Below, piece by piece: positions 1 to 64,000 of a stretch of 64,000 bases of DNA (position 1 is its first letter; each line of letters opens with the position of its first letter). This DNA is from an uncultured Pseudomonadota bacterium (GTDB lineage: Bacteria > Myxococcota_A > UBA796 > SXON01): assembly GCA_903844155.1 (NCBI GenBank), contig CAIMSU010000117.1, positions 62,001 to 126,000 on the forward strand. The letters are read 5' to 3'. The translations under genes and the position numbers were made by a program. Below the pieces are notes generated by a model that was not told where the DNA came from, ran no database searches, and worked only from the letters and a program-made list of their open reading frames with translations.

Positions 1-568
1 GCGGGTTTGACGGGGTGTTGGTCAGCATCGCCTTGCTGTCCGTCGCAAAATCGTTCGGTGCGCCGTCCACAAGATCGAGCTTCAGGCCGGTGATCGCCGT
101 CTCTTCGACGTCAACGTCCTTGAGCAGCGCGGACGGCTCCGCGAGCTGGGGGCCGTTGCCCTCCGCGTCGATAAAGCCGAGCAGGTCGATCTTGCCCTGC
201 GCCTTGGGCAACTCGAGCTCAAAGGGGCCCGGCTTGTCCAGCGTCATGGCATCCACGATCATCGGCCGGCCATCAGTGCCGACGGTGAAGAAGTCAATGC
301 GATACTTGCCTTTCGCGCTGCCGCTGTAGGCGAACTCGCCAGAGACCTTCACGCCGGTGCCGGCCTCGACGGCGACCGTTGGCATCGTCGACGGGCCACC
401 GCCAGGGGCAGCACCCGACGCACCGCCGGCGCCGCCCTGACCGGGGGGTCCCCCCGCAGCGCCACCACCCGGGGTCGCGCCGGCTCCGGGGCTCGTGCTG
501 CCAGTGGGGGCGTCAGTCGTCGAAGGGGCCTCGGGGCAGCCCGTCAAAAGGAGCGGAAGCAGGAACAC
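1..568 (-). CDS. Partial lipoprotein of unknown function (C-terminus beyond window)
   Basis: The reading frame is open on the minus strand from a GTG start at 568 to the window edge, giving about 189 codons. A GGAG ribosome site lies 5 nt before the GTG. The product opens with a very short signal peptide, VFLLPLLLTGC, whose LTGC lipobox ends at Cys11, followed by a Gly/Ala/Pro/Ser-rich low-complexity stretch of about 45 residues and then a compact domain beginning near VEAGTGVKVSGEFAYSG. Proline after the lipid cysteine is compatible with sorting to the outer membrane. It sits 59 nt after the 277-residue membrane protein and may end the same transcript as the kinase upstream. No family is recognised. 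The domain looks beta-rich and could be an extracytoplasmic carbohydrate- or protein-binding module, but that is only a guess. Confidence 0.75.
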   Translation of the reverse strand, partial: MFLLPLLLTGCPEAPSTTDAPTGSTSPGAGATPGGGAAGGPPGQGGAGGASGAAPGGGPSTMPTVAVEAGTGVKVSGEFAYSGSAKGKYRIDFFTVGTDGRPMIVDAMTLDKPGPFELELPKAQGKIDLLGFIDAEGNGPQLAEPSALLKDVDVEETAITGLKLDLVDGAPNDFATDSKAMLTNTPSNP

Positions 569-627
569 GGGAACTCCAGAACGGCGGTAGCGTAGGGCAT
601 CGGCCTTTCCGCGTCAAGAGCCAGACG

Positions 628-1461
628 TCAAGGGAACACGAACGAGATGCCTCCGAGGACGCCCGCTACGCCCCACGCGGCGTACGCGCCATAGGCGTAC
701 ACCCGCTCCTTCGCCCAGCCCGCATCGACCGCATCGACGGTCCCGAGCGTCGGCACATGCTGCCCTTCGATCACCGCGCCCGCCGCCAACCCGCCGCCAG
801 CAGCGGCCACAACGCCCGCAGCGACGAGCCAGACCGGCGAGACCAACCGCTTGCGCCGCGTCGGAGCAGTGCCGGCGGTGCCGATCATCGGCGAGGCACC
901 CGTCTCCGGCAGACCCGTGGCGACGAGCGACGTGCCGCCGGTCGGCAAGTTGACCACCCGACCGAAGAGGACGGTGCGCCCGTCCGTCGTCACGACCTGA
1001 ACGACGTGCCAGCCAGCGAACGCGAGGTCCGGCCAAATCGGCACCCGCTCCCCGTCGACCCACCCGCCATCCGCGTTGGTGTCCAGCTTCAACGAGCCAG
1101 TTCCGACCGCGGCAGCGTTCGCCCACACGGCGTTGAGGTCCGGCCCGAAAGCCGACTCCCACACGGTTGCGTCGAGCGCGCGCGCCGAGGCGAACAGCAA
1201 CTGGCCGCTCCCGGGGGTGGCCAATTCCGCCGCGCCACCACGCACCACAAAGTACCTTGCGACCTGCCTGGGGGTGACCACCGCGCAGCCAAACGCGTCG
1301 TCCATGCTGGCAAAGTCATGGTCGACGGCTGCGCTGTCCGCGGCGAGGAGATGCTGGACTGCGCGGTTCAGCGTGCCATCGACGTCCGGGCAGGCAAGCG
1401 CGGGGTGGACGAGCAGCAAGACCAGCCGGGAGAGGAGGGAAATCACAGGCGCGCCGTCCAT
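628..1461 (-). CDS. Secreted or membrane protein of unknown function
   Basis: The product is 277 residues. It has an N-terminal hydrophobic signal (SLLSRLVLLLVHPALA, cleavage likely before CPDVDG), an extracytoplasmic region of about 160 residues, and two hydrophobic segments near the C-terminus (roughly 205-230 and 255-277) separated by a short loop. A basic patch, TRRKR, precedes the first of these, which suggests a membrane-anchored protein with its main domain outside the cytoplasm. The start overlaps the 3' end of the Ser/Thr kinase gene by 19 nt, so the two are probably co-translated and may work together, for example as a kinase accessory or target. I do not recognise a family. Confidence 0.7.
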   Translation of the reverse strand: MDGAPVISLLSRLVLLLVHPALACPDVDGTLNRAVQHLLAADSAAVDHDFASMDDAFGCAVVTPRQVARYFVVRGGAAELATPGSGQLLFASARALDATVWESAFGPDLNAVWANAAAVGTGSLKLDTNADGGWVDGERVPIWPDLAFAGWHVVQVVTTDGRTVLFGRVVNLPTGGTSLVATGLPETGASPMIGTAGTAPTRRKRLVSPVWLVAAGVVAAAGGGLAAGAVIEGQHVPTLGTVDAVDAGWAKERVYAYGAYAAWGVAGVLGGISFVFP

Positions 1462-3206
1462 CGTTCGGAGGTGAGGTCGCAGACGTAGCCCACCGGTTGG
1501 TCGGGGCCAACCGTGATGGTCGTGCGACAGGCATGGTCACCGCTGGCCGCGACGATGTCGTGCGTGCCGTCGGCGAGCGGGACAGCGGCCCGAGGGGTGC
1601 GACCAGCGGGGGCGCCATCGACGGAAAGCGCTGCGCCGACGATGCTGCAGCCGAAGGCGATGGAGCGCGACGGTGGCGCGACGGGCTGGGGCGGTTGGGC
1701 GACGGCTGGCGACGCGGTCGAGGTCGGGGTCGGGGTCGGGCCTGCAGCCACCGACGTTTCGGCTCCCAGGGTGCCGGCGGGGTCGTGCGCGCTGCCCGCC
1801 ACGGCTGCGGGACTGGGTCGGCTGACAGGGGAGGCGGTGGTTCGGGCAGGCCCGGCGTGGACGGGTCCGCCTCCTGGGGTCGACGCCGGGGCATCGCGGT
1901 TTGAGCCGGCCGCTGCCGCGGGAGGAGTCGCCACCGGGACCGCGGCGACTTCGACGGGGAGGTCCGACCCCGGAGACGCCGTCGGCGCGGGACTCGCAGG
2001 GGCCTGGCCGGCCGTTGGCTCGGGATCGACCGGCTGCGCCCCCGACCACAGGCCCGGAAAGGCCCACACGGCGGCTCCAAGCCCCAGCGTGACGGCCGCT
2101 GCCACCGCGACCATCGACGACCCGGCAACAAGCCACGGCAACCCCCGCGTCTCTCGCACGGCGGGGGGCGGCGGGACCACGAGCGACGGCACCGAAGGCG
2201 GCGCGGCAGCGGCGAGCACCTGCGGCGCAGCGGGTCCAGTGGCCGGCCCGCTCACAACGCCAAGCAGCGTTCGCGACGGCAGATCTGCCTTGTCCATCGC
2301 CCGTTCCCGCTCGTCCACGAGCCCCGGCACCAGCGCCCGCGCGAGGCGGGCCAACGATTCGCCCTCCACGCTCCCCGAAAGGTCCGCGGCGCGCTCCTGA
2401 ACAAACGCGGCACTCGGGCGATGCCGAGCTTCGAACGCCAGCATATCGACAAGAAGGGTGCGCAACCCACCGGTCACGCCAAGCGCGTTTACGCGAGCCT
2501 CACGCCACGCTGCAAACCGCTCAGCCTCCATCGGCGCCCGGTCCGGCGACTGCCCCGAGAGCAGCTCCAGCAGCGTGACGCCGAGCGCGTAGACGTCGTA
2601 GCCGGGCCCGATCGGCTCCTGGATCCAGAACTCCGGCGCCATGTACGCGGGCGTGCCGAAAAACCCGCTCCCCGTCACCCCATCCCGATTGAATTCGGCG
2701 CGTGCGATGCCGAAGTCCAGCACCTTGACACCGCCGCGGGGGGTGAGCACCACGTTCGCCGGCTTGATGTCGCGGTGGATCACATGAAGCGGAGCGCCGC
2801 TGATCGGTGAAAGCGAGGACCACGCCGCGTCCAGCGCCCCGGCCGTGGCCGCGACGATCTCCAACGCTGCCCGCGGCGAGAACGCCACGAAGCGGGACCG
2901 CAGGCACCGCGCGACCTCGTTGCAGTCCACCCCCTCGACATACTCCATCACCACCGCCGGCCGCCCTGCGATCTCGGTCAGATCGAGCACCTGCACGATC
3001 GCCTCGTTGGACAGCAACCCGAGCAACCGCGCCTCGTCGCGCTGGCGGGCGACGAGGTCGGCGTCGATGTCGCCGGCGTGCCGCAGAACCTTGACAGCGA
3101 CGCGCCGAACGAACCGATCGCGACCATGCAGGTTCGCAAGGTACACGGTCCCGAAGCCTCCCCGGCCGAGGGTCCCCACGAACTCCAGTTCCCGCTCGGT
3201 CGCCAC
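1443..3206 (-). CDS. Hanks-type Ser/Thr protein kinase with transmembrane segment and PEGA-like tail
   Basis: From a GTG at 3206 the product is 587 residues. The kinase domain occupies roughly residues 5-290, with a glycine loop (GTLGRGGFGTVY), the ATP lysine in VAVKVL, the catalytic loop HRDIKPANV near residue 143, DFG near 163, and APE in YMAPEFW. A Pro/Ala-rich linker leads to one transmembrane helix (about 352-378), then a long Pro/Thr/Ala spacer and a C-terminal periplasmic domain of about 65 residues that looks like a PEGA-type beta domain (AALSVDGAPAGRTP). It should phosphorylate cytoplasmic proteins in response to an envelope signal. An upstream ATG at 3347 would add 47 residues without family similarity and would overlap the divergent gene, so I prefer 3206, although no clear ribosome site marks it. 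Confidence 0.88.
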   Translation of the reverse strand: MATERELEFVGTLGRGGFGTVYLANLHGRDRFVRRVAVKVLRHAGDIDADLVARQRDEARLLGLLSNEAIVQVLDLTEIAGRPAVVMEYVEGVDCNEVARCLRSRFVAFSPRAALEIVAATAGALDAAWSSLSPISGAPLHVIHRDIKPANVVLTPRGGVKVLDFGIARAEFNRDGVTGSGFFGTPAYMAPEFWIQEPIGPGYDVYALGVTLLELLSGQSPDRAPMEAERFAAWREARVNALGVTGGLRTLLVDMLAFEARHRPSAAFVQERAADLSGSVEGESLARLARALVPGLVDERERAMDKADLPSRTLLGVVSGPATGPAAPQVLAAAAPPSVPSLVVPPPPAVRETRGLPWLVAGSSMVAVAAAVTLGLGAAVWAFPGLWSGAQPVDPEPTAGQAPASPAPTASPGSDLPVEVAAVPVATPPAAAAGSNRDAPASTPGGGPVHAGPARTTASPVSRPSPAAVAGSAHDPAGTLGAETSVAAGPTPTPTSTASPAVAQPPQPVAPPSRSIAFGCSIVGAALSVDGAPAGRTPRAAVPLADGTHDIVAASGDHACRTTITVGPDQPVGYVCDLTSERWTARL

Positions 3207-3277
3207 GGTTGGAAGGTATCCGGAAACGTTGAGGGAGGTCGGAGGCTGGCGGCTGGACGCCTTGATACCCGACCGCG

Positions 3278-3922
3278 ATGCCTTCAACACCGGACCCAGC
3301 CCCACAACAGCGCCTCGCAGTGCGTATCGCCCGGATCTTCCTCCCAACGTACCTGGCTTCGACGGGGTTGCTGCTGCTGCCAGGCGTGTTGCGCATGCAA
3401 GGCGTCGATTCGCCGGCCGCGTCGGCGCTGGCGTCCCTCACGCTCGCGGGGATGGCGGTTGGCGCGCCGTCCTTCCTCTGGGGCATGGCGAGGCTCGGGC
3501 AGTACGCGCCAAGGGGGGGCCTGAAATTCCAGCTGGTCCCGGCGCTCTTGCGAGGCGTCTACGAGCCGGTGGGCGGTGCCGGCGCGGGTCAGCAGACGTC
3601 CTCGCCGCTTGGCAGCCTCGCCGCGGACCTGCTGGCGGCGGCCGCCGATCTGGACACCGCGGCGCTGCCGGCGCTCTCCCAGCTCCTTCGAACCGTGCTG
3701 TCCGAGGCGGAGATCCTCCACCTCTGCATCCAACGGCTGGAGGCGAGGCCGGACGTTGGTCCTGCAAGCGAGCAGGCCCTGGCGTTGCTCGGACGCCTCA
3801 GGGACGACGTCGCACGTCTGCGCAGCCCTCACCCCCCTGACCCCGCCGCGCTGGCGACCACCCTCGAAGCGTTGCTTGGCGACCTGCGCGCCGAAAACGA
3901 CCGGCTTCGCGGGAGCTTGTGA
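3278..3922 (+). CDS. Membrane protein with two helices and a helical C-terminal domain, unknown
   Basis: The 214-residue product has two hydrophobic helices (about residues 20-38 and 46-70, the second ending SFLWGMARLG) followed by a helical, partly heptad-like cytoplasmic part ending LLGDLRAENDRLRGSL. This suggests a small inner-membrane protein with a coiled-coil tail. It starts 72 nt from the divergent kinase gene, so the two may share control. A loosely similar plan, two helices then a coiled coil, is seen in the unknown protein at 23896-24855, but I cannot show that they are homologous. No family is recognised. Confidence 0.65.
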   Translation: MPSTPDPAPQQRLAVRIARIFLPTYLASTGLLLLPGVLRMQGVDSPAASALASLTLAGMAVGAPSFLWGMARLGQYAPRGGLKFQLVPALLRGVYEPVGGAGAGQQTSSPLGSLAADLLAAAADLDTAALPALSQLLRTVLSEAEILHLCIQRLEARPDVGPASEQALALLGRLRDDVARLRSPHPPDPAALATTLEALLGDLRAENDRLRGSL

Positions 3923-3952
3923 CGATTTCTGGACGGCGGACCCCCCGATCGC

Positions 3953-3961
3953 GGGTATACT
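3953..3961 (+). promoter_or_regulatory. Extended -10 promoter candidate (GGGTATACT)
   Basis: A near-perfect TATACT lies 19 nt before the ATG of the large lipoprotein gene. No good -35 hexamer is seen at 16-18 bp. It belongs to a set of similarly placed -10 boxes described in the findings. Confidence 0.5.
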
Positions 3962-3980
3962 CGCCGACCCCGAGGGTCCC

Positions 3981-5747
3981 ATGCACTTCGCCCCTACGCT
4001 CCCAGGCCTGACGTCCCGCGCGCTGCTGCTCGCCGCGCTTCCGTCGCTCTTGACCGCCTGCAACCGTGATTACAAGCTCGTCCCCGAGGTCGCTGCCCCG
4101 CTGACGCTGAACGTCACGACCCCGACGTACGGCGAATACCTCGGTTTGCACGACGACACGGGCGCCCTCGCCATCAGTGTGACCGGCACCGTCTCCCCCG
4201 CGAGCGCCCAGGTGATGGTGAACGGGCAGCGGGCGACGATCGACGGCTCCGGAAATTTCAGCGCGTCGATCCCCTGGGGGCTTGGCACGACCACCACCGA
4301 CCGCGCCTACGTGGTTGACGTTCAAGCCTACGATCCGGGTGAATCCGCTCGTCAGCTCGTCCCCGTGTTCGACGGGAATGACCCGCGCGACACCGATCCG
4401 GGCGCCATCAACGGCCTCCTCACCCCGACCGGCCTCGCCGCGCTCGACCCGACTGTCGCAAGCATGGTGGACAGCCTCGGCATCTGGGATCAGCTCTCCG
4501 CCGCGCTCCCCGCCATCAGCACGACCTACGTCAGCATCACCCCCACCGGCATCACCTCCTCCGGCACGACCGCGGCGCTCACGCCCGCCGCCGATGCCGT
4601 CACCATGCTGCTCACCTTCCACGACGTCACGATGACCGCGGACGTCGACATCGCGAGCACCTACGACTTTCCGATGACCGTCGCGTTCGGCGAAGTCACG
4701 CTCGGCGCAGACGCGATCCCTGGCCTCACCAGCGACGACATGCTCACGCTGGCGCTCTCCAACGCCCAGGCAGACATCCAGAACGTGACGCTTGCGTTCG
4801 GCGACTACACCGTCCCCGACTGGATCGATCAGCTCCTCGTGGACCCCCTCGCAAGCCTCGTCGCCAGCCTCGGCGGCACGCTCGCCAGCTACGTCCTCGA
4901 CCAGTTCGGCACGATCCAGCTCGGCGGCCCCTTCGCCTTCTCCACCGACCTGCTCGGCACGCCCTTCTCCGCACGGCTCGCCCAGGTGGATGCGACCACG
5001 GACGGCGTCGAGCTCGGCCTCACCGAGTCCACGACCGGCGATGCAGCGACGGAGATGCCCGTCCTCACGCCCCTCACCGCCCAGACGCCAAGCGGCCTTG
5101 ACTACCAGCTTGGGTTTGCCGTCCACGAGGGCCTGTTCAACACGCTGATTGACGATGTGCTCGGTGGAAGCAGCGGAACCTCGCTCCTCGACATCGACTT
5201 GCAGTTGACGGGCGACATGGCCACGCTCATGGGCGCCGGCATCGCCGCGTTGCCCGGCGGCGGCTACCTGCCCAACGATTCGCAAGGTTACTGCCTCGCT
5301 TTCCACGGTGGCGACGCGAGAGTGGTGCGCATGAAGGCTGGCACCGGCGCGCCCCTCGCCCAGCTCTGGCTGCCCGACATGCAGGTCGGCATCCAGACCA
5401 TCCAGAACGGCACCTGCACCGACTGGCTCAACGCCAGCGTGTTCGCCACCGTCGACATCAACGTGTCGGGCACGCAGTTGTCGATGGACTTCAACGTCGT
5501 CCGCACGACCGTCCTCTCCTACGGCGCCTCCGAGTCGGACCCGTCCATTGATCTGGACGCCGTCGGCAGCGGCCTCGGCGGGATCGTCAACGGCTTTGTC
5601 GGACTGGCGCTTTCCCAGACGAGCTTCGATCTCTCCGGGTTGCTCGGCGGTTTCGGCAACCTGCCCGTGACGCTCAACCCGCAGATCGTCTCGGTCGAGC
5701 CGCTTGGAGAAGAGGGCCGATACGGCATCTTCATGAACGTGTTCTAG
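3981..5747 (+). CDS. Large outer-membrane-type lipoprotein, function unknown
   Basis: Starting at ATG 3981 the product is 588 residues. The signal peptide ends in the lipobox LTAC (Cys about residue 24), followed by Asn, so lipidation and outer-membrane sorting are likely. Residues about 35-120 resemble a bacterial Ig-like strand pattern (LALSVTGTVSP type, here LAISVTGTVSPASAQVMVNG). The rest is a long amphipathic, Ala/Leu/Thr/Asp-rich region with many alternating strands and helices (for example LLVDPLASLVASLGG), which would suit an elongated lipid-binding fold of the TULIP/BPI kind. That last point is a fold guess, not a match. The open frame extends further upstream, but the lipobox and the -10 box at 3956 fix this start. 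It is probably monocistronic. Confidence 0.8.
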   Translation: MHFAPTLPGLTSRALLLAALPSLLTACNRDYKLVPEVAAPLTLNVTTPTYGEYLGLHDDTGALAISVTGTVSPASAQVMVNGQRATIDGSGNFSASIPWGLGTTTTDRAYVVDVQAYDPGESARQLVPVFDGNDPRDTDPGAINGLLTPTGLAALDPTVASMVDSLGIWDQLSAALPAISTTYVSITPTGITSSGTTAALTPAADAVTMLLTFHDVTMTADVDIASTYDFPMTVAFGEVTLGADAIPGLTSDDMLTLALSNAQADIQNVTLAFGDYTVPDWIDQLLVDPLASLVASLGGTLASYVLDQFGTIQLGGPFAFSTDLLGTPFSARLAQVDATTDGVELGLTESTTGDAATEMPVLTPLTAQTPSGLDYQLGFAVHEGLFNTLIDDVLGGSSGTSLLDIDLQLTGDMATLMGAGIAALPGGGYLPNDSQGYCLAFHGGDARVVRMKAGTGAPLAQLWLPDMQVGIQTIQNGTCTDWLNASVFATVDINVSGTQLSMDFNVVRTTVLSYGASESDPSIDLDAVGSGLGGIVNGFVGLALSQTSFDLSGLLGGFGNLPVTLNPQIVSVEPLGEEGRYGIFMNVF

Positions 5748-5798
5748 CGCGGTCCGCCCAGCGCCGGTATCGGCGGCTCCGTCGGTGCAAAAACGCGC

Positions 5799-5804
5799 TA
5801 CACT
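5799..5804 (+). promoter_or_regulatory. -10 promoter candidate (TACACT)
   Basis: TACACT lies 25 nt before the ATG at 5830, with a GGAG ribosome site in between (5820-5823). The -35 region is weak. Confidence 0.4.
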
Positions 5805-5829
5805 GCCCCCATTGTGGTTGGAGCCCCGG

Positions 5830-7404
5830 ATGCCCGAAAAGGATCAACTCGAAGCGCTGAAGAAGCAGAACGCGCGGGCCCGGACGGTGGCGACGGGGGA
5901 GCAGGCCCCGCTCCCCGAGGTGGGCAAGCCGCTGCACGCAGGATCCGCGGCGGATCTCCAGGCGAACGTCGGGAATTCCGGCCTGAACCAGATGATCGGG
6001 CACGAAGGGACCAGCGATCTCGCTGCAAAGGCGCGAAAGGCGGGGCAGGAGGTCGCCGCGCACCGTGGCGCCGGGCAGAACGCGCACGGCGCCGGCGCCA
6101 AGCACAAAGAGGCGTCCGCGCTGGAGAAGCAGGCCCAACAGCATCAAGCCGAAGCGGCGCGGGAAAAGAAGGCGGCGAGCGAGAAGAAGACCGCGGTGCA
6201 CAAGGCCCCGGAGCACAAAGCCGAGCACAAGAAGCCCGCCGCGCACGCCGCACCCAAGCCAGCCGCCGCACACAAGCCGGCCGCCCACACCCCGGACGAG
6301 GCGCATAAACCCGCCGCACACAAGGCGGATCCGCACGCGCATGCGAAGAAGCCGGTCGCCTCCGACCACGTCGCACACGCGAAGAAGGGCGGACACGGGG
6401 CGACGGGCGGGAAGGCCGACCACGCGGAGGCCGAGGCTTCCGAGAAGCACGCGCACGCGAAGACTGCGCGGGCCGAGGCAACGCACGCGAAGGCCCACGT
6501 CGCGCGGAAGGCAGCGGGCAAGGGCCAACACGCGAAGCCCGCACACGCCGGCGGCGAGCACGCTGCGCACAAGGTCGCTGCGCACAAGGAAAAGAAGGCC
6601 GTCCATGCTGAGCTCGGCGCGGAGCATGCCACCAAGAAGGTCGCGGACAAGAAGCACGCGAAGACCGCCGCGAAGCACCACGAACCCGCAGCCCATGTGA
6701 GCGCCCATCACGACGCTGCCAGGCCAGCGCACGCCGGCAAGGCAGAGCACGCGGGGAAGGCGACCCACGGCGGCAAGACCAGCGGGACGAAGCCCGAAAA
6801 AGCCGATCCCAAGGCCCTCGCCGCTGCGGCCCACACCAAAACCCGCGCCCACGACGCCGACCACGCGACGAAAAAGCTGGCGAAGGTCGAGCACGAGCAC
6901 GAAGCCGCCAAGGCCAAGGCGGACGGCACGCACGACGTCACCAAAAAGGCGGCGCACGCCGCGACCGTCGAGGCCAAAGCCCGCGAGGTCGAGGCCGCGA
7001 AGCACCACGCCGCGCACAAGGTCTCCGCCGCCGAAAAGGCGCGCCTCGCCGAGGAGAGCGCGGCCAGCCGGCTGACGATGAAGGAGATCAGCCGGCCCGA
7101 GGACCTCGATCAGGTCGACGGCGACAGGGTCACGCTCATCGGAACCTACGTGCCGCGCCCAGCCCCGGGCGGGAGCCACATGCTCGGGCACGTGTCGATC
7201 CTGGTCGGGCACGTTGAAGTGCGGCTCGGCAACGAGACCCGCGGGACCGCCGAGCTGCTGCGGCTCTCCGGCGAGCGGGTGGCGGTCACCGGCAACCTCG
7301 ACCTGAAAAAGGCGTCTGCTCAACAGCCGCTGGCGAAGCACGGTGCGTCCGCGAAGGCTGAGAAGCCGCTCCTGAGCCGGCCCGGGACGGTCGCACAACG
7401 GTGA
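5830..7404 (+). CDS. His/Lys/Ala-rich repetitive protein with a small C-terminal domain
   Basis: The product is 524 residues from ATG 5830, which has GGAG 6 nt upstream; an ATG at 5785 lacks this. Three parts are visible. Residues 1-70 are a short ordered region containing DLQANVGNSGLNQMIG. Residues about 75-420 are highly basic and repetitive, rich in AHK, HKA and KPAAH words, resembling histone-H1-like or AlgP-like tails. Residues about 425-510 are a compact beta-rich domain (VDGDRVTLIGTYVPRP to ERVAVTGNLDLKK) that reads like an OB-type barrel. The basic tail could bind nucleic acid, polyphosphate or metal. The VGN-type motif recalls the N-terminal motif of cargo proteins of extracellular contractile injection systems (LQ-x-x-VGN-x-A), an inference only. 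It overlaps the kinase gene downstream by 4 nt (GTGA), so the pair is translationally coupled. Confidence 0.75.
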   Translation: MPEKDQLEALKKQNARARTVATGEQAPLPEVGKPLHAGSAADLQANVGNSGLNQMIGHEGTSDLAAKARKAGQEVAAHRGAGQNAHGAGAKHKEASALEKQAQQHQAEAAREKKAASEKKTAVHKAPEHKAEHKKPAAHAAPKPAAAHKPAAHTPDEAHKPAAHKADPHAHAKKPVASDHVAHAKKGGHGATGGKADHAEAEASEKHAHAKTARAEATHAKAHVARKAAGKGQHAKPAHAGGEHAAHKVAAHKEKKAVHAELGAEHATKKVADKKHAKTAAKHHEPAAHVSAHHDAARPAHAGKAEHAGKATHGGKTSGTKPEKADPKALAAAAHTKTRAHDADHATKKLAKVEHEHEAAKAKADGTHDVTKKAAHAATVEAKAREVEAAKHHAAHKVSAAEKARLAEESAASRLTMKEISRPEDLDQVDGDRVTLIGTYVPRPAPGGSHMLGHVSILVGHVEVRLGNETRGTAELLRLSGERVAVTGNLDLKKASAQQPLAKHGASAKAEKPLLSRPGTVAQR

Positions 7405-10400
7405 AGGATCCGCTCCCGGTCCTCCCGCCACGCTACATCTGCACCCGGCTCCTCGGCGAGGGCGGCACGGGTGTGGTGTACCACGCCGAGGATCGCCTGC
7501 TCGAGACCGAGGTGGCCGTCAAGGTCGTCAAGTCAAACCTGGCGTTGCATCGCCGGTTTCGGGCGCGGTTCGCCCGCGAGGTGGCGCTGTCCGCGCGCAT
7601 CACCCACCCGCACGTCATCCCCGTCCACGACACCGGGACGCTGAGCACCGGGCAGCCCTACGTCGCGCTTGGCTACGCGCCCGGCGGCTCCCTCGCCGAC
7701 CTCCTCGCCGCCCGCCCCCCGCTCCTCGACGTCCTCGCCCTCATCGACGAGGTGCTCGACGCGCTCGCGGCCATCCACGCGCACCAGTTGCTCCATCAGG
7801 ACCTCAAGCCCCAGAATGTCCTGCTCTACCCGGGCATCGACGGGAATCCCCACGTCTGGGTTGCCGATCTGGGCGTGGCGGATGCCCTGGCCGAGCTGCT
7901 CCGGGACCGCAAGAGCATCGCCGGCACCGTGCCCTACATGGCGCCGGAGCAATTGCAGGGGCGAACGCACGATCTTGGCCCGTGGACGGACCTCTACGCC
8001 GTCGGCCTGATGCTGTACGAGACGTTGCTCGGCAAGAAGGCGCACGAGGGCGAGGGTCGGCAGGAGTTGCTGGAGGCCAGAAACCGGGCGCCGCCGCCGC
8101 TTCCTGGCGTCCCGTCCGCCCTCGCCGACGTTGTGACGACGCTGCTCGACCCCGTCCCCCGTCAGCGCTTCGACAAAGCCGCGGACGTGCGACGGGCGCT
8201 CCGCGACGCCGTTCAGGGACAGAGCTTTCGCGGTCGCGTCGTGCCCTGGACCCCGGGCCACCGGCGGACAGGACCGACCACGGGAACAGGCGAATTCCCG
8301 CTCGCCGCCCCCTTGCGCAGCGGTCCCGTGCCCGAAGGTACGCTGCGTTGGAACCGCGTCCCGCCCGACCCGATGCCCGTGCAGCCGCCGCTGGAGCGAG
8401 GCTGGGACGCGCCCTCCCGTGCTTCGTTGAGCCTTTTTGCCCTCCGGGACGTGCCGATGGTCGGACGCGACCGGGAGCGGAAGGTGCTCTGGGACGCGGC
8501 TCGGGAGGTCGTAGCCCTCGCTGAGCCGCGCGTGGTGCTGGTCGTCGGCGAGAGCGGGTCGGGAAAGACGCGGCTGGTGGAGTCCGTGGCCACGTTGCTG
8601 GACGAGCTTGGCGTCATGGAGGTCACGCGCCTGCGCTACCATGCGCCCGCGGGCGTCGATGATGGCTACCGCGGCGCTGTGCGGGACATCCTGGTGCCCT
8701 GGAACGACAACCGCGACGGGATGGAGACGCGGCTCGCGTCGTGGCTCGGACGGGATCGCCAGGTTCTTCCCGTCGATGTGCACGAAGAGGCCGTCCTACT
8801 GGCGCGCTGGTGCGGGTACACGCGCCAGGGCGAACCGCCTGTCAGCGACGCGATCGGGCTCGCGTTCCTGTACCGGCACCTCGACGTGCGGGCCTGGCGC
8901 GGCGGGAGCTGCCTCATCCTTGAGGACGTCCATCACGCTCAGGCCGACGGGGACGGCCTCGCCATCGCTGAGGCGCTCCTGGACCGGACGGTCGGCGAGC
9001 GGCCGGTGCTCGTGCTCTGCACGGTTTCGAGCGAGGCTGCAGCGCGTGACGGCGGCGTTCGGCGCACGCTGGAGGGGCTCCAGGAGCGGGGCGCGCGTCG
9101 GCTCGGCCTGCGGCGACTGAGCCTGACGGACACGCGCAAGGTGGTCCAGGAATCGCTCCAGCTTGCGCCCGATCTGGCCCACGAAGTCAGCGTGTTCTGC
9201 GAGGGCGATCCGCTGGCCGCCGGCCTGCTGCTGCGCGACTGGGCGAGCCGCGCCCTCCCCGTTCTCGGCGAAGATCGCCAGTATCACCTGCCCGCTACCG
9301 TCAACCGGTCCGACGCGTTCCCCGCCTCACCTGAAGTCCTGCTCCGTCGCCGCGTGGACGGCGCCCTCAACTCGTCGACCGACCCCACCAACGCCCGCGA
9401 CGCGCTCACCGCCGCCGCCCTCGCCGGTCGCCAGCCGCCCGTGGCCCTCATCCGTCGGATGAATGACGCCGGGCTGGACGCGCTCCTCGCGACCGGGCTC
9501 GTCTCCGAGCAGAACGGCTACCTCGCGTTTGAGCACGGCCGAATACAACAACTCGTGGTCGAGGACGCCGAGCGGCTGCCGGACGTGCAGGACATCCACC
9601 GTCGCCTCGCGGACGCCTGGGAGGATCTCGGGACGAGCACCGGCCTGGACGTCGACCTGCCGTTGGGGCGCCATCGACTGCGGTCGGGAGTGCCAGAAAA
9701 GGCCCTGCAACCCTTGCTTGCCGCCGGGCGCAAGCTAAACGCAGGCGGGCGCGGCGATGCCGTGAGAGCCGCTGCGATGGCCGTTGAGGCGGCTGACGCT
9801 GTCGGACAGCCGACGGGGAGGCTCGAAGCGCGCCGCCTGCACGCAGAAGCGTTGCTGGAATCCGGCGAACCCGAGCGCGCGCGGCCGTTGATCGAGTACG
9901 CGCTGCGGGAGGTTGAGGGCGACCGGCTGGCCAAGGCACGGCTCCGGGTGCAGCTCGGCCGAGCCGCGAGAAAGCAGGGCGACGCGGAGATGGCGGAGCG
10001 GGAATTTGCCGCTGCGCGACAGACCTTTGATGCCCTGCGCGACCGGGCTGGGCTCGTCGAGGTAGCCGTTCAGCGTGCTCGCCTCGCCCGCTCCGAAGCG
10101 CGCTCGGAGGACGCCGCGAAGCACTGGACCGACGTGCTTCGCATGAACCGCGGCGACTTTTCGCTCGAGGCCGAAGCGCTGAACGGGCTCTGCGAGGCCC
10201 TGATCCGATCTGGCCGCTACGAGCACATCGAGCGCCAACTCCATCGACTCGACAGCGTCGCGCGAGCGAGCGGCGACATCCGGCGCATCGCCGACGCCCA
10301 TTCCACTTGGGGCATGCTCCACCTCGAACGCCGAAACTACGAGCAGGCCTCGGAGTTCCTGCTCGCGGCAGGCGCCATCGCCGCGACCATCGGCGCCGAC

Positions 10401-10907
10401 CGGCTCCACCTTCGGGCCCGAACGCTCCTCGCGGACGTGCGACGGGCCAGCGGCGATCTGGATGGCGCCGAGGAGATCATCCTCTGGACGACAAGGTTCG
10501 CCGGGGAGCGCGGCCAGCACTTGCTTGTCGCGTCTGCGCGCGTGCAGCTCGCGATGCTCGCGTTGCACCGGTCCGAGCAGAAGCGGGTGCAGGAGGAGGT
10601 CGTCGCCGCCGAGCTGGCCCTGGCGCACTCCCCGCGGCACGGCCTCTGGCTGCAGATCGGCGTGCTGAGGGCGTGGTTGGCGGCAGAGGATGGCGACGAA
10701 CGGAGCTGCCGGGCGTGGTTCGCCGTGGCTCGCGAACGCGGCCTGCACACCTCCCAAAGCCCCGACTTGCAGCTCCCGGTCCAGCGACTGGTCACCGCCT
10801 GCGAGCGACGGAACTGGCTGGACATCGCGCGGAAGGCGTCGGAGCGCGTTTGGCGGGTCGCTGGGGGCGAGGTGGAGCTGGAGGACGACGCGGAGGAGGG
10901 GGGCTGA
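7401..10907 (+). CDS. Ser/Thr protein kinase fused to AAA-type ATPase and TPR-like repeats
   Basis: The product is 1168 residues, starting at GTG within a GTGA overlap. Residues 8-270 are a Hanks kinase: glycine loop LLGEGGTGVVYHAE, lysine in VAVKVV, HQD instead of HRD near residue 130 with the aspartate kept, DLG instead of DFG near 155, and MAPEQ near 180. It is probably active. Residues about 350-620 are an ATPase with Walker A GESGSGKT (about 384-391) and a Walker B-like LILEDVHHA near 503, as in PknK/MalT-like STAND-type regulators. The rest (about 690-1150) is a long array of TPR-like helical pairs. No membrane helix is seen, so it is cytoplasmic. Such proteins are common in Myxococcota and integrate signals. 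Its partner here is probably the His/Lys-rich protein encoded just upstream. Confidence 0.9.
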   Translation: MKDPLPVLPPRYICTRLLGEGGTGVVYHAEDRLLETEVAVKVVKSNLALHRRFRARFAREVALSARITHPHVIPVHDTGTLSTGQPYVALGYAPGGSLADLLAARPPLLDVLALIDEVLDALAAIHAHQLLHQDLKPQNVLLYPGIDGNPHVWVADLGVADALAELLRDRKSIAGTVPYMAPEQLQGRTHDLGPWTDLYAVGLMLYETLLGKKAHEGEGRQELLEARNRAPPPLPGVPSALADVVTTLLDPVPRQRFDKAADVRRALRDAVQGQSFRGRVVPWTPGHRRTGPTTGTGEFPLAAPLRSGPVPEGTLRWNRVPPDPMPVQPPLERGWDAPSRASLSLFALRDVPMVGRDRERKVLWDAAREVVALAEPRVVLVVGESGSGKTRLVESVATLLDELGVMEVTRLRYHAPAGVDDGYRGAVRDILVPWNDNRDGMETRLASWLGRDRQVLPVDVHEEAVLLARWCGYTRQGEPPVSDAIGLAFLYRHLDVRAWRGGSCLILEDVHHAQADGDGLAIAEALLDRTVGERPVLVLCTVSSEAAARDGGVRRTLEGLQERGARRLGLRRLSLTDTRKVVQESLQLAPDLAHEVSVFCEGDPLAAGLLLRDWASRALPVLGEDRQYHLPATVNRSDAFPASPEVLLRRRVDGALNSSTDPTNARDALTAAALAGRQPPVALIRRMNDAGLDALLATGLVSEQNGYLAFEHGRIQQLVVEDAERLPDVQDIHRRLADAWEDLGTSTGLDVDLPLGRHRLRSGVPEKALQPLLAAGRKLNAGGRGDAVRAAAMAVEAADAVGQPTGRLEARRLHAEALLESGEPERARPLIEYALREVEGDRLAKARLRVQLGRAARKQGDAEMAEREFAAARQTFDALRDRAGLVEVAVQRARLARSEARSEDAAKHWTDVLRMNRGDFSLEAEALNGLCEALIRSGRYEHIERQLHRLDSVARASGDIRRIADAHSTWGMLHLERRNYEQASEFLLAAGAIAATIGADRLHLRARTLLADVRRASGDLDGAEEIILWTTRFAGERGQHLLVASARVQLAMLALHRSEQKRVQEEVVAAELALAHSPRHGLWLQIGVLRAWLAAEDGDERSCRAWFAVARERGLHTSQSPDLQLPVQRLVTACERRNWLDIARKASERVWRVAGGEVELEDDAEEGG

Positions 10908-10992
10908 TGTGCCCGCCGCCGTCGGCGGATGGGAGCCCTCATCCCCGCCACGCCCGAGCCTTTCCGGATAGAAGGGGCGCAGGAGAAAAAAC

Positions 10993-11829
10993 GTGCCAGC
11001 ACCAACACCGGCCGGGGCCCGCCCGACGTTCAAGATCTCCCTCCCCGCCACCGGCATCGCCGACAAGGACTTCGGTAGCACGCTCGTCGACGTGAACTTC
11101 GCGGACGGACGCCGCTACCAGGTCACCTTCCGCACGCTGGGCAACATCGAGCGGCTCTTCAATGAAAATCGCCGCACCGGGGTTCGGGCCAAGGGCACCT
11201 ACATGCCAGGCGCCCACACGATCCTCGTCGAGGAGATCACCAAGCCGGGCATCCACACGGCCATCCGCGAACTGTTGGAGACCGGCGAGTTCAACGACGT
11301 CTGCGCGCTGGCCGGCGGGCTGACGCTCGACGATGAGGACGAGCTGACCGACCCGCGCGGCGTCCGGCCCGGCGCCACGCAACTGCCGGCGCAGGACGAG
11401 CAGATGTGGCGGCAGGCCACGTTGACGACGTTCACTCCCAGCGGCGGCCAGACGGACCAGCCGCAGCGCCTCTCTCGCGACGACGTGAACGCGCTCGTAG
11501 AGAAGCACATCAACGATTGGAGCAGCACCCTGGCCATCACGGGGAGGGACCAGACGCTGACGCTCTGCTTCTCCGAGGGCAAGGTCGGCGTCGTGATGAA
11601 GGCGGAGGACGGGCGCAACTTCATCTGGCTCTCGCTGAAGGACTCCAGGGCCTCGGTCTGGTTCGCGCTCGCCGGCCAGCTCACCGAGCTGCCCGAGCGC
11701 CACATCGTCGGCGAGTTCGACGCCATCTCCCTCGCAGAAGAATTCGTCGCCGAGTGGCACCTCACCATCGCCGACCACGAGTGGGAGTTCCGTCCTCTCC
11801 CGCCGCCCCGAAAATCCCGGAGGAGCTGA
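10993..11829 (+). CDS. Cytoplasmic protein of unknown function
   Basis: The product is 278 residues from GTG 10993, with a strong AGGAG 7 nt upstream. There is no signal peptide or membrane segment. Residues about 10-85 form a beta-rich domain (PTFKISLPATGIADKDFGST then VDVNFADGRRYQVTFRTLG) that looks like a PilZ-like or small sensor barrel, followed by an acidic stretch (LTLDDEDELTDPRG) and a second alpha/beta part to about residue 265. I see no conserved PilZ RxxxR motif, so I do not call it. It lies 85 nt after the kinase-AAA-TPR gene and runs convergently, 15 nt away, into the AAA+ ATPase gene. No family is recognised. Confidence 0.7.
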   Translation: MPAPTPAGARPTFKISLPATGIADKDFGSTLVDVNFADGRRYQVTFRTLGNIERLFNENRRTGVRAKGTYMPGAHTILVEEITKPGIHTAIRELLETGEFNDVCALAGGLTLDDEDELTDPRGVRPGATQLPAQDEQMWRQATLTTFTPSGGQTDQPQRLSRDDVNALVEKHINDWSSTLAITGRDQTLTLCFSEGKVGVVMKAEDGRNFIWLSLKDSRASVWFALAGQLTELPERHIVGEFDAISLAEEFVAEWHLTIADHEWEFRPLPPPRKSRRS

Positions 11830-11844
11830 ACGCGCCGTGCGGGG

Positions 11845-13935
11845 CTAGATCAAATCCCGCACGAACTCGTAGTATTCGCCGAAGTGCACCCGGTTCACCT
11901 GCTTGCCCATCTTGATCATCTCGCGCGCGATGGCCTCCATCGCATGCGGCATGCTGATGGGCTCGCCCCGCGCGCTCGCGATGATCGCCGCGTTGATCGC
12001 GGCGTTCACGATGGCGCCACCGGCGATCGTGAACTGGGTCGACAGGTACCCGAGGTCGAGATCCGGCCCGCGCGGTGCATACGGCGGCATCGCATGCTCC
12101 CAGAGCCGGCGCCGTTGATCCGGGCTTGGCATCGGAAACTCCACGACGGCTCCAAAACGCCGCAGGAACGCCTCGTCGATGTTCTCTTGCAAGTTGGTGG
12201 TGAGGATCGCGCACCCCTCGAAGACCTCCAGGCGTTGCAGGAGGAAGCTGACTTCCTGGTTGGCGAACCGGTCCTGCGCCTGCTTGACCTCGCCACGCGA
12301 CCCGAACAGGGCATCGGCCTCATCGAACAGGATCACGGCCGTGCCGCCCTCCGCCGCGTCGAAGATCTCGCGAAGGTTCTTCTCGGTCTCGCCGACCCAT
12401 CGGCTGATGACGCTGGAGAGGTCGACCCGAAACATGTCGAGGCCGAGCGCGCCTGCGATGACCTCGGCCGCCATCGTCTTGCCGGTACCCGGACCGCCAG
12501 AAAACAGTGCTTTTATGCCGTATCCACGCGCGCGCACCTTGTTGGCGCCCCAGCGGTGGTACACCTGCTCCTGCTCGGAGAGGTAGGAGATCAGGTGGTT
12601 GAGCTGTTTTTCGACCTTCTGGGTGATGATGAGGTCCTTCATCGTGTACCGGGGCACGACGTGCTGGGCCAATCCCCGGAATTCCGGCCGTGATCCTTCG
12701 CGCGCGGCCGCCCAGATCGTGTCCACGGTCGGCTCGCGCCCGCCAGCCTCCGCTTCAGCGCGGTCCATCACGCGTTGGATCGTGGTCCCGCCAACCGAGT
12801 AGAAGCGCTCGGCAATATCCGCCGCCAACGTCACATCCCAGCCGCGTCGGTCCAGCGCCGCCGCCCAGGCCTCGTTCCGCTCTTCGAGCGTCGAGCGGGC
12901 TACGGGCACTGTCACGCTCGTCCGGTCCGCGCCGAGCAGCAGGGTCAGCGCCCGTCGGTCGTTCCCGCCGACCAGCACCGGGTACGGCAGTCGGGCAAGC
13001 GCCCCGCCCAGCGCCAGCAATTGGTTTCGCAACGCCGGGTCTTCCTGCGCGCTCGCGACGTTGATCACGAACGGGAGCGCCCCGCTCAGCCTCAGCTCGC
13101 GGATCAGGTCGCCGGGCTCCTCCAGGTAGGCCTTGCACCGGTCGAGGTCCACCTGAACCAGCGGGCGCCCACACTTTCGCGCGATCGCCTGCGCCACGCC
13201 CTCGCGCAGCCCCAACGTACCGCCGATGACGGCCACCGTGATCGGCCGCTCCAGCGACTGCCCGAGCTCCTCGATGCGCTGACGCGTCGGCGCGGGGATG
13301 AACGGCTCGAGATCCGTGGGGATGGGATTGAACCCTACGGATTCGGGAAGTTCCTCCTCCTCAAGCAGCCAGCGCAGCAACCGCGGGGCCGGGTGCAGGC
13401 GGCGGGAAGTGTGCGTCTCCGTGCCTTCGGCCGGATGAAGCAGCAGAAGCCGGTGGCGGATGAGCGGGCCGCCCGGCATCAGACGGGCCTGCAGCGCGAG
13501 ACGAAGGCGACGCTCGGCGCGGAGCACGCGCGTTGTCATGTCGACCGTCAGGTAGGCCTGGTTCAGGTTGTCGTTGAGGTAGGCAAAGATACGGGCGTAG
13601 CCAGCCGATATTTCGGGGGCAAGGGCGAGAAGGATGAGGTCGGCGTCGTCGCCGTCGAGGTCAAAGGCGTGGCGGAGCCGGGCGAAGCGGCCGTCGGGCG
13701 CGTCGCGGAGCGCCGTGGAGGCGGCGACGGCGTCCTCGAGGCCGTCCGGGCCGGTGATGTAGTCGATCTCGCCGTGGGCGCGGAGCAGCGCGTCGACCTC
13801 GTCGTCCGTGATGACGGAGCCCCAGAACTGGCCCTTGGCGCGCATCGACGGCCGCGCGCGCTGACGACGAACGGCGCGCAGCAGGAGCAGATCGGTGCGG
13901 CGCAGCCTGCGTGCGAGCTCTTCGAAGACGGTCAT
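11845..13935 (-). CDS. AAA+ ATPase, contractile-injection-system-associated type
   Basis: The product is 696 residues from ATG 13935 (MTVFEELARRL). Residues 1-400 form a long helical N-terminal region (LALAPEISAGYARIFAYLND type) typical of ATPases found with extracellular contractile injection systems (Afp15-like) and of stand-alone relatives. The ATPase module has Walker A GGPGTGKT near residue 480, Walker B ILFDEADALFG near 536, a sensor-1-like ILTTNL and an arginine-finger-like LRRFGAVVEF. In known systems such an ATPase helps sheath recycling or complex assembly. No sheath, tube or baseplate gene is in this window, so here it is either an orphan or part of an unlinked set. It faces the unknown gene at 10993 tail to tail and is divergent from the acyl-CoA dehydrogenase gene. 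Confidence 0.85.
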   Translation of the reverse strand: MTVFEELARRLRRTDLLLLRAVRRQRARPSMRAKGQFWGSVITDDEVDALLRAHGEIDYITGPDGLEDAVAASTALRDAPDGRFARLRHAFDLDGDDADLILLALAPEISAGYARIFAYLNDNLNQAYLTVDMTTRVLRAERRLRLALQARLMPGGPLIRHRLLLLHPAEGTETHTSRRLHPAPRLLRWLLEEEELPESVGFNPIPTDLEPFIPAPTRQRIEELGQSLERPITVAVIGGTLGLREGVAQAIARKCGRPLVQVDLDRCKAYLEEPGDLIRELRLSGALPFVINVASAQEDPALRNQLLALGGALARLPYPVLVGGNDRRALTLLLGADRTSVTVPVARSTLEERNEAWAAALDRRGWDVTLAADIAERFYSVGGTTIQRVMDRAEAEAGGREPTVDTIWAAAREGSRPEFRGLAQHVVPRYTMKDLIITQKVEKQLNHLISYLSEQEQVYHRWGANKVRARGYGIKALFSGGPGTGKTMAAEVIAGALGLDMFRVDLSSVISRWVGETEKNLREIFDAAEGGTAVILFDEADALFGSRGEVKQAQDRFANQEVSFLLQRLEVFEGCAILTTNLQENIDEAFLRRFGAVVEFPMPSPDQRRRLWEHAMPPYAPRGPDLDLGYLSTQFTIAGGAIVNAAINAAIIASARGEPISMPHAMEAIAREMIKMGKQVNRVHFGEYYEFVRDLI

Positions 13936-13967
13936 GCGGGAGAAGGTAATCCGGTTAGCCCGCGAGG

Positions 13968-15038
13968 ATGCCGTCGCTGACCTCGCCATACGCCTGCTTC
14001 TTCGATCCGCGGCACGGGGAGGTCGAGGCGCTCGCCGCGCGTGTCGCAGAGCGGACCGGGCCCCGTGGCAGCATCGGCGAGCGCGTGGCGACGCTGGGTC
14101 GAACAGGCCTTTTGCACGACGTCGGCCGGGGCGACGTGCGGACGCTCGCCGTTCGACGTGGCGCCCTGGCCTACGCGGACCCGCTGGACGACCTCGCGTT
14201 CATCTGCCAGGAGCTCGGCGGGTTCCCACTCGCACGCACGGGCACGGAGGACGTCATCCTCGACCGCGCGCGCAAAGGCGAGGTCGTGCTCTGCTTCGCG
14301 ATGACCGAGCCGGACGCAGGGAGTGACGTCGGTGCGATGACCACCCGGGCCGAGCCCGACGGCCACGTCTTCCGGTTGACCGGGTTGAAGCACCTGATCT
14401 CCAACGCCCCGGACGCCCACCACGCGGTCGTCTTCGCCCGCCTGCCCGACCGCGCCGGTCCCGGCAAAATAGCGGCGTTCATCGTGGACGACCCCGTCGC
14501 CGAACCTCAGCTCGTGAGCGGCCACTCCATCGGCCGCATCGTGCTCGACGCGACGCCCGCCCGCCTGATCGCCGAACGCGGGGGAGCGCTGGCGCTGGCG
14601 ACGTTGGAGCGCTGCCGACCCACCGTGGGATTGGCGGCGTGGGGCCTCGCCCGCCGCGGCTTCGACGTCACGGTGGAACGCCTGAAAGAACGCCGGCAGT
14701 TCGGCGCCCCCCTCGCCAACCAGCCCGTCATCCAGGCCCGCGTGGCCGAGATGGCGCTCGACCTCGAGCAGGCCGCCCTGACCGCGCTCTGGGCCTGCTG
14801 GTCTCGCGACGTGACCCCCGCCGATCAGCGCACCGCCTACATGAGCGCGGTCGGCAAGCTCACCGCGACCGAAGCGTGCGGCCGAGTCCTGGACCAATGC
14901 GTCCAGCTCTGGGGCGGCCTCGGCGTGACGGAGGAGAGCCTCGTCCAGCAGCTCTGGCGCGACGCCCGGCCGCTGCGGATCTACGAGGGGGCGACGGACG
15001 TGCTGAAGACCGTGATCGCGGAGCGGTGGTTGGGCTGA
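13968..15038 (+). CDS. Acyl-CoA dehydrogenase family protein
   Basis: The product is 356 residues, a little shorter than the usual 380-400 because the N-terminal helical domain is trimmed. The family signatures are clear: MTEPDAGSDV at the FAD-binding middle strand, RRQFGAPLANQPVIQ, LWGGLGVTEESLVQQLWRDA, and the C-terminal RIYEGATDVLK whose Glu is the usual catalytic base. It oxidises an acyl-CoA to the 2-enoyl-CoA, passing electrons to ETF. The substrate cannot be read from sequence. With the CoA ligase, thiolase, hydratase and hydroxyacyl-CoA dehydrogenase within the next 9 kb it makes a complete beta-oxidation set. It lies only 32 nt from the divergent AAA+ gene. Confidence 0.92.
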   Translation: MPSLTSPYACFFDPRHGEVEALAARVAERTGPRGSIGERVATLGRTGLLHDVGRGDVRTLAVRRGALAYADPLDDLAFICQELGGFPLARTGTEDVILDRARKGEVVLCFAMTEPDAGSDVGAMTTRAEPDGHVFRLTGLKHLISNAPDAHHAVVFARLPDRAGPGKIAAFIVDDPVAEPQLVSGHSIGRIVLDATPARLIAERGGALALATLERCRPTVGLAAWGLARRGFDVTVERLKERRQFGAPLANQPVIQARVAEMALDLEQAALTALWACWSRDVTPADQRTAYMSAVGKLTATEACGRVLDQCVQLWGGLGVTEESLVQQLWRDARPLRIYEGATDVLKTVIAERWLG

Positions 15039-15078
15039 CAACGCGACGGGCAGCGCATTAGCGTGCCTCCCGGAGACC

Positions 15079-15561
15079 ATGATGCCGACCATCACCCCCT
15101 GCCTGTGGTTCGACGGCACCGCCGAAGCCGCCGCCGAACACTACCTCTCCCTCTTCCCCGATTCGCGCATCGACAGCGTCAGTCGCTATGGAGGCGGCGC
15201 GCCGTTCCCGGCGGGCACCGCGATGCTGGTGCAGTTCACCCTCGCCGGTCGCGGCTTCCAGGCGCTCAACGGCGGGCCACACTTCCGCTTCACCGAGGCG
15301 ATCTCGCTCTCCGTGCCCTGCGCGGATCAGGCCGAGTACGACCACTACTGGTTCGGCCTCGGCGACGGCGGGCGCCCCGGGCGCTGCGGCTGGCTGCACG
15401 ATCGCTTCGGTGTTTCCTGGCAGATCGTGCCGGAAATGTTCGGGACCCTCTTCAAGCGCGGCGACGGCGCGGCGACCGGCCGTATGATGGCGGCGATGAT
15501 GGGCATGTCACGCCTCGATATCGCGGCGTTGGAGCTTGCGTATGCGGGAGCTGAAGGGTAG
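15079..15561 (+). CDS. VOC/PhnB-like family protein (glyoxalase fold)
   Basis: The 160-residue product matches the family often labelled 3-demethylubiquinone-9 3-methyltransferase domain or PhnB-like, which belongs to the vicinal-oxygen-chelate superfamily. It begins TPCLWFDGTAEAAAEHY, has LSLFPDSRI, then FQALNGGPHFRFTEAISLSV and a C-terminal half with FGVSWQIVPEMF. The label methyltransferase is historical and no such activity should be assumed; the cellular role is unknown. There are two adjacent ATG codons (15079 and 15082) after a CGGAG ribosome site, and either could start translation. It stands between the acyl-CoA dehydrogenase and the CoA ligase genes in the same direction. Confidence 0.88.
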   Translation: MMPTITPCLWFDGTAEAAAEHYLSLFPDSRIDSVSRYGGGAPFPAGTAMLVQFTLAGRGFQALNGGPHFRFTEAISLSVPCADQAEYDHYWFGLGDGGRPGRCGWLHDRFGVSWQIVPEMFGTLFKRGDGAATGRMMAAMMGMSRLDIAALELAYAGAEG

Positions 15562-15588
15562 CGCCGACCGCTGGGTTAGAGGTGGACC

Positions 15589-17172
15589 ATGAACCTGGCC
15601 CGCTACTTCCTCGACCAGAACCTCGAACAGCGGGCCGAGAAGGTCGCCGTTCGATGGACCGCGCCCGGCCCGGACGACGATGGCGGCGTCGGAAACGGCG
15701 GGCCCGAACAGCGCTACACCTTCGCCGAGATGCACGCGTGGTCCAATCGCGCCGGGAACCACCTGCGCGCGCTCGGCTTGCGCGAGGAAGATCGTGTGCT
15801 GTTCGCGTTGGACGACAATCCCGCCTACGCCGCCCATTGGTTCGGGGCCTTGCGGGTCGGCGGCGTCGTCGCGATGATGAATCCGGGCATCCCGCGCGAG
15901 GATTGGGCGTACTACCTTGCCTACACAAGGGCGGCGGTGCTCGTCAGCGAACGCCGGTACGTGGACGCGCACGCCGAGGCCATCGGCCACGCGCTGCACC
16001 GTGGGCAACTGCGCGGCGTCATCACCGTGGACGCCCCGCTGGACGTCGCCGCCCAACACACGCTCGGGAATGAGTGTCACACTGTCGACAGCAGCGCGGA
16101 CGATCCCTCGGTGTGGTTATTTTCGTCAGGTTCAAGCGGCAAGCCCAAGGCCTGCATGCACGTGAACGGCGACTTCATCCACAACACCGAGAACTACGCA
16201 AAGCGCGTTCTCGGCATCCGCGAGGAAGACGTCACCCTCGGCGTCCCCAAGCTCTTCTTCGGCTACGCGACGGGGACCAACCTGATGTTTCCCTGGGCCG
16301 TCGGCGCGACGACCTGCCTTTTCTCCGAGCGCGCGACGCCCGAACGGATGCTGACACTCATCGACCGCTACCGGCCGACGATCCTGACAAACGTCCCGAC
16401 CATGATTCACCGCATGCTCGAGCACCCGCGCTGCGAGTCCACCGATCTTGGGTCGTTGCGGATGGTGCTCTCGGCCGGAGAGGCCCTCCCCGCCGAGCTT
16501 TACCGGCGTTGGACCGAGCGCACGGGCGTCGAGATCCTCGACGGGATCGGGTCCGCCGAGCTCTTCCACATCTACCTCTCCAACCGCCCGGGCGAGGTCA
16601 AGCTCGGCACCCTTGGCAAAGCCGTGCCGGGCTATCAACTCAAGCTCGTCGACGATGACGGCGCCGAGGTTGCCGCGGGCGAGATCGGCACGCTCCTCGT
16701 CGGCACGGACGACCCGGGGAATGGCGCTTCCAACGCCTACGGCTACCATCGCGACCGCGCAAAGTCCCGGGACACCTTCCGCGGCGCCTGGACGATGACG
16801 GGCGACCAGTTCCGCATGGACGAAGACGGCTGCTACGTGTACTGTGGGCGTGCCGACGACCTTTTGAAGGTGGGCGGGGTGTACGTCTCACCGACGGAAG
16901 TGGAGAACTGCCTGCTGACACACGGGCGCGTGCGCGAAGCCGCGATTGTCGGCGTCGAGAAGGACGGGCTGACGACGACAGTGGCCTGCGTCGTGGTCAG
17001 CACGGACGGTGGGTTGGACGGGCTGGATCGGGCGCTGCAGGAGCACGTGAAGACCCGCCTCGCACCGCACAAGTACCCGCGCTTTGTCCGGTTTTTCGAC
17101 GTGCTCCCTCGCAACGACCGCGGGAAGGTGGCGCGCGCGGAGCTCAAGCGGGCGCTCCTGGGAACGCTTTGA
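15589..17172 (+). CDS. Benzoate-CoA ligase family acyl-CoA synthetase
   Basis: The product is 527 residues and carries all core motifs of adenylate-forming CoA ligases: the phosphate loop LFSSGSSGKPKAC near residue 182, DGIGSAELFHIYLSNRPG (the benzoate-CoA-ligase-like A5 region), MTGDQFRMDEDGCYVYCGRADDLLKVGG at the hinge (here shown only by position, about 400-430), and RNDRGKVAR with the catalytic lysine near the C-terminus. The N-terminus NLARYFLDQN also fits this subfamily. It should activate an aromatic or related carboxylic acid to its CoA thioester with ATP. The exact acid cannot be assigned. Its stop overlaps the TTG start of the creatininase-family gene, starting a coupled operon that runs to 19336. 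Confidence 0.9.
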   Translation: MNLARYFLDQNLEQRAEKVAVRWTAPGPDDDGGVGNGGPEQRYTFAEMHAWSNRAGNHLRALGLREEDRVLFALDDNPAYAAHWFGALRVGGVVAMMNPGIPREDWAYYLAYTRAAVLVSERRYVDAHAEAIGHALHRGQLRGVITVDAPLDVAAQHTLGNECHTVDSSADDPSVWLFSSGSSGKPKACMHVNGDFIHNTENYAKRVLGIREEDVTLGVPKLFFGYATGTNLMFPWAVGATTCLFSERATPERMLTLIDRYRPTILTNVPTMIHRMLEHPRCESTDLGSLRMVLSAGEALPAELYRRWTERTGVEILDGIGSAELFHIYLSNRPGEVKLGTLGKAVPGYQLKLVDDDGAEVAAGEIGTLLVGTDDPGNGASNAYGYHRDRAKSRDTFRGAWTMTGDQFRMDEDGCYVYCGRADDLLKVGGVYVSPTEVENCLLTHGRVREAAIVGVEKDGLTTTVACVVVSTDGGLDGLDRALQEHVKTRLAPHKYPRFVRFFDVLPRNDRGKVARAELKRALLGTL

Positions 17173-17930
17173 GCAACGCCGGCTTGCGGCTCGGCCAGCG
17201 CACCTCCGCGGCCTCCTCGCTGCAGGGCCGTTGGGCGATCCTTCCAGTTGGAAGCTGCGAAGCGCATGGCCCACACCTCCCGCTGGACACGGACGTCCGC
17301 ATCGCCGAGGAGACCGCCATCCTCGCCGCCGAGGCGCTCGACGCCGTCGTCCTCCCGCCCCTCCCCTACGGCGTGACTGAGTACGCCGCAGCCTTCGACG
17401 GCACCGTGGGCGTCCCCGCAGCGGTCGTGATCGCCAGCATCGACGCGGTGATTCGCTCGGCCGTCCGCCAGGGCGCTGTCGGCATCGCCATCACCAACGC
17501 GCACTTTGAGCCCGCGCACATCGACGCGATCTTCCAGGCCGTCGCAGCGCTTACCGCGGTTGGGCCCGGAAGCGTTGGCGTTCCCGTCGTCTTCCCGAAC
17601 GTCGCCTCCCGGCGCTACGCCTCGCTCCTCGGCGACGAATTCCCCACCGGGGCCTGCCACGCCGGTGACTACGAATCCAGCATGATCCTGGCGTTACGCC
17701 CCGACCTCGTCGACGAGGATGCCATGCGGGCGTTGCCGGACGTGCCCATCAACCTCGCGGCCGCGATGCGCGCGGGCGCCCACGATTTTGCTGAAGCCGG
17801 CGGCGTTGACGCCTACTTTGGCTGGCCCTCGCGCGCCGATGCGACCCGTGGACGCCAGCTGCTCAAGACCCTCGCTCACATCGTCGTGGACGCCGTGATC
17901 GCGGCTCGCGGGCCCGCGCCAGCACCGTGA
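17169..17930 (+). CDS. Creatininase family amidohydrolase
   Basis: The product is 253 residues with a TTG start overlapping the previous stop. Family motifs are present: LPVGSCEAHGPHLPLDTD, giving metal ligands Glu31, His33 and Asp42, and CHAGDYESS in the C-terminal half. The middle motif reads NAHFEP, so the His-x-Glu pair of true creatininase (His120 and Glu122 in the Pseudomonas enzyme, NGHYEN) is kept, while the NGHGGN form of MftE-like members is not. It should be a metal-dependent cyclic amide or C-N hydrolase; the substrate is unknown. It is sandwiched by 4-nt overlaps between a CoA ligase and a GT39-like gene, an unexpected trio. No mycofactocin gene is nearby. Confidence 0.85.
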   Translation: MSNAGLRLGQRTSAASSLQGRWAILPVGSCEAHGPHLPLDTDVRIAEETAILAAEALDAVVLPPLPYGVTEYAAAFDGTVGVPAAVVIASIDAVIRSAVRQGAVGIAITNAHFEPAHIDAIFQAVAALTAVGPGSVGVPVVFPNVASRRYASLLGDEFPTGACHAGDYESSMILALRPDLVDEDAMRALPDVPINLAAAMRAGAHDFAEAGGVDAYFGWPSRADATRGRQLLKTLAHIVVDAVIAARGPAPAP

Positions 17931-19336
17931 CCAGGGACCGTCGCAGCTCCCTCCAGACCGGTGCAGGGATCCTCGCGGTCGCCACGGTGCTTCGTCTCTT
18001 CGTCGCCAGCAAGCTCGGAATTCTCGACGACGAGGCGTACTACTGGACCTGGTCGACGCGCCTTGCCGCCGGCTACTTTGACCATCCACCGGCGATCGCG
18101 TGGATCATCGCGTTTGGAACGGCACTCTTCGGGAAAACCACGCTCGGCCTGCGCGCCGGAGGCATCCTCCTCACCGGTATCGCCTCGGCGACGCTGCTCC
18201 CGCTCGTGGAGTCTCCGGCGTTGCTCGCGGCGATCCTGGCGACGATGCCGCTCTACGCCCTCGGCGGCATCCTCGCCACGCCCGACGTCCCGCTGCTGGC
18301 CGGGTGGATGCTCGCGACCGCGGGACTTGGCAGGTTCACGGCGGATCCGCGCGCACGCCGGATCGTGCTCGCCGGGCTCGGCGGCGGGCTGGCCGCGCTG
18401 GGCAAGTACACGGCGTGGGGGTTCTGGCCCCTCGCCATCGCGGCGGCGCTGTGGTCCCGTGACCGCCGAACCGTCCTCGGAGCGGTCGCCGCTGCCGCGT
18501 TCGCCCTCTTCGTCACCACCCCCAACCTCCTCTGGGAAGCCCACCACGACTGGATCAGCGTGCGTTTCCAGCTTCATCACGGCCTCGCGAACACCACGCC
18601 ACCGGGCCTCGGCGGATCGCTCCAATTCCTGGCCGCGCAGGTCGCCCTCGCCTCGCCCGTCCTGTTCGTGGTCGGGCTGATCGCGGCCCGGCGCGCCTTT
18701 CGGGCGCCCTCCGGCTTGACCCGCCTCGCCCTCGCCTCCAGCCTGCCAACCCTCGGCTTCTTCACCTTCGCGGCCAGTCGTTCGCAGCCGGAGGTCAACT
18801 GGGCAGCCCCTGCCTTCGTCGGCATCGCCATCCTCCTCGCCGGGCCGATTGGCGTACCGCAAACGCCGCGAATCACGCGATCGGCCTGGGTCGGGGTCGG
18901 CGTCGCCGGCAGCCTCACCGCGCTCGTCCTCGTCCACGCGTTCCACCCGTTCCTTCGCATCCCGCGCGACCCCGTCGCCCGGCTCGGCGAAGGCGCGGGA
19001 ATGGCCGACAGCGTCCGCGCCTGGAATGAGCCAGACATCTGGGCCACACGCTACCAGGAAGCCGCGTTGATCCTTTGGTATGACCCGACCACGACGCTCG
19101 ACGTCACGACGGTCCCGAACGTTGACCGTGAGGATCAGTTTGACCTGTGGCGAGCCTCGGGCCTGGATGGCTTTACGCCACAATTGTTCGTCCGACCCTA
19201 CAGATCCGGCGAGAAGACGGTCATCGACGACGGCTGCGAGCGTGGCGAGCCGAACGAGGTGGATGAGCGAGACGGCGAGGGCGTGATCGTCGCAAGATGG
19301 CAGGTCTACGAGGTGAAGGGGTGCGCCCGGCCCTGA
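17927..19336 (+). CDS. GT39/ArnT-like integral membrane glycosyltransferase
   Basis: The product is 469 residues and starts at GTG in a GTGA overlap. About ten hydrophobic segments fill residues 10-330, and the first periplasmic loop has the GT-C signature DDEAYYWTW followed by GYFDHPPAIAW, with the acidic pair near residues 33-35 as the probable catalytic site. The C-terminal 120 residues form a soluble periplasmic part (for example YQEAALILWYD). Relatives transfer sugars such as mannose or aminoarabinose from polyprenyl-phosphate donors to proteins or lipid A. The acceptor here is unknown. It ends the operon that begins with the CoA ligase, and is followed 37 nt later by a perfect 29-bp hairpin. 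Confidence 0.87.
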   Translation: MTRDRRSSLQTGAGILAVATVLRLFVASKLGILDDEAYYWTWSTRLAAGYFDHPPAIAWIIAFGTALFGKTTLGLRAGGILLTGIASATLLPLVESPALLAAILATMPLYALGGILATPDVPLLAGWMLATAGLGRFTADPRARRIVLAGLGGGLAALGKYTAWGFWPLAIAAALWSRDRRTVLGAVAAAAFALFVTTPNLLWEAHHDWISVRFQLHHGLANTTPPGLGGSLQFLAAQVALASPVLFVVGLIAARRAFRAPSGLTRLALASSLPTLGFFTFAASRSQPEVNWAAPAFVGIAILLAGPIGVPQTPRITRSAWVGVGVAGSLTALVLVHAFHPFLRIPRDPVARLGEGAGMADSVRAWNEPDIWATRYQEAALILWYDPTTTLDVTTVPNVDREDQFDLWRASGLDGFTPQLFVRPYRSGEKTVIDDGCERGEPNEVDERDGEGVIVARWQVYEVKGCARP

Positions 19337-19373
19337 TGCCCGCGAGCCGAGGACGGCATTGCCGAAGCCTATG

Positions 19374-19434
19374 AAAACCGACGACGTCACTTTTCGTACA
19401 TCGAGGATGTACGAAAAGTGACGTCGTCGGTTTT
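19374..19434. repeat. Perfect 29-bp inverted repeat, hairpin 1
   Basis: Arms at 19374-19402 and 19406-19434 are exact reverse complements with loop GAG. The tip reads GTACATC-GAG-GATGTAC. The outer ends are AAAA and TTTT. It lies between the GT39-like gene (37 nt after its stop) and the EamA gene (31 nt before its start). It could terminate transcription, but the T-run is only four and a 29-bp perfect stem is far longer than an ordinary terminator. A sister element is at 45979-46039. Confidence 0.95.
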
Positions 19435-19465
19435 GATACATCGCTGAACGCCAGGGGAACCGTTC

Positions 19466-20374
19466 ATGTTAGCCCCGTGGGTGCCTGACTCCCACCCGGC
19501 GACGTTCCCGCGAGGGGTCTGGATCGCCCTGATCGCCGTCTGGATAATCTGGGGTTCTACCTACCTCGCCATCCGGATCTCGCTGGAGACGTTGCCGCCG
19601 TTCGGCATGGCGGCGCTGCGGCTCTCGATCGCCGGCCTCGTCATCATCGGATTCTCGGCGGTGCGTGGGGTGAAGCTGCCCACGGCCGCTGAGTGGCGCG
19701 GCTGCCTGATCGTCGGGGCGTTGATGTTCGTCGGCGGCAACGGCAGCGTGTGTTTTGCCGAGCAGACCGTCTCTTCCGGCCTCGTCGCCATCCTCGTCTC
19801 GACCGTACCCCTGTGGACCGCGTTGATGGGGATGTGGTGGGGCGCTCGACCGGGCGGACGGCAATGGGCGGGGATCGCGCTTGGTTTTGCGGGGGTCATC
19901 GTCCTGAACCTCGGACGCGGCCTCTCGGGCAGCCCCGTCGCGGCGGTGGCCCTGCTGCTCGGCTCGCCGGGTTGGGCGTTGGGCTCGGTGCTCGGGCGGC
20001 GGATGCAGATGCCAAAGGGGACGATGGCGTCGGGCGCGCAGATGCTGTGTGGGGGCCTCTCCTTGGCGGTCGTGGCCTGGGCGGCGGGCGAGCACATCGA
20101 CGCCGTCTCGACGCGAAGCGTGCTCGCCTTCGTCTACCTGACGGTCTTCGGCTCGCTGATCGGGTTCACGGCCTACGGCTACCTGCTCACGCACGCGACC
20201 CTGCCCGTCGCGACCTCCTACGCGTACGTAAACCCGCTGGTGGCCGTGCTCCTCGGGGTCGTGTTGGGTGGAGAAGGGCTGGAGTGGGAGACGCTCGGCG
20301 GGCTCGTCCTGCTCGTCCTCGCGGTGCTGTTGGTGACGTGGCCGCAGCAGGCGATAGAGCGGGCGACGAGGTGA
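19466..20374 (+). CDS. EamA/DMT-family exporter (YedA-like)
   Basis: The product is 302 residues with ten predicted transmembrane helices formed by two EamA repeats. The first repeat begins [21 protein letters not shown] and includes [20 protein letters not shown], a pattern typical of YedA-like drug/metabolite transporters. The second repeat contains [15 protein letters not shown]. Such inner-membrane proteins export amino acids, amines or other metabolites; the substrate cannot be deduced. The gene follows hairpin 1 and its stop overlaps the GTG start of the thiolase gene by 4 nt, so exporter and thiolase are coupled. Confidence 0.9.
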
Positions 20375-21558
20375 CCGTGCGCGTACCCGTGATCTGCTCT
20401 CCGCTCCGCACCCCCATCGGCCGCTTCGGCGGTGGACTTCAGGAGGTTCGCGCAGACGATCTGGCCGCGCTCGTGCTCCGGACCGTCCTCGAGCGGACCG
20501 GCATCGACGCCGCGACGGTCGACGAGGTCATCCTCGGCTGCGCCAACCAGGCGGGCGAGGACAACCGGAACGTCGCGCGAATGGCCAGCCTGCTGGCTGG
20601 GTTTCCGCAGTCGGTGCCCGGCTACACCGTCAACCGGCTGTGCGCGTCGGGCCTCGAAGCGGTGAACAACGCCGCGCGAATGATCCGGGTCGGTGATGCC
20701 GATCGGGTGCTGGCCGGCGGGGTCGAGTCGATGTCGCGGGCGCCCTACGCCATGCCACGCGGTGCCGTCGCACCGAAGTTCGGCAACCTCACGATCTACG
20801 ACACCTCGCTCGGCTGGCGCTTCCCGAACCCGGCGATGGAGAAGCTTTTCCCGCTGGAACCGATGGGCGAGACGGCCGAGAACGTCGCCGAGCGCTACGG
20901 GATCTCCCGTGCGGATCAGGACGCGTTCGCGGTCGAGAGCCACCGCCGGGCGGTCGCGGCCGAGGCGATCGGGGCGTTTGACGCCGAGCGGATCCCGGTG
21001 CCACGCGGAAAGTTTGAGCCGCTGACGAAGGACGAGGGGCCGCGCCCGGACAGCTCCATCGAGGGTCTCGCGAAGCTGAAGCCGGCGTTCCGGGCGGGAG
21101 GTTCGGTGACGGCGGGGAATTCCTCGACACTGAACGACGGCGCTGCCGCCATGCTCATCGTCGACGAGGCGGCGAGCGCCGGACTGCAGCCGATCGCGCG
21201 CGTCCTGGGGTGCGCGAGCGCGGGCGTCGACCCGCGCGTGATGGGCATCGGCCCCGTGCCAGCGATCCGCAAGCTGCTCCAACGGGCGGGCCTCAGCGTC
21301 ACCGACATCGACCTGTACGAGCTGAACGAGGCGTTCGCCGCCCAGTCCCTCGCAGTGGTCAGGGAGCTTGATCTCGATCCCTCGCGCGTGAACGTGAACG
21401 GCGGCGCCATCGCCCTCGGCCACCCGCTCGGCTGCTCGGGGGCGCGCATCGTCACCACGCTGGCGTACGCGCTGCGCGCCCGCGGACTGCGCTATGGCAT
21501 CGCCAGCCTGTGCGTCGGCGTCGGGCAAGGCGTCGCGACGCTGATCGAAGCCCTCTGA
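20371..21558 (+). CDS. Thiolase, acetyl-CoA acyltransferase family (PcaF/PaaJ-like)
   Basis: From GTG 20371 (GTGA overlap with the exporter gene) the product is 395 residues, the normal thiolase length. The triad is intact: nucleophile Cys91 in [12 protein letters not shown], His351 in GHPLGCSG, and Cys381 in LCVGVGQG. The [12 protein letters not shown] box resembles 3-oxoadipyl-CoA thiolases, which fits the aromatic-type CoA ligase at 15589, but fatty-acid thiolases can look similar. It cleaves 3-ketoacyl-CoA with CoA to release acetyl-CoA or runs in reverse. Next come the enoyl-CoA hydratase fusion and the 3-hydroxyacyl-CoA dehydrogenase, in the same direction. Confidence 0.93.
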
Positions 21559-21587
21559 ACTCCGCCCCATCCAAAAGAGAGGCGTCC

Positions 21588-23009
21588 ATGCCCGCGCTCG
21601 TCCAACGCTACGACATCGACCGCATCGCGGTCCTCGTGCTCACCAACCCGCCCGTCAATGGCTACAGCCACGCGATGCACCGGGAGCTCGACGCGCACGT
21701 CGTCGACGTGCGGATGGACGAGAACATCGACTGCATCGTGATCCGCGGCGAAGGCGAGAAGTTCTTCTGCGCGGGCGCGGACATCGGGTACCTGCGCAGC
21801 CTCACCTCCGAGCAGAAGTACAGCTTCTGCCTGCACGCGAACGAGACGCTGCTACGGCTGGAGAACACGCCGAAGCTGGTGATCGCGGCGTTGAACGGCC
21901 ATTGTGTGGGGGGAGGGCTGGAGATCGCGCTCGCCTGCGACCTGCGCATTGGGCGCAGCGGCGGGACGAAGCCGGACCTCGTGGGGCTGCCGGAAGTGAC
22001 GCTCGGCGTGCTCCCGGGCACCGGCGGGACGCAGCGGCTGACCCGGATCCTCGGACGGGCGAAGGCGCTGGAATTCATGATCGAAGGCCGGAAGGTGACG
22101 GTCGATGAGGCGGTCGGCCTGGGCCTCGTCCACGCGACCCTGCCTGCAGAGGGGTGGTGGCCGGCGCTGCTTGACTACGCGCGCCGGTTCTGCCGACCGA
22201 ACGCCTCCTCGACCGCGATCGGGCTCATCAAGCGCGCCGTGCTCGGTGGAGCAGATCTGCCCCTGGAAAGCGGGCTTGCGCTCGAACGCGAGCTCCAGCA
22301 ACGCCTGTTCGCCGGTCCCGACGCGCGCGAGGGCCTGCTCGCCTACGCCGAAAAGCGCGCCCCCGTGTTCGCCCCGCCGACGTCGTCCCCGTCGACGTCC
22401 CCGATGCCCTCGCCCTCCCAGAGTCCCTCGCCCGCCCGGTCTTCGCCACCCGCCCCGACCCCGTCGCCAGCCCCCTCCCCTCGCCCCACGCCGCCGCCCG
22501 AAACCGTCCCCGCCGAGACGACCGCCCCGCACCCCAAGGCGAAGCTCCGCGCCGCCGCGATCGAGCCCGAAGGCCCACAGTTGCCCGCCCGGCCCGGCCC
22601 CGTCGCCCGCATCGCGCCCAACCCCCGCGACGAGCTCGCCAGCTTCGGCGACGAGCACACCAACCCCGGCACCCGTCGCCCCGGAGCCGCCGGTCCCACC
22701 GAAGAAGGCTTCTTCGAAGGGGCTTTTGACCCCGATGGTCCCCGTCCGACCTCCGGCCCCGGCAAGGTCGGAAACCAGCTTGGCAACGTGAAGGACGCCG
22801 TCTTGAACCTGGTGCCAAGAGCGCTCGTCGAACGCTGGCTGTTGGTGCCCTTGCGCCGCGACGGGGACGTCCTCACCGTCGCCATGGTCGACCCCTCCAA
22901 GGTCGCGGGCATCCGCGAAGTCGAGGAGGACACCGGCCTCACCGTCAAGGCGCTGAAGTGCCCGGACTTCGAGATCTCCGCCGCCATCATTCGGTATTAC
23001 CGAGCCTGA
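21588..23009 (+). CDS. Enoyl-CoA hydratase fused to a Pro-rich linker and a T2SSE_N/MshEN-like domain
   Basis: The product is 473 residues from ATG 21588. Residues 1-260 are a complete enoyl-CoA hydratase/isomerase: oxyanion-hole region GEKFFCAGADIGYL, GGGLEIALACD with the first catalytic Glu, LPEVTLGVLPGTGGTQRL with the second, and the usual terminal AYAEKRAPVF. A linker of about 135 residues rich in Pro, Ser, Ala and Thr follows. Residues about 400-473 (LVPRALVERWLLVPLRRDGD onward, including VAMVDPSKVAGIREVEEDTG and a final IRYY) match the second half of the N-terminal domain of type II secretion/type IV pilus ATPases (T2SSE_N), some of which bind c-di-GMP. The frame is continuous with no stop or start at the junction. 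I know of no such fusion. It hydrates 2-enoyl-CoA; the added domain may regulate or place the enzyme. Confidence 0.85.
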   Translation: MPALVQRYDIDRIAVLVLTNPPVNGYSHAMHRELDAHVVDVRMDENIDCIVIRGEGEKFFCAGADIGYLRSLTSEQKYSFCLHANETLLRLENTPKLVIAALNGHCVGGGLEIALACDLRIGRSGGTKPDLVGLPEVTLGVLPGTGGTQRLTRILGRAKALEFMIEGRKVTVDEAVGLGLVHATLPAEGWWPALLDYARRFCRPNASSTAIGLIKRAVLGGADLPLESGLALERELQQRLFAGPDAREGLLAYAEKRAPVFAPPTSSPSTSPMPSPSQSPSPARSSPPAPTPSPAPSPRPTPPPETVPAETTAPHPKAKLRAAAIEPEGPQLPARPGPVARIAPNPRDELASFGDEHTNPGTRRPGAAGPTEEGFFEGAFDPDGPRPTSGPGKVGNQLGNVKDAVLNLVPRALVERWLLVPLRRDGDVLTVAMVDPSKVAGIREVEEDTGLTVKALKCPDFEISAAIIRYYRA

Positions 23010-23045
23010 ACCTCGCTGACCCCCGCCGCCCCCGAAGGAATCCCC

Positions 23046-23894
23046 ATGCAGTTCGAACACATCGGCATCATCGGCGCTGGCGCCATGGGCCACGGCATCG
23101 CCCACGTCTCCGCCGCCGCAGGCTTCCGCGTGACCCTCTACGACGTCGATGAGGTGCGGGTCGCAGCGGGCATCCGCAAGATCGAGGCCGCGCTCGACAA
23201 GGGCGTCGAGAAGGGCAAGGTCACGCCCGACGCCAGAACCGCAGCCCTCAGGCTCCTCGATTCGACCACCGAGCTCGCCGATCTCGCCGACGCCGACTTG
23301 CTGATCGAAGCCATCCCCGAGCGCCTGGAGATGAAGCAGTCGTTGTTCCACCAGCTTGACACGATCTGCTCGCCCTCCGCCGTCTTCGCGACGAACACCA
23401 GCTCCCTGTCCATCGCGCGAATCGCCTCGTCCGTCGCCGATCCTTCGCGGGTCATCGGCACGCACTTCTTCAACCCCGTCCACCTGATGACGCTGCTCGA
23501 AGTCGTCGTGCACGCCGGCACCCGCGAGGACGTCCGCGAGAACATCCTCAAGTACGGCGCGCGCATCGGCAAGGAGTGCATCGTCGTGAACGACGCGCCC
23601 GGCTTCGCGACGAGCCGGCTCGGCGTGTGCCTCGGCATGGAGGCGATCCGCATGGTCGAACAGGGCGTTGCAAGCCCCGAAGACATCGACAAAGCCATGT
23701 GTCTGGGCTATCGCCACCCCGTCGGCCCGCTGCGCCTGACGGACATGGTGGGCCTTGACGTGCGCCTGGCGATCGGGGAATACCTGGCGCGCGAGCTCAA
23801 CAACCCCGCGTTCGAGCCGCCGGCGTTGATGCGGAAGATGGTGGCGGAGGGGAAGCTGGGGCAGAAGACGGGGGCGGGCTTTTATAGCTGGTAG
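23046..23894 (+). CDS. 3-hydroxyacyl-CoA (3-hydroxybutyryl-CoA) dehydrogenase
   Basis: The product is 282 residues, the length of single-domain-pair 3-hydroxybutyryl-CoA dehydrogenases (Hbd/PaaH type). The NAD-binding Rossmann motif is IGIIGAGAMGHGIA at the N-terminus. The catalytic His is in THFFNPVHLM (about residue 140) with its partner Glu near 151. The C-terminal domain begins VVNDAPGFATSRLG and includes YRHPVGPLRLTDMVGLD. It oxidises 3-hydroxyacyl-CoA to 3-ketoacyl-CoA with NAD. It follows the hydratase fusion by 36 nt and completes the beta-oxidation set. The convergent neighbour on the minus strand ends 1 nt after its stop. Confidence 0.95.
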   Translation: MQFEHIGIIGAGAMGHGIAHVSAAAGFRVTLYDVDEVRVAAGIRKIEAALDKGVEKGKVTPDARTAALRLLDSTTELADLADADLLIEAIPERLEMKQSLFHQLDTICSPSAVFATNTSSLSIARIASSVADPSRVIGTHFFNPVHLMTLLEVVVHAGTREDVRENILKYGARIGKECIVVNDAPGFATSRLGVCLGMEAIRMVEQGVASPEDIDKAMCLGYRHPVGPLRLTDMVGLDVRLAIGEYLARELNNPAFEPPALMRKMVAEGKLGQKTGAGFYSW

Positions 23895-23895
23895 C

Positions 23896-24855
23896 TCACA
23901 CCGTCCGCTGCCCACTCCTCGCCGCCCGCGCCCCCGCGTTTCCCGCCGCTTCAACCTCCGCTTCCGCCGCCGCCACCTTCGCGTCCTCCCGCGACGGCCG
24001 CTCCAGCTCCGCTATCTCCCGATTCGTCCGCACCAACGCCTCGACATCGCGCTCCAGCGACTCGGCATGCTGCCCGACGGCGCTGATCATCGTCGGATCC
24101 TCCGACGCCAGATCCAGCCGGGCGAGGTCCACCGCGAGTGACTTCACGGTCTGACGGAAGGACTCAATGCGCGCATGCGTACGGTCAGCGGCGGCCCCGA
24201 GCGCGACCGCCTTCTCCAGCCGATGCTCGGCAGACCTGGCGTTCGTCCGCCATAGATCCGCGGTCTCGACATCCGGCGCAGCATCCGCACGGGCTTGAAG
24301 GCGGGCGATCTCGTCCCGGAGCCCACCGACCTCGGGCGTCGCAGCGTCGGCCAGTCCAGCGAGCCGTACGACCTCGTCCAGGCCTTGATCGAGCCGGTCT
24401 GCAACGCGCTCCTGCCCGTGCCGACGGAGCGCCCCACCCACGCGCGACACGAGCTCAGCGATGTCCGCGACCGACTCAGGAACATCATGCCGGCGCGCCA
24501 GGGCCTGGTTCTGCAGCTTCGCGAGCGCCGGCGACTTCGGCTTGACGGGGACCTCGACCTGGTCGGGCACCTCGATCTGCTCGGGCGTCGTTTGTCCAGA
24601 TGAAGCCTGCTTCTTTCGCAGGTAGCCCATCGCGAGGCCCATGCCCCAGAAGATGCCGGTGGACGCGATGGGGATGCCCATGTGCGCGTTGTCGCCAAAG
24701 ACCTGGATCGCGCAGAGGAAGCCGACGACGGCGGTGTACGGGATCAGCTGGCGGAAGAGCCACTGGCCGGGCGGGAGGGCTTCGTCGAGCGCGTCGTCGC
24801 GGGCGCGTTCAAGCGCACGGCGTTCACGGCGGGAGAGGGGGCGAGGGTCGGACAC
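23896..24855 (-). CDS. Two-helix membrane protein with long coiled coil, unknown
   Basis: The product is 319 residues. A basic N-terminus (SRRERRALERARDDALDEAL) precedes two hydrophobic segments at about residues 33-75 (FRQLIPYTAVVGFLCAIQVF and GIPIASTGIFWGMGLAMGYL), then a long hydrophilic helical region from about 110 to 315 with strong heptad character (for example ISGLRDEIARLQARADA-like text). It is probably an inner-membrane protein with a cytoplasmic coiled coil, a plan used for scaffolds. It shares direction with the AAA and TPR genes upstream but is separated from them by 45 nt. No family is recognised. Confidence 0.68.
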   Translation of the reverse strand: MSDPRPLSRRERRALERARDDALDEALPPGQWLFRQLIPYTAVVGFLCAIQVFGDNAHMGIPIASTGIFWGMGLAMGYLRKKQASSGQTTPEQIEVPDQVEVPVKPKSPALAKLQNQALARRHDVPESVADIAELVSRVGGALRRHGQERVADRLDQGLDEVVRLAGLADAATPEVGGLRDEIARLQARADAAPDVETADLWRTNARSAEHRLEKAVALGAAADRTHARIESFRQTVKSLAVDLARLDLASEDPTMISAVGQHAESLERDVEALVRTNREIAELERPSREDAKVAAAEAEVEAAGNAGARAARSGQRTV

Positions 24856-24900
24856 GCTGGAGCGCTATCGTGTCCCGTGCCGCGGTGTGCTGGCAGACGG

Positions 24901-26238
24901 TCACGGATTCGCGGCGAGGTACCGTTGGACGTCGTCGTAGAGGCCCGCCTGGTTGGCGTACGTGACGTAGCGGCGGGCGGTCTCCAGCCACTCCACGGTC
25001 GTGGGACGCACCCGCTCCAGAGCGTTGACGAAATCGGCGAGGGTGATCGGGCGGATGTTGCCGGTCTTCAGGGCATCGGACAGGGCGCGCTCGCTGGCGA
25101 CCTCGACGAGGTGACGTAGGTCCGCGCCGGAGAATTTCGGCGTTCGACGGGCGATGAGGGCGAGGTCGACGTCGCCGACGGGGCGCTCGCGCAGGGCGAG
25201 GGTGAGGATGGCTTCTCGCCCGACGGGGTCGGGCGGCGGGACGAAGATGACGCGGTCGAAGCGGCCGGGACGTCGGAGCGCGGGGTCGACGTCCCACGGC
25301 GCGTTCGTGGCGCCGAGCACGAGCACGGAGGCATTCTGGGCGTTCACCCCGTCCATCTCGGCGAGGAGCTGGTTCACCATGCGGCGGCCGGGCCCCTGCT
25401 TGAGCTGGTGTCGCGCCGCGCCGATGGCCTCGACCTCGTCGAAGAACAGGATGGTGGGCGCTTTGTCGCGGGCCTCCTCGAAGATGCGGTGGAGCCGCTT
25501 CTCGGACTCGCCGAGGTACATGTCGAGGACGGTCTGGATCTCGACGGCCTCGAAGTGGACGTCGCATTCACCCGCAGCGGCCCGCGCGAGGTGCGTCTTG
25601 CCGCAACCGGGCGGACCGTACAAGAGCACGCCGCCGCCGGGCTTTTTTCCGTAGGCGCGGAACAAATCCGGCTTCTGGAGCGGCAGGATGATGTCCATCC
25701 GGAGCCGGTCTTTGAGCGACTCCAGCCCGCCGACGTCCGCGAAGGTGATCGTCGGGCGCGCGTGCGAAACAGGGGGCTCGGGGTCGGGTTCCACTTCGTC
25801 GCCGCCGGGCACGACCTGGAAGCGTAGCGAGCGTTCAATGCCGAGATCGCGCATGGACGGGTCAAGCGCGAGGAGGCGGTCGTAAGCGGCTTTGCCGTCG
25901 GCGCGTCGACCGAGCTTCAAGGCGGCCTCGGCGAGGTCGTGGAGCTGCGCGGGATCGAGCTGATCGAGGACGGGGAGCCAGGCGTCGACGGCGTCGGCGT
26001 CACGGCCGAGGGCAGCGGCGGCGTCCCCGAGGAGCAGGCGGGCGTCCTCGCGGGTGGGAGACTGGAGAACCGCGGCTTTCAGCTCGATCAAGGCGTCGTT
26101 GTGGCGGCCGGCGTCGAACAGGGCGCGGCCGAGGGCAACGCGCAGGGGGACGTTCGTCGGCGTCATGGCGACGGCCTCGCGCAGGGCGCCGAAGGGGTCG
26201 ACGGGGCGAGGGTTCGGAGGCGTGACGCGGTCAGCCAT
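24901..26238 (-). CDS. TPR-AAA+ ATPase (CDC48/katanin-like module)
   Basis: The product is 445 residues from ATG 26238, which overlaps the end of the upstream TPR gene by 8 nt; a longer frame from 26340 lies within that gene and adds no homology. Residues about 15-145 are TPR-like (VALGRALFDAGRHNDALIEL). Residues about 165-400 are a type-I AAA domain of the CDC48/katanin class: Walker A GPPGCGKT near 211, Walker B ILFFDEVEAIG near 266, LGATNAPWDVDPALRRPGRF with arginine fingers, and a C-terminal helical lid (FSGADLRHLVEVAS). It should remodel protein complexes in the cytoplasm. Targets are unknown; the coupled TPR membrane protein is the likeliest partner. Confidence 0.88.
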   Translation of the reverse strand: MADRVTPPNPRPVDPFGALREAVAMTPTNVPLRVALGRALFDAGRHNDALIELKAAVLQSPTREDARLLLGDAAAALGRDADAVDAWLPVLDQLDPAQLHDLAEAALKLGRRADGKAAYDRLLALDPSMRDLGIERSLRFQVVPGGDEVEPDPEPPVSHARPTITFADVGGLESLKDRLRMDIILPLQKPDLFRAYGKKPGGGVLLYGPPGCGKTHLARAAAGECDVHFEAVEIQTVLDMYLGESEKRLHRIFEEARDKAPTILFFDEVEAIGAARHQLKQGPGRRMVNQLLAEMDGVNAQNASVLVLGATNAPWDVDPALRRPGRFDRVIFVPPPDPVGREAILTLALRERPVGDVDLALIARRTPKFSGADLRHLVEVASERALSDALKTGNIRPITLADFVNALERVRPTTVEWLETARRYVTYANQAGLYDDVQRYLAANP

Positions 26239-27178
26239 CGAGGGCTCCGAGGAGTTGACGGGCGAGGGGCGGGACGGCTGCGGCGAAGAGGAGCATGGAC
26301 GCGATGATCGTGGCCTGGAGCACATCCTCGGCGCGGCCATACCAGAGCAGCGCTGCGGCGACGAGCGCGACGGCGAGGCTGAGTTCGGCCGGCACCTCGG
26401 ACACCCGGACGATCGGCTTCATTCCCGGACGCTTGAGACGTAGGTCGCGATCAAGCTGCCGATCCCGCCGCGTGGGCTCGATACCGAGCGCCTCGCCCCA
26501 GGCGCTCGTCGCAGTCTCCCAGTCGCCGGCCGCCAGACGGGCACGGGCGAGGCCGTGGAACGCCTCGGCGCGACGGGGATCTGCCGAAACTGCCGCCTCA
26601 AACGCCTCGATCGCGGGCGAGTGGTGCCCCTCACGGAGGAGGTGGAAGCCGAGGACGGTGTGCGTCTCGGCGTCGGCCGGGGCCAGCTCCCGAGCGGTCT
26701 CCAGCGCGCGACGTGCCTCGCCTGCGTACTCCAAACGATCCGCGATGAAGCCCAACAGTGCGTGGTAGGCAGCGGCTTCGGGGCGTAGCTGAACGGCCTC
26801 GCGCGCGAACGGGAGCGCGTCCCTGAATCGATGCTGCCCGGCCAGCGTCGTCGCGAGATCCGCAGCCAGCCCGGCATCGCCCGGGGAGAGCGACATCGCC
26901 TCCCGGAAGCTGGCCTCGGCGTCCACGACCCGCCCCGCTGCGCGAAAAGCACGGCCGCGAACACGGAGGAACTCGGGAGACGGCGACTCCCGTTCGGGCA
27001 AGCGCTCGGCGAGCAACGCGGCCTCACCCGCCTTGCCCATCGCGAGCAGGGCTTCGACGCGGCGGAGCTCGGGGCTCATCGCGCGCGCACGGGGACGAAG
27101 GAGGGGGGCATCAACCAGAGAGACATCACCGGCCGCGAGACGTTCCCACAGGGTAGCCGCGGGGTGGGGGTTTTGCAC
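26231..27178 (-). CDS. TPR protein with C-terminal membrane helices
   Basis: The product is 315 residues. Five or six TPR-like pairs span about residues 35-245 (for example FRAAGRVVDAEASFREAMSL and FHGLARARLAAGDWETATSA). A basic stretch (RRDRQLDRDLRLKRPG) leads to one or two hydrophobic segments at the C-terminus (LSLAVALVAAALLWYG and ATIIASMLLFAAAVPPLA). It is thus a tail-anchored membrane protein with a cytoplasmic TPR platform. Its stop overlaps the start of the TPR-AAA ATPase gene, so the two are made together and probably interact. It lies 3 nt downstream of the stop of the SUMF1-fold lipoprotein frame in the opposite-end sense, that is, it is the next gene on the same strand. Confidence 0.78.
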   Translation of the reverse strand: MQNPHPAATLWERLAAGDVSLVDAPLLRPRARAMSPELRRVEALLAMGKAGEAALLAERLPERESPSPEFLRVRGRAFRAAGRVVDAEASFREAMSLSPGDAGLAADLATTLAGQHRFRDALPFAREAVQLRPEAAAYHALLGFIADRLEYAGEARRALETARELAPADAETHTVLGFHLLREGHHSPAIEAFEAAVSADPRRAEAFHGLARARLAAGDWETATSAWGEALGIEPTRRDRQLDRDLRLKRPGMKPIVRVSEVPAELSLAVALVAAALLWYGRAEDVLQATIIASMLLFAAAVPPLARQLLGALDG

Positions 27179-27181
27179 GGG

Positions 27182-28690
27182 TCAAGGGCTAGACCTCACG
27201 AGGCGGAACCCGAAGTCGTAGTCGGCGTAGTCCGGAGGGGCGTCGGCGTCGTCGCGGGCAGCGATGCGGTATTCGTTCGCCTCGGAGCGCCAGCCACCAC
27301 CGCGAACCACACGGAAGGATCCCGACGACGGCCCCGCGGGATCGGTGTCGGGCAGGCCGTCGCTGTACCCATCGGTCACATCATACCAGTCGCCCACCCA
27401 CTCGAACACGTTCCCGCTCATGTCGCACAAGCCCCAGGCGTTCGCTGCAAGGGTGCACACTTCGTGCCCAAAGGTCCCTGTGTCCCCGGCGTTCTCGGAG
27501 GTCCATGCCACCTCGGTAGACGTGTCGGATCCGGAATACTCGGTGTCCTCCCCGGCCCGCGCCGCAAACTCCCACTCCGCCTCGGTTGGAAGCCGGTAGC
27601 CGTCGCACGCGTAGGGGTTCGAAACGTAGGCGGCGGCGAGATCGGACCCGTCGGCCAGATAGCAGTCGTCCAGGCCCTCCTGGTCTGAGACCCAGTTCGC
27701 GTATCTGGCGGCCTCGTGCCAGGTCATGCTGTCCGCAGGACAGTCCGCAGCGGTTCCCGTGCAGGGGTAGCCGTAGTCCATCGAAGTGTAATCCCAGCAC
27801 GTGTTGTCAGGGTCCCACTCCCACTCCGAACGCGTCACCTCGTTCTGCCCGATGTAGAAGTCGTGGGTCAACGTGACCTCGTGGTCGAGATACAAATCGG
27901 CGGTATCCGCCACGCCGCCCCCCATCGTGAAGGTACCGGCCGAGACGTACACCATCGCGCCGCTCGTCGTCGTGGTGTAGTCGCCGCAGTTGCAGCTCGC
28001 GCGCGCCGCGCAGTCGCTGTCCTGGCAGTCCACGAAGCCGTCCAGATCGTTGTCGATGCCGTCGTCGCAGACCTCGTCGGCACAGACCGACTCGTCGAAT
28101 TCGCAACCCGGGGTGCAACCAAGGACGCCCCCGTCATACCCGATATCGGTACAGCTAACGCCGCCAATCTCCGCGCCGTCGCAGTCCTCGCTGGGGTCGA
28201 TCACGCCGTTCCCACACGCCGGGCACGAGGCGTCGGTCGCGCAATCGGAATCGTGACAATCCACGGCGCCGTCGCCGTCGTTGTCGACGCCGTCGTTGCA
28301 GACCTCAATCGTGGTGCAGGCGGACGTGTCGTACCCGCAGGCCCCGGTGCAAGCCAGCGTGCCGCCATCGAAGCCGAGATCGCCGCAGCCTAGACCGCCA
28401 AGGTCCGCACCGTCGCACGCCTCGCCATTGTCGATCACGCCGTTGCCGCACGCGCACGCCACGTCCGAAGCGCAGTCGGGATCGGCACAATCCGCGGCCC
28501 CGTCGCCGTCGTCGTCCACGCCGTTGGTACAGTCCTCGGACGGGGCCGTCGGGGCAGAGTCGCCACCTTGGTGGCTGCTGACGGTGTCGGCGGTCGACCT
28601 GCAAGCGACCGCCGCCAGGCCGACGCCGAGCGCCAGAGCGAGGACGCGGGTGGAGCCCAGGGAGCACGGCACAGACACACTCAACGACAT
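27182..28690 (-). CDS. Lipoprotein with DNDGDG repeats and a SUMF1/FGE-fold domain
   Basis: From ATG 28690 the product is 502 residues. The signal peptide ends in AVAC, so it is probably lipidated. Residues about 35-215 carry three short calcium-loop repeats (NGVDDDGDGAADCADPDC type) alternating with Cys-rich units of the form CGNGVIDNGEACDGADLGG, a pattern often seen in myxobacterial surface proteins. Residues about 225-502 are a SUMF1-type domain (MVYVSAGTFTMGG, YRLPTEAEWEFAARAG, GNVFEWVGDWY, final FGFRLVRSSP). The two active-site cysteines of true formylglycine-generating enzyme are absent (the motif is GGGWRSEANEYR), so it is a binding or structural relative, not an FGly-forming enzyme. 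Confidence 0.88.
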   Translation of the reverse strand: MSLSVSVPCSLGSTRVLALALGVGLAAVACRSTADTVSSHQGGDSAPTAPSEDCTNGVDDDGDGAADCADPDCASDVACACGNGVIDNGEACDGADLGGLGCGDLGFDGGTLACTGACGYDTSACTTIEVCNDGVDNDGDGAVDCHDSDCATDASCPACGNGVIDPSEDCDGAEIGGVSCTDIGYDGGVLGCTPGCEFDESVCADEVCDDGIDNDLDGFVDCQDSDCAARASCNCGDYTTTTSGAMVYVSAGTFTMGGGVADTADLYLDHEVTLTHDFYIGQNEVTRSEWEWDPDNTCWDYTSMDYGYPCTGTAADCPADSMTWHEAARYANWVSDQEGLDDCYLADGSDLAAAYVSNPYACDGYRLPTEAEWEFAARAGEDTEYSGSDTSTEVAWTSENAGDTGTFGHEVCTLAANAWGLCDMSGNVFEWVGDWYDVTDGYSDGLPDTDPAGPSSGSFRVVRGGGWRSEANEYRIAARDDADAPPDYADYDFGFRLVRSSP

Positions 28691-28694
28691 CCGC

Positions 28695-28703
28695 ACTCTA
28701 CCA
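28695..28703 (-). promoter_or_regulatory. Extended -10 promoter candidate (TGGTAGAGT)
   Basis: Read on the minus strand, TAGAGT preceded by TGG lies 4 nt before the ATG of the SUMF1-fold lipoprotein, so the transcript would be almost leaderless. Confidence 0.4.
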
Positions 28704-28723
28704 CCGGATCTCGCCTCGCCCCT

Positions 28724-28767
28724 CCTCCCCCCGCCGTACTCGGCGGGGGGAGGTGCCCCGAAGGGGC
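28724..28767. repeat. GC-rich tandem hairpins between divergent genes
   Basis: Arms 28724-28736 and 28741-28753 are perfect 13-bp inverted repeats around TACT. A second small hairpin, GCCCC-GAA-GGGGC, follows at 28755-28767. The remaining bases to 28949 are very GC-rich (runs of six to nine G) with no credible gene. The hairpins are at the 5' side of both neighbouring genes, so they are not terminators of either. Confidence 0.75.
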
Positions 28768-28949
28768 GGAGGGGGGCGCCCAACGCGCGCAGCGCAACGC
28801 TCCGGCCGCGTCGCCAGCGGCGGAGGGCCTGGGCGGGGGGGGCGCCCGGGAGTAAGGGGCACGCGGGACCAAAGCGGCGTCCCGCGCAATGCGTGGATCG
28901 GCTCCGGGCCGAGCAAGCCGCCCAAAGGATCCCCGGATACCCCGCGCCG

Positions 28950-30218
28950 ATGCCCACCAGCACGTCTCCCCTCGCCCAACCGCTCACTCTCCCGTGCGGA
29001 GCCGTTCTCCGCAACCGGATTGCCAAGTCGGCGATGAGCGAGGACCTCGCGGACGTCGGAAACATCCCCGGAGAACGCCTGTTCCGCGTCTACCAGCGCT
29101 GGGGCGCGGGCGGGGCCGGGCTGCTGATCTCGGGCAACATCATGGTCGACAGGGCGGCGCTCGGCGAGCCGGGAAACGTGGCGGTCGAGAGCGACGCGGA
29201 CCTGAGCGCGCTGACGAAGCTGGCGCAGAGCGCGACGATGGACGCGTTCGGGCATCCGACGGGCACGGCGATGTGGGCCCAGATCAACCACCCCGGAAGG
29301 CAAGCACCGAGGTTCCTCGTGCCAAAGCCGGTGGCGCCCTCCGCGGTTCCGCTCACGCTCCCGGGTGCGATCTTCGCAGCCCCACGCGCGCTTACGGCGG
29401 AGGAGATCCCCGCCATCATCGCCCGCTTTGCCCGCACCGCAGCGCTGTGCAAGCGGGCCGGGTACACCGGCGTCCAGATCCACGCAGCCCACGGCTACCT
29501 CGTCTCGCAATTCCTCTCGCCGCTCTCGAACCTCCGCGACGACGCCTGGGGTGGAGATGCTGTGCGGCGAAGGCGCTTTCTCGTCGAGATCGTGCGCGCG
29601 ATCCGTGCAGCCGTCGGCCCCGCTTTTCCCATCGGCGTGAAGCTCAACTCCGCGGACTTCCAGCGCGGCGGCTTTGACGAGGAGGAGTCGATGGACGTGG
29701 TCGCGGCACTGGAGGCCGAGGGGATCGACCTTTTGGAGATCAGCGGCGGCACCTACGAAAAGCCAGCTACCTCCGGCACCATCGAGGCGACCCGCGCCAG
29801 CACCCTCGCCCGCGAAGCCTACTTCCTCACCTACGCGCGCAAGGTCCGCACCCACACGCGACTGCCGCTGCTGCTGACCGGGGGCTTTCGGAGTCGGTCG
29901 GGGATGGAGTCGGCGCTGTCGGAGCAGGTCGGCACTCAGGCCGACGAAAGGGCAGGTGCTGTCGACATGATCGGCCTCGCGCGCCCGTTCGCCCTGGAAC
30001 CGGAGATCGCCCGGGGCCTGCTCGACGGCACGGTCACCGAGAGCCGCGTCCAGCCACGGCGGACGGGCGTCAACCAGATCGACGGGTTCCTCGAAATAAC
30101 CTGGTACACCTTCCAGATCCACCGGATCGGTGCCGGCAAGGACCCGCTGCCGGACGTGAGCCCCTGGCGCGTGTTCGCCGACATGGGGTCACGGACGTTG
30201 TTCCGAACCCGGCGGTAG
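28950..30218 (+). CDS. NADH:flavin oxidoreductase, Old Yellow Enzyme family
   Basis: From ATG 28950 the product is 422 residues, a single TIM-barrel FMN domain without the iron-sulfur extension of 2,4-dienoyl-CoA reductases. Family marks are LRNRIAKSAMSEDLAD, MWAQINHPGRQAPR, GVQIHAAHGYLVSQFLSPLSN (shown by position near residues 165-185; His-Ala-Ala-His binds the substrate carbonyl), DDAWGG and LLLTGGFRS. It reduces activated alkenes such as enones using NAD(P)H. The longer open frame upstream runs into GC-rich intergenic DNA and antisense of the lipoprotein gene, so it is rejected. Hairpins lie on both sides of the gene. It may serve the acyl-CoA or aromatic metabolism seen nearby, but no direct coupling is visible. 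Confidence 0.92.
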   Translation: MPTSTSPLAQPLTLPCGAVLRNRIAKSAMSEDLADVGNIPGERLFRVYQRWGAGGAGLLISGNIMVDRAALGEPGNVAVESDADLSALTKLAQSATMDAFGHPTGTAMWAQINHPGRQAPRFLVPKPVAPSAVPLTLPGAIFAAPRALTAEEIPAIIARFARTAALCKRAGYTGVQIHAAHGYLVSQFLSPLSNLRDDAWGGDAVRRRRFLVEIVRAIRAAVGPAFPIGVKLNSADFQRGGFDEEESMDVVAALEAEGIDLLEISGGTYEKPATSGTIEATRASTLAREAYFLTYARKVRTHTRLPLLLTGGFRSRSGMESALSEQVGTQADERAGAVDMIGLARPFALEPEIARGLLDGTVTESRVQPRRTGVNQIDGFLEITWYTFQIHRIGAGKDPLPDVSPWRVFADMGSRTLFRTRR

Positions 30219-30265
30219 TCTTCGCGTTCCGATCGCCCAAAGATAGAGGCGTTACCGTTTCTTTT

Positions 30266-30311
30266 GAGGGGGCGCTGAAGGCGCCCCCTCCGGCCGCCCT
30301 TCGGGACGGCC
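30266..30311 (+). terminator. Double hairpin after the Old Yellow Enzyme gene
   Basis: Perfect 10-bp arms 30266-30275 and 30281-30290 surround TGAAG, then arms 30292-30299 and 30304-30311 with one mismatch surround a TTCG tetraloop. A run CTTTT precedes the first stem, so the T-run is on the wrong side for the upstream gene. It may still end transcription or protect the 3' end. The rest of the 233-bp gap holds no other gene I can support. Confidence 0.5.
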
Positions 30312-30451
30312 TACCCCCCGTTGATCCCCCCGGTGGGCTTCAGGCCGCCGAGGAGCGGAGCAGGCCGCTGGGGATGCCGGCGCCGCGCGGCGGACGCTCC
30401 CCGGCGGTGCGTCAACCAGCCGCTTCCGCTGACACGCGATACCCGATCCCC

Positions 30452-31459
30452 ATGACTCCTACGCGATCGAGCACCCGCGCCACCTCCGGCCGTCGCCGGC
30501 TGCTGGACGAGGTAGAGCGGCTCGCTCAGGAGCTTCGGCCGGGTCAGCACCAACGCATCGAGGAGACGCTCGCGGCGCTCATCGGCGGGGAGGGCCGGGA
30601 TTATGGCATCTCCCCGGACGAGTTGTTCGCGGGGGGGGTCCCGCGCATCCGGCCGGTGCTGGTGCAGCTCGCGGCACAGAGCGGCGTAAATGCAGGGCCA
30701 ACGCCGGGTACCCAGGACGTGGCGATGGTCGCAGAGCTGCTGCACGCCGCCGTCATCCTGCACGACGCGGCGTTGGGACGGCGCGAGGGCCTGCGCCGAC
30801 GGGCTGCCCGACGGGTGCTGCATCGCGCCGGGCACTGGCTCGGCGGGAACCACCTGACGCTGCGGGCGCTCGAGATTGCGCGTAGGGCGCCGGCTCCCGA
30901 GATCCTCGGCGACGCGTTGGACGCGTTGCGTGAGGTGACGGAGGGGCAGGCATTTGGTGCTTCGTTGCAGGAGCGGACGCCGACGCCAGCGGACGTGTTG
31001 CAGCACACGGAGAGCCAGGCGGGAGCCGTGCTGGCGTTTTCGTGTCGCGCGGGCGGGAGGCTCGCGGGCGTGAGCCGACCGGCGCTGACCCGGTTGGGGC
31101 GGTACGGGCGCCATACCGGTGTGGCCTTCCAGCTTGCCGAGGATCTTGCGGCGTTTGACTCGACGGAGGGGTTGGAGGCGCTGACGAGGCTGGCGGTCAG
31201 CGGCCGACCGGTGCTCGCCGTGGCGTTCGCGGCTGAGCGCGACGAGGAATTGGCGAGGTTGTGGCGGGAGCTTGGCGACGAGGAGGACGACGACGTCGCG
31301 GCGCGCGTGGCGGAGCGGGTCGGGGCGACGGGCGCGATCGGCAAGGGACGCGAGGCCATGCTGGAGCACGTCTGGAGCGCACGACGGGCGTTGTCGGAGC
31401 TGCCGGAGACGCCCGCGCGGGGGGCGATGGATCGGATTGTCGGCAGCCTGGCGGGGTAG
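30452..31459 (+). CDS. Polyprenyl-synthase-like protein lacking the Asp-rich motifs
   Basis: From ATG 30452 the product is 335 residues, the size of trans-prenyltransferases. The fold markers remain: GGVPRIRPVLVQLAAQSG in place of GGKRLRPxL, ELLHAAVILHDAAL at residues 95-108 in place of ELIHTASLIHDDVID, and GVAFQLAEDLAAF at about 222-235 in place of GxAFQIxDDxLD. The first DDxxD thus retains only one Asp and the second reads AEDLAA, so magnesium-diphosphate binding should be lost or much weakened. It may be a non-catalytic partner, like the small subunits of heteromeric prenyl synthases, or have a new role. No other prenyl synthase gene is in the window. The convergent NAD synthetase gene ends 13 nt away. 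Confidence 0.78.
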   Translation: MTPTRSSTRATSGRRRLLDEVERLAQELRPGQHQRIEETLAALIGGEGRDYGISPDELFAGGVPRIRPVLVQLAAQSGVNAGPTPGTQDVAMVAELLHAAVILHDAALGRREGLRRRAARRVLHRAGHWLGGNHLTLRALEIARRAPAPEILGDALDALREVTEGQAFGASLQERTPTPADVLQHTESQAGAVLAFSCRAGGRLAGVSRPALTRLGRYGRHTGVAFQLAEDLAAFDSTEGLEALTRLAVSGRPVLAVAFAAERDEELARLWRELGDEEDDDVAARVAERVGATGAIGKGREAMLEHVWSARRALSELPETPARGAMDRIVGSLAG

Positions 31460-31472
31460 AACGAGCCGCGTT

Positions 31473-33086
31473 CTACCGCCAACGCTGCGCGACGGGCATG
31501 CGGCGCCCGATCCCGAAGGCGCGCTGGCTGACGCGCAGCCCGGGCGCGGCCTGAGCCCGCTTGTACTCGCTGCGGACGACGAGCCCGACGACCCGCTCGA
31601 CGAGCGCGCGATCATGTCCGAGGCCGACGATCTCGTCGATGCCGCGCTGCTGCTCGACGTACAGCCGCAGGATGGCGTCGAGCACGGGGTAGGGCGGGAG
31701 CGAGTCCTGATCCGTCTGGTTCGGCGCGAGCTCAGCGGACGGGGGCTTCTGTACGGTGGCGACGGGGATGACGGGCCCGTCGCGGTTGATGTAGCCGCAG
31801 AGGCGGTAGACGTCGGTTTTGTACACGTCCGCGATAACGGCGAGCCCGCCGCACATGTCGCCGTAGAGCGTGCAATAGCCCACGGCCAACTCCGACTTGT
31901 TGCCGGTCGTGAGCACGAGATGGCCGAGGCGGTTGGAGATCGCCATCAGCACGGTGCCGCGAGCGCGCGCCTGCAGGTTCTGCTCGGTGACGTCGCCGGG
32001 GACGGGCGGGATGACGGTGCCGAGCGCCGCCTCAAGTCGGCCGACGGTCTCGGTGATCGGCACGATCTGCCACGGGACACCCAGGTTCTTCGCCAGCGCC
32101 GCCGCGTCGACGACCGAGCCCTCCGACGAGTACGGGCCCGGCATCCCGACCGCGAGGCAGTTCTGGGCCCCGAGCGCCCGGACGGCGATCGCCAGGACGA
32201 GGGCGCTGTCGATGCCCCCCGAGAGCCCCAGCACCGCCGTCTTGAACCCGCAGCGCGCCGCGTAGTCCCGCACGCCGAGCGTCAGCGCGCCGAGCACCTC
32301 CTCGGCGTAGCCAGGATCCGGCACGGCGACGGCCTCGCCGTCCGTCTCCACGATCGTCACCTCGGCCTCGAATTGCGCCAGTTGGGCGAGGATGTTGCCC
32401 TGCGCGTCGCTCACCAGCGAGGCGCCGTCGAACACGAGGTGGTCGTTCCCGCCGACCTGGTTGCAGTAGACGAGCGGGGCGCGGGCCTGCGCCGCCTGGG
32501 CAGACACCAGCCGGCGGCGATCCGCCGCTTTGCCAGGGTGAAAGGGCGAGGCAGAGAGGTTCACCATCAAGTCGGCGCCCGTCAGGCAGGCGACGGGGTC
32601 CAGCGCGTAGCGGTGCGCCGGGAACATCCCGGGCTCGTTCCAGAGGTCCTCGCACACGGTCACCGCGATGGAGAGCCCGCCGACCTCCACGATGCGCGGC
32701 GACGCCTCCGGCACGAAATACCGGCTCTCATCGAACACATCGTACGTCGGCAGCAGCGTCTTGTGGCGGACGGCGACGATCTCGCCGCGGTAGGCGACGA
32801 CCGCGCTGTTCCGCAGGCCTCCAGCCTCCCAGGGGCACCCATAGATCGCGATGACGTCGTTCTCGCGCGTGGCGGCGGCGACGGCCTCGGCCTCCTCGCG
32901 ACAGGCGGCGAGGAGGTCCCGCCGGAAAATCAGGTCCAAAGGCGGGTATCCGCAGATCGCGAGCTCGGGGAGCAGCGCTACCCGGGCGCCCTCCCGCGCC
33001 GCATGCGCGATCACCTCCCGGCAGCGCTCCCCGTTCCCGACCACGTCCCCGACGATCGGCGCGATCTGCCCGATGCAAACGCGCAA
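31473..33086 (-). CDS. nadE: Glutamine-dependent NAD(+) synthetase
   Basis: The product is 537 residues. An N-terminal nitrilase-like glutaminase domain has the triad Glu (LLPELAICGYPPLDL), Lys (RHKTLLPTYDVFDESRY) and Cys (TVCEDLWNE). The C-terminal synthetase has the PP-loop LGLSGGIDSALVLA near residue 280 and the NAD-site segment NKSELAVGYCTLYGDMCGG. It amidates nicotinate adenine dinucleotide to NAD with ATP, taking ammonia from glutamine through the fused domain. The start is TTG immediately after the stop of the small membrane protein gene (TGATTG), so translation is probably coupled to that gene. The enzyme is essential in most bacteria. Confidence 0.95.
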   Translation of the reverse strand: MRVCIGQIAPIVGDVVGNGERCREVIAHAAREGARVALLPELAICGYPPLDLIFRRDLLAACREEAEAVAAATRENDVIAIYGCPWEAGGLRNSAVVAYRGEIVAVRHKTLLPTYDVFDESRYFVPEASPRIVEVGGLSIAVTVCEDLWNEPGMFPAHRYALDPVACLTGADLMVNLSASPFHPGKAADRRRLVSAQAAQARAPLVYCNQVGGNDHLVFDGASLVSDAQGNILAQLAQFEAEVTIVETDGEAVAVPDPGYAEEVLGALTLGVRDYAARCGFKTAVLGLSGGIDSALVLAIAVRALGAQNCLAVGMPGPYSSEGSVVDAAALAKNLGVPWQIVPITETVGRLEAALGTVIPPVPGDVTEQNLQARARGTVLMAISNRLGHLVLTTGNKSELAVGYCTLYGDMCGGLAVIADVYKTDVYRLCGYINRDGPVIPVATVQKPPSAELAPNQTDQDSLPPYPVLDAILRLYVEQQRGIDEIVGLGHDRALVERVVGLVVRSEYKRAQAAPGLRVSQRAFGIGRRMPVAQRWR

Positions 33087-33332
33087 TCAGTACCCGCCGG
33101 TTTCCCGCCACGCGGTCGCGTTCAGCCCGATCAGGAGCGGTCCGCCAAGCGCGAGGCAGAACACGGTGATCGGGAAGAAGCTCGTGGTCTCGATGTCGCC
33201 CATGCCGTCGAACCCGGCGGCCGAGAGCGCCTGGTTGAAATCGCCGTAACCCGCGCCGAAGCTGAAGATGAGCGAGAGGAAGCCCGCCGCGCAGAGCGCG
33301 CCGCCAGCCAACCACAACACCGTGCGAGTCAT
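33087..33332 (-). CDS. Small two-helix membrane protein
   Basis: The 81-residue product has two hydrophobic segments (about residues 5-27, WLAGGALCAAGFLSLIFSFG, and 50-70, SFFPITVFCLALGGPLLIG) joined by a short polar loop. It is directly followed by the NAD synthetase gene without spacing. No family is recognised. The tight coupling and the clean membrane pattern support a real gene. Confidence 0.6.
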   Translation of the reverse strand: MTRTVLWLAGGALCAAGFLSLIFSFGAGYGDFNQALSAAGFDGMGDIETTSFFPITVFCLALGGPLLIGLNATAWRETGGY

Positions 33333-33438
33333 CCGAACCTCAGGGGGGTCGCATGGTAACCCGCGCGGGGGCGGCGTGCCATGCCGACGATGCCTGGCGC
33401 GGGGGGAGTGCCCACCAAGGCCGCCCCGCCGAACGGGA

Positions 33439-34499
33439 TCACGGTGGATCGGGGGGAATCATGCTGGGATCGCCGTAGCAGACGATCGTTCCGGACACCG
33501 TGAGGCCGCACGCCGAGCCTCCGCCGAGCTGATAGGTAACCCAGAGATCACCATCGGGGGCCGGATAAGTACCCTCATCCCAGGACCGATATGGCCCGCC
33601 GCCCCAGCACACCGCGGCGGTTCCATCCACATCCACACCGCACGCAACAAAGTCACCGGCGCTCAGGCTGGAGAAAGGGCCCGCCGCAGGCTCCCCCCAT
33701 GCGCCCTCGCCCCAGCAGTCAGCCGTGCCAGCCGCATCAAGCAGGCAGCACTGCTCCACGTCGCACACCATCGACGCGTAGCCACTTTCAGACGGCACCG
33801 AATCCGGGCGGAAATTGTTGGTGTTGCCCCAGCAGGCCGCGGTGCCGTCCAGGGTGAGGGCACCCTCGACCCCCCCCCGCCGAGCTGGCCGAAGACCTCC
33901 CCGTTCGGCGGGTTGATCCAGTACGAAAACTCAGGATAGTAGTCCAATCCCCAGCATTGAAGCACCCCGTTCGAGTCGAGCGCGCAGCCGTCATAGCCCG
34001 AGGCTCGAACCTCTTCGAACGCCCCCTCGGGCCACGGCGCGTCTGGATCCCCCGGCCAACACGCGATGGATCCCGCATCATCGAGCGCGCACGCCCCGGG
34101 CCACCCCACGCTGACGGCGGCGAACGGGCCGGAGGGGACGGCATCCAACTGCCCGTACTCGTCGGACCCCCAACAGGCGAGCATCCGGTCCTCGGTGAGC
34201 GCACAGCAGTCCCCGGCGCCGCAGGATGGCGCGCTCCAAGGTCCGGAGGAGCCGATGGGGGTGGTCGTGTAAGAACCGTTGCCAGTGTCGGTGTCGGTGT
34301 CCGTGTCGGTGCCAGTGTCGGCGTCCGTACCGGTGTCGGTGTCCGTGTCGGCCGCGGCCGTGTCTGTGCCCGTCGTGTCCACGTCCGGCGCGGTGTCGAG
34401 CGGCTGGAAGTCTGCAGTGGACCAGGGGGTTCCCGCCTTCGGGGTGCAGGCTGCGCACAGGCTCGTCAGCAACACCAGGGTTCGGTGGCTGCGGTTCAT
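33439..34499 (-). pseudogene. RCC1-like repeat lipoprotein, frameshifted at a nine-G run
   Basis: The gene begins at ATG 34499 (overlapping the previous stop as ATGA) with a signal peptide ending SLCAAC, an expected lipidation site. A Thr/Asp repeat linker (TDTDTDTG words) covers about residues 38-75. RCC1/beta-propeller style units follow: CCALTEDRMLACWGSDEYGQL, CALDDAGSIACWPG, CALDSNGVLQCWGLDYY. After GQLGGG the frame is lost at a run of nine C on the plus strand (33870-33878). One extra base there restores VEGALTLDGTAACWGNTN and reads on through further units (CCLLDAAGTADCWG, CGVDVDGTAAVCWGGG, CGLTVSGTIVCYGD) to the stop at 33439. Complete, it would be about 350 residues. The cause may be sequencing error, phase variation or decay. 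Confidence 0.8.
34275..34382. repeat. Imperfect hexanucleotide repeat coding for a Thr-Asp linker
   Basis: About 18 imperfect copies of a 6-bp unit (GTGTCG or GTGTCC on the plus strand) encode the Thr-Asp linker of the frameshifted lipoprotein. Such tracts vary easily in length. Confidence 0.7.
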
Positions 34500-37405
34500 G
34501 GGCTCTCCTGGCCGGCTTCGTCGGCATCTTCGGCGTCTGGCACCCCATTCCCCTGGTTGTCGTCGTCCGCGTCGATCCAGACCACGTGCGGTGGAACGAG
34601 CGGGTCGAGGCTTCCGATCGGGGGGCCGGGCGCGAACGGGCCCGGATCACGCGGTGTCGGGCGGGTGGGGCCCAGACGCAGAGGCACATGCGGGTCGGTG
34701 GCCGGCCGACCAATCGTCGGTAGCGGCACGTACGCACCGGAGGTGAAAATGCAGATCGGCGCGGGGGCCGTCGCCGGGTCGGCCTGCCGAATCCTGAATC
34801 GCAGGGTGGTCCCGGTGACCGTGTACCGGAGCACGGCGGCGTCGAACCCCGTCCATTCCCAGTCCAATCCGGGCTTGCGGCCGTACCCGTTGCTGTCCGT
34901 CGTCGCGATCGCCGCAGCCTCATCCAGGGTCGGCACGAGCGAATGGTAGTCGAAGTCCGTCGTGCCCTCGAACTCGACCCGCGCCGACGTGCTCGGTGCG
35001 TACTGATCGAGCCAGAACAAGTAGGCGAACGACCATCCTGGCCCGGGGGCAAGCTCGAACCGGATAACGGTCAGGCCGTTCCTGTTCTCCACGAGGGTCA
35101 CGGCGTTGGACCCGTTGATCAGCGCCTTCAGCCGGCCAAACGCGAACCAGGCGGGCTTCGGCCAGCAGTCGAGACCCTGCGTGAAGATGTCGCCCTCGAC
35201 GTACGACTCGTCGTGCAGGCTCGAGCCCGCGCTGGGGCCCCAGTTGGCGTAGAGGCCGTTAGCCTCCTGCATCGGCAGGCAGAACGTGAACCAGGAGCAG
35301 CTCGCCACCCCGCGGGCGACGTGCAACGCGAGGATGCGAACCAGCATCGCCGCCTGGAAGGTGGTGTTCGTGTTGGCGTAGTAGCCCGCGGAGGCGTCGT
35401 GGCTCCCCGGGTTCACCTCCCCCGTCGCGTTCGGATCCACCGACGGGAAGCCGATCTCGCCCAGGGTCAGGTCGAACGTAATCCCCAGCGGGTCGCAGAC
35501 CGCCGCGAGCGTCGCCCGGAACGTCGCGACGTCCTGGGCCTGCCGCTCAGCATCGGCGTAGATCCAGGCTTTGGGCTGCAGTGCGTTCCCCTTGTTGTCG
35601 TGGTCCTTCCCATGGTACCAATGGTACCCAAGCTCGTGCACGAGGTCCGCGGCCGAGAGCCCGAGCGTGTCCGTGTGATCGTGTGACTCGGGCGGCCAAT
35701 GGAACCCGGCGGCGGCGCAGGTCGCCTTCCAGGCCTCACCGCCCCGGACGGGCGCGCGCGGGCTGGACGTCTGGATCGCGCGCCACCACGCCACCTCGGT
35801 GTCCATCGCGCCCACCACCGCGGCGAGCCAGGCACAGCTCGTCGCGAAGTCATCGACGCCGTCCTTGATGGCCCACGACGACAACTCCGTGACCCGGAAC
35901 CGCACCTTGGGGAGCAGATTCCGGATCGGCCCGGCCACCAGCGCACAGTACCGGCCAGCCTCCATCGCACCCTGCGCGATCTCGGTCGCGGTCTCGCCCG
36001 TGCTGGTGACGGAGGAGCCCGTCGGCCAGAAGCCGTTGAACTCGTTGCCAAGCTCGATCGCCGCGACCACGTCGTACACACGGAGCGTGACCGGGTGCGC
36101 GCCGCCGCCACCGCCCAGCGACACGAACGCGCCATCGATCTGCGCCAACCACTCGCCGATCCCGGTCGCGAACGCAGCGATGGCCAGGCTTTTCCGCCGC
36201 GCACACTCCATTCGGTAGGGCGCCGCCTGAACCCTCGGATGCCGGCCCACGGCCGCCTCGGTGTCGCCGGTGGGCCAGACGCTAACGGCCACCTTCTCGT
36301 AGGCCCGGATGTCACTGGTGGCACCCGCCGTGTCCGCCGCTGGGAAGCTGTAGTCCGCGTCGTCCCAATAGAACCCCGCCCATCCCGCTGTAGACGGCAC
36401 CAGCACCCCGCTCTGCCAGCCTGGCTTGCCGGCGGCGACGGAAGCCCAGAGCGTGCCGTCCTTGAGCGGCGACGTGGCGTCCCGATCCGCCCCGGCGCTG
36501 GCGCCCGTCACCGCGATGACCCAATTCAACCCGTCGCCGCCGCCGGGGTTGAACGGTGTCAGGTTCACCTTCAGCCCGAGCAGCAGGCAGCGCACAACGA
36601 GCTGGGTGGCGAACCCGAGGCAGGCGTACCCGCTGCCAGTCGTGGATGAGGCGCCGATCTGGGCCAGGATCACAGCCGGAGGCGGGACGATCTTCCCGTC
36701 GTTCCACATCGGGATCCCTTCGGTGTACCGTTGGTTGCCCCGCGTTCCGTGCAGTTGCGTCGGGTTGGGGAACACGGCGCCCCAGAACACCTCGCAGGCC
36801 CCGACCCGACGGAGCGTTCCGCCCCCCATGTCCGAGATGTCCGCGGCGATCCGGGCATAGCTTCCGAGACGACCGAGGTCGCCCGGCTCCGTTCCGTCGG
36901 TCCGCGGGAACACCCCCTCGGCCACCCCGAGCTGGTAGGTGCCCGTCATCGCCCCCTCGCCGAACGTGATGCCATGCTCAGCGCCAGGGTCCACCGCACG
37001 GCGGTCGTGCCGCGACGCTTCGTCCGGCCAGTCCGCTCCGCGCAGCACAGCATCGACCAGCTCGCGCGCGACAGCCTCATCCTCCTCCGGGCGCCGGGCG
37101 TGCGGCTGCACGCCGTGGGTGCGCAGCGCGGTGAAGATCTGCCGGACGGTCAGCGCGGCGCTCCAGCCAGGGCGACGGATCGGCAGGTCCAGCGCGCTCC
37201 AGAGCCAAGGAAGATCCTCGTACATCGGGTGACCCGTGCCGCAGTCGCCACCGGGCGCAAGGTTCCCCGCCGGCATCGAGGTCGGTGCGATGTTGCCGGC
37301 AGCCTCCGGCATCCCCGCGAACGCCCGGCCGGGCGCAGGGTTCCCCGCCGGCATCGCCCTCGGGGCGATGTTGCCAGAATCGCCGGCGTACGCCCGCGCA
37401 AGCAT
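34496..37405 (-). CDS. Large protein with a clan GH-A-like glycosidase core, unknown substrate
   Basis: From ATG 37405 the product is 969 residues. No signal peptide is evident. Residues 1-50 hold two 26-residue-period copies of a Gly/Pro/Ala unit (GNIAPRAMPAGNPAPG and GNIAPTSMPAGNLAPG). The centre contains a likely TIM-barrel glycosidase: LGNEFNGFW near residue 455 fits the Asn-Glu acid/base strand of clan GH-A and LGEIGFPS near 650 fits the nucleophile strand, with HELGYHWYHGKDHDN between them. The C-terminus is a beta-rich part followed by a Pro-rich, acidic tail. The substrate cannot be assigned; this is a motif-based reading only. The open frame continues to 37942, but that part overlaps the small gene at 37408-37797 in another frame and is out of phase with it, so I use 37405. 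Confidence 0.65.
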   Translation of the reverse strand: MLARAYAGDSGNIAPRAMPAGNPAPGRAFAGMPEAAGNIAPTSMPAGNLAPGGDCGTGHPMYEDLPWLWSALDLPIRRPGWSAALTVRQIFTALRTHGVQPHARRPEEDEAVARELVDAVLRGADWPDEASRHDRRAVDPGAEHGITFGEGAMTGTYQLGVAEGVFPRTDGTEPGDLGRLGSYARIAADISDMGGGTLRRVGACEVFWGAVFPNPTQLHGTRGNQRYTEGIPMWNDGKIVPPPAVILAQIGASSTTGSGYACLGFATQLVVRCLLLGLKVNLTPFNPGGGDGLNWVIAVTGASAGADRDATSPLKDGTLWASVAAGKPGWQSGVLVPSTAGWAGFYWDDADYSFPAADTAGATSDIRAYEKVAVSVWPTGDTEAAVGRHPRVQAAPYRMECARRKSLAIAAFATGIGEWLAQIDGAFVSLGGGGGAHPVTLRVYDVVAAIELGNEFNGFWPTGSSVTSTGETATEIAQGAMEAGRYCALVAGPIRNLLPKVRFRVTELSSWAIKDGVDDFATSCAWLAAVVGAMDTEVAWWRAIQTSSPRAPVRGGEAWKATCAAAGFHWPPESHDHTDTLGLSAADLVHELGYHWYHGKDHDNKGNALQPKAWIYADAERQAQDVATFRATLAAVCDPLGITFDLTLGEIGFPSVDPNATGEVNPGSHDASAGYYANTNTTFQAAMLVRILALHVARGVASCSWFTFCLPMQEANGLYANWGPSAGSSLHDESYVEGDIFTQGLDCWPKPAWFAFGRLKALINGSNAVTLVENRNGLTVIRFELAPGPGWSFAYLFWLDQYAPSTSARVEFEGTTDFDYHSLVPTLDEAAAIATTDSNGYGRKPGLDWEWTGFDAAVLRYTVTGTTLRFRIRQADPATAPAPICIFTSGAYVPLPTIGRPATDPHVPLRLGPTRPTPRDPGPFAPGPPIGSLDPLVPPHVVWIDADDDNQGNGVPDAEDADEAGQESP
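37253..37375. repeat. Two 45-bp direct repeats, 78-bp period
   Basis: Copies at 37253-37297 and 37331-37375 differ at a few positions and share the core TTCCCCGCCGGCATCG. They encode the Gly/Pro/Ala unit at the start of the 969-residue protein. Confidence 0.7.
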
Positions 37406-37407
37406 CG

Positions 37408-37797
37408 TCAGAACGGCTTGCCACCGACGTACACATCGCACGTGACCCACTCCAGCGCCCCGTTGCCACCGGCAAGGATGGTCGGCGCGAAGAAGGGCGA
37501 CAGGGGGCTCGCGGTCGTGGTGATGCCCTTGATGTGCTTCGGCACGGTGGAGAGCGTGGCTGTCGCGATCGGCGTGGAGTGCGTGGTGAAGTACGTGCTG
37601 TGGCTGTCCGGCCCCTCGTCGTGTCGGGCGCCGACCTTCGCGTTCGTGCCGCTGCGCGCCAGCACGATCATGCTCTGCTGGACCTCCTTGACCTTCAGGC
37701 CCCAGTCCTGGACGGCGAGCGCGGTAGCCTTCTCGCTGCCGTCCGCGTTGCTTTAGAACGTCATCGACGTTGCGACCTTGACCCAGATAGCAGACAT
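37408..37797 (-). pseudogene. Small unknown gene interrupted by an in-frame TAA
   Basis: An ATG at 37797 with an excellent AGGAG 6 nt upstream begins MSAIWVKVATSMTF and then meets TAA at 37753-37755. The same frame continues for 114 more sense codons to a natural stop at 37408, ending EWVTCDVYVGGKPF, 2 nt before the start of the 969-residue protein gene. A single base change (TAC or CAA-type codon) would restore a 129-residue protein. Alternatively translation starts at the internal ATG 37671, giving 87 residues; AGGAGG lies 10 nt before it. The sequence (SGTNAKVGARHDEGPDSHST) has no signal peptide and no family I recognise. It could be a virion-like or other small structural protein, but nothing proves this. 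Confidence 0.6.
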
Positions 37798-37919
37798 TCG
37801 AACTCCTAGTCTCGAAACCGTACACTGCTGACGTGAGACCGTCAAGCGGTTTCCGGTGCAGCACCCCTCCACGCCCGCGCCCCCGATTTCTTGATACCTT
37901 CCCGCACTCTGGAGACCGC

Positions 37920-38546
37920 ATGACCCCACACGCCCCCCTCATCCGTCACCCGCTTCGCCTCCTCGTCCCCATCGCCCTCGCGTTCGCCCTCGCCTGTGGC
38001 GGTGGCTCCAAGACGACCCCGCCGCCTCCGCCGCCCCCGCCTCCGATCCCGGTGGCGCCCACCCCGACGCCCGAGGCCCCGCCCACGCCCGTCGCACCGC
38101 CCCCGCCCGTCGCCAAGACCTTCGATCAAGTGGCGTTCCAGTGCTGCAATTCAGACCGCGCCGACCGCCTGGTCGACAAGTACACGGACGTTGAGGCCAA
38201 GCTCGCCGCGGGCGACGGCGACCACGTGAACGGCCAGTACACGGGCCTCTCGGGCATCGCCCAGGGTGCGATCGACAAGGGCGGGTACGGGCCGGCCGAC
38301 AACGCTGTGCTGAAGCGGATCGTAGAGGCCTGCACCGCTTCTGAGAAGACCGACCTCGCCGGCAAGCGTGCCGCGTTCAAGGCGCTCTCCACCGACGTGA
38401 TCACGTTCGCCCGCGCGCACGCCGGCTCGGGCCAGAACAAGATCGCCCAGGTGCATTGTGCGGCGGACAACGCCGACTGGCTCCAGAAGGGCAGCACCGT
38501 CGAGAGCCCCTACGGCGGGGCAGCGGGCTGCGGCAGCTTCCAGTGA
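37920..38546 (+). CDS. Lipoprotein with proline-rich stalk, unknown
   Basis: From ATG 37920 the product is 208 residues. The signal peptide ends in ALAC, giving a likely lipidated Cys near residue 28. A stalk of Pro-rich repeats (about residues 33-70) carries a helical domain of about 135 residues with five cysteines (QCCNSDRADRLVDKY, EACTASEKTD, VHCAADNADW and the final GCGSFQ). It would extend from the outer membrane into the periplasm or outward. The 3' end overlaps the GTG of the thiolase gene by 4 nt, so an envelope protein opens an operon with a metabolic enzyme. No family is recognised. Confidence 0.8.
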   Translation: MTPHAPLIRHPLRLLVPIALAFALACGGGSKTTPPPPPPPPPIPVAPTPTPEAPPTPVAPPPPVAKTFDQVAFQCCNSDRADRLVDKYTDVEAKLAAGDGDHVNGQYTGLSGIAQGAIDKGGYGPADNAVLKRIVEACTASEKTDLAGKRAAFKALSTDVITFARAHAGSGQNKIAQVHCAADNADWLQKGSTVESPYGGAAGCGSFQ

Positions 38547-39691
38547 TCGCCTACATCGTCGACGCGGTCCGGTCCCCGATCGGCCGCGGTGGCTCGGGCA
38601 AGGTCCCGGGCGCCTACGCCAACGTGCGCCCGGACGTGCTCGCGGGCGCGGTGCTCAAGGAGCTGGCGCTGCGGACCGGCATCGATCCGGCGACGGTGGA
38701 GGACGTCATCCTTGGTTGCGTGACCCAGGTCGGCGAGCAGGGGCTGAACATCGCACGAAACGCCGCGCTGCTGGCGGAGTTTCCCGTGGACGTGACCGGC
38801 ACGAGCGTGAACCGCATGTGCGGAAGCTCGCTGCAGGCGGTGAATTTCGCGGCGATGGGCGTGGCGTCGGGGTTCCAGGACCTCGTGATCGCTGGCGGCG
38901 TCGAGTCGATGACGCGCGTGCCGATGGGCAGCGACATGATGCTGAACGGCAACATGGTCACCCCCGCGCCCGAGCTCTCCTGGCGCTACAGCATCGTGCC
39001 GCAGGGCACCTCCGCGGAGCTCGTCGCAAAGCGGTTCGGGCTCACGCGCGGGGAGCTGGACAGCTTCAGCCTGGAGAGCCACGTCCGCGCCGCGCGCGCG
39101 CAGGACAACGGCTGGTTTGACAACGAGATCGTCCCGGTCTGCGGCGTTTCGCGCGACGAGGGCATCCGCCGTGACACCACCCTGGAGCGCCTCGCGAAGC
39201 TCAAGCCGGCGTTCGCGAACGACGGGCTGACTACGGCAGGTTCCTCCTCGCAGATCAGCGACGGTGCGGCGGCCGTGCTCATCGCGAGCGAGCGCGCCGT
39301 GAAGCGCTACGGGCTGAAGCCCCGCGCGAAGATCATCGCGATGGCAACGGCCGGCGTCGACCCGACGATCATGCTCACCGCCCCCATCGGCTCCACGCGC
39401 AAGGCGCTGCACCACGCTGGCCTTGGCGTCGGCGACATCGATGCTGTCGAGATGAACGAGGCGTTTGCCTCAGTCGTCGTCGGATGCTCGCGCGCGCTGG
39501 AGCTCGACCCGGCGAAGGTGAACGTGCACGGCGGCGCCATCGCCCTCGGCCACCCGCTCGGCGCATCCGGCGCGCGCTTGATCGCCACGTTGCTGGGTGT
39601 CCTCGACCGTACCGGTGGTCGGCGCGGTCTCGCGACGATGTGCATCGGCTTTGGACAGGGCATCGCGACCATCATCGACCGGGACGTCTAG
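38543..39691 (+). CDS. Thiolase, acetyl-CoA acetyltransferase family
   Basis: From GTG 38543 the product is 382 residues. The triad is intact: Cys93 in VNRMCGSSLQAVNFA, His337 in GHPLGASG and Cys367 in MCIGFGQG. The N-terminus AYIVDAVRSPIGRGGSGKVPGA and the VNRMCGSS box are closer to the FadA/FadI-like and actinobacterial thiolases than to the PcaF-like enzyme at 20371, so the two probably serve different chain lengths or pathways. It is translationally coupled on both sides (GTGA overlap with the lipoprotein, 1-nt overlap TAGTG with the next gene). Confidence 0.93.
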   Translation: MIAYIVDAVRSPIGRGGSGKVPGAYANVRPDVLAGAVLKELALRTGIDPATVEDVILGCVTQVGEQGLNIARNAALLAEFPVDVTGTSVNRMCGSSLQAVNFAAMGVASGFQDLVIAGGVESMTRVPMGSDMMLNGNMVTPAPELSWRYSIVPQGTSAELVAKRFGLTRGELDSFSLESHVRAARAQDNGWFDNEIVPVCGVSRDEGIRRDTTLERLAKLKPAFANDGLTTAGSSSQISDGAAAVLIASERAVKRYGLKPRAKIIAMATAGVDPTIMLTAPIGSTRKALHHAGLGVGDIDAVEMNEAFASVVVGCSRALELDPAKVNVHGGAIALGHPLGASGARLIATLLGVLDRTGGRRGLATMCIGFGQGIATIIDRDV

Positions 39692-40233
39692 TGCCCGAGC
39701 CCGGCGCTGTCGCCTGCGTCATGCCCGGCACGCCGGGCCGCTGGCCCTTCGCGGGGCACGTGCGTGGGCGTTGGGAAGCAGGCCCCGTGCAGATCGCATG
39801 GGCGGGACGCCTCGCACACTCCGCCCTGCCGGATGAGGCCTGGGAGGCCGCACAGGCCCTTCGCGACGTCCTCGCCACGGTGACGGGCGACGGGCGGTTC
39901 GACGTCATCGCGCGGGCGTGGGCAGCCGTCGGCACGCTGCCAGAACGCTGGAAGACACGGGAGGACCTGTGCCTCCTCTTCGCGGCCGCGGACCCGGCGG
40001 GCATCCTGCTCTCGGCGGCGGGCGTGGCGAACGTGTACGTGGAGGCCACACCCGGGGGCTGGGTCGCCGCGGCGCTGTCCGGATCGCCGCTCTACACCGA
40101 GCCCGGCGTGCCCGAACGCGCCCCCGTTCCGCAGCCCTCGCTCCGCCCAGGCACCCGCTTCATCGGCCTGCCCAGGGATGTGGCACTTCCAAAGCCGAAA
40201 GACCTCGCGCTCGCGTGCGGGGTGCGCTCGTGA
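39691..40233 (+). CDS. Hypothetical protein in the thiolase operon
   Basis: From GTG 39691, overlapping the thiolase stop by 1 nt, the product is 180 residues. It begins VPEPGAVACVMPGTPGRWPF and has no signal peptide or membrane helix. The middle is alpha/beta with the runs WEAAQALRDVLATVTGDG and FAAADPAGILLSAAGVANVYVE, loosely like a PP2C/SpoIIE-type sandwich, although I do not see its metal-binding aspartates. The Pro-rich end (VPERAPVPQPSLRPG) may be a flexible tail. It overlaps the next gene by 4 nt. No family is recognised. Confidence 0.65.
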   Translation: MPEPGAVACVMPGTPGRWPFAGHVRGRWEAGPVQIAWAGRLAHSALPDEAWEAAQALRDVLATVTGDGRFDVIARAWAAVGTLPERWKTREDLCLLFAAADPAGILLSAAGVANVYVEATPGGWVAAALSGSPLYTEPGVPERAPVPQPSLRPGTRFIGLPRDVALPKPKDLALACGVRS

Positions 40234-41024
40234 GCACCGACGGGTCCGACCCCACCGTACCGACCAGGCGCCAGATGACGCTCCTCTCGGGCGACCTCAC
40301 CGGCGTCGACCTTCGCGCCCAAACGGACGTGCTCATCGACGCCGTGCGCTGCGCCGGCGACCACCCCCTCGGCCCGCTCCTCGACGCGCTCGCCGAGGCC
40401 GATCCGCTCGCGCTCGCCGAGGTCGTGTGTGGCACGCGCTCACCCGGAGGCGCTGCGCTGGTGCTCGCCGCGTTGACCCACGCCGAGCGCATCGAAGGCG
40501 CGCTCTCCCCTCGCGGAGCGTGGCCGCGCCTCCTGGAGCTTGGCGGCCCGGAAGCCGCGCTGCCAGTGCTGACCACCGCCGCGCGTCGCCACCCCGGCGC
40601 AAGCTGGCTCGTCGCGCTCTCACGCAAGGTCGAGGGCAACAAGGCCGGCCTGGCGCACCTCACGGCATGTGCGAATCACCCCGCGTTCGCCCAGGCCTGT
40701 CGCAACCACGCCGAGGCCGGCCACGTCGAGGGGCTCGTGCTCGCCTCGGGTGCCACGGGTCGGTCTGAGCCCGCCGCTGCGCTGCTCGGCGTCGGCAAGT
40801 TCGACGCGATGTTGCGAGCCGCCGGGGCCGCGCTCGACACAGCGCCCGAGAGCCCGCTCGTCGCTCAGCTCGCGGCGGTCTGGGGGCCCGAGCCCGACGA
40901 CCTGTTCGTCCGCATCCTCCCCATCCTACGCCGTAAACAGGCTGCCGAGGCGCTTCGTAGCCACTGCCGGCACCTGCCGAAGTCCGCGCGGCTGCTGGAT
41001 TTGATCATCCGCGGGATGGTCTGA
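40230..41024 (+). CDS. Hypothetical helical-repeat protein
   Basis: From GTG 40230 (GTGA overlap) the product is 264 residues. It is Ala/Leu-rich with short helical pairs (LLDALAEADPLALAEVVCGT, LVLAALTHAERIEGAL, ALPVLTTAARRHPGASWLVA, ILRRKQAAEALRSHC), which suggests a HEAT- or TPR-like solenoid. No signal peptide is present, so it is cytoplasmic. It lies between a hypothetical gene and a lipoprotein gene in the overlapping operon. No family is recognised. Confidence 0.62.
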   Translation: MSTDGSDPTVPTRRQMTLLSGDLTGVDLRAQTDVLIDAVRCAGDHPLGPLLDALAEADPLALAEVVCGTRSPGGAALVLAALTHAERIEGALSPRGAWPRLLELGGPEAALPVLTTAARRHPGASWLVALSRKVEGNKAGLAHLTACANHPAFAQACRNHAEAGHVEGLVLASGATGRSEPAAALLGVGKFDAMLRAAGAALDTAPESPLVAQLAAVWGPEPDDLFVRILPILRRKQAAEALRSHCRHLPKSARLLDLIIRGMV

Positions 41025-42952
41025 CCGGGTCGTCCTGCCCGTGGTGGCCTGCGGCCCTGGCGCTCGCGACCGCCTGCACCCCGCGAGGCGTCTGCGTGGA
41101 CCTCCGCGAGGACACGGGATTCCCAAACGTCATCCAACCCTACGACGTGTGGGTCGACAGCGCAGATCGTAAGGTTTGGAGCACCGCGTTGGGCACGGCG
41201 ACCGCCACGGCCGTCGATCCAGACGCCGCCGTTGAACTCCAGAGTGAGCGCCTCCGCGAGGATGCCTTCATCAACCCCGAGATCGTGACCGACGACCTGC
41301 ACCACGTCTGGATCTCCAGCGGTCACAGCCCCGCGCTTTTTGAGTGGGATCCGGCAGCGGACGCGCGAAACGGGTTCGACTTCCTCGACGTCACCTCGAT
41401 GATCCAGCCGCGGCCGGGCGGTGGCGTCGTCGCGCTCGGCCACCTCAAGGGCGTACGCACACTGGTGGAGGTCGACGACGACGGCGCGCTCCTCGCCAGC
41501 GTGGCGGTACCGGACGACGCCGCGGGCATCGTGGCGGACCCTGAAGGGGTGTTGCTGCTGAACCCCGCCGGGTCCCGTCGCCAATGGTCGGATCTCGCCG
41601 AGATCGGCACCTGTACCCTGCCCTTTTCGGCGGAGAACGGGGCGCGGCTGGCCGACGGGAGCGCGATCATCACGATGGACGGCACCATCGGGTGGTCGGA
41701 CTGCGCCGGACACACGCGGTCCTGGGCGGTGGGGGTCGAGGACAAGGAGGTGGTCCCGTACGGATCCGGCGTGTTGATCCTCGATCGTATCGGGCCCGTG
41801 GAGCCAAACCTCGGCGAGGCCTGGTACCTCGACCCGCCACGCCCGGCTGAGGGCTTCGAGGGCACGTTGGCTCCCAGCTTCGAGACCGCCAAGAACAGTG
41901 GCTTCGGCGGGATCGACGAGCAGACCGGCATTTTGTGGGTGAACAGCGAGGGGACCGCCCAGGTCGTCGGCTTCGACCCCTCGACCGGGGCGCAGGTCGA
42001 CGCCGTCACGCTCGGCACCTTCGCAGACGGCCTCGCCCCCAACCCCGATCCATCCAGCTCCGACGCCGGTTTTGTCGCCACCGGCCGGCTCTCCGACTCC
42101 GTCGTACGCGTGGCGAACGACGCAGACGGCGTCGGCCGGGTTGTCGCGCGCACCTCCTACGTCCGCTGGCCCTACTCGCCCGTCCAGGACGACGTCGCCG
42201 GGCTCGTCTGGCTCCTCCAGCAGACGGACGGCGTGCTCTGGGGCATGGACCAGGCCACGCTCCTGCCGATTCAACGCCTCGACCTTGGCTTCTCGCCGAA
42301 CCCGCTGCTCACCTTCTCGACCGCGACGCTCGACCCCGACCGTCGCCGGCTCTGGGTCGCGGAGAGCTACGCGGACGAGCTGGTCGAGGTGGACGCTGAC
42401 ACCGTCACGGAGCTTGGCCGTTGGCCCCTCGGCGGCCCGACCATCACCGACCCGGACATCATCGGCGAGGTGGCGGTGCGCATCGATCCGCTCGATGGCG
42501 CCGTGTTCATCGGGCGGACGATGGACGGACGCCTGCAGCGCTTCGACCCGGACAGCCAGACCCTTCAGACTACCGCCCTGACCGCCGACGAATCCAGCGC
42601 GCTGAACGGTGTGCGACAGGTGGACGTCCTCCGTGCGCCGTCCGAGCAGGGGGTTGTGTGGTTTGGCGGCCACGCGTTCGACGCCGCCACGCTCGACCGC
42701 GAGTCCGCCATGGATCTGCCCGCCGCCGTCGTCCTCGCCCCCGACCCCCGCGGCGGCTGGCTCGCCCTCTCCGACGATCAAGAGGCCATCGAACGCCTCG
42801 ACGACGACGGCAGCGTCCGCGGCACCCTCCCCATCGCCGGGCGCTCCCTGAACGCCATGACCGTGCGGATGTCCGCGGACCTCCAACGAATTCTCGTCGG
42901 TCGCCCCGACGACGGAAAAGCCTGCTGGTTCGACGTGAAGGACGTGCGGTGA
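41021..42952 (+). CDS. Beta-propeller lipoprotein, probable CTG start
   Basis: Read from CTG 41021 the product is 643 residues and begins with a signal peptide (about residues 7-18, PWWPAALALATA) and lipobox ATAC. The CTG overlaps the previous stop as CTGA, the same geometry as the GTGA junctions of this operon. Between the in-frame TAG at 40958-40960 and the lipobox there is no ATG, GTG or TTG; the next, GTG 41096, would delete the whole signal. The mature part is made of repeating units of about 45-60 residues with strands such as IVTDDLHHVWISSGH, GIDEQTGILWVNSEG and STATLDPDRRRLWVAESY, fitting a seven- or eight-bladed YncE/streptogramin-lyase-like propeller. It probably binds a ligand or partner at the outer membrane. 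It overlaps the GH18-like gene (TGATG). Confidence 0.78.
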   Translation: MTGSSCPWWPAALALATACTPRGVCVDLREDTGFPNVIQPYDVWVDSADRKVWSTALGTATATAVDPDAAVELQSERLREDAFINPEIVTDDLHHVWISSGHSPALFEWDPAADARNGFDFLDVTSMIQPRPGGGVVALGHLKGVRTLVEVDDDGALLASVAVPDDAAGIVADPEGVLLLNPAGSRRQWSDLAEIGTCTLPFSAENGARLADGSAIITMDGTIGWSDCAGHTRSWAVGVEDKEVVPYGSGVLILDRIGPVEPNLGEAWYLDPPRPAEGFEGTLAPSFETAKNSGFGGIDEQTGILWVNSEGTAQVVGFDPSTGAQVDAVTLGTFADGLAPNPDPSSSDAGFVATGRLSDSVVRVANDADGVGRVVARTSYVRWPYSPVQDDVAGLVWLLQQTDGVLWGMDQATLLPIQRLDLGFSPNPLLTFSTATLDPDRRRLWVAESYADELVEVDADTVTELGRWPLGGPTITDPDIIGEVAVRIDPLDGAVFIGRTMDGRLQRFDPDSQTLQTTALTADESSALNGVRQVDVLRAPSEQGVVWFGGHAFDAATLDRESAMDLPAAVVLAPDPRGGWLALSDDQEAIERLDDDGSVRGTLPIAGRSLNAMTVRMSADLQRILVGRPDDGKACWFDVKDVR

Positions 42953-44835
42953 TGCGGTTCCGACCGAGTCCGCGGGAGGCTTTGGTGCTGGCGGTGCTGG
43001 CTGGGGTGACGACGTGGCTCCACGCCGCCGAGTTCCTCGGGGCGTGGGCGCCGCTCCCCCTTCTTCGCGACCTGTGGACGCTCACCGCGCTTGGCCTGGC
43101 GCTGCCCCTCGCCGCGGTCAGGATCTCGCGTTGGTGGGCGTTCATCCTCCTGTACGCCCAGCCCGCGACGTGGCTCTGGGCCGCGGGTGCGCTCTACGCG
43201 GGCGACGACATCCGACACGGTGAACGCACCTTTGACGTCGATGCGCCGGCCGGCTGTCACATCGACCGGACGACGCGGCTCTACTTCCGCGGCGGGGGGA
43301 CGCTCTGCGACTACGAGTGCGAGACCCTCTTCGCGCTTCAAGACGCCCGCGCCGACGCCGCCTGGCTCATCGTCGCCCTCCTCGGCCCGCCGCCCGGCTC
43401 CTACATGGGCACGTTGCCGACGGAGATGCAGGCGATCGACCTGGCGAAGGGGGCAAAACCGGTGGGTCTGACGGTCGACGAGGTCGCTGCCCGGTTCGCA
43501 TCCCCGCTGAACGCGAAGGGCGTGTTCGAGAAGGGCGAAGCATGGCGGTTGACGGGCGGGGCGAAGGTGCCGCTGGCGACGGCCGCAGTCGGTGACGAAG
43601 GACTGTTGCTGTCGTGGGACGACGGGGCGACGCTGGACCTCTACGATCGGCACAGCGCCGTGCTCGTCGACACCTGGAGCCCGGTGACGACCAGCTCGGG
43701 GACGACACCGCCGGCGCCCCCCGATCGCTCGCGTGTGGGCGAGATCCCCGGGTTCGCGAAGGGCGCACGCGCCAAAGAGGGTAGCGACGCAAACGCCCTC
43801 TGGCTCCGCCGACGTTGGCTGCACGAACCCCGCAGCGACGCCGAGATCGCCGACCTGGCCCACGGCCTCGACGCCCACGGCATCACCACGATCTACCCGT
43901 TCATCGGGCCAATGCTGCCACCAAGCGCTCCCGGCCACGCCCACCCGGGCGAGCCCGCCCGCTTCGGCTGGCGCGACGGTGACACGCTGCGCCCCTACGA
44001 TCCGCGCACCGCGCGGGCCTTCTTCGATCGCGCGCACAAGGCCGCCCCCGCGCTGAAGATCCTCCCCTGGACCGGGGGCGTGCTCGACACCGACGTCCAC
44101 CTCGACGATCCCGCCTGGCGCGCCTCCTTCGTCGCATCGGCCGTCGCCCTTGTCGAGCTTGGCGCGGACGGCGTCCACCTGAACATCGAGCCGATGCCCG
44201 AAGCCCGCCTCGGCGACGACTACCTCGCGCTCCTCGACGCGCTGCACGCCGGCTTCGTCGCCGCGAACCACCCCAACGCCCTCGTCAGCGTCGCCGCCTA
44301 CCCACCAACCACGCCGCTCCACCCCTACCCGGACGTGCACTGGTCCGACGCCTTCCTGACGAACGTCTGCGCCCATGCCGACGACGTCTCGGTGATGGCC
44401 TACGACACCGCGCAGACCACGCCCGAGGCCTACTCCGCGCTCGTCCGGACGTGGACGACGGAGCTTGCGACGGACTTTGTGCAGCCGCCACCGGGACTCG
44501 ATGAGGCGGTCGCCGGCGTGACCGGAGAGAAGCCCGCCGCCGACCTCCCCAACGCCCGCTGCACCTGGCGCGTCGGCGTCCCCGACTACGATGACGACAA
44601 GCCGTGGCACCGCCCCGAAGCGGAGACGCTCGCTGCGGCACTACAGGCGTACAACGCGGCGAAGCACGCGTTCCCGTCGTCGGCATCGCTCCTGAGCACC
44701 CTCCTCGTCAAGCCCCCCGCCGGCCTCGCCCTCTACGCATCCTGGACCACCGATTCGCAAGAGTGGGCGCTGTTCGACACGGTCGGGCGGGGCGTCGGCC
44801 CGGGGAACACCGACATCCTGGAGACCGCGGAGTGA
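42952..44835 (+). CDS. Membrane-anchored GH18-like protein
   Basis: From ATG 42952 (a GTG at 42949 is equally possible) the product is 627 residues. Three hydrophobic helices occupy about residues 8-80 (LVLAVLAGVTTWL, LTALGLALPLAAVRI, WAFILLYAQPATWLW). A beta-rich region follows to about 270, then a TIM-barrel part with GH18-type strands: ITTIYPFIGPM, LKILPWTGG, GADGVHLNIEPMP with Glu near residue 412 in the place of the catalytic acid, and DDVSVMAYDTA. The DxxDxDxE motif is reduced to LNIE, so chitinase-like activity is uncertain. It would act outside the cytoplasmic membrane. It is the last gene of the overlapping operon. Confidence 0.75.
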   Translation: MRFRPSPREALVLAVLAGVTTWLHAAEFLGAWAPLPLLRDLWTLTALGLALPLAAVRISRWWAFILLYAQPATWLWAAGALYAGDDIRHGERTFDVDAPAGCHIDRTTRLYFRGGGTLCDYECETLFALQDARADAAWLIVALLGPPPGSYMGTLPTEMQAIDLAKGAKPVGLTVDEVAARFASPLNAKGVFEKGEAWRLTGGAKVPLATAAVGDEGLLLSWDDGATLDLYDRHSAVLVDTWSPVTTSSGTTPPAPPDRSRVGEIPGFAKGARAKEGSDANALWLRRRWLHEPRSDAEIADLAHGLDAHGITTIYPFIGPMLPPSAPGHAHPGEPARFGWRDGDTLRPYDPRTARAFFDRAHKAAPALKILPWTGGVLDTDVHLDDPAWRASFVASAVALVELGADGVHLNIEPMPEARLGDDYLALLDALHAGFVAANHPNALVSVAAYPPTTPLHPYPDVHWSDAFLTNVCAHADDVSVMAYDTAQTTPEAYSALVRTWTTELATDFVQPPPGLDEAVAGVTGEKPAADLPNARCTWRVGVPDYDDDKPWHRPEAETLAAALQAYNAAKHAFPSSASLLSTLLVKPPAGLALYASWTTDSQEWALFDTVGRGVGPGNTDILETAE

Positions 44836-44874
44836 CGCGTCGGGGCCGAGACTGGCGGTGCCCAGTCCAGACAC

Positions 44875-45132
44875 CCCTCAAAAGTCGCCAAACGGATCCT
44901 GACCCGGGTCAAATGTCGGCGCGCAGGCGATTGAGCCCGCCACCGGGGGCCAACCCAGGTCGGCGACGCGATGGACTCCCGGCGTGACGCGGAATTAGGC
45001 AGGTTCATCCGTAGCGGCCTGCGCCGAGGGCGCCCGCTCCCGTCGCAATGAGCGCTCCCAGGCCGCCCGGTGAGGAAGCGGCGACATTTGACCCCGGTCA
45101 CGTCCGGAATTGCGACATTTGACCCCTGTCTG
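44875..45132. repeat. MITE-like inverted repeat with extra copies of the end sequence
   Basis: The 321-bp gap after the GH18-like gene has no gene. It holds a 20-bp inverted repeat, 44901-44920 and 45081-45100, matching at 18 of 20 positions around the core GACATTTGACCC, which frames a 200-bp segment. A third copy of the same end (45112-45131) follows in direct orientation 31 bp after the second, and a degraded copy may lie at 44876-44890. Nested 8-bp complements (44922-44929 and 45017-45024) lie inside. This is how a small non-autonomous element or the ends of a lost insertion sequence would look. Confidence 0.65.
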
Positions 45133-45156
45133 CCGGCGGCACCGCCGCACACGCCC

Positions 45157-45891
45157 TCACCCCCGCCGACGCGGAAACCTCAACGGCGGCAGCTTCGGCA
45201 ACGGCGGCAAAGGCAGGCGCAACGGCGCGAGCTGCCACGGCGCCTCCTCGTGCCGGCGAGCCTCGACGGACACCATGTGCGCCTTCCATGACGCCGCGCC
45301 AAACGTCGCGAGCAACATGCCGCCGGGTATGTCGACCGCCCAGTGCTGCTTGAGCAGCAACACGCTCGCGGAGACCAGCAGCGCGTTGGCAACCAGCACG
45401 ATCCCCCACCTGCGGCTCGACTGAAACGTGAGGAACGCGCACAGGAACGCGTTCGCCACGTGCAACGAGGGGAAGGTGTTGACCTTCGGATCGGTCTCGA
45501 ACAGCCATCGCACGAACGCGTCCGTCCACCCGCCACCGCCGGGCGCGACCGGGCGCGGTGCCGCGACTGGGAAGAACAGGAAGAACGGGAGCGCGAGCAG
45601 GGTGATCACGAGGTAGGCGGTGCCCGTGGCCCGGAACGCGTAGCGGTCGCGGGTGACGAGCAGCGTGACCAGAAAACTCATGTAGTACGCCGGCATGTAG
45701 ACCCAGATGGCCTCCGGCGTGAACGGGATCAGCGTGTCGAGCGGGGTCGAGAACGCCGGGTGCGACGCGTGCTGGCTGATGCCCACGAAGAAATACATGC
45801 CCAGACCCGCCACGAACACGGTGAGGGCGAGCGGGATTCGGTCGGCGAGGGGCAGGTCGCGGTCGGTCATCGGGGTCAACGGGGATGTCAC
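45157..45891 (-). CDS. PAP2 superfamily membrane phosphatase
   Basis: The product is 244 residues from GTG 45891; an ATG at 45870 (MTDRDLP) is also possible and no ribosome site decides. Five or six transmembrane helices are predicted. The PAP2 signature is present: NTFPSLHVANAF (PSxH with the catalytic His) and LLLKQHWAVDIPGG, the second His and Asp. The first motif of the classical three (KxxxxxxRP) is replaced by a Pro-rich loop (APRPVAPGGG). It should hydrolyse a lipid phosphate such as undecaprenyl diphosphate, phosphatidate or an inositol lipid. The C-terminus is a Pro/Leu-rich cytoplasmic tail. It is transcribed on its own behind hairpin 2. Confidence 0.88.
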   Translation of the reverse strand: MTSPLTPMTDRDLPLADRIPLALTVFVAGLGMYFFVGISQHASHPAFSTPLDTLIPFTPEAIWVYMPAYYMSFLVTLLVTRDRYAFRATGTAYLVITLLALPFFLFFPVAAPRPVAPGGGGWTDAFVRWLFETDPKVNTFPSLHVANAFLCAFLTFQSSRRWGIVLVANALLVSASVLLLKQHWAVDIPGGMLLATFGAASWKAHMVSVEARRHEEAPWQLAPLRLPLPPLPKLPPLRFPRRRG

Positions 45892-45978
45892 GGGGATGTC
45901 ACAGCATCGTTCCCGGAGCGGCGGAAGTCAACCGGTTCCGGGGGTCTGGTGACCAACCGTGACCCCGCGCGATCGACC

Positions 45979-46039
45979 ATAACTGCGGAGAGCATTTCTG
46001 GTACATCGAAGATGTACCAGAAATGCTCTCCGCAGTTAT
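45979..46039. repeat. Perfect 29-bp inverted repeat, hairpin 2
   Basis: Arms at 45979-46007 and 46011-46039 are exact reverse complements with loop GAA. The tip GTACATC-GAA-GATGTAC is the same as in hairpin 1 except for one loop base. It begins 31 nt past the stop of the 38-repeat lipoprotein gene and lies 87 nt before the PAP2 start. No terminal T-run is present on either strand, only TTAT or ATAA. Confidence 0.95.
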
Positions 46040-46070
46040 CGTGGATCCCTGAAGCGGGCGTCCGCCGCGG

Positions 46071-49000
46071 TCAGTGGCTCTCGGACGTATCGTACCCGTT
46101 CACACAGTCGGGATCGTTGCTGTCCGCGCCCTGGCGACCGTCGTTGTCCGCGTCGTCGTTGCAGGCGTAGGCGGTGTCGTAGCCGTCCTCCTCCAACAGG
46201 GTGAGCGGATCGCTGGCGCAAGCGGGATCATCGAGGTCGATCCAGCCGTCGCCGTCGTTGTCGAGGCCGTCGTTGCACTCGGTCTTCGGGTCGGTCTCGT
46301 CGTCGTCGGTCGCGTCGGTGCAGCCGGGGTCGGCGCGGTCGATGACGGTGTCGCCATCGTTGTCGACGCCGTCGTTGCACTGCACGGTGCCGAAGCCACC
46401 GTCCTCGTAGAAGTCCGCGGCATCGGTGCAATCGGGATCTTCGAGGTCGATCCAGCCGTCGCCGTCGTTGTCGACGCCGTCGGCGCACTCGGCCACGTTG
46501 TACTCGTCGTCGTCCCAGCCGTAGAGGCAGCCGGGATCGGCGCTGTCGGTGAGCGCGTCGCCGTCGTTGTCGAGGCCGTCGTTGCAGGCAAAGCCGGTGT
46601 CGTATCCGAGCTCGTCGCCAAGCCAGATGCAGTCGGGATCGGTGCTGTCGACCCAGCCGTCGCCATCGTTGTCGAGGCCATCGGAGCAGTTGGGCCCCTC
46701 CGCGCTCGTGGTGGACTCGGAGTTGTCCGAGGCGCTCGCGCAGTCGGGATCGGCGGAGTCGGTGTAGCCGTCGGCGTCGTCGTCGACCTCGTTGTTGCAC
46801 TCGGACACACCCGCGCCGCCCTCGGCGGTCGCGCGCTGGCAGTCGGGATCGGCCATGTCGATCCAGCCGTCACCGTCGTTGTCGAGGCCGTCCGAGCAGC
46901 CGGCCGCGGGGTCGGTCTCGACGTCGTCGAGCGCCTCGTAGCAGCCGGGATCGGCGGCGTCGATCAAGCTGTCACCGTCGTTGTCAGAACCGTCGTTGCA
47001 GGCGGTCGCGCTGTAGCCGACCTCCACGTCCCCGCCGAGCAGGCAGTCGGGATCCTCGTCGTCGACCCAGCCATCGCCGTCGTTGTCGAGGCCGTCGGCG
47101 CAATTCCCGGCGCTGTCGTCCGGCGACTCGGAGTTGTCAAAACCGCTGCTACAATCGGGATCGTCCGCGTCCGTCAGCCCGTCACCGTCGTTGTCAGCAC
47201 CGTCGTCGCACTCAGAGACGACGAAGCCGCCGTCCTCGGCGCCGTCGATGCAGTCGGGATCCTCGATGTCGACCCAACCGTCGCCGTCGTTGTCGAGGCC
47301 GTCGTCGCAGGAGGAATTGCGACTCTCCCAGCCCCAGGTCGCGTAGGGGCACTCGGGGTCGGCGGCGTCGATGAGGCCGTCGTGATCGTTGTCGCGGCCG
47401 TCGTTGCAGGGCTCGGTGCCGTAGCCGATCTCCTCGGTGCCGATTCCACAATCCGGGTCGGCGCTGTCGGTCCAGCCGTCGCCGTCGTCGTCGTAGCCGT
47501 TGGTGCAGCCGGTCAGGCCGGTAGACTCGTCGTCGTCCCAGCCGGAGCTACAGCCGGGGTCGGCGGCGTCGATCAAGCCGTCGCCGTCGTTGTCGATGCC
47601 GTCGTCGCACTCGCGCGCGCTGGTGCTGACGGTCTCGTCGCCCCCGCCGCAGTCGGCGTCGAGCATGTCGGTCCAGCCGTCGCCGTCGTCGTCGTAGCCG
47701 TTCGCACACACGCCCGCGTCGTCCACCTCGTTGGTGTCCGAGGCGGCCGAGCAGCCGGGGTCGGTCGAGTCGATGTACCAGTCGCCGTCGTTGTCGAGGC
47801 CGTCATTGCAGGCGGTCGTGCCGAAGCCGACCTCATCCGTACCGGTGAGACAGTCGGGATCTTCGGTGTCGATGTAGCCATCGGAGTCGTTGTCGACGCC
47901 GTCGTAGCACTCGCCGCTCGGTGCGGCCTCGGCGGGCGTGGACGCGCTGACACATTGCGGGTCCGCGGAGTCGACGTCGCCGTCGGCATCGTTGTCGAGG
48001 CCGTCGTTGCACTCGCCGGTGCCGTAGCCGACCTCGTCGGTGCCGGTGGCGCAGTCGGGGTCGGCGCTGTCAGTCCAGCCGTCGCCGTCCTCGTCCGCGC
48101 CGTCGTGGCAACCATCCGCGGCGGTGCTCTCGTTGGTGTCGGTCGCGTCGAAGCAGTCGGGGTCGTCGGCGTCGATCAGGCCGTCGCCGTCGTCATCGAG
48201 CGCGTTGTTGCACTCGGTGGAGCCGAAGCCGGACTCGTCGGTCCCGCCGTTCGCGCAGTCGGGGTCGGCGCTGTCGGTCCAGCCGTCACCGTCGTCATCC
48301 ACGCCGTTGTTGCAGTACGTCGTGGGGTCGGTCTCGCTGTTGTCCTTGCCGGAGGTGCAGCCCGGGTCATCTGCGTCAATCAGACCGTCGCTGTCGTCGT
48401 CCTTGCCGTTGTTGCATTGGTAGGCGGAGGTGGTCGGCCCCTCGTCGGTGTCGGTCGTGGAGGCGCAGCCCGGGTCGTCGGTGTCGGTCCAGCCGTCGCC
48501 GTCGTTGTCGAGGCCGTCAGAGCACGCGTAGATGACCTCGGTGGTGCCGGAAGCCTTGGTGCAATCGGGATCGGCGGCGTCGATGAGGCCGTCGGCGTCG
48601 TCGTCCGTGCCGTTGTTGCAGGCCGTGGTGCCGTAGCCGGTCTCGCTGGCCCCAGTCGTACAGTCCGGGTCCGCGGAATCGGTCCAGCCGTCGCCGTCAT
48701 TGTCGAGGCCGTCCGTGCAGCCGGTGCCTTCGGCCGCGACCGTCGCGGAGGTGCACTGGGGGTCGACCGAGTCGATGTAGAAGTCGCCGTCGTTGTCGAT
48801 GCCGTCGTTGCACTGGGTCGTGCCAAAGCCGGTTTCGGCGACGCCCGCGGTGCAGTCGGGATCGGCGGCGTCCGTCCAGCCGTCGCCGTCGTTGTCGATG
48901 CCATCGCCGCAAAGGCTGGCTTCAAGCGCGTAGGCGTCCACGCAGTCGGGATCGGCGGCGTCGGTGTTGCCGTCGCCCTCGTTGTCGATGCCGTCGTTGC

Positions 49001-50378
49001 AGGTGTAAGCGGCGTCGTAGCCGACCTCCGAGGTGCCAGTCACGCAGTCGGGATCGGCGCCATCGGTCCAACCGTCGCCGTCGTTGTCGATGCCGTCAAA
49101 GCAGTCGGTGTTCTCGAGCGTGTCCTTGGCGTCCGTACAGTTGGGGTCCTCACCGTCGATGAGCCCGTTGCCATCGTTGTCGAGGCCGTCGTTGCATTGG
49201 GTCGTGCCCGCAAAGCCACCTTCATCGTCGCCAAGCGCGGTGCGACAGGAGGGGTCTGCGAGGTCGACCCAGGTGTCGCCGTCGTTGTCGAGGCCGTCCT
49301 CGCACTGGTTGGCCTCGCTGTCGTCCGTCGCGGCCGAGCAGGACGTGTCAGACTTGTCGATCTTGCCGTCGCCATCGTTGTCGATGCCGTCGTTGCATTG
49401 GGTCGCGCCGTAGCCGGACTCGGTCGTGCCGGTCGTGCAGTCCGGGTCGGCGCTGTCCGTGTACCCGTCGCCGTCGTTGTCAAGGTTGTCCGAGCACTCT
49501 GGCTTGGCCTCCGAGTCATCGTAGGCGTCGTCGCACTGGGGGTCGGTCGCGTCGATGTAGCTGTCGCCATCGTTGTCGACACCGTCGTTGCATTGGGTCG
49601 TGCCGTAGCCGATCTCGTCCGTGCCCGTCGCGCAGTCGGGGTCGGCATCGTCGGTGTAGCCGTCGCCGTCGTTGTCGAGGCCGTCCTGACAGCTGTCACC
49701 CTCAAAGTCAACCGTCGCGCTCGAGCACTGGGGATCGGCGCTGTCGACCTTGTTGTCGCCGTCGTCGTCGATACCGTTGTTGCATTGGGTGGACCCGAAG
49801 CCGACCTCGTCGGCCTCGCCGTTCTGACAGTCGGGATCATCGCCATCGACCCAGCCGTCGCCGTCGTTGTCGAGGCCGTCCACGCACGCGCCGGGCTGGG
49901 CTGCCATCGCCCGCCCGATGATGGTGAAGGAAGCGACGCTGTCTGCGGTGAACCCGATCGGGCCCCAGACGGCCGAGTCGACGGTCTGCGTGCCGCTCTC
50001 GTCGTAGCCGGCGAGCGAGAACGTGAACGGGCCGACGTTCTGGCCTTCGTGCAGCTCGGTGGAGGCGAGGCGGTCGGGGTTGGTGAGCGCGTCGACGCCG
50101 ACGGAGTACTCCAGCACGCCGTCGTTGCCGATCCAGTCGCCGTACGCGGGGTCGGAGGTGTCCGCCCAGGGAGTCTGCGAGCTGATGATCAGCTTCCAGG
50201 AGGACGCCAGCGAAAACGTTGTCGCAACGCCGTAGTCGACGATGATGGCGGTCTTGGTCGGCTGGCTGCAGGCAGCGGCGAGGGAGAGTGAACCGGCGCC
50301 GATGAGCCAGCGCAAGGCGCTGGAGGCGGTCCGGCGAGGGGCGATGAAGCGACGCAAAAAGCGAGGGGAAATGCTCAT
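46071..50378 (-). CDS. Giant lipoprotein with about 38 calcium-loop repeats
   Basis: From ATG 50378 the product is 1435 residues. The ATG overlaps the stop of the PEGA gene as ATGA. The signal peptide ends SLAAAC (Cys about residue 36), followed by Ser. Residues about 40-165 form a non-repetitive domain (VDYGVATTFSLASSWKLIIS). From about 165 to the end I count 38 units of 30-36 residues of the form CxDGLDNDGDGWxDxxDPDC. Each contains a DxDxDG-type calcium loop and a pair of cysteines that can close a disulfide. Two unit types alternate strictly, one ending in ExGYG, the other in DDxE. Such arrays are rigid when calcium is bound and are typical of surface or matrix proteins. Binding is inferred from the motif. 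Confidence 0.88.
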   Translation of the reverse strand: MSISPRFLRRFIAPRRTASSALRWLIGAGSLSLAAACSQPTKTAIIVDYGVATTFSLASSWKLIISSQTPWADTSDPAYGDWIGNDGVLEYSVGVDALTNPDRLASTELHEGQNVGPFTFSLAGYDESGTQTVDSAVWGPIGFTADSVASFTIIGRAMAAQPGACVDGLDNDGDGWVDGDDPDCQNGEADEVGFGSTQCNNGIDDDGDNKVDSADPQCSSATVDFEGDSCQDGLDNDGDGYTDDADPDCATGTDEIGYGTTQCNDGVDNDGDSYIDATDPQCDDAYDDSEAKPECSDNLDNDGDGYTDSADPDCTTGTTESGYGATQCNDGIDNDGDGKIDKSDTSCSAATDDSEANQCEDGLDNDGDTWVDLADPSCRTALGDDEGGFAGTTQCNDGLDNDGNGLIDGEDPNCTDAKDTLENTDCFDGIDNDGDGWTDGADPDCVTGTSEVGYDAAYTCNDGIDNEGDGNTDAADPDCVDAYALEASLCGDGIDNDGDGWTDAADPDCTAGVAETGFGTTQCNDGIDNDGDFYIDSVDPQCTSATVAAEGTGCTDGLDNDGDGWTDSADPDCTTGASETGYGTTACNNGTDDDADGLIDAADPDCTKASGTTEVIYACSDGLDNDGDGWTDTDDPGCASTTDTDEGPTTSAYQCNNGKDDDSDGLIDADDPGCTSGKDNSETDPTTYCNNGVDDDGDGWTDSADPDCANGGTDESGFGSTECNNALDDDGDGLIDADDPDCFDATDTNESTAADGCHDGADEDGDGWTDSADPDCATGTDEVGYGTGECNDGLDNDADGDVDSADPQCVSASTPAEAAPSGECYDGVDNDSDGYIDTEDPDCLTGTDEVGFGTTACNDGLDNDGDWYIDSTDPGCSAASDTNEVDDAGVCANGYDDDGDGWTDMLDADCGGGDETVSTSARECDDGIDNDGDGLIDAADPGCSSGWDDDESTGLTGCTNGYDDDGDGWTDSADPDCGIGTEEIGYGTEPCNDGRDNDHDGLIDAADPECPYATWGWESRNSSCDDGLDNDGDGWVDIEDPDCIDGAEDGGFVVSECDDGADNDGDGLTDADDPDCSSGFDNSESPDDSAGNCADGLDNDGDGWVDDEDPDCLLGGDVEVGYSATACNDGSDNDGDSLIDAADPGCYEALDDVETDPAAGCSDGLDNDGDGWIDMADPDCQRATAEGGAGVSECNNEVDDDADGYTDSADPDCASASDNSESTTSAEGPNCSDGLDNDGDGWVDSTDPDCIWLGDELGYDTGFACNDGLDNDGDALTDSADPGCLYGWDDDEYNVAECADGVDNDGDGWIDLEDPDCTDAADFYEDGGFGTVQCNDGVDNDGDTVIDRADPGCTDATDDDETDPKTECNDGLDNDGDGWIDLDDPACASDPLTLLEEDGYDTAYACNDDADNDGRQGADSNDPDCVNGYDTSESH
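46074..49890 (-). repeat. Coding tandem array, about 96-bp unit and 192-bp dimer
   Basis: About 38 imperfect coding repeats rich in CCGTCGCCGTCGTTGTC-type words on the plus strand. The dimeric order points to expansion by duplication of a two-unit block. Short-read assemblies easily collapse such arrays. Confidence 0.85.
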
Positions 50379-51454
50379 GGGAGGGTCACCACGGTGTCGC
50401 CAGCGGGGAGCGGCGCAGGTTGCAGGACGACAGCGGTCGCGATTCCGGCACCGGCGCCGACGGCCGCGCCGCCGCCAACAGCCGCCCAGAAGCCCCACCG
50501 CTGGGTCAACGGCTTGAGCTTCTCGATGCCATCGGGCGTGCGACGCAGCAGGAGCGTGCCGGACGCAGGGATGGTCTCACCCTCGGTCACGCGCGCGCCG
50601 TCAACGTCGATGGACACCTGGGCGTGGCCTTTTTCGAGGGGCCCGAACTTCACGACGGCGCCCTCCCCGATCGGCGTCCCGTTGAGGAACACCTGCGCCG
50701 ATGCGCTGCCCGTCGCGATCTTCAGCACGCTGCCACCCTTCGGGAGCGACACGGTCAGCTCGCCACGGCTCCCGTCCGAGGTGTCGACCGTCCGCACGAC
50801 CGTCGCCCGGTCCGCGGCCTTCAAGACGATCCCGTGCACCCCGAGCGCGACACCTTCGAGCCGCAGCGGCGTCTGCCCGACGCTCTTGCCGTCCATCAGC
50901 ACCTCCGCGACCGGGGTGCTGGTGATCAGGAAGACGCCCGCAGACGAGGTCATCGGCACACTCACGATGTAATTCTTGCCCTTCACGAACTCCAGCGTGC
51001 CCTGCTGCGGCTCGTAGCGGTCCGAGTTCACCGCCCAGGTGTGGCTCCCCGGGGTCAGATCCGACATGCGAATCGGTAGGATACCCGCGTCTTTTCCGTC
51101 CACAGTGAGCTTGCCGGCCGGCGGCCCCTCAAACTCGGCCGTGCCTGTCCCGGCCGCCAGGAGCGCGTTGATCTCGGTGGTCTTGCCGTCGAGGATGTCG
51201 ACCTTGCGCACCATCGGGTCGTAGTCGTCCGCGACGACGCGCATCGCGTGCGTGCCGGGTGACAGGAAGCGCGTGATCGGCACTGGCCCGATGCTCTGAC
51301 CGTCGAGGTAGACCTCGGCGCCGGGCACGTTGGACTTCACTTTCAGGATGCCGTCCGCCGCGAGCGCTTGACCCGCGCTGGCGAGCAGGAGGGCGGTGAC
51401 GGCGGCGAGCGTGGTGAGCGCGCGGAGAAGGGGCGATGGGGTGGGTGCGGGCAT
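50375..51454 (-). CDS. PEGA-repeat envelope protein
   Basis: From ATG 51454 the product is 359 residues with a cleavable signal peptide (LLLASAGQALA). Four PEGA-type beta repeats of about 65 residues follow: LKVKSNVPGAEVYLDGQSIG, GKLTVDGKDAGILPIRMS, FLITSTPVAEVLMDGKSVG and LKIATGSASAQVFLNGTPIG. A hydrophobic segment near the C-terminus (FWAAVGGGAAVGAGAGIATAVV) may anchor it in a membrane. PEGA domains are short extracytoplasmic domains thought to bind cell-surface polymers or proteins. The coupled downstream gene encodes the 38-repeat lipoprotein, so the pair may be assembled together. A divergent gene for the 15-repeat lipoprotein starts 65 nt away. Confidence 0.88.
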   Translation of the reverse strand: MPAPTPSPLLRALTTLAAVTALLLASAGQALAADGILKVKSNVPGAEVYLDGQSIGPVPITRFLSPGTHAMRVVADDYDPMVRKVDILDGKTTEINALLAAGTGTAEFEGPPAGKLTVDGKDAGILPIRMSDLTPGSHTWAVNSDRYEPQQGTLEFVKGKNYIVSVPMTSSAGVFLITSTPVAEVLMDGKSVGQTPLRLEGVALGVHGIVLKAADRATVVRTVDTSDGSRGELTVSLPKGGSVLKIATGSASAQVFLNGTPIGEGAVVKFGPLEKGHAQVSIDVDGARVTEGETIPASGTLLLRRTPDGIEKLKPLTQRWGFWAAVGGGAAVGAGAGIATAVVLQPAPLPAGDTVVTLP

Positions 51455-51504
51455 GGTGAAGGTGGGCAAGGATACCACCGCGCGGGGCATCGCGGGGGCG
51501 AGTC

Positions 51505-51513
51505 TGGTACAAT
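51505..51513 (+). promoter_or_regulatory. Extended -10 promoter candidate (TGGTACAAT), leaderless geometry
   Basis: TGG plus TACAAT ends 6 nt before the ATG at 51520, so transcription would begin at or next to the start codon. There is no ribosome site in the CCCCCC spacer. Confidence 0.6.
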
Positions 51514-51519
51514 CCCCCC

Positions 51520-54500
51520 ATGCGCATCCCCACGACCTCCCTCCTCGTCTCGCTGGCCACCCTCTCCTTCTCGGCGTACCTCGTCGGTTGCCGCACCGAG
51601 GCCAAGCCCGACGGCTCCGGCGACCCGCCCATCGGCGCCGACTCGGCGGACGCGCAGGACTTCGATGGCGATGGCTACATCACCACGGCGGCGGGCGGCG
51701 ATGACTGCGACGACGCAAACGCGGCCGTGAACCCCGGGATGACCGAGGTCCCCTACAACGGCCTCGACGACGACTGCAACCCCGCCACGCCGGACGACGA
51801 CCTCGACGGCGACGGCTACGGCATCGCGGTGGACTGCAACGACACGGACGCCACCGTAAACCCAGCTGCCATCGAGATCTGCGACGGCATCGACAATGAC
51901 TGCGACGGCGTCGTCGACAACGCGGCGGACGCGCCGATCTGGTACGGCGACGTGGACGGCGATGGGTACGGCCTCTCGACGGACACGATCCAATCCTGCG
52001 ACCAGCCCCCCGGGTATGTCAGCGACTCCGGCGACTGCAACGACAACGACCCCGCCTACCATCCCGGGGCCGACGAGTCCGACTGCTCCGACCCGAACGA
52101 CTACAACTGCGACGGCTCGGTAGGCTATGCAGACGCTGACGGCGACGGATTCCCCGCATGTCAGGACTGCGACGACTCGGTCGCCACCGTGAACCCGAAC
52201 GGGATCGAGGTCTGCAACGGCGTCGACGACGACTGCAACGGCGTCGTCGACGACAACGCCACGGACGCGACGAGCTGGTACCAGGACGCGGACAGTGACG
52301 GGTACGGCGCGGACGCCGCGACACTCACCCAATGCGACCAGCCAGCAGGCTATGTCAGCCTGGACGGCGACTGCAACGACGCCGATGCCGCCTACAACCC
52401 CGCCGCCACCGAGTCCTGCTCGGACCCGAACGACTACAACTGCGATGGCTATGTAGGCTATGCAGACAACGACGGCGACGGCTACGCGGCCTGTCAGGAA
52501 TGCGACGACTCAGACCCCGCGGTGAACCCCGGCGCGACCGAGATCTGCAATGGGATCGACGACAATTGCGACGGTGTCATCGACGGCTCCGATGCGGTCG
52601 GGGCGACGGTCTGGTACCGCGATCTCGACGCCGACGGCTACGGGGACGCGTCAACGGCCGTCACCGCCTGCGACCCACCCACCTACTACGTCGCCACGTC
52701 CGGCGATTGCGACGACTACAACAACAAGGTCAACCCCGCGGCGACCGAGGTCTGCGACGGCGTGGACAACAACTGCGACGGCAGCGTGGACGAGTCCGGC
52801 GGCACGACGATCTACTACACGGACGCGGACGGGGACGGCTACGGCGACAATGCAACGGGCGCGGCCGCTTGCTCCGCGCCAGCCGGCTCTGTCGCGACTG
52901 CCAACGACTGCAACGATGCCGACGCCAACTACTACCCGGGCGCGCCCGAGACCTGCACCGACACCGTTGACTACAACTGCGATGGGTCGGTAGGCTATGT
53001 CGACGCCGACGGCGACGGCTACGCCGCCTGCGAAGAGTGTGATGACGGCGACGCGTCTGTGCACCCCGGCGCGATCGAGGTGTGCAACGGCATCGACGAC
53101 GACTGCAACGGCGTCATCGACGACGGCGCCTCGGACGTGACGACCTGGTACCAGGACTCGGACTCGGACGGCTACGGCTCCGATGTCTCGGTCACGCAGT
53201 GTGACGCGCCCTCGGGCTACATCGCGACGACCGGCGACTGCGACGACGCCAACCGCCGCATCAACCCCTCCGCGAGCGAGATCTGCGACGGCGTCGACAA
53301 CAACTGTGACGGGTTGACGGACGATTCCACCGCTGCCGGCGCCACCGCATGGTACCTCGACAGCGACGGCGACGGCTACGGCGACGCCTCCACCTCGGTC
53401 ACCCAGTGTGATGCGCCCGCCGGCTATGTCAGCAACGCGACGGACTGCGATGATGCCGACAGCACCGTGTATCCCGGGGCTACCGAGGCGTGCACCGACA
53501 CCGTCGACAAGAACTGCGATGGCTCGGTTGGCTACGCCGACAACGATGGCGACGGCGTGCCCGCGTGCGAGGACTGCAACGACAACAGCGCGGTGAGCTA
53601 CCCCGGGGCACCCGAGATCTGCGACGGCCTCGACAACGACTGCAACGGTGTCGTCGACGATGGCGCGACGGACATGACCACCTGGTACCAGGACAGTGAC
53701 AAGGACAACTACGGCTCGGCGGTCACCGAGGACGCCTGCAGCCAGCCCAGCGGCTACACCGCCGAGGGTGGCGACTGCGACGACACCAACCGCAAGGTCA
53801 ACCCGTCGGCGACGGAGGTGTGCAACGGCATCGACGACGACTGCGACGGCACGATCGACGGTTCCGGCGCGACCGGCGCCGCCACCTATTACAAGGACGC
53901 AGACAGCGACGGCTACGGCAACGCGTCGGTGTCCTCGACCGCGTGCGGCGCGCCCGCTGGCTACGTCAGCAACGCGAGCGACTGCGACGACACCAACGCC
54001 CTCGCCAACCCCTCCGAGACCGAGCTCTGCAACGGGTACGACGACAACTGCGACGGGCTGACCGACGATTCGACGTCTGCCGACGCCGTCACCTACTACA
54101 CCGACGCCGACAGCGACGGCTACGGCGCGACCAGCGGCAAGGCCTGCACGCCGCCCGCAGGCTCTGTCAGCGTCTCCGGCGACTGCAACGACGCCGACGC
54201 GGCCATCAACCCCGCCGCGACCGACACGTGCGACTACGTCGACAATGACTGCTCCGGCACCGCGGACGACAGCTACCGCTCGGGCACCAAGTACGTGCTC
54301 TCAACCGACTGCGGCTCGTGTGGGAATGACTGTTCCACGTACTCCTACGACAACGCCTCGCCCTACTGTGACACCACCCGCACGACGCCGATGTGTGAGT
54401 ACACCTGCGATTCCGGCTACTACGACGTGAACGGCAACCAGGCCGATGGCTGTGAGTGTCACTACACCTCCGCCGTCGACGCACCCTTTGACGGCGTCGA

Positions 54501-55983
54501 CTCCAACTGCGACGGCACGGACGGCCCGCCCACGGACGCGATCTACGTGGCCACCAGCGGATCCCCGACCGGCGCCGGCACCACCGCCGACCCCCTCGAC
54601 ACCATCCAGGGCGGCATCGATCTCGCGGAGGCCGACGGTGTCGCCTACGTGCTCGTCAGCGAAGGCACGTACACCGAGGACGTCACGCTGGTCGACGGCA
54701 TCAACGTGTACGGCGGCTACGACTCCACGTATGCGAGCCGAGACATCGGCACCTACACAACGCGCATCGACGGCACGGGCGCAACCGCCGAGAACCCCGC
54801 GACCGTGATGGCCTCGGGCATCTCCGGAGCCACGATCTTCGAAGGCTTCACCGTGATGGGCGTCGCCGCGTCCGGAAACGGCGAAGCGTCGGTCGCCATG
54901 TGGCTCGAGGACTGCACAGACGGGCTCGTCGTCCGCTCCAACCACATCGAGGCGGGCGCCGGACACGACGGCAAGGATGGCTCCAACGGCAGCGCCGGGA
55001 CGAGCGGATCGTCCGGTTCAACCGGCACTGCGGCGACAACGGGGAGCTGCTCGACGCTCACGGGCGGTGGCACGGGCGGTTCCAACACCTGCGGCGGCGT
55101 ATCGACGGCGGGCGGGTCTGGCGCCGCAACGACGTGTCCGGCGACGGGCGTGTACGAGCCAACCGGGTCGGACGGGGTCCCTGCGGGTGGCGCGGGCGGC
55201 GCGGGCGCATGCGGCGCGACGATGTACTCTGGAGCTTGCAGCACGGTTTATGTGTCGAGCTGCTGGGACCGCGGCACGGACGCCTCGACAGGGACAGACG
55301 GGAGCGCTGGCAGCGGCGGCACCGGCGCGAGCGACCAGGATGGCAGTGTCGCGGCTGGTTACTGGGTTGGCGAGGCGGGCAGCGCGGGCGCTTCGGGCGT
55401 GTACGGCGCGGGCGGCGGTGGCGGCGGGACGGGCAGCGGCGTGAACGTCGCCGCGTCGTGCGGCAGCATGCAGTTCGGCGGCACGGGCGGCGGCGGTGGC
55501 GCGGGCGGATGCGGTGGCGCGGCCGGCTCGGGCGGCGGCGCGGGTGGCGCGTCCATCGGCCTGGTGTTGAGCTACAGCGCGGCGACCACGGTGTTCCCGG
55601 TGCTCGACGACAACGTCATCATCGGCGGGAACGGCGGGTTTGGCGGCGACGGCGGCGATGGCGGGAAGGGCGGTACGGGCGGCCTCGGTGGCGCGGGCGG
55701 CGTGCGTGAGACGACCTACGCGTGGGGCGCGCAGCCCGGCGGCGCGGGCGGTGAGGGTGGCGCGGGCGGCGGCGGTGGCGGTGCCGGCGGCGGCGCGGGC
55801 GGGCCGAGCTACGCGGCATTGGCATTTGGCGCGACACCCGACGCCACGTACCTGACAGCCACTTCCAACACGCTCTCCCACGGTGTTGCCGGCTCCAAGG
55901 GCCGCGGCGGGCTCGGCGGCGACGCGAGCGCCGGGGACGGAGTGGACGGGGTGGATGGGACGAGCGGGAACCAGAATTGGTAG
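51520..55983 (+). CDS. Giant lipoprotein: 15 MopE-type repeats, beta-helix-like part, glycine-rich tail
   Basis: The product is 1487 residues. The signal peptide ends LVGC (Cys24). Residues about 45-930 hold 15 MopE-type metal-binding repeats (GDCNDTDATVNPAAIEICDG then DNDCDG) separated by WYxDxDGDGYG calcium-type loops. Units recur in threes: a DYNCDGSVGYAD unit, then an EICNGIDDDCNGVIDD unit, then an EVCDGVDNNCDG unit. A Cys-rich joint (CGSCGNDCSTYSYDNASPYC) leads to a domain like the N-terminus of pectate-lyase-type beta-helices (AIYVATSGSPTGAGTTADPL, VLVSEGTYTEDVTLVDGINV). The last 330 residues are Gly/Ala-rich with GGAGGAGA words and scattered cysteines. It is probably an exposed, metal-binding adhesive or matrix protein. 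Confidence 0.88.
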   Translation: MRIPTTSLLVSLATLSFSAYLVGCRTEAKPDGSGDPPIGADSADAQDFDGDGYITTAAGGDDCDDANAAVNPGMTEVPYNGLDDDCNPATPDDDLDGDGYGIAVDCNDTDATVNPAAIEICDGIDNDCDGVVDNAADAPIWYGDVDGDGYGLSTDTIQSCDQPPGYVSDSGDCNDNDPAYHPGADESDCSDPNDYNCDGSVGYADADGDGFPACQDCDDSVATVNPNGIEVCNGVDDDCNGVVDDNATDATSWYQDADSDGYGADAATLTQCDQPAGYVSLDGDCNDADAAYNPAATESCSDPNDYNCDGYVGYADNDGDGYAACQECDDSDPAVNPGATEICNGIDDNCDGVIDGSDAVGATVWYRDLDADGYGDASTAVTACDPPTYYVATSGDCDDYNNKVNPAATEVCDGVDNNCDGSVDESGGTTIYYTDADGDGYGDNATGAAACSAPAGSVATANDCNDADANYYPGAPETCTDTVDYNCDGSVGYVDADGDGYAACEECDDGDASVHPGAIEVCNGIDDDCNGVIDDGASDVTTWYQDSDSDGYGSDVSVTQCDAPSGYIATTGDCDDANRRINPSASEICDGVDNNCDGLTDDSTAAGATAWYLDSDGDGYGDASTSVTQCDAPAGYVSNATDCDDADSTVYPGATEACTDTVDKNCDGSVGYADNDGDGVPACEDCNDNSAVSYPGAPEICDGLDNDCNGVVDDGATDMTTWYQDSDKDNYGSAVTEDACSQPSGYTAEGGDCDDTNRKVNPSATEVCNGIDDDCDGTIDGSGATGAATYYKDADSDGYGNASVSSTACGAPAGYVSNASDCDDTNALANPSETELCNGYDDNCDGLTDDSTSADAVTYYTDADSDGYGATSGKACTPPAGSVSVSGDCNDADAAINPAATDTCDYVDNDCSGTADDSYRSGTKYVLSTDCGSCGNDCSTYSYDNASPYCDTTRTTPMCEYTCDSGYYDVNGNQADGCECHYTSAVDAPFDGVDSNCDGTDGPPTDAIYVATSGSPTGAGTTADPLDTIQGGIDLAEADGVAYVLVSEGTYTEDVTLVDGINVYGGYDSTYASRDIGTYTTRIDGTGATAENPATVMASGISGATIFEGFTVMGVAASGNGEASVAMWLEDCTDGLVVRSNHIEAGAGHDGKDGSNGSAGTSGSSGSTGTAATTGSCSTLTGGGTGGSNTCGGVSTAGGSGAATTCPATGVYEPTGSDGVPAGGAGGAGACGATMYSGACSTVYVSSCWDRGTDASTGTDGSAGSGGTGASDQDGSVAAGYWVGEAGSAGASGVYGAGGGGGGTGSGVNVAASCGSMQFGGTGGGGGAGGCGGAAGSGGGAGGASIGLVLSYSAATTVFPVLDDNVIIGGNGGFGGDGGDGGKGGTGGLGGAGGVRETTYAWGAQPGGAGGEGGAGGGGGGAGGGAGGPSYAALAFGATPDATYLTATSNTLSHGVAGSKGRGGLGGDASAGDGVDGVDGTSGNQNW

Positions 55984-56021
55984 GGAAGACCGGAGGGGAC
56001 CCCGCGGGTTAGGTTGCTGCC

Positions 56022-56822
56022 ATGCTCCTCCTCCTCCTTGCCGGCTGCGGCGGCGACCTCTCCAGCTACATCCCGACCGTCACCTTCTCCCGGTTTGACG
56101 TTCAGGCGATCGATTTTGAGCACATCGACACGGACTTCGTGTTCTCCGTGAACAACCCGAACCCGATCTCCGCGCCCCTCGACCGCTTCCAGTACGACCT
56201 CACGTTGATGGACGTGCCGATCCTCACCGGAGACGACCCGAACGGCCTCACGCTCGTCGCGGACGGTTCCAGCGACATCGCGCTGCCGGTCTCGCTCAAC
56301 TTCGCGGACGTCTACACGGCGATCACCGCCGCGACCGGCCAGGACAACGTGAACTTCGGTCTCGCCGGCGACTTTGGCTTTGACACGGACATCGGCCCGA
56401 TCGACATCACGTACGATCAGGCTGGCGACTTCCCGGCGCCCCGAGCTCCGAAGTTCACGCTCGGCAAGCTCAAGGTCACGACCGTCGGCACGGACAGCGT
56501 CGGTTTTGGCCTGGACGTGGACGTGAGCAACGACCTCGGCTCCGCGATGCCGTTCTCCAACATGGCCCTGAAGATCAACTTCGCCGGCGTGCAGGTCGGC
56601 GACGGCACCATCGCGGACGTCGGGACGGTCGACGGCGCGACGACGCAGACGCTGAACCTCCCGTTCTCCGTGAACTATGCGGAGGCCGTGGACGCGCTGA
56701 CGGCCCTCTCCACCGGCCAGAAGCTCTCGGTCACGATGGCGGCAGACGTCACCGTCGGCACGCCGTTCGGTGACCTCCCGCTTCATGTGGATCAAACGGG
56801 CAAGATCACGGTCACCCAGTAG
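56022..56822 (+). CDS. LEA-2/WHy-like lipoprotein
   Basis: The product is 266 residues with a minimal signal peptide, MLLLLLAGC, cysteine at residue 9. Two consecutive beta-sandwich domains follow, each like the LEA type 2 / WHy fold: IDFEHIDTDFVFSVNNPNPI with FQYDLTLMDVPI, then FGLDVDVSNDLGSAMPFSNM with LKINFAGVQVGDG. The NPNP and SN motifs mark the conserved loop of that family. LEA-2 lipoproteins are common in Myxococcota and Bacteroidota envelopes; their role, perhaps lipid or protein binding, is not settled. TAGGTT ends 6 nt before the ATG, again suggesting a leaderless message. Confidence 0.82.
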   Translation: MLLLLLAGCGGDLSSYIPTVTFSRFDVQAIDFEHIDTDFVFSVNNPNPISAPLDRFQYDLTLMDVPILTGDDPNGLTLVADGSSDIALPVSLNFADVYTAITAATGQDNVNFGLAGDFGFDTDIGPIDITYDQAGDFPAPRAPKFTLGKLKVTTVGTDSVGFGLDVDVSNDLGSAMPFSNMALKINFAGVQVGDGTIADVGTVDGATTQTLNLPFSVNYAEAVDALTALSTGQKLSVTMAADVTVGTPFGDLPLHVDQTGKITVTQ

Positions 56823-56848
56823 GCAGGCGCGGGGCGACGTGACGGTTG

Positions 56849-56857
56849 TGGTACGAT
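56849..56857 (+). promoter_or_regulatory. Extended -10 promoter candidate (TGGTACGAT)
   Basis: TGG plus TACGAT lies 22 nt before ATG 56880, with GAGG between. The -35 region is weak. Confidence 0.45.
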
Positions 56858-56879
56858 TCACCAACGCGAGGCTACCGAG

Positions 56880-57284
56880 ATGAACGGATCGTCCACCGCC
56901 GAAGCATCCGCCACCCAGGAACCCGGCACCGAGCACGCGGCGCTCTCCTCCCGGGAGCTGATCCGCATGCTGCGCGTTCCCCGGTTCGGTGGCGAGGGGC
57001 TACCGGAGAGCGGGCTCTGGCACGCGTGGGTAGAGTTGCAGCGACGCGGCGAGCCCGACTCGGGCCCGGCTTTCGTCAGCGGGCTCCGGCACCTGCATCG
57101 GCAGCGCTCGTTCGCGCACTCGGAGATCGCCGCGGTGGACCCGTTTCCGAACGAGCACCGGCTGGCGGCGGACCCGTACGTCGGCGAGCTGTGGAAGTCC
57201 TACAAGCGGTGCCTGTGCACCAACCGCAACGGCCCGGCCGGGCAGTTGCTGCGGGAACTGGAGAAGCACGTCACGGCAGGCTAA
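56880..57284 (+). CDS. Small cytoplasmic protein, unknown
   Basis: The product is 134 residues with a disordered Ser/Thr/Glu-rich N-terminus (about residues 1-22) and then a helical domain (SSRELIRMLRVPRFGGEGLP, WHAWVELQRRG, LWKSYKRCLCTNRNGPAGQL). There is no signal peptide. GAGG precedes the ATG, and a promoter-like TGGTACGAT is upstream. The PlsC gene starts 10 nt after its stop, so the two are probably co-transcribed. No family is recognised. Confidence 0.65.
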   Translation: MNGSSTAEASATQEPGTEHAALSSRELIRMLRVPRFGGEGLPESGLWHAWVELQRRGEPDSGPAFVSGLRHLHRQRSFAHSEIAAVDPFPNEHRLAADPYVGELWKSYKRCLCTNRNGPAGQLLRELEKHVTAG

Positions 57285-57294
57285 TACCCTTCAC

Positions 57295-58068
57295 GTGAAG
57301 CGCGCCTTCGGAACCGCCTACGCAATTTGCGGCATGATGGTCGTGCTCGTGTTCGCGGCCACGTCGAGCATCCCCATCTGGCCCTTCGCGGTGCTGCCGC
57401 GTGGCAAACGCGAGCGCTACACCATCCACGGCGCCCGCTACTTCGCCTGGGGCTGCCTGCGGCCTGTGTTGTGGGTGCGCGACGAGGTGATCGGCCGCGA
57501 GAATCTGCCGCCTGAAGGTGGCTATCTCGTCGTCTCCAACCACCGGAGCTGGTTGGACGTGGCGCTGCTCATCCTGCACACAAAAAGCCAGGGCGTGTCG
57601 AAGCGCGAGGTGGCGTACATCCCGTTTTTCGGGCTGAACGGCTGGTTGTCCGGGGCGATCTTCTTCAACCGGCGCGACAAGGAGGGGCGGGCGCGCGTGA
57701 TCGCGGACACGATCGCCTTGCTCGGCGGGGGCGGAAACGTTCACGTCTTCCCCGAGGGCACGCGCACGCGGGACGGGAGGCTGTCCGAAAAGGTGCATCT
57801 GCGGCTGATTCAACTCGTGGCCGAGGCAGGGCACGCGGTGGTGCCGACGTGCACCTGGGGGACCGAGGGCGGGATGCCGGCGGCCGCGATGTACGCACTG
57901 CCGCTCCAGCGGATGGGACTCGAGATCGGGAGGCCGATGCGGAAGGGGGCGACAGAGTCCTCGCAGGAATTCGCGGAGCGCGTCTGGGCTGAGGTCCGAC
58001 GGCTCGCGGGGCTACACGGTGCGGACCAGCCGTTCCCGCCTTCCGCAGGTCTGGGCGTTGACCGCTGA
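57295..58068 (+). CDS. 1-acyl-sn-glycerol-3-phosphate acyltransferase (PlsC family)
   Basis: The product is 257 residues from GTG 57295. An N-terminal hydrophobic helix (YAICGMMVVLVFAATSSIPI) anchors it to the inner membrane. Acyltransferase motif I is SNHRSWLD with catalytic His83 and Asp88, motif II is FFNRRDKEGR, and motif III is VFPEGTRTRDGRLSEK. It adds the second acyl chain to lysophosphatidate in phospholipid synthesis, or a relative of that reaction. The gene might be any of several PlsC paralogues such bacteria carry. It follows the small unknown gene closely. The LuxC-type reductase gene lies 0.4 kb further on, another lipid-linked function. Confidence 0.92.
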   Translation: MKRAFGTAYAICGMMVVLVFAATSSIPIWPFAVLPRGKRERYTIHGARYFAWGCLRPVLWVRDEVIGRENLPPEGGYLVVSNHRSWLDVALLILHTKSQGVSKREVAYIPFFGLNGWLSGAIFFNRRDKEGRARVIADTIALLGGGGNVHVFPEGTRTRDGRLSEKVHLRLIQLVAEAGHAVVPTCTWGTEGGMPAAAMYALPLQRMGLEIGRPMRKGATESSQEFAERVWAEVRRLAGLHGADQPFPPSAGLGVDR

Positions 58069-58086
58069 GCACAATCGGGGCACACT
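58058..58086 (+). promoter_or_regulatory. Promoter candidate, TTGACC - 17 bp - CACACT
   Basis: A good -35 (58058-58063) and a moderate -10 (58081-58086) are spaced by 17 bp. The -10 ends 6 nt before ATG 58093, again predicting a leaderless message. Confidence 0.55.
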
Positions 58087-58092
58087 CTACGC

Positions 58093-58467
58093 ATGTCCCC
58101 ACTCGCCCGCATCTCCCTGCTCGCCCGCCTCGGACCCATCGCGATGGCCGTCCTGACCCTCACCGGTTGCCCCTGCAACATCAAGGACAACGACGGCGAC
58201 GGCATCGACGCCTGCCAGGACTGCGACGACAACGACCCCAGCCTTGGCCTGCCGTTCACCGTCTACGCCGACGGCGACGGCGATGGCTACGGGTCTGCGG
58301 AGGGCAAGCAGACGTGTGTGGCGATCGACGGCTGGGTCGACAACAACACGGATTGCGACGATCGCGTGGCCGGGTTCAACCCCGACGCCGTCGAGATCTG
58401 CAACAACTTCGACGACAACTGCGATGGCCAGATCGACGAGGGCTGTGACACCGCGTCCGGGACCTGA
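58093..58467 (+). CDS. Small MopE-repeat lipoprotein
   Basis: The product is 124 residues. The signal peptide ends in LTGC near residue 26. The mature 98 residues contain two metal-binding units: DNDGDGIDACQDCDDNDPS followed by YADGDGDGYGS, and NTDCDDRVAGFNPDAVEICN followed by NFDDNCDGQIDEGCD. It is thus a miniature of the 1487-residue lipoprotein at 51520 and could be the founder unit or a small partner. Its 3' end overlaps the start of the acyl-CoA reductase gene by 23 nt in another frame. Confidence 0.85.
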   Translation: MSPLARISLLARLGPIAMAVLTLTGCPCNIKDNDGDGIDACQDCDDNDPSLGLPFTVYADGDGDGYGSAEGKQTCVAIDGWVDNNTDCDDRVAGFNPDAVEICNNFDDNCDGQIDEGCDTASGT

Positions 58468-59479
58468 CCGCGCGCTCCTCGAACGGCTGGCGGCGCTTGA
58501 CCCGACGACCTGGGGGCTGACGCTCTCGGCGCCGATGCTGCGGGAGACCTGGCGGACGGCGCTGGGCGGGTTCAGGGTGGGACCCCGCTTTGATCTATCT
58601 GGACGAACCGTGCTTCTCGTCGGGTCGGCAAACGTCTACACCGCGCTGTTGCCGTGGATGGTGCTGCTGACAGAGGCGGGGGCGACGGTGCGCGTAAAGC
58701 CGGCGAGGGGGCAGGAAGCGGCGGTGCGGGCGATGGCGGCCGCGACCGATCCGACGGGTTCGCGGCTGACGATCCGTGCGTGGAAGGGGGGCGAGGACGA
58801 GGATGCCGAGGGGGCAGCCTTCGAAGGAGTTGACGCTGTCATCGCGTTCGGCGGCGCTGAGGCGCTATCCGCGCTGCAGGCCCGGGCGGGCGACGGGGTT
58901 TTGTTCTTCGGCTTCGGGCCGCGTTTTGGCGTCAGCGTCGTCCGGGACGTCCTCCGGTCCGAGGGCACGGTGGACAACCTCGTCCGCGACGCGATGCTCT
59001 ACGACGGGCGCGGGTGCATGTCACCAGCGGCCGTCTTCACCGCGAGTCCGCCGGGGGCGACGGTGGATGTCCTGGCTGCCACCATCGCGGAGACCCCGTG
59101 GTTGACGGCGCCCTACGCGCATTCCCCCGTCGAGGCAGCCGAGACCCGCGCCCGCATGCTGCTCGCGCGCGCGCTCGGGGGCGAGGCGCGCGCGGTCTCG
59201 ACGACCTACGGGCTCGTCGGCACCGTGCTCTACCTCCCCTCGGGCTTCGACCCGGTCGCCCTCCCGCGCGTCCTCGTCGTGCATCCGATGTCGGAGATCG
59301 CAGCCGTCAAGCCGTGGTTTGCCCTCCTCGGCACGGTCGCTGGTGACGAGCGCGGCGACCTCCCCGCGCTTCGCCGATGCGCCGTCGGCGAGATGCAGGC
59401 TCCCGTCCATGACGGCTCGCACGAGGGCATCGGCGTCATCGGGCAGATCGCCCGACTCCGACGCCGGCCCGATCAGTAG
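58445..59479 (+). CDS. LuxC-type acyl-CoA reductase
   Basis: From GTG 58445 (GAGG 4 nt upstream) the product is 344 residues. Though shorter than LuxC (about 480), it shows the NAD(P)-dependent acyl-CoA reductase pattern: LLVGSANVYTALLPWMVLLT, then VDAVIAFGGAEALSAL, and the nucleophile Cys191 in YDGRGCMSPAAVF. The LuxC N-terminal segment is mostly missing. It should reduce an acyl-CoA or acyl thioester to the aldehyde, as in luciferase substrate supply or aldehyde/alkane routes. No lux or long-chain alcohol gene is in the window, so the role is open. It ends with a 7-nt convergent overlap with the outer-membrane protein gene at 59473. Confidence 0.78.
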   Translation: MTPRPGPDRALLERLAALDPTTWGLTLSAPMLRETWRTALGGFRVGPRFDLSGRTVLLVGSANVYTALLPWMVLLTEAGATVRVKPARGQEAAVRAMAAATDPTGSRLTIRAWKGGEDEDAEGAAFEGVDAVIAFGGAEALSALQARAGDGVLFFGFGPRFGVSVVRDVLRSEGTVDNLVRDAMLYDGRGCMSPAAVFTASPPGATVDVLAATIAETPWLTAPYAHSPVEAAETRARMLLARALGGEARAVSTTYGLVGTVLYLPSGFDPVALPRVLVVHPMSEIAAVKPWFALLGTVAGDERGDLPALRRCAVGEMQAPVHDGSHEGIGVIGQIARLRRRPDQ

Positions 59480-60378
59480 GTGAAGCCCATCCCGACCGAC
59501 ACCGTCGGCACGACCTTGGGCGTGTAGGTGCCGGCTACGGTGAACGTGAATTCACCGCTCAAAAGCCGGAAGCCGCCGCCAACGACCAGCGGCGCGAAAG
59601 ACTTGTCGTACACCGTCGCGACCTCGCCGGGCGCGCAGCTCGTGGAACAGTCGTTCGCACCGGTCTTGAAGCCGGTCACGCCGGTGATCCGACCGTCGAG
59701 CCCGCTGTGGGTCAGGTCCACCCGCGGTGCGCCGTGGATGTGCTCCTGGCCGATGGAGAAGTACGGCGCAAAGCTCGCTTGATGGATGCCCTTGATCGAC
59801 CCGAAGGGCATCGTGTACCCAAGCGTCATGCTCTCGTCCATGACGCCGACCTCCAGCTCGTCGTTGCCGACGTACCCGGCGTACCCGATCTGGATCGAGA
59901 GGTCCGGCAACTGCCGGTAGCCCTCGATGATGCCCCACCGGCCCCAACCACCGAAAACGCCCGTCTCGCTCGTCGCAATCCATCCGGCGTTCGCGCCAAG
60001 CTCGATCGAGAGCGGCAGGCCCTTTCGCACCATCACCGACGGGATGACGAGCGCGACCGGACCAGCGCTCTCGTCTGGCGACGACAACTCCCAGCCGCTC
60101 GGGTTCGTGCCGTCCAGCGACCCGGTCTGGATGAAGGAGAACGTGGTCGTCGCGCTGACGTTGAAGCCGGAGATCCCGAGCGTCTCGCCCGGCGCCATCG
60201 GCTTGTTGGCGATCGTGGCGCCAAGCTCCTTCACGAGCTCCTGGTAGTCCGCGACGACGTAGTCGTTCGAGCCGAACGTCGCGGTCGAAGCGCCGCCGTA
60301 GTCGTCCATCGCGAGGAGCGAGATGTCGCGGGCGTTGGCGAAGCCGGACGTGGCGAGCAGCGAGAGGACGGCAAGCAT
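59473..60378 (-). CDS. Outer-membrane beta-barrel protein candidate
   Basis: From ATG 60378 the product is 301 residues with signal peptide MLAVLSLLATSGFANA. A start at ATG 60423 would add MDSQLTVPPRATFLA and share its codon with the divergent gene. The mature protein has many alternating amphipathic strands (LSIQIGYAGYVGN, MTLGYTMPFGSIKG, FAPYFSIGQEHIHG, FTFTVAGTYTPKVVPTVSVG) and ends in an aromatic residue, FTY, as is usual for barrels assembled by Bam. One Cys pair is in NDCSTSCAPG. It is likely a porin-like or barrel protein, exact class unknown. TACGTT lies 7 nt upstream of 60378. Confidence 0.7.
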   Translation of the reverse strand: MLAVLSLLATSGFANARDISLLAMDDYGGASTATFGSNDYVVADYQELVKELGATIANKPMAPGETLGISGFNVSATTTFSFIQTGSLDGTNPSGWELSSPDESAGPVALVIPSVMVRKGLPLSIELGANAGWIATSETGVFGGWGRWGIIEGYRQLPDLSIQIGYAGYVGNDELEVGVMDESMTLGYTMPFGSIKGIHQASFAPYFSIGQEHIHGAPRVDLTHSGLDGRITGVTGFKTGANDCSTSCAPGEVATVYDKSFAPLVVGGGFRLLSGEFTFTVAGTYTPKVVPTVSVGMGFTY

Positions 60379-60421
60379 CGCGAGAAACGTAGCACGCGGC
60401 GGGACGGTTAGCTGCGAGTCC

Positions 60422-62842
60422 ATGCTCCTCCTCGCGCTGCTCGTGGTTGACGCCCGGGCGGGGGAGCCCGGCGACGGGGTACGGCTGGTGGTCTCGATCC
60501 GGGCGTACGGGGAAGGAGCCGAGGTGACCGGCGATTTGATGTTCAACTGCTTCTCGGCGTCCCGTGAAAACATCCCCTGCCCCGCCAGTTTTCACCTCGT
60601 CGACCCGCTCGCCATGGTCCCGGACCCGACCGACGACCGGACGACCGTGCGGACGTGGCCCGGGCGCCCCGAGAAAGGACGGTTCTACCTACACACTGAG
60701 GAGTTCGCCGACGATTTCGCCTCTACACCGCGGCCCGTGCCGGAGTTCTGGGTTGGCGGCCACCTTTTCTTCACCGCCCACCTCCCCCACCGCTATGGCG
60801 ACGTCGGCTGGACTGGACACGGCGTTCATCGCACACTTTACGCGAACGCCGGATGGTATCCGCAAGTCGTCGACGATGCCTCCGGCGTGGACCGGCCCGT
60901 GGTCGCGACGTGGGACGTCACCGTCAGCGGCCCCGGCGTCGTCGTGCTCAACGGCGCGGTCGGCACCGGAGAGAGCCACTGGACGGGCATCTCCGACCGC
61001 GTCGCCCTCGCCATCCTGCCCGATGGGCGCGTCGATCACGTCGGCGGCCTCACGATCGTCGACACCCCCGGCCCCACGCCCGCCTCGCACCCCCTCGGCC
61101 ACCGCCTCCTCGCCGCCGTCGCCCCCGCCACCCTCCCTGCCGCCGACCCCGGCCCACTCGCCGCCGCCATCGGCGCGCAGCCCGTCACCGTCGTCGTCGA
61201 CACCGACCTCCGGCACCTCGCCCGCCCCGCACCCGGCATGGTCTACCTGTCCGACCGCGCCTTCCGGTTGTTGGGGATCTTCCGGCCCTATCACGCCCGC
61301 GCCGTCCGCCAGGCGATGCTCAGCGCCGCCACCCCGCTCCCGAGCGGCTGGGACCGCGATTTTGTCGCCGACGCGCTCACCCGCACGCTGCCCGCCCCCG
61401 ACCTGCGCCGCGATTTTGCCTTCCTCGCCTGGAACCCCGTCGTCGATGCCCTGCTCAACGACGGAACCCTCCCGTACTACGACGACTTTTTCGACGAGGC
61501 CTTCGACGACGACCCCGAGCTGCTGGACGTCATCGAGGCCCGGACACCCGCCCGCACAGCGTCCCGCCAGCTCGACGCACTGCTCGGACCCGGCGCCGCC
61601 CTCGGTGAGGCCAGCCGCCTGCTCGGCGACCAGGCCGCGGACCCCACCGCGCCCGACCCCGTCCCCGCCGCCCTCCGCGCCGGCTGGCTGACCCGCTACG
61701 ATCGGCAGCAGGACTATGAAATCGTCCGATCCCGCGAGCACGGCGTGGAGCGCGCCACCGCCATCCGTCGCGACGCCGTCCCAACCGCGCCACCCGAGGT
61801 CGTGACCGTGGACGTCGACGGGAAACCCGCCCCCTGGCTGACGAAAGCAGGACCGGACGCCGAGAACATCGTATCGGAATCGTCGGTCCCCGTCACCCGC
61901 GTACGCGTCGACCCGAACAGCGAGGTCGCCGAGCGCACCCGGGCCAACGACCACTGGCCGCTGCGCTGGGACACGATCCTTTCGGGCGGGCTCTCCGGCT
62001 TTTCACCGACGCAATCCAACCTCGACGCCTGGGGCGAGCTCGTCCTCCGACCCCAGGGCGACACCCGCAGCCTCGCCATCGCCGACCTCGAGCACGACAC
62101 CGAGGATCTCCTCACCCTTGGCGGCGGCTACGTCTACGGCTTCGGCCCGCTCGTCGACCGGCTTTCTCGCACCGAGCACCTGTTCTTCTCGGTGAGCGGG
62201 AGCTGGCTCGACCCGGCGTTTCGTCCCACAACGAACGGGCAATATGCGGTCGGCGCTTATGCGAGTTGGTCGTGGGAAACACGCCAGGACCGGGCGCTCT
62301 CCGGCCACCGCTTGAGCGGCTCCGTCAGCGGCGGCTTCGTCCCAGGGAGCGCGGAGCGCTGGGCGGCTGCCGGCGTTGGAGCGACGCAATTGGTGCCAAT
62401 CAGCCCGCGACAGGTGCTCGCCGTGCGCGTGAAGGCAGGCTGGGCGACGGGGGACGTCGCACACCGACTGCTCCCGCTCGGCGGCGGCGACAACCTGCGT
62501 GCGGTCCCCGAAGCGCTTTACGTCGCGAACGAGCGGCTGGTCACAAACCTGGAATATCGGCTTGCGCTGTTCCGAAACGCCGAAATCCCGCTGCCGCTGC
62601 TGTGGGCCTCGGAGCTGCAGGTCGCGCCGGGGCTGGAGGCCGGAAGCGCCTGGGCCGACGACGGCACCCGGCTCGCCGCGGTGGGCGGAACCCTGGGGAT
62701 CCACGCGATCGCCGACGGTTTTGGGGCGCGGCCGACGCTCGCGGGTGTCACCGTCGCGATGCCGCTTTGGAGCACCTCGACGTGGGGGACGACGCCGTTG
62801 AGCCGCCTCCAGGTCTACGTCCAGTTTGACCAGGGGTTTTGA
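60422..62842 (+). CDS. Outer-membrane barrel protein with an M1-peptidase-like N-terminal part
   Basis: From ATG 60422 the product is 806 residues with a short signal peptide, MLLLALLVVDARA. Residues about 90-180 (FFTAHLPHRYGDVGWTGHGV, YANAGWYPQVVDD) recall the N-terminal beta domain of M1-type aminopeptidases, but no HExxH zinc site is found. The middle is a helical/Pro-rich domain. From about residue 510 on the strands alternate and the end contains GGDNLRAVP, YVANERLVTNLEYRLALF and a final QVYVQFDQGF, like the C-terminal strands of BamA/TamA-type 16-stranded barrels, terminating in Phe. It is probably a surface barrel with a large periplasmic part. Its start touches the divergent gene. Confidence 0.68.
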   Translation: MLLLALLVVDARAGEPGDGVRLVVSIRAYGEGAEVTGDLMFNCFSASRENIPCPASFHLVDPLAMVPDPTDDRTTVRTWPGRPEKGRFYLHTEEFADDFASTPRPVPEFWVGGHLFFTAHLPHRYGDVGWTGHGVHRTLYANAGWYPQVVDDASGVDRPVVATWDVTVSGPGVVVLNGAVGTGESHWTGISDRVALAILPDGRVDHVGGLTIVDTPGPTPASHPLGHRLLAAVAPATLPAADPGPLAAAIGAQPVTVVVDTDLRHLARPAPGMVYLSDRAFRLLGIFRPYHARAVRQAMLSAATPLPSGWDRDFVADALTRTLPAPDLRRDFAFLAWNPVVDALLNDGTLPYYDDFFDEAFDDDPELLDVIEARTPARTASRQLDALLGPGAALGEASRLLGDQAADPTAPDPVPAALRAGWLTRYDRQQDYEIVRSREHGVERATAIRRDAVPTAPPEVVTVDVDGKPAPWLTKAGPDAENIVSESSVPVTRVRVDPNSEVAERTRANDHWPLRWDTILSGGLSGFSPTQSNLDAWGELVLRPQGDTRSLAIADLEHDTEDLLTLGGGYVYGFGPLVDRLSRTEHLFFSVSGSWLDPAFRPTTNGQYAVGAYASWSWETRQDRALSGHRLSGSVSGGFVPGSAERWAAAGVGATQLVPISPRQVLAVRVKAGWATGDVAHRLLPLGGGDNLRAVPEALYVANERLVTNLEYRLALFRNAEIPLPLLWASELQVAPGLEAGSAWADDGTRLAAVGGTLGIHAIADGFGARPTLAGVTVAMPLWSTSTWGTTPLSRLQVYVQFDQGF

Positions 62843-62858
62843 CCGCTGCACCCGGCCG

Positions 62859-63503
62859 TCAGGGCGAGGACGCGACCGACTCGGCCTTCGGCACGGGTGA
62901 CGGCGGGACCTTCCAAAAGCTCCCAAAGCCCGCCCAAAGCTCAGCCGCGAACCGCTTGGTTCGCGCCGTGTCGCGCGACGTCGGGGCCCGCAGGTAGTCG
63001 TTGATGACCTTGCCGGAGGCGTCGACCCGGGCGTCCGGATCGTGCAGGTTCATCGTGAGCGGCACGATGCCGGAGCCGCCGAGGTGGATCATGCCGATGG
63101 TGCCGTCCGGATCAACGCGAACGACAAGGGCCACGTGGGTGAGCGGGTCGTTGAAGCGGTGATCGCCGTTCTTGTCCCAGGTGTCGTCGAAAAACGCCAC
63201 GTCGCCGACGTCCGGGCGGTGGCGACGGTGGAGGACGCCGAGCTGGCGGGCCGTCGCAAACAGGTCCTTCGTGCTCCCCGCGAACGTGAAGCCGGCCGAT
63301 GCCAGCGAGGCTTCGACAAAGCCGCTGCAGTCAAACCGGTAGCGCGCGCCCGCGACCGTGATCGACTTTGATCCGACAAAACCGCAGGCTGCGCCCGCGA
63401 CCTCCTCGCCCGGGGTGAGCGGCCGGGTCATCGGGGTCACGCGTTGGGCGGAACGACAGCCGACGACGAGCAGCAGGGCAAGAGCGGCGAAGGCAGGACG
63501 CAC
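62859..63503 (-). CDS. NlpC/P60-type cell-wall hydrolase lipoprotein
   Basis: From GTG 63503 the product is 214 residues. The signal peptide ends LVVGC (Cys16), so it is a lipoprotein. The catalytic Cys59 is in RYRFDCSGFVEASL and His123 in DPLTHVALVVRV, with GDVAFFDD between them and a later MIHLGGSG, as in NlpC/P60 endopeptidases that cleave peptide bonds in peptidoglycan. The family would predict a third polar residue near the second His region. TATACT lies 6 nt upstream, so translation probably begins on a leaderless message. The longer frame to 63866 overlaps the release-factor gene and is rejected. Confidence 0.85.
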   Translation of the reverse strand: MRPAFAALALLLVVGCRSAQRVTPMTRPLTPGEEVAGAACGFVGSKSITVAGARYRFDCSGFVEASLASAGFTFAGSTKDLFATARQLGVLHRRHRPDVGDVAFFDDTWDKNGDHRFNDPLTHVALVVRVDPDGTIGMIHLGGSGIVPLTMNLHDPDARVDASGKVINDYLRAPTSRDTARTKRFAAELWAGFGSFWKVPPSPVPKAESVASSP

Positions 63504-63509
63504 GAGGGA

Positions 63510-63518
63510 AGTATACCG
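63510..63518 (-). promoter_or_regulatory. Extended -10 promoter candidate (CGGTATACT), leaderless geometry
   Basis: On the minus strand TATACT ends 6 nt before the GTG at 63503. The spacing equals that at 51520, 56022 and 58093. Confidence 0.6.
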
Positions 63519-63562
63519 TGGACGCGTCAAGACTGCCCGGTTTGGGGTTTGACCGGCGAGCG

Positions 63563-63907
63563 TCAATCCCCGTGGTCGCTGCGCCCCTTCTTGATCGTCG
63601 CGCGGATCGCCTTTCCCGCCATCCGGCGCTCCCGTGCACCCCGCGAAGGCTTCGTCGGCCGGCGCGCCTTCGGCGGAGGCGCGTAGAAGCGCACCAGCAA
63701 CGCCCGGAGTCGCTCCAGCGCCACGCCCATGTTCTGCCCCTGGCTGCGGCGCTCGCTGGCCTGCGCGCGCAGGCCGGTCGGACGATGCAGGAGTCGCACA
63801 GCCGTCTCCGTCTTGTTGCGGTGCTGACCACCCGGGCCGGAGCCTTTCACAGTTTCCACCTCGCACTCAGCGAGCAGGGCTTCGTCAGTCTCCGGGACGT
63901 TGGACAT
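63563..63907 (-). CDS. Small GGQ release-factor-like protein (ArfB/MTRFR type)
   Basis: From ATG 63907 the product is 114 residues. Residues about 20-35 read KGSGPGGQHRNKTETAV, the catalytic GGQ loop of class-I release factors that hydrolyses peptidyl-tRNA, and RPTGLRAQASERRSQGQN follows as in the RF domain. The codon-recognition domain is absent. The basic C-terminus (KARRPTKPSRGARERR, AIRATIKKGR) would enter the mRNA channel, as in ArfB or MTRFR-like ribosome rescue factors. It probably rescues stalled ribosomes. It overlaps the end of the upstream partial gene by 23 nt. Confidence 0.85.
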   Translation of the reverse strand: MSNVPETDEALLAECEVETVKGSGPGGQHRNKTETAVRLLHRPTGLRAQASERRSQGQNMGVALERLRALLVRFYAPPPKARRPTKPSRGARERRMAGKAIRATIKKGRSDHGD

Positions 63908-64000
63908 CGCCGCCGGGTAACGCGGGAAGCTCGGCCGGGTCCTTGCCAAGCTCGACGAGGCGGGCGGCCAGCCAGTCATGGACGGCGACGAGGCCAATCG
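63885..64000 (-). CDS. Partial gene, C-terminal fragment only
   Basis: The minus-strand frame is open from the window edge to TGA at 63885-63887 and encodes about 38 residues, beginning IGLVAVHDWLAARLVELG and ending GGDVQRPGD. The amphipathic HDWLAARLVELG helix is typical of a real protein end. The overlap with the GGQ gene suggests an operon. No family can be named from so little sequence. Confidence 0.5.
   Translation of the reverse strand, partial: IGLVAVHDWLAARLVELGKDPAELPALPGGDVQRPGD

Follow-up and report, generated by a model that had tools for sequence, protein, structure and literature searches.

Can a domain of secretion and pilus motors become part of an enzyme of fatty-acid oxidation, and what would it do there? 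The question is raised by a gene at 21588-23009 of the window, as we call the whole 64,000-nucleotide stretch of DNA that was analysed, in which an enoyl-CoA hydratase is followed in the same frame by a domain of the MshEN_C (ND1) type. ND1/MshEN_C is known from secretion and pilus motors and from c-di-GMP-linked regulators. No report of an ECH-MshEN fusion was found in the literature searched, which does not in itself prove its absence from the literature; the domains are known ones, and the architecture that joins them is new and clade-specific.

The fused gene and its operon

The gene is a single open frame of 473 amino acids with no internal stops, introduced by a ribosome-binding-like AGAGAGG which together with the ATG start at 21588 occupies 21571..21590. 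The fused gene with all its parts and the two enzyme genes flanking it lie on the forward strand. An acetyl-CoA acyltransferase (thiolase) gene at 20371..21558, recognised by Thiolase_N/Thiolase_C, ends 29 bases before the fusion, and a 3-hydroxyacyl-CoA dehydrogenase gene of the 3-hydroxybutyryl-CoA dehydrogenase type at 23046..23894 (3HCDH_N and 3HCDH), with a ribosome-binding-like GAAGGA of its own, begins after a gap of 36 bases. Both adjoin the fusion in relatives too, the order thiolase, ECH/MshEN and hydroxyacyl-CoA dehydrogenase being kept as an operon. In FadB/FadJ the hydratase and 3-hydroxyacyl-CoA dehydrogenase activities are joined, with a thiolase partner near, and they likewise stand together in the operon of the window; unlike in FadB/FadJ, hydratase and dehydrogenase are separate genes here and the hydratase bears ND1 in the dehydrogenase's stead. 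Upstream of the thiolase, the stop of a DMT-type transporter gene (19466-20374) overlaps the GTG with which the thiolase probably starts (GTGA, 20371-20374), an arrangement suggestive of translational coupling between the transporter and the beta-oxidation operon.

Domain architecture of the fused protein

Residues 1-261 (21588..22370) form the enoyl-CoA hydratase (crotonase) domain. Pfam ECH_1 matched residues 13-261 over profile positions 6-248 of 251 (E 5.8e-45, 154 bits, cut-off 27), and all 17 fused homologues match it as well. The catalytic glutamates Glu112 (GGGLE-IALACD, codon 21921..21923) and Glu136 (GLPE-VTLG, codon 21993..21995), which we take to be the equivalents of E144 and E164 of rat mitochondrial ECH, are invariant in the alignment of the 17 fused homologues, as are CAGAD and GGG of the oxyanion-hole region, and these features are lost in one genome only (G008, discussed below). 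Judged from these residues, the crotonase active site of the window protein is intact. The hydratase part is presumably hexameric, as is expected of the crotonase family.

Residues 262-390 (22371..22757) constitute a flexible Pro/Ala/Ser-rich linker, as indicated by composition (27% Pro over residues 262-~390), by a confidence below 50 over most of residues 263-392 in the full-length model, and by fast evolution, its length in relatives ranging from about 50 to 200 residues. It contains a short acidic-aromatic motif, TEEGFFEGAFD (22698..22730), which is echoed in most relatives (GFEDFADF, GSVFEDG). Such a motif stands shortly before ND1 in the otherwise aromatic-poor linkers of L013, L016-L022, L025, L026, L028 and L142, in the variants TEEGFFEGAFD, EFKGFEDFADF, REFEGFEDF and GSVFEDG/GSVFDDG, and is absent in L012 and L029. 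From its composition and recurrence, it is possibly a second docking motif.

The MshEN_C/ND1 domain occupies residues ~391-473 (22758..23006) and ends in YYRA directly before the stop; Pfam, predicted fold, the PilB profile and the alignment agree on it. Pfam MshEN (PF05157, the former T2SSE_N) matched residues 402-472 over profile positions 14-85 of 90 with 48.2 bits (cut-off 23.1, E 1.1e-12), rising to 51.1 bits for the C-terminal part alone, and NCBIfam weakly matched the same part with the PilB N-terminal region. When the predicted structure of ND1 (pLDDT 77.9), which has the alpha/beta fold of MshEN_C, was searched with foldseek, the solved N-domains of MshE, PilB, PilF and XpsE were retrieved (best 5htl, E 2e-5, TMq 0.72; prob 1.00 and TMq 0.64-0.74 for 5htl, 3jc8 and 7lkm), together with weak matches to 2bh1 and 4pht, the EpsE and GspE chains of EpsL/GspL co-crystals (prob 0.97-0.98, E 0.14-0.18). 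ECH and MshEN were the only domains found by Pfam, with neither an N2 domain nor an ATPase domain with Walker A (GPTGSGK) among them. Homology begins at the first MshEN_C element, where INLxxFEIDxEVLKLIP of PilB faces IDLxRTRIxxxVLNLL of the relatives, and what precedes it is linker; on this alignment only the MshEN_C half, as the structural literature defines it, is present, and MshEN_N is missing. The full-length model (pLDDT 65.7, built on a 17-row alignment) is too low in confidence for the packing of ND1 on the hydratase to be read from it.

A sequence-only reading of this gene had described a complete hydratase with both catalytic glutamates, some 135 Pro/Ser-rich residues and a T2SSE_N-like domain of the GspE/PilB/MshE kind; all three parts were recovered, the HMM and structure matches of the last both being significant.

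Origin of the terminal domain

By sequence, the nearest relatives of the fused ND1 are PilB N-domains (3jc8, 5tsg, 6f8l), including that of M. xanthus PilB, which consist of MshEN_N and MshEN_C and are its probable source. In contrast to them, the fused ND1 lacks MshEN_N and the c-di-GMP motifs, has lost much of the PilB-conserved surface and forms a clade of its own. In a tree of 83 columns, from which GspE-type paralogues were excluded because the wider tree containing them was unusable owing to long branches, the fused ND1 formed one clade split from the PilB ND1 of the class with support 100/99, and on this tree it has a single origin against PilB.

A proposed tethered docking arm on the hydratase

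MshEN_C corresponds to ND1 in PilB. For EpsE, ND1 alone has been crystallised together with EpsL, and the interface with PilM has been put on ND1 (PMC8389850), so that PilB, by inference, grips PilM by ND1. The N1 domain of GspE, which a flexible linker connects to the ATPase hexamer, binds GspL in a 1:1 complex (PMC6882859). The N1 domain of GspE/EpsE bound to GspL/EpsL (PDB 2BH1, 4PHT) has the same fold, lacks MshEN_N and is flexibly tethered to a larger oligomer, as here; it differs in that ND1 is N-terminal on an ATPase, whereas it is C-terminal on a metabolic enzyme in the fused protein, and the fold match between the two is the weak one given above.

We favour, with a probability of roughly 0.55, the reading that ND1 is a tethered protein-docking arm on a beta-oxidation hydratase. 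An MshEN_C/ND1 would have been captured once from a PilB/GspE-type motor and put on a crotonase. Starting from a fusion that exists, is conserved and selected, consists of identified domains, lacks the c-di-GMP half and lies in an operon, we infer that each subunit of the expected crotonase hexamer would bear ND1 on a long disordered tether, and that ND1 would dock, by analogy with GspE on GspL, and so hold the hydratase at a partner.

As to that partner, residues invariant in the PilB of the class (SNI.A.DD.KF after DP; VPSINL..FEI; alignment positions Glu22 and His27) vary or have been exchanged in the fused ND1, which keeps the residues of the fold while several PilB-invariant ones are lost. 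Because the fused ND1 lies outside the PilB clade and has lost much of the conserved PilB surface, its partner has probably changed, and this is the simplest reading. With the PilB-type surface remodelled, PilM would be a less likely partner than an enzyme of the same operon (thiolase or dehydrogenase, making up a tethered complex for beta-oxidation) or some other protein specific to the family. Against docking within the operon stands the finding that neither thiolase nor dehydrogenase carries an obvious docking tail. A profile search found one fused copy and one PilB in each genome of the window's family (f1) and no third ND1 carrier, so that other fusions give no hint of a partner in common. 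We put forward only tentatively the more elaborate picture in which six tethered ND1 domains on a crotonase hexamer assemble the beta-oxidation enzymes or anchor at a pilus or secretion platform, the protein persisting in one lineage, once catalysis was lost, as a pure scaffold.

Selection on the fused protein and decay in one genome

Alternatively, ND1 could be passive, serving folding, solubility or oligomerisation, or be a slowly decaying relic of a fusion without a specific partner. A disordered linker of free length would agree with this, as would the decay of the hydratase itself in one lineage, but ND1 is under purifying selection across many pairs of sequences, has been kept wherever the family's gene is whole and has a fixed C-terminal end, 19 of 19 recovered C-termini reading YR[ALS] and then stop. 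Pairwise dN/dS, obtained by simple Nei-Gojobori counting with synonymous sites partly saturated, was 0.03-0.16 for the hydratase, 0.04-0.34 for ND1 and 0.22-0.90 for the linker, whose amino acid identity between relatives is 36-72% with many length changes. By this measure ND1 is under purifying selection and the linker evolves fast, the whole having the look of one translated, selected polypeptide with an unstructured tether. We regard a passive or relic ND1 as unlikely.

The decayed copy is that of G008 (L142/L184), in which the operon is intact, with a thiolase 72% and a dehydrogenase 68% identical to those of the window. Its hydratase part is 38% identical to that of the window over the aligned stretch and has lost the oxyanion-hole loop, Glu136 and most C-terminal helices, and Glu112 has become Asp. 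ND1 (35% identical to that of the window) is still attached, the position in the operon is kept, and all parts have a coding-type codon composition with G+C of 0.91-0.94 at third positions. The protein may have kept a role as a scaffold without catalysis, or it may be disappearing, and one genome cannot decide between the two. The pattern is consistent with a non-catalytic role of the fused protein; the strong divergence of this ND1 makes a general relaxation of the gene possible there, which speaks against the docking arm. A link between this decay and a loss of PilM, which had seemed to be missing from G008, was considered and dropped, since contig C12 ends at 108728, just past PilO, which is an assembly gap.

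Possible docking at a pilus or secretion platform

A further alternative is that ND1 still docks on the platform of a type IV pilus or type II secretion system, at actin-fold proteins of the PilM/GspL kind, which would bring beta-oxidation to the pole or to the base of the pilus or make the protein a competitor of PilB. In the motors it is ND1 that binds GspL/PilM (PMC8389850, PMC6882859), and six tethered ND1 arms on a crotonase hexamer would mimic the geometry of GspE/PilB. Of the 22 family genomes, 20 have PilM above the cut-off, and in one of the two others (G008) the gap is a contig end. PilB is found in nearly all of them. However, the stretches SNI.A.DD.KF and VPSINL..FEI are not conserved in the fused ND1, and other families of the class have PilB and PilM without the fusion; we regard docking on such a platform as quite unlikely. 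The earlier suggestion of a tether to a pole or machine may still hold: the retained half is indeed the one that contacts GspL/PilM, but conserved surface residues of the PilB type are gone from it.

Genomes of f3, a neighbouring family in the same order (e.g. G023, G032 and G042), matched PilM only weakly and gave no match to a PilB-like ND1, so that, in contrast to the window's family, they may be without a type IVa pilus.

Lack of the c-di-GMP-binding half

MshEN_N binds c-di-GMP, and this half by itself does so at least as well as the complete domain (PMC5013675). MshEN_N, a four-helix part with two tandem 24-residue RLGxx... motifs, precedes ND1 in none of the fused proteins. A relaxed form of the motif gave no match in the fused proteins but was present in the PilB/GspE controls L001, L002 and L031 of the same family; the pattern overlooked some PilB copies in which the motif is visible by eye and so is a conservative control. 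It had been proposed that the domain might link beta-oxidation to this second messenger, ND1 sensing c-di-GMP and regulating the hydratase, and the domain does fall in Pfam MshEN, named after c-di-GMP receptors. Such control is highly improbable because MshEN_N and both motifs are absent from the window protein and all its fused relatives, while Asp108, the sole contact contributed by MshEN_C, is dispensable; the proposal is rejected. c-di-GMP binding should not be deduced from a Pfam MshEN match by itself.

The reuse of MshEN-type domains beyond ATPases has precedents in the c-di-GMP receptor fusions with REC, HD-GYP, CheA, CheX, cyclase, Ser/Thr kinase and glycosyltransferase domains (PMC5013675). 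Unlike the fusion in the window, these are defined by MshEN_N and c-di-GMP and are regulatory, and no enzyme of central metabolism is listed among them. In the window's own genome, the domain profile matched ten places, namely the fusion, eight secretion/pilus ATPase genes and L007, which has no ATPase domain. Read by eye, L007 consists of an MshEN-type N-domain and then a receiver-like (response-regulator) domain, and L005 of the same genome is a GspE-type ATPase with a receiver-like domain at its end.

Distribution of the fusion

The in-frame fusion was found in 16 whole genes of f1, a family of uncultured myxobacteria, and in the G008 copy with its degenerate hydratase, and every f1 genome whose gene is whole has it. 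The fused copy of G007 (L047) is truncated within the domain, where its contig stops. Contig ends carry the two halves in G010 and G020, and for G016 and G019 the hydratase was recovered but not the end. Each of the 17 fused proteins in the alignment has a match to both of the Pfam families. No fusion was found outside f1 among the sampled genomes of the class or phylum. In a search with a profile of the fused domain, fused copies scored E 1e-33 or better (G008, 3.6e-20), and matches from the rest of the class scored 3e-21 or weaker and lay in long frames, those inspected being PilB; a 280-residue contig-end piece (L143) is the start of a PilB. None of the 133 non-f1 genomes in the phylum sample passed 1e-22. 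Across a collection of 84,980 species, relatives with at least 72% hydratase identity that reach far enough are fused, and those with about 62% or less are unfused.

L041 and L048 are public MAG contigs titled 'Bifidobacterium breve' (CALQBK020000018.1) and 'Klebsiella pneumoniae' (CAMBIK010000026.1); they carry the operon of the window's lineage at high identity, and their record titles look wrong.

That two genes were joined artificially, by chimeric assembly or faulty annotation, as the draft state of the window's genome (375 contigs) might suggest, is practically untenable and is refuted, since the same junction recurs at 16 other whole or near-whole loci in different genomes, with in-frame linkers of differing length and both parts under selection. 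Read-through or two separate genes are likewise rejected, all whole copies being a single in-frame ORF with its stop directly after the conserved end. The independent assemblies of relatives thus confirm the sequence-only reading in treating the gene as a true single-chain fusion.

Significance

A conserved and selected ND1 on an enzyme of fatty-acid oxidation would show that the docking half of the MshEN domain is separable from the messenger-binding half and can be reused. ND1 also gives a direct route to a new partner, and through it either to an assembly for bacterial beta-oxidation or to a physical coupling of fat metabolism with surface motility.
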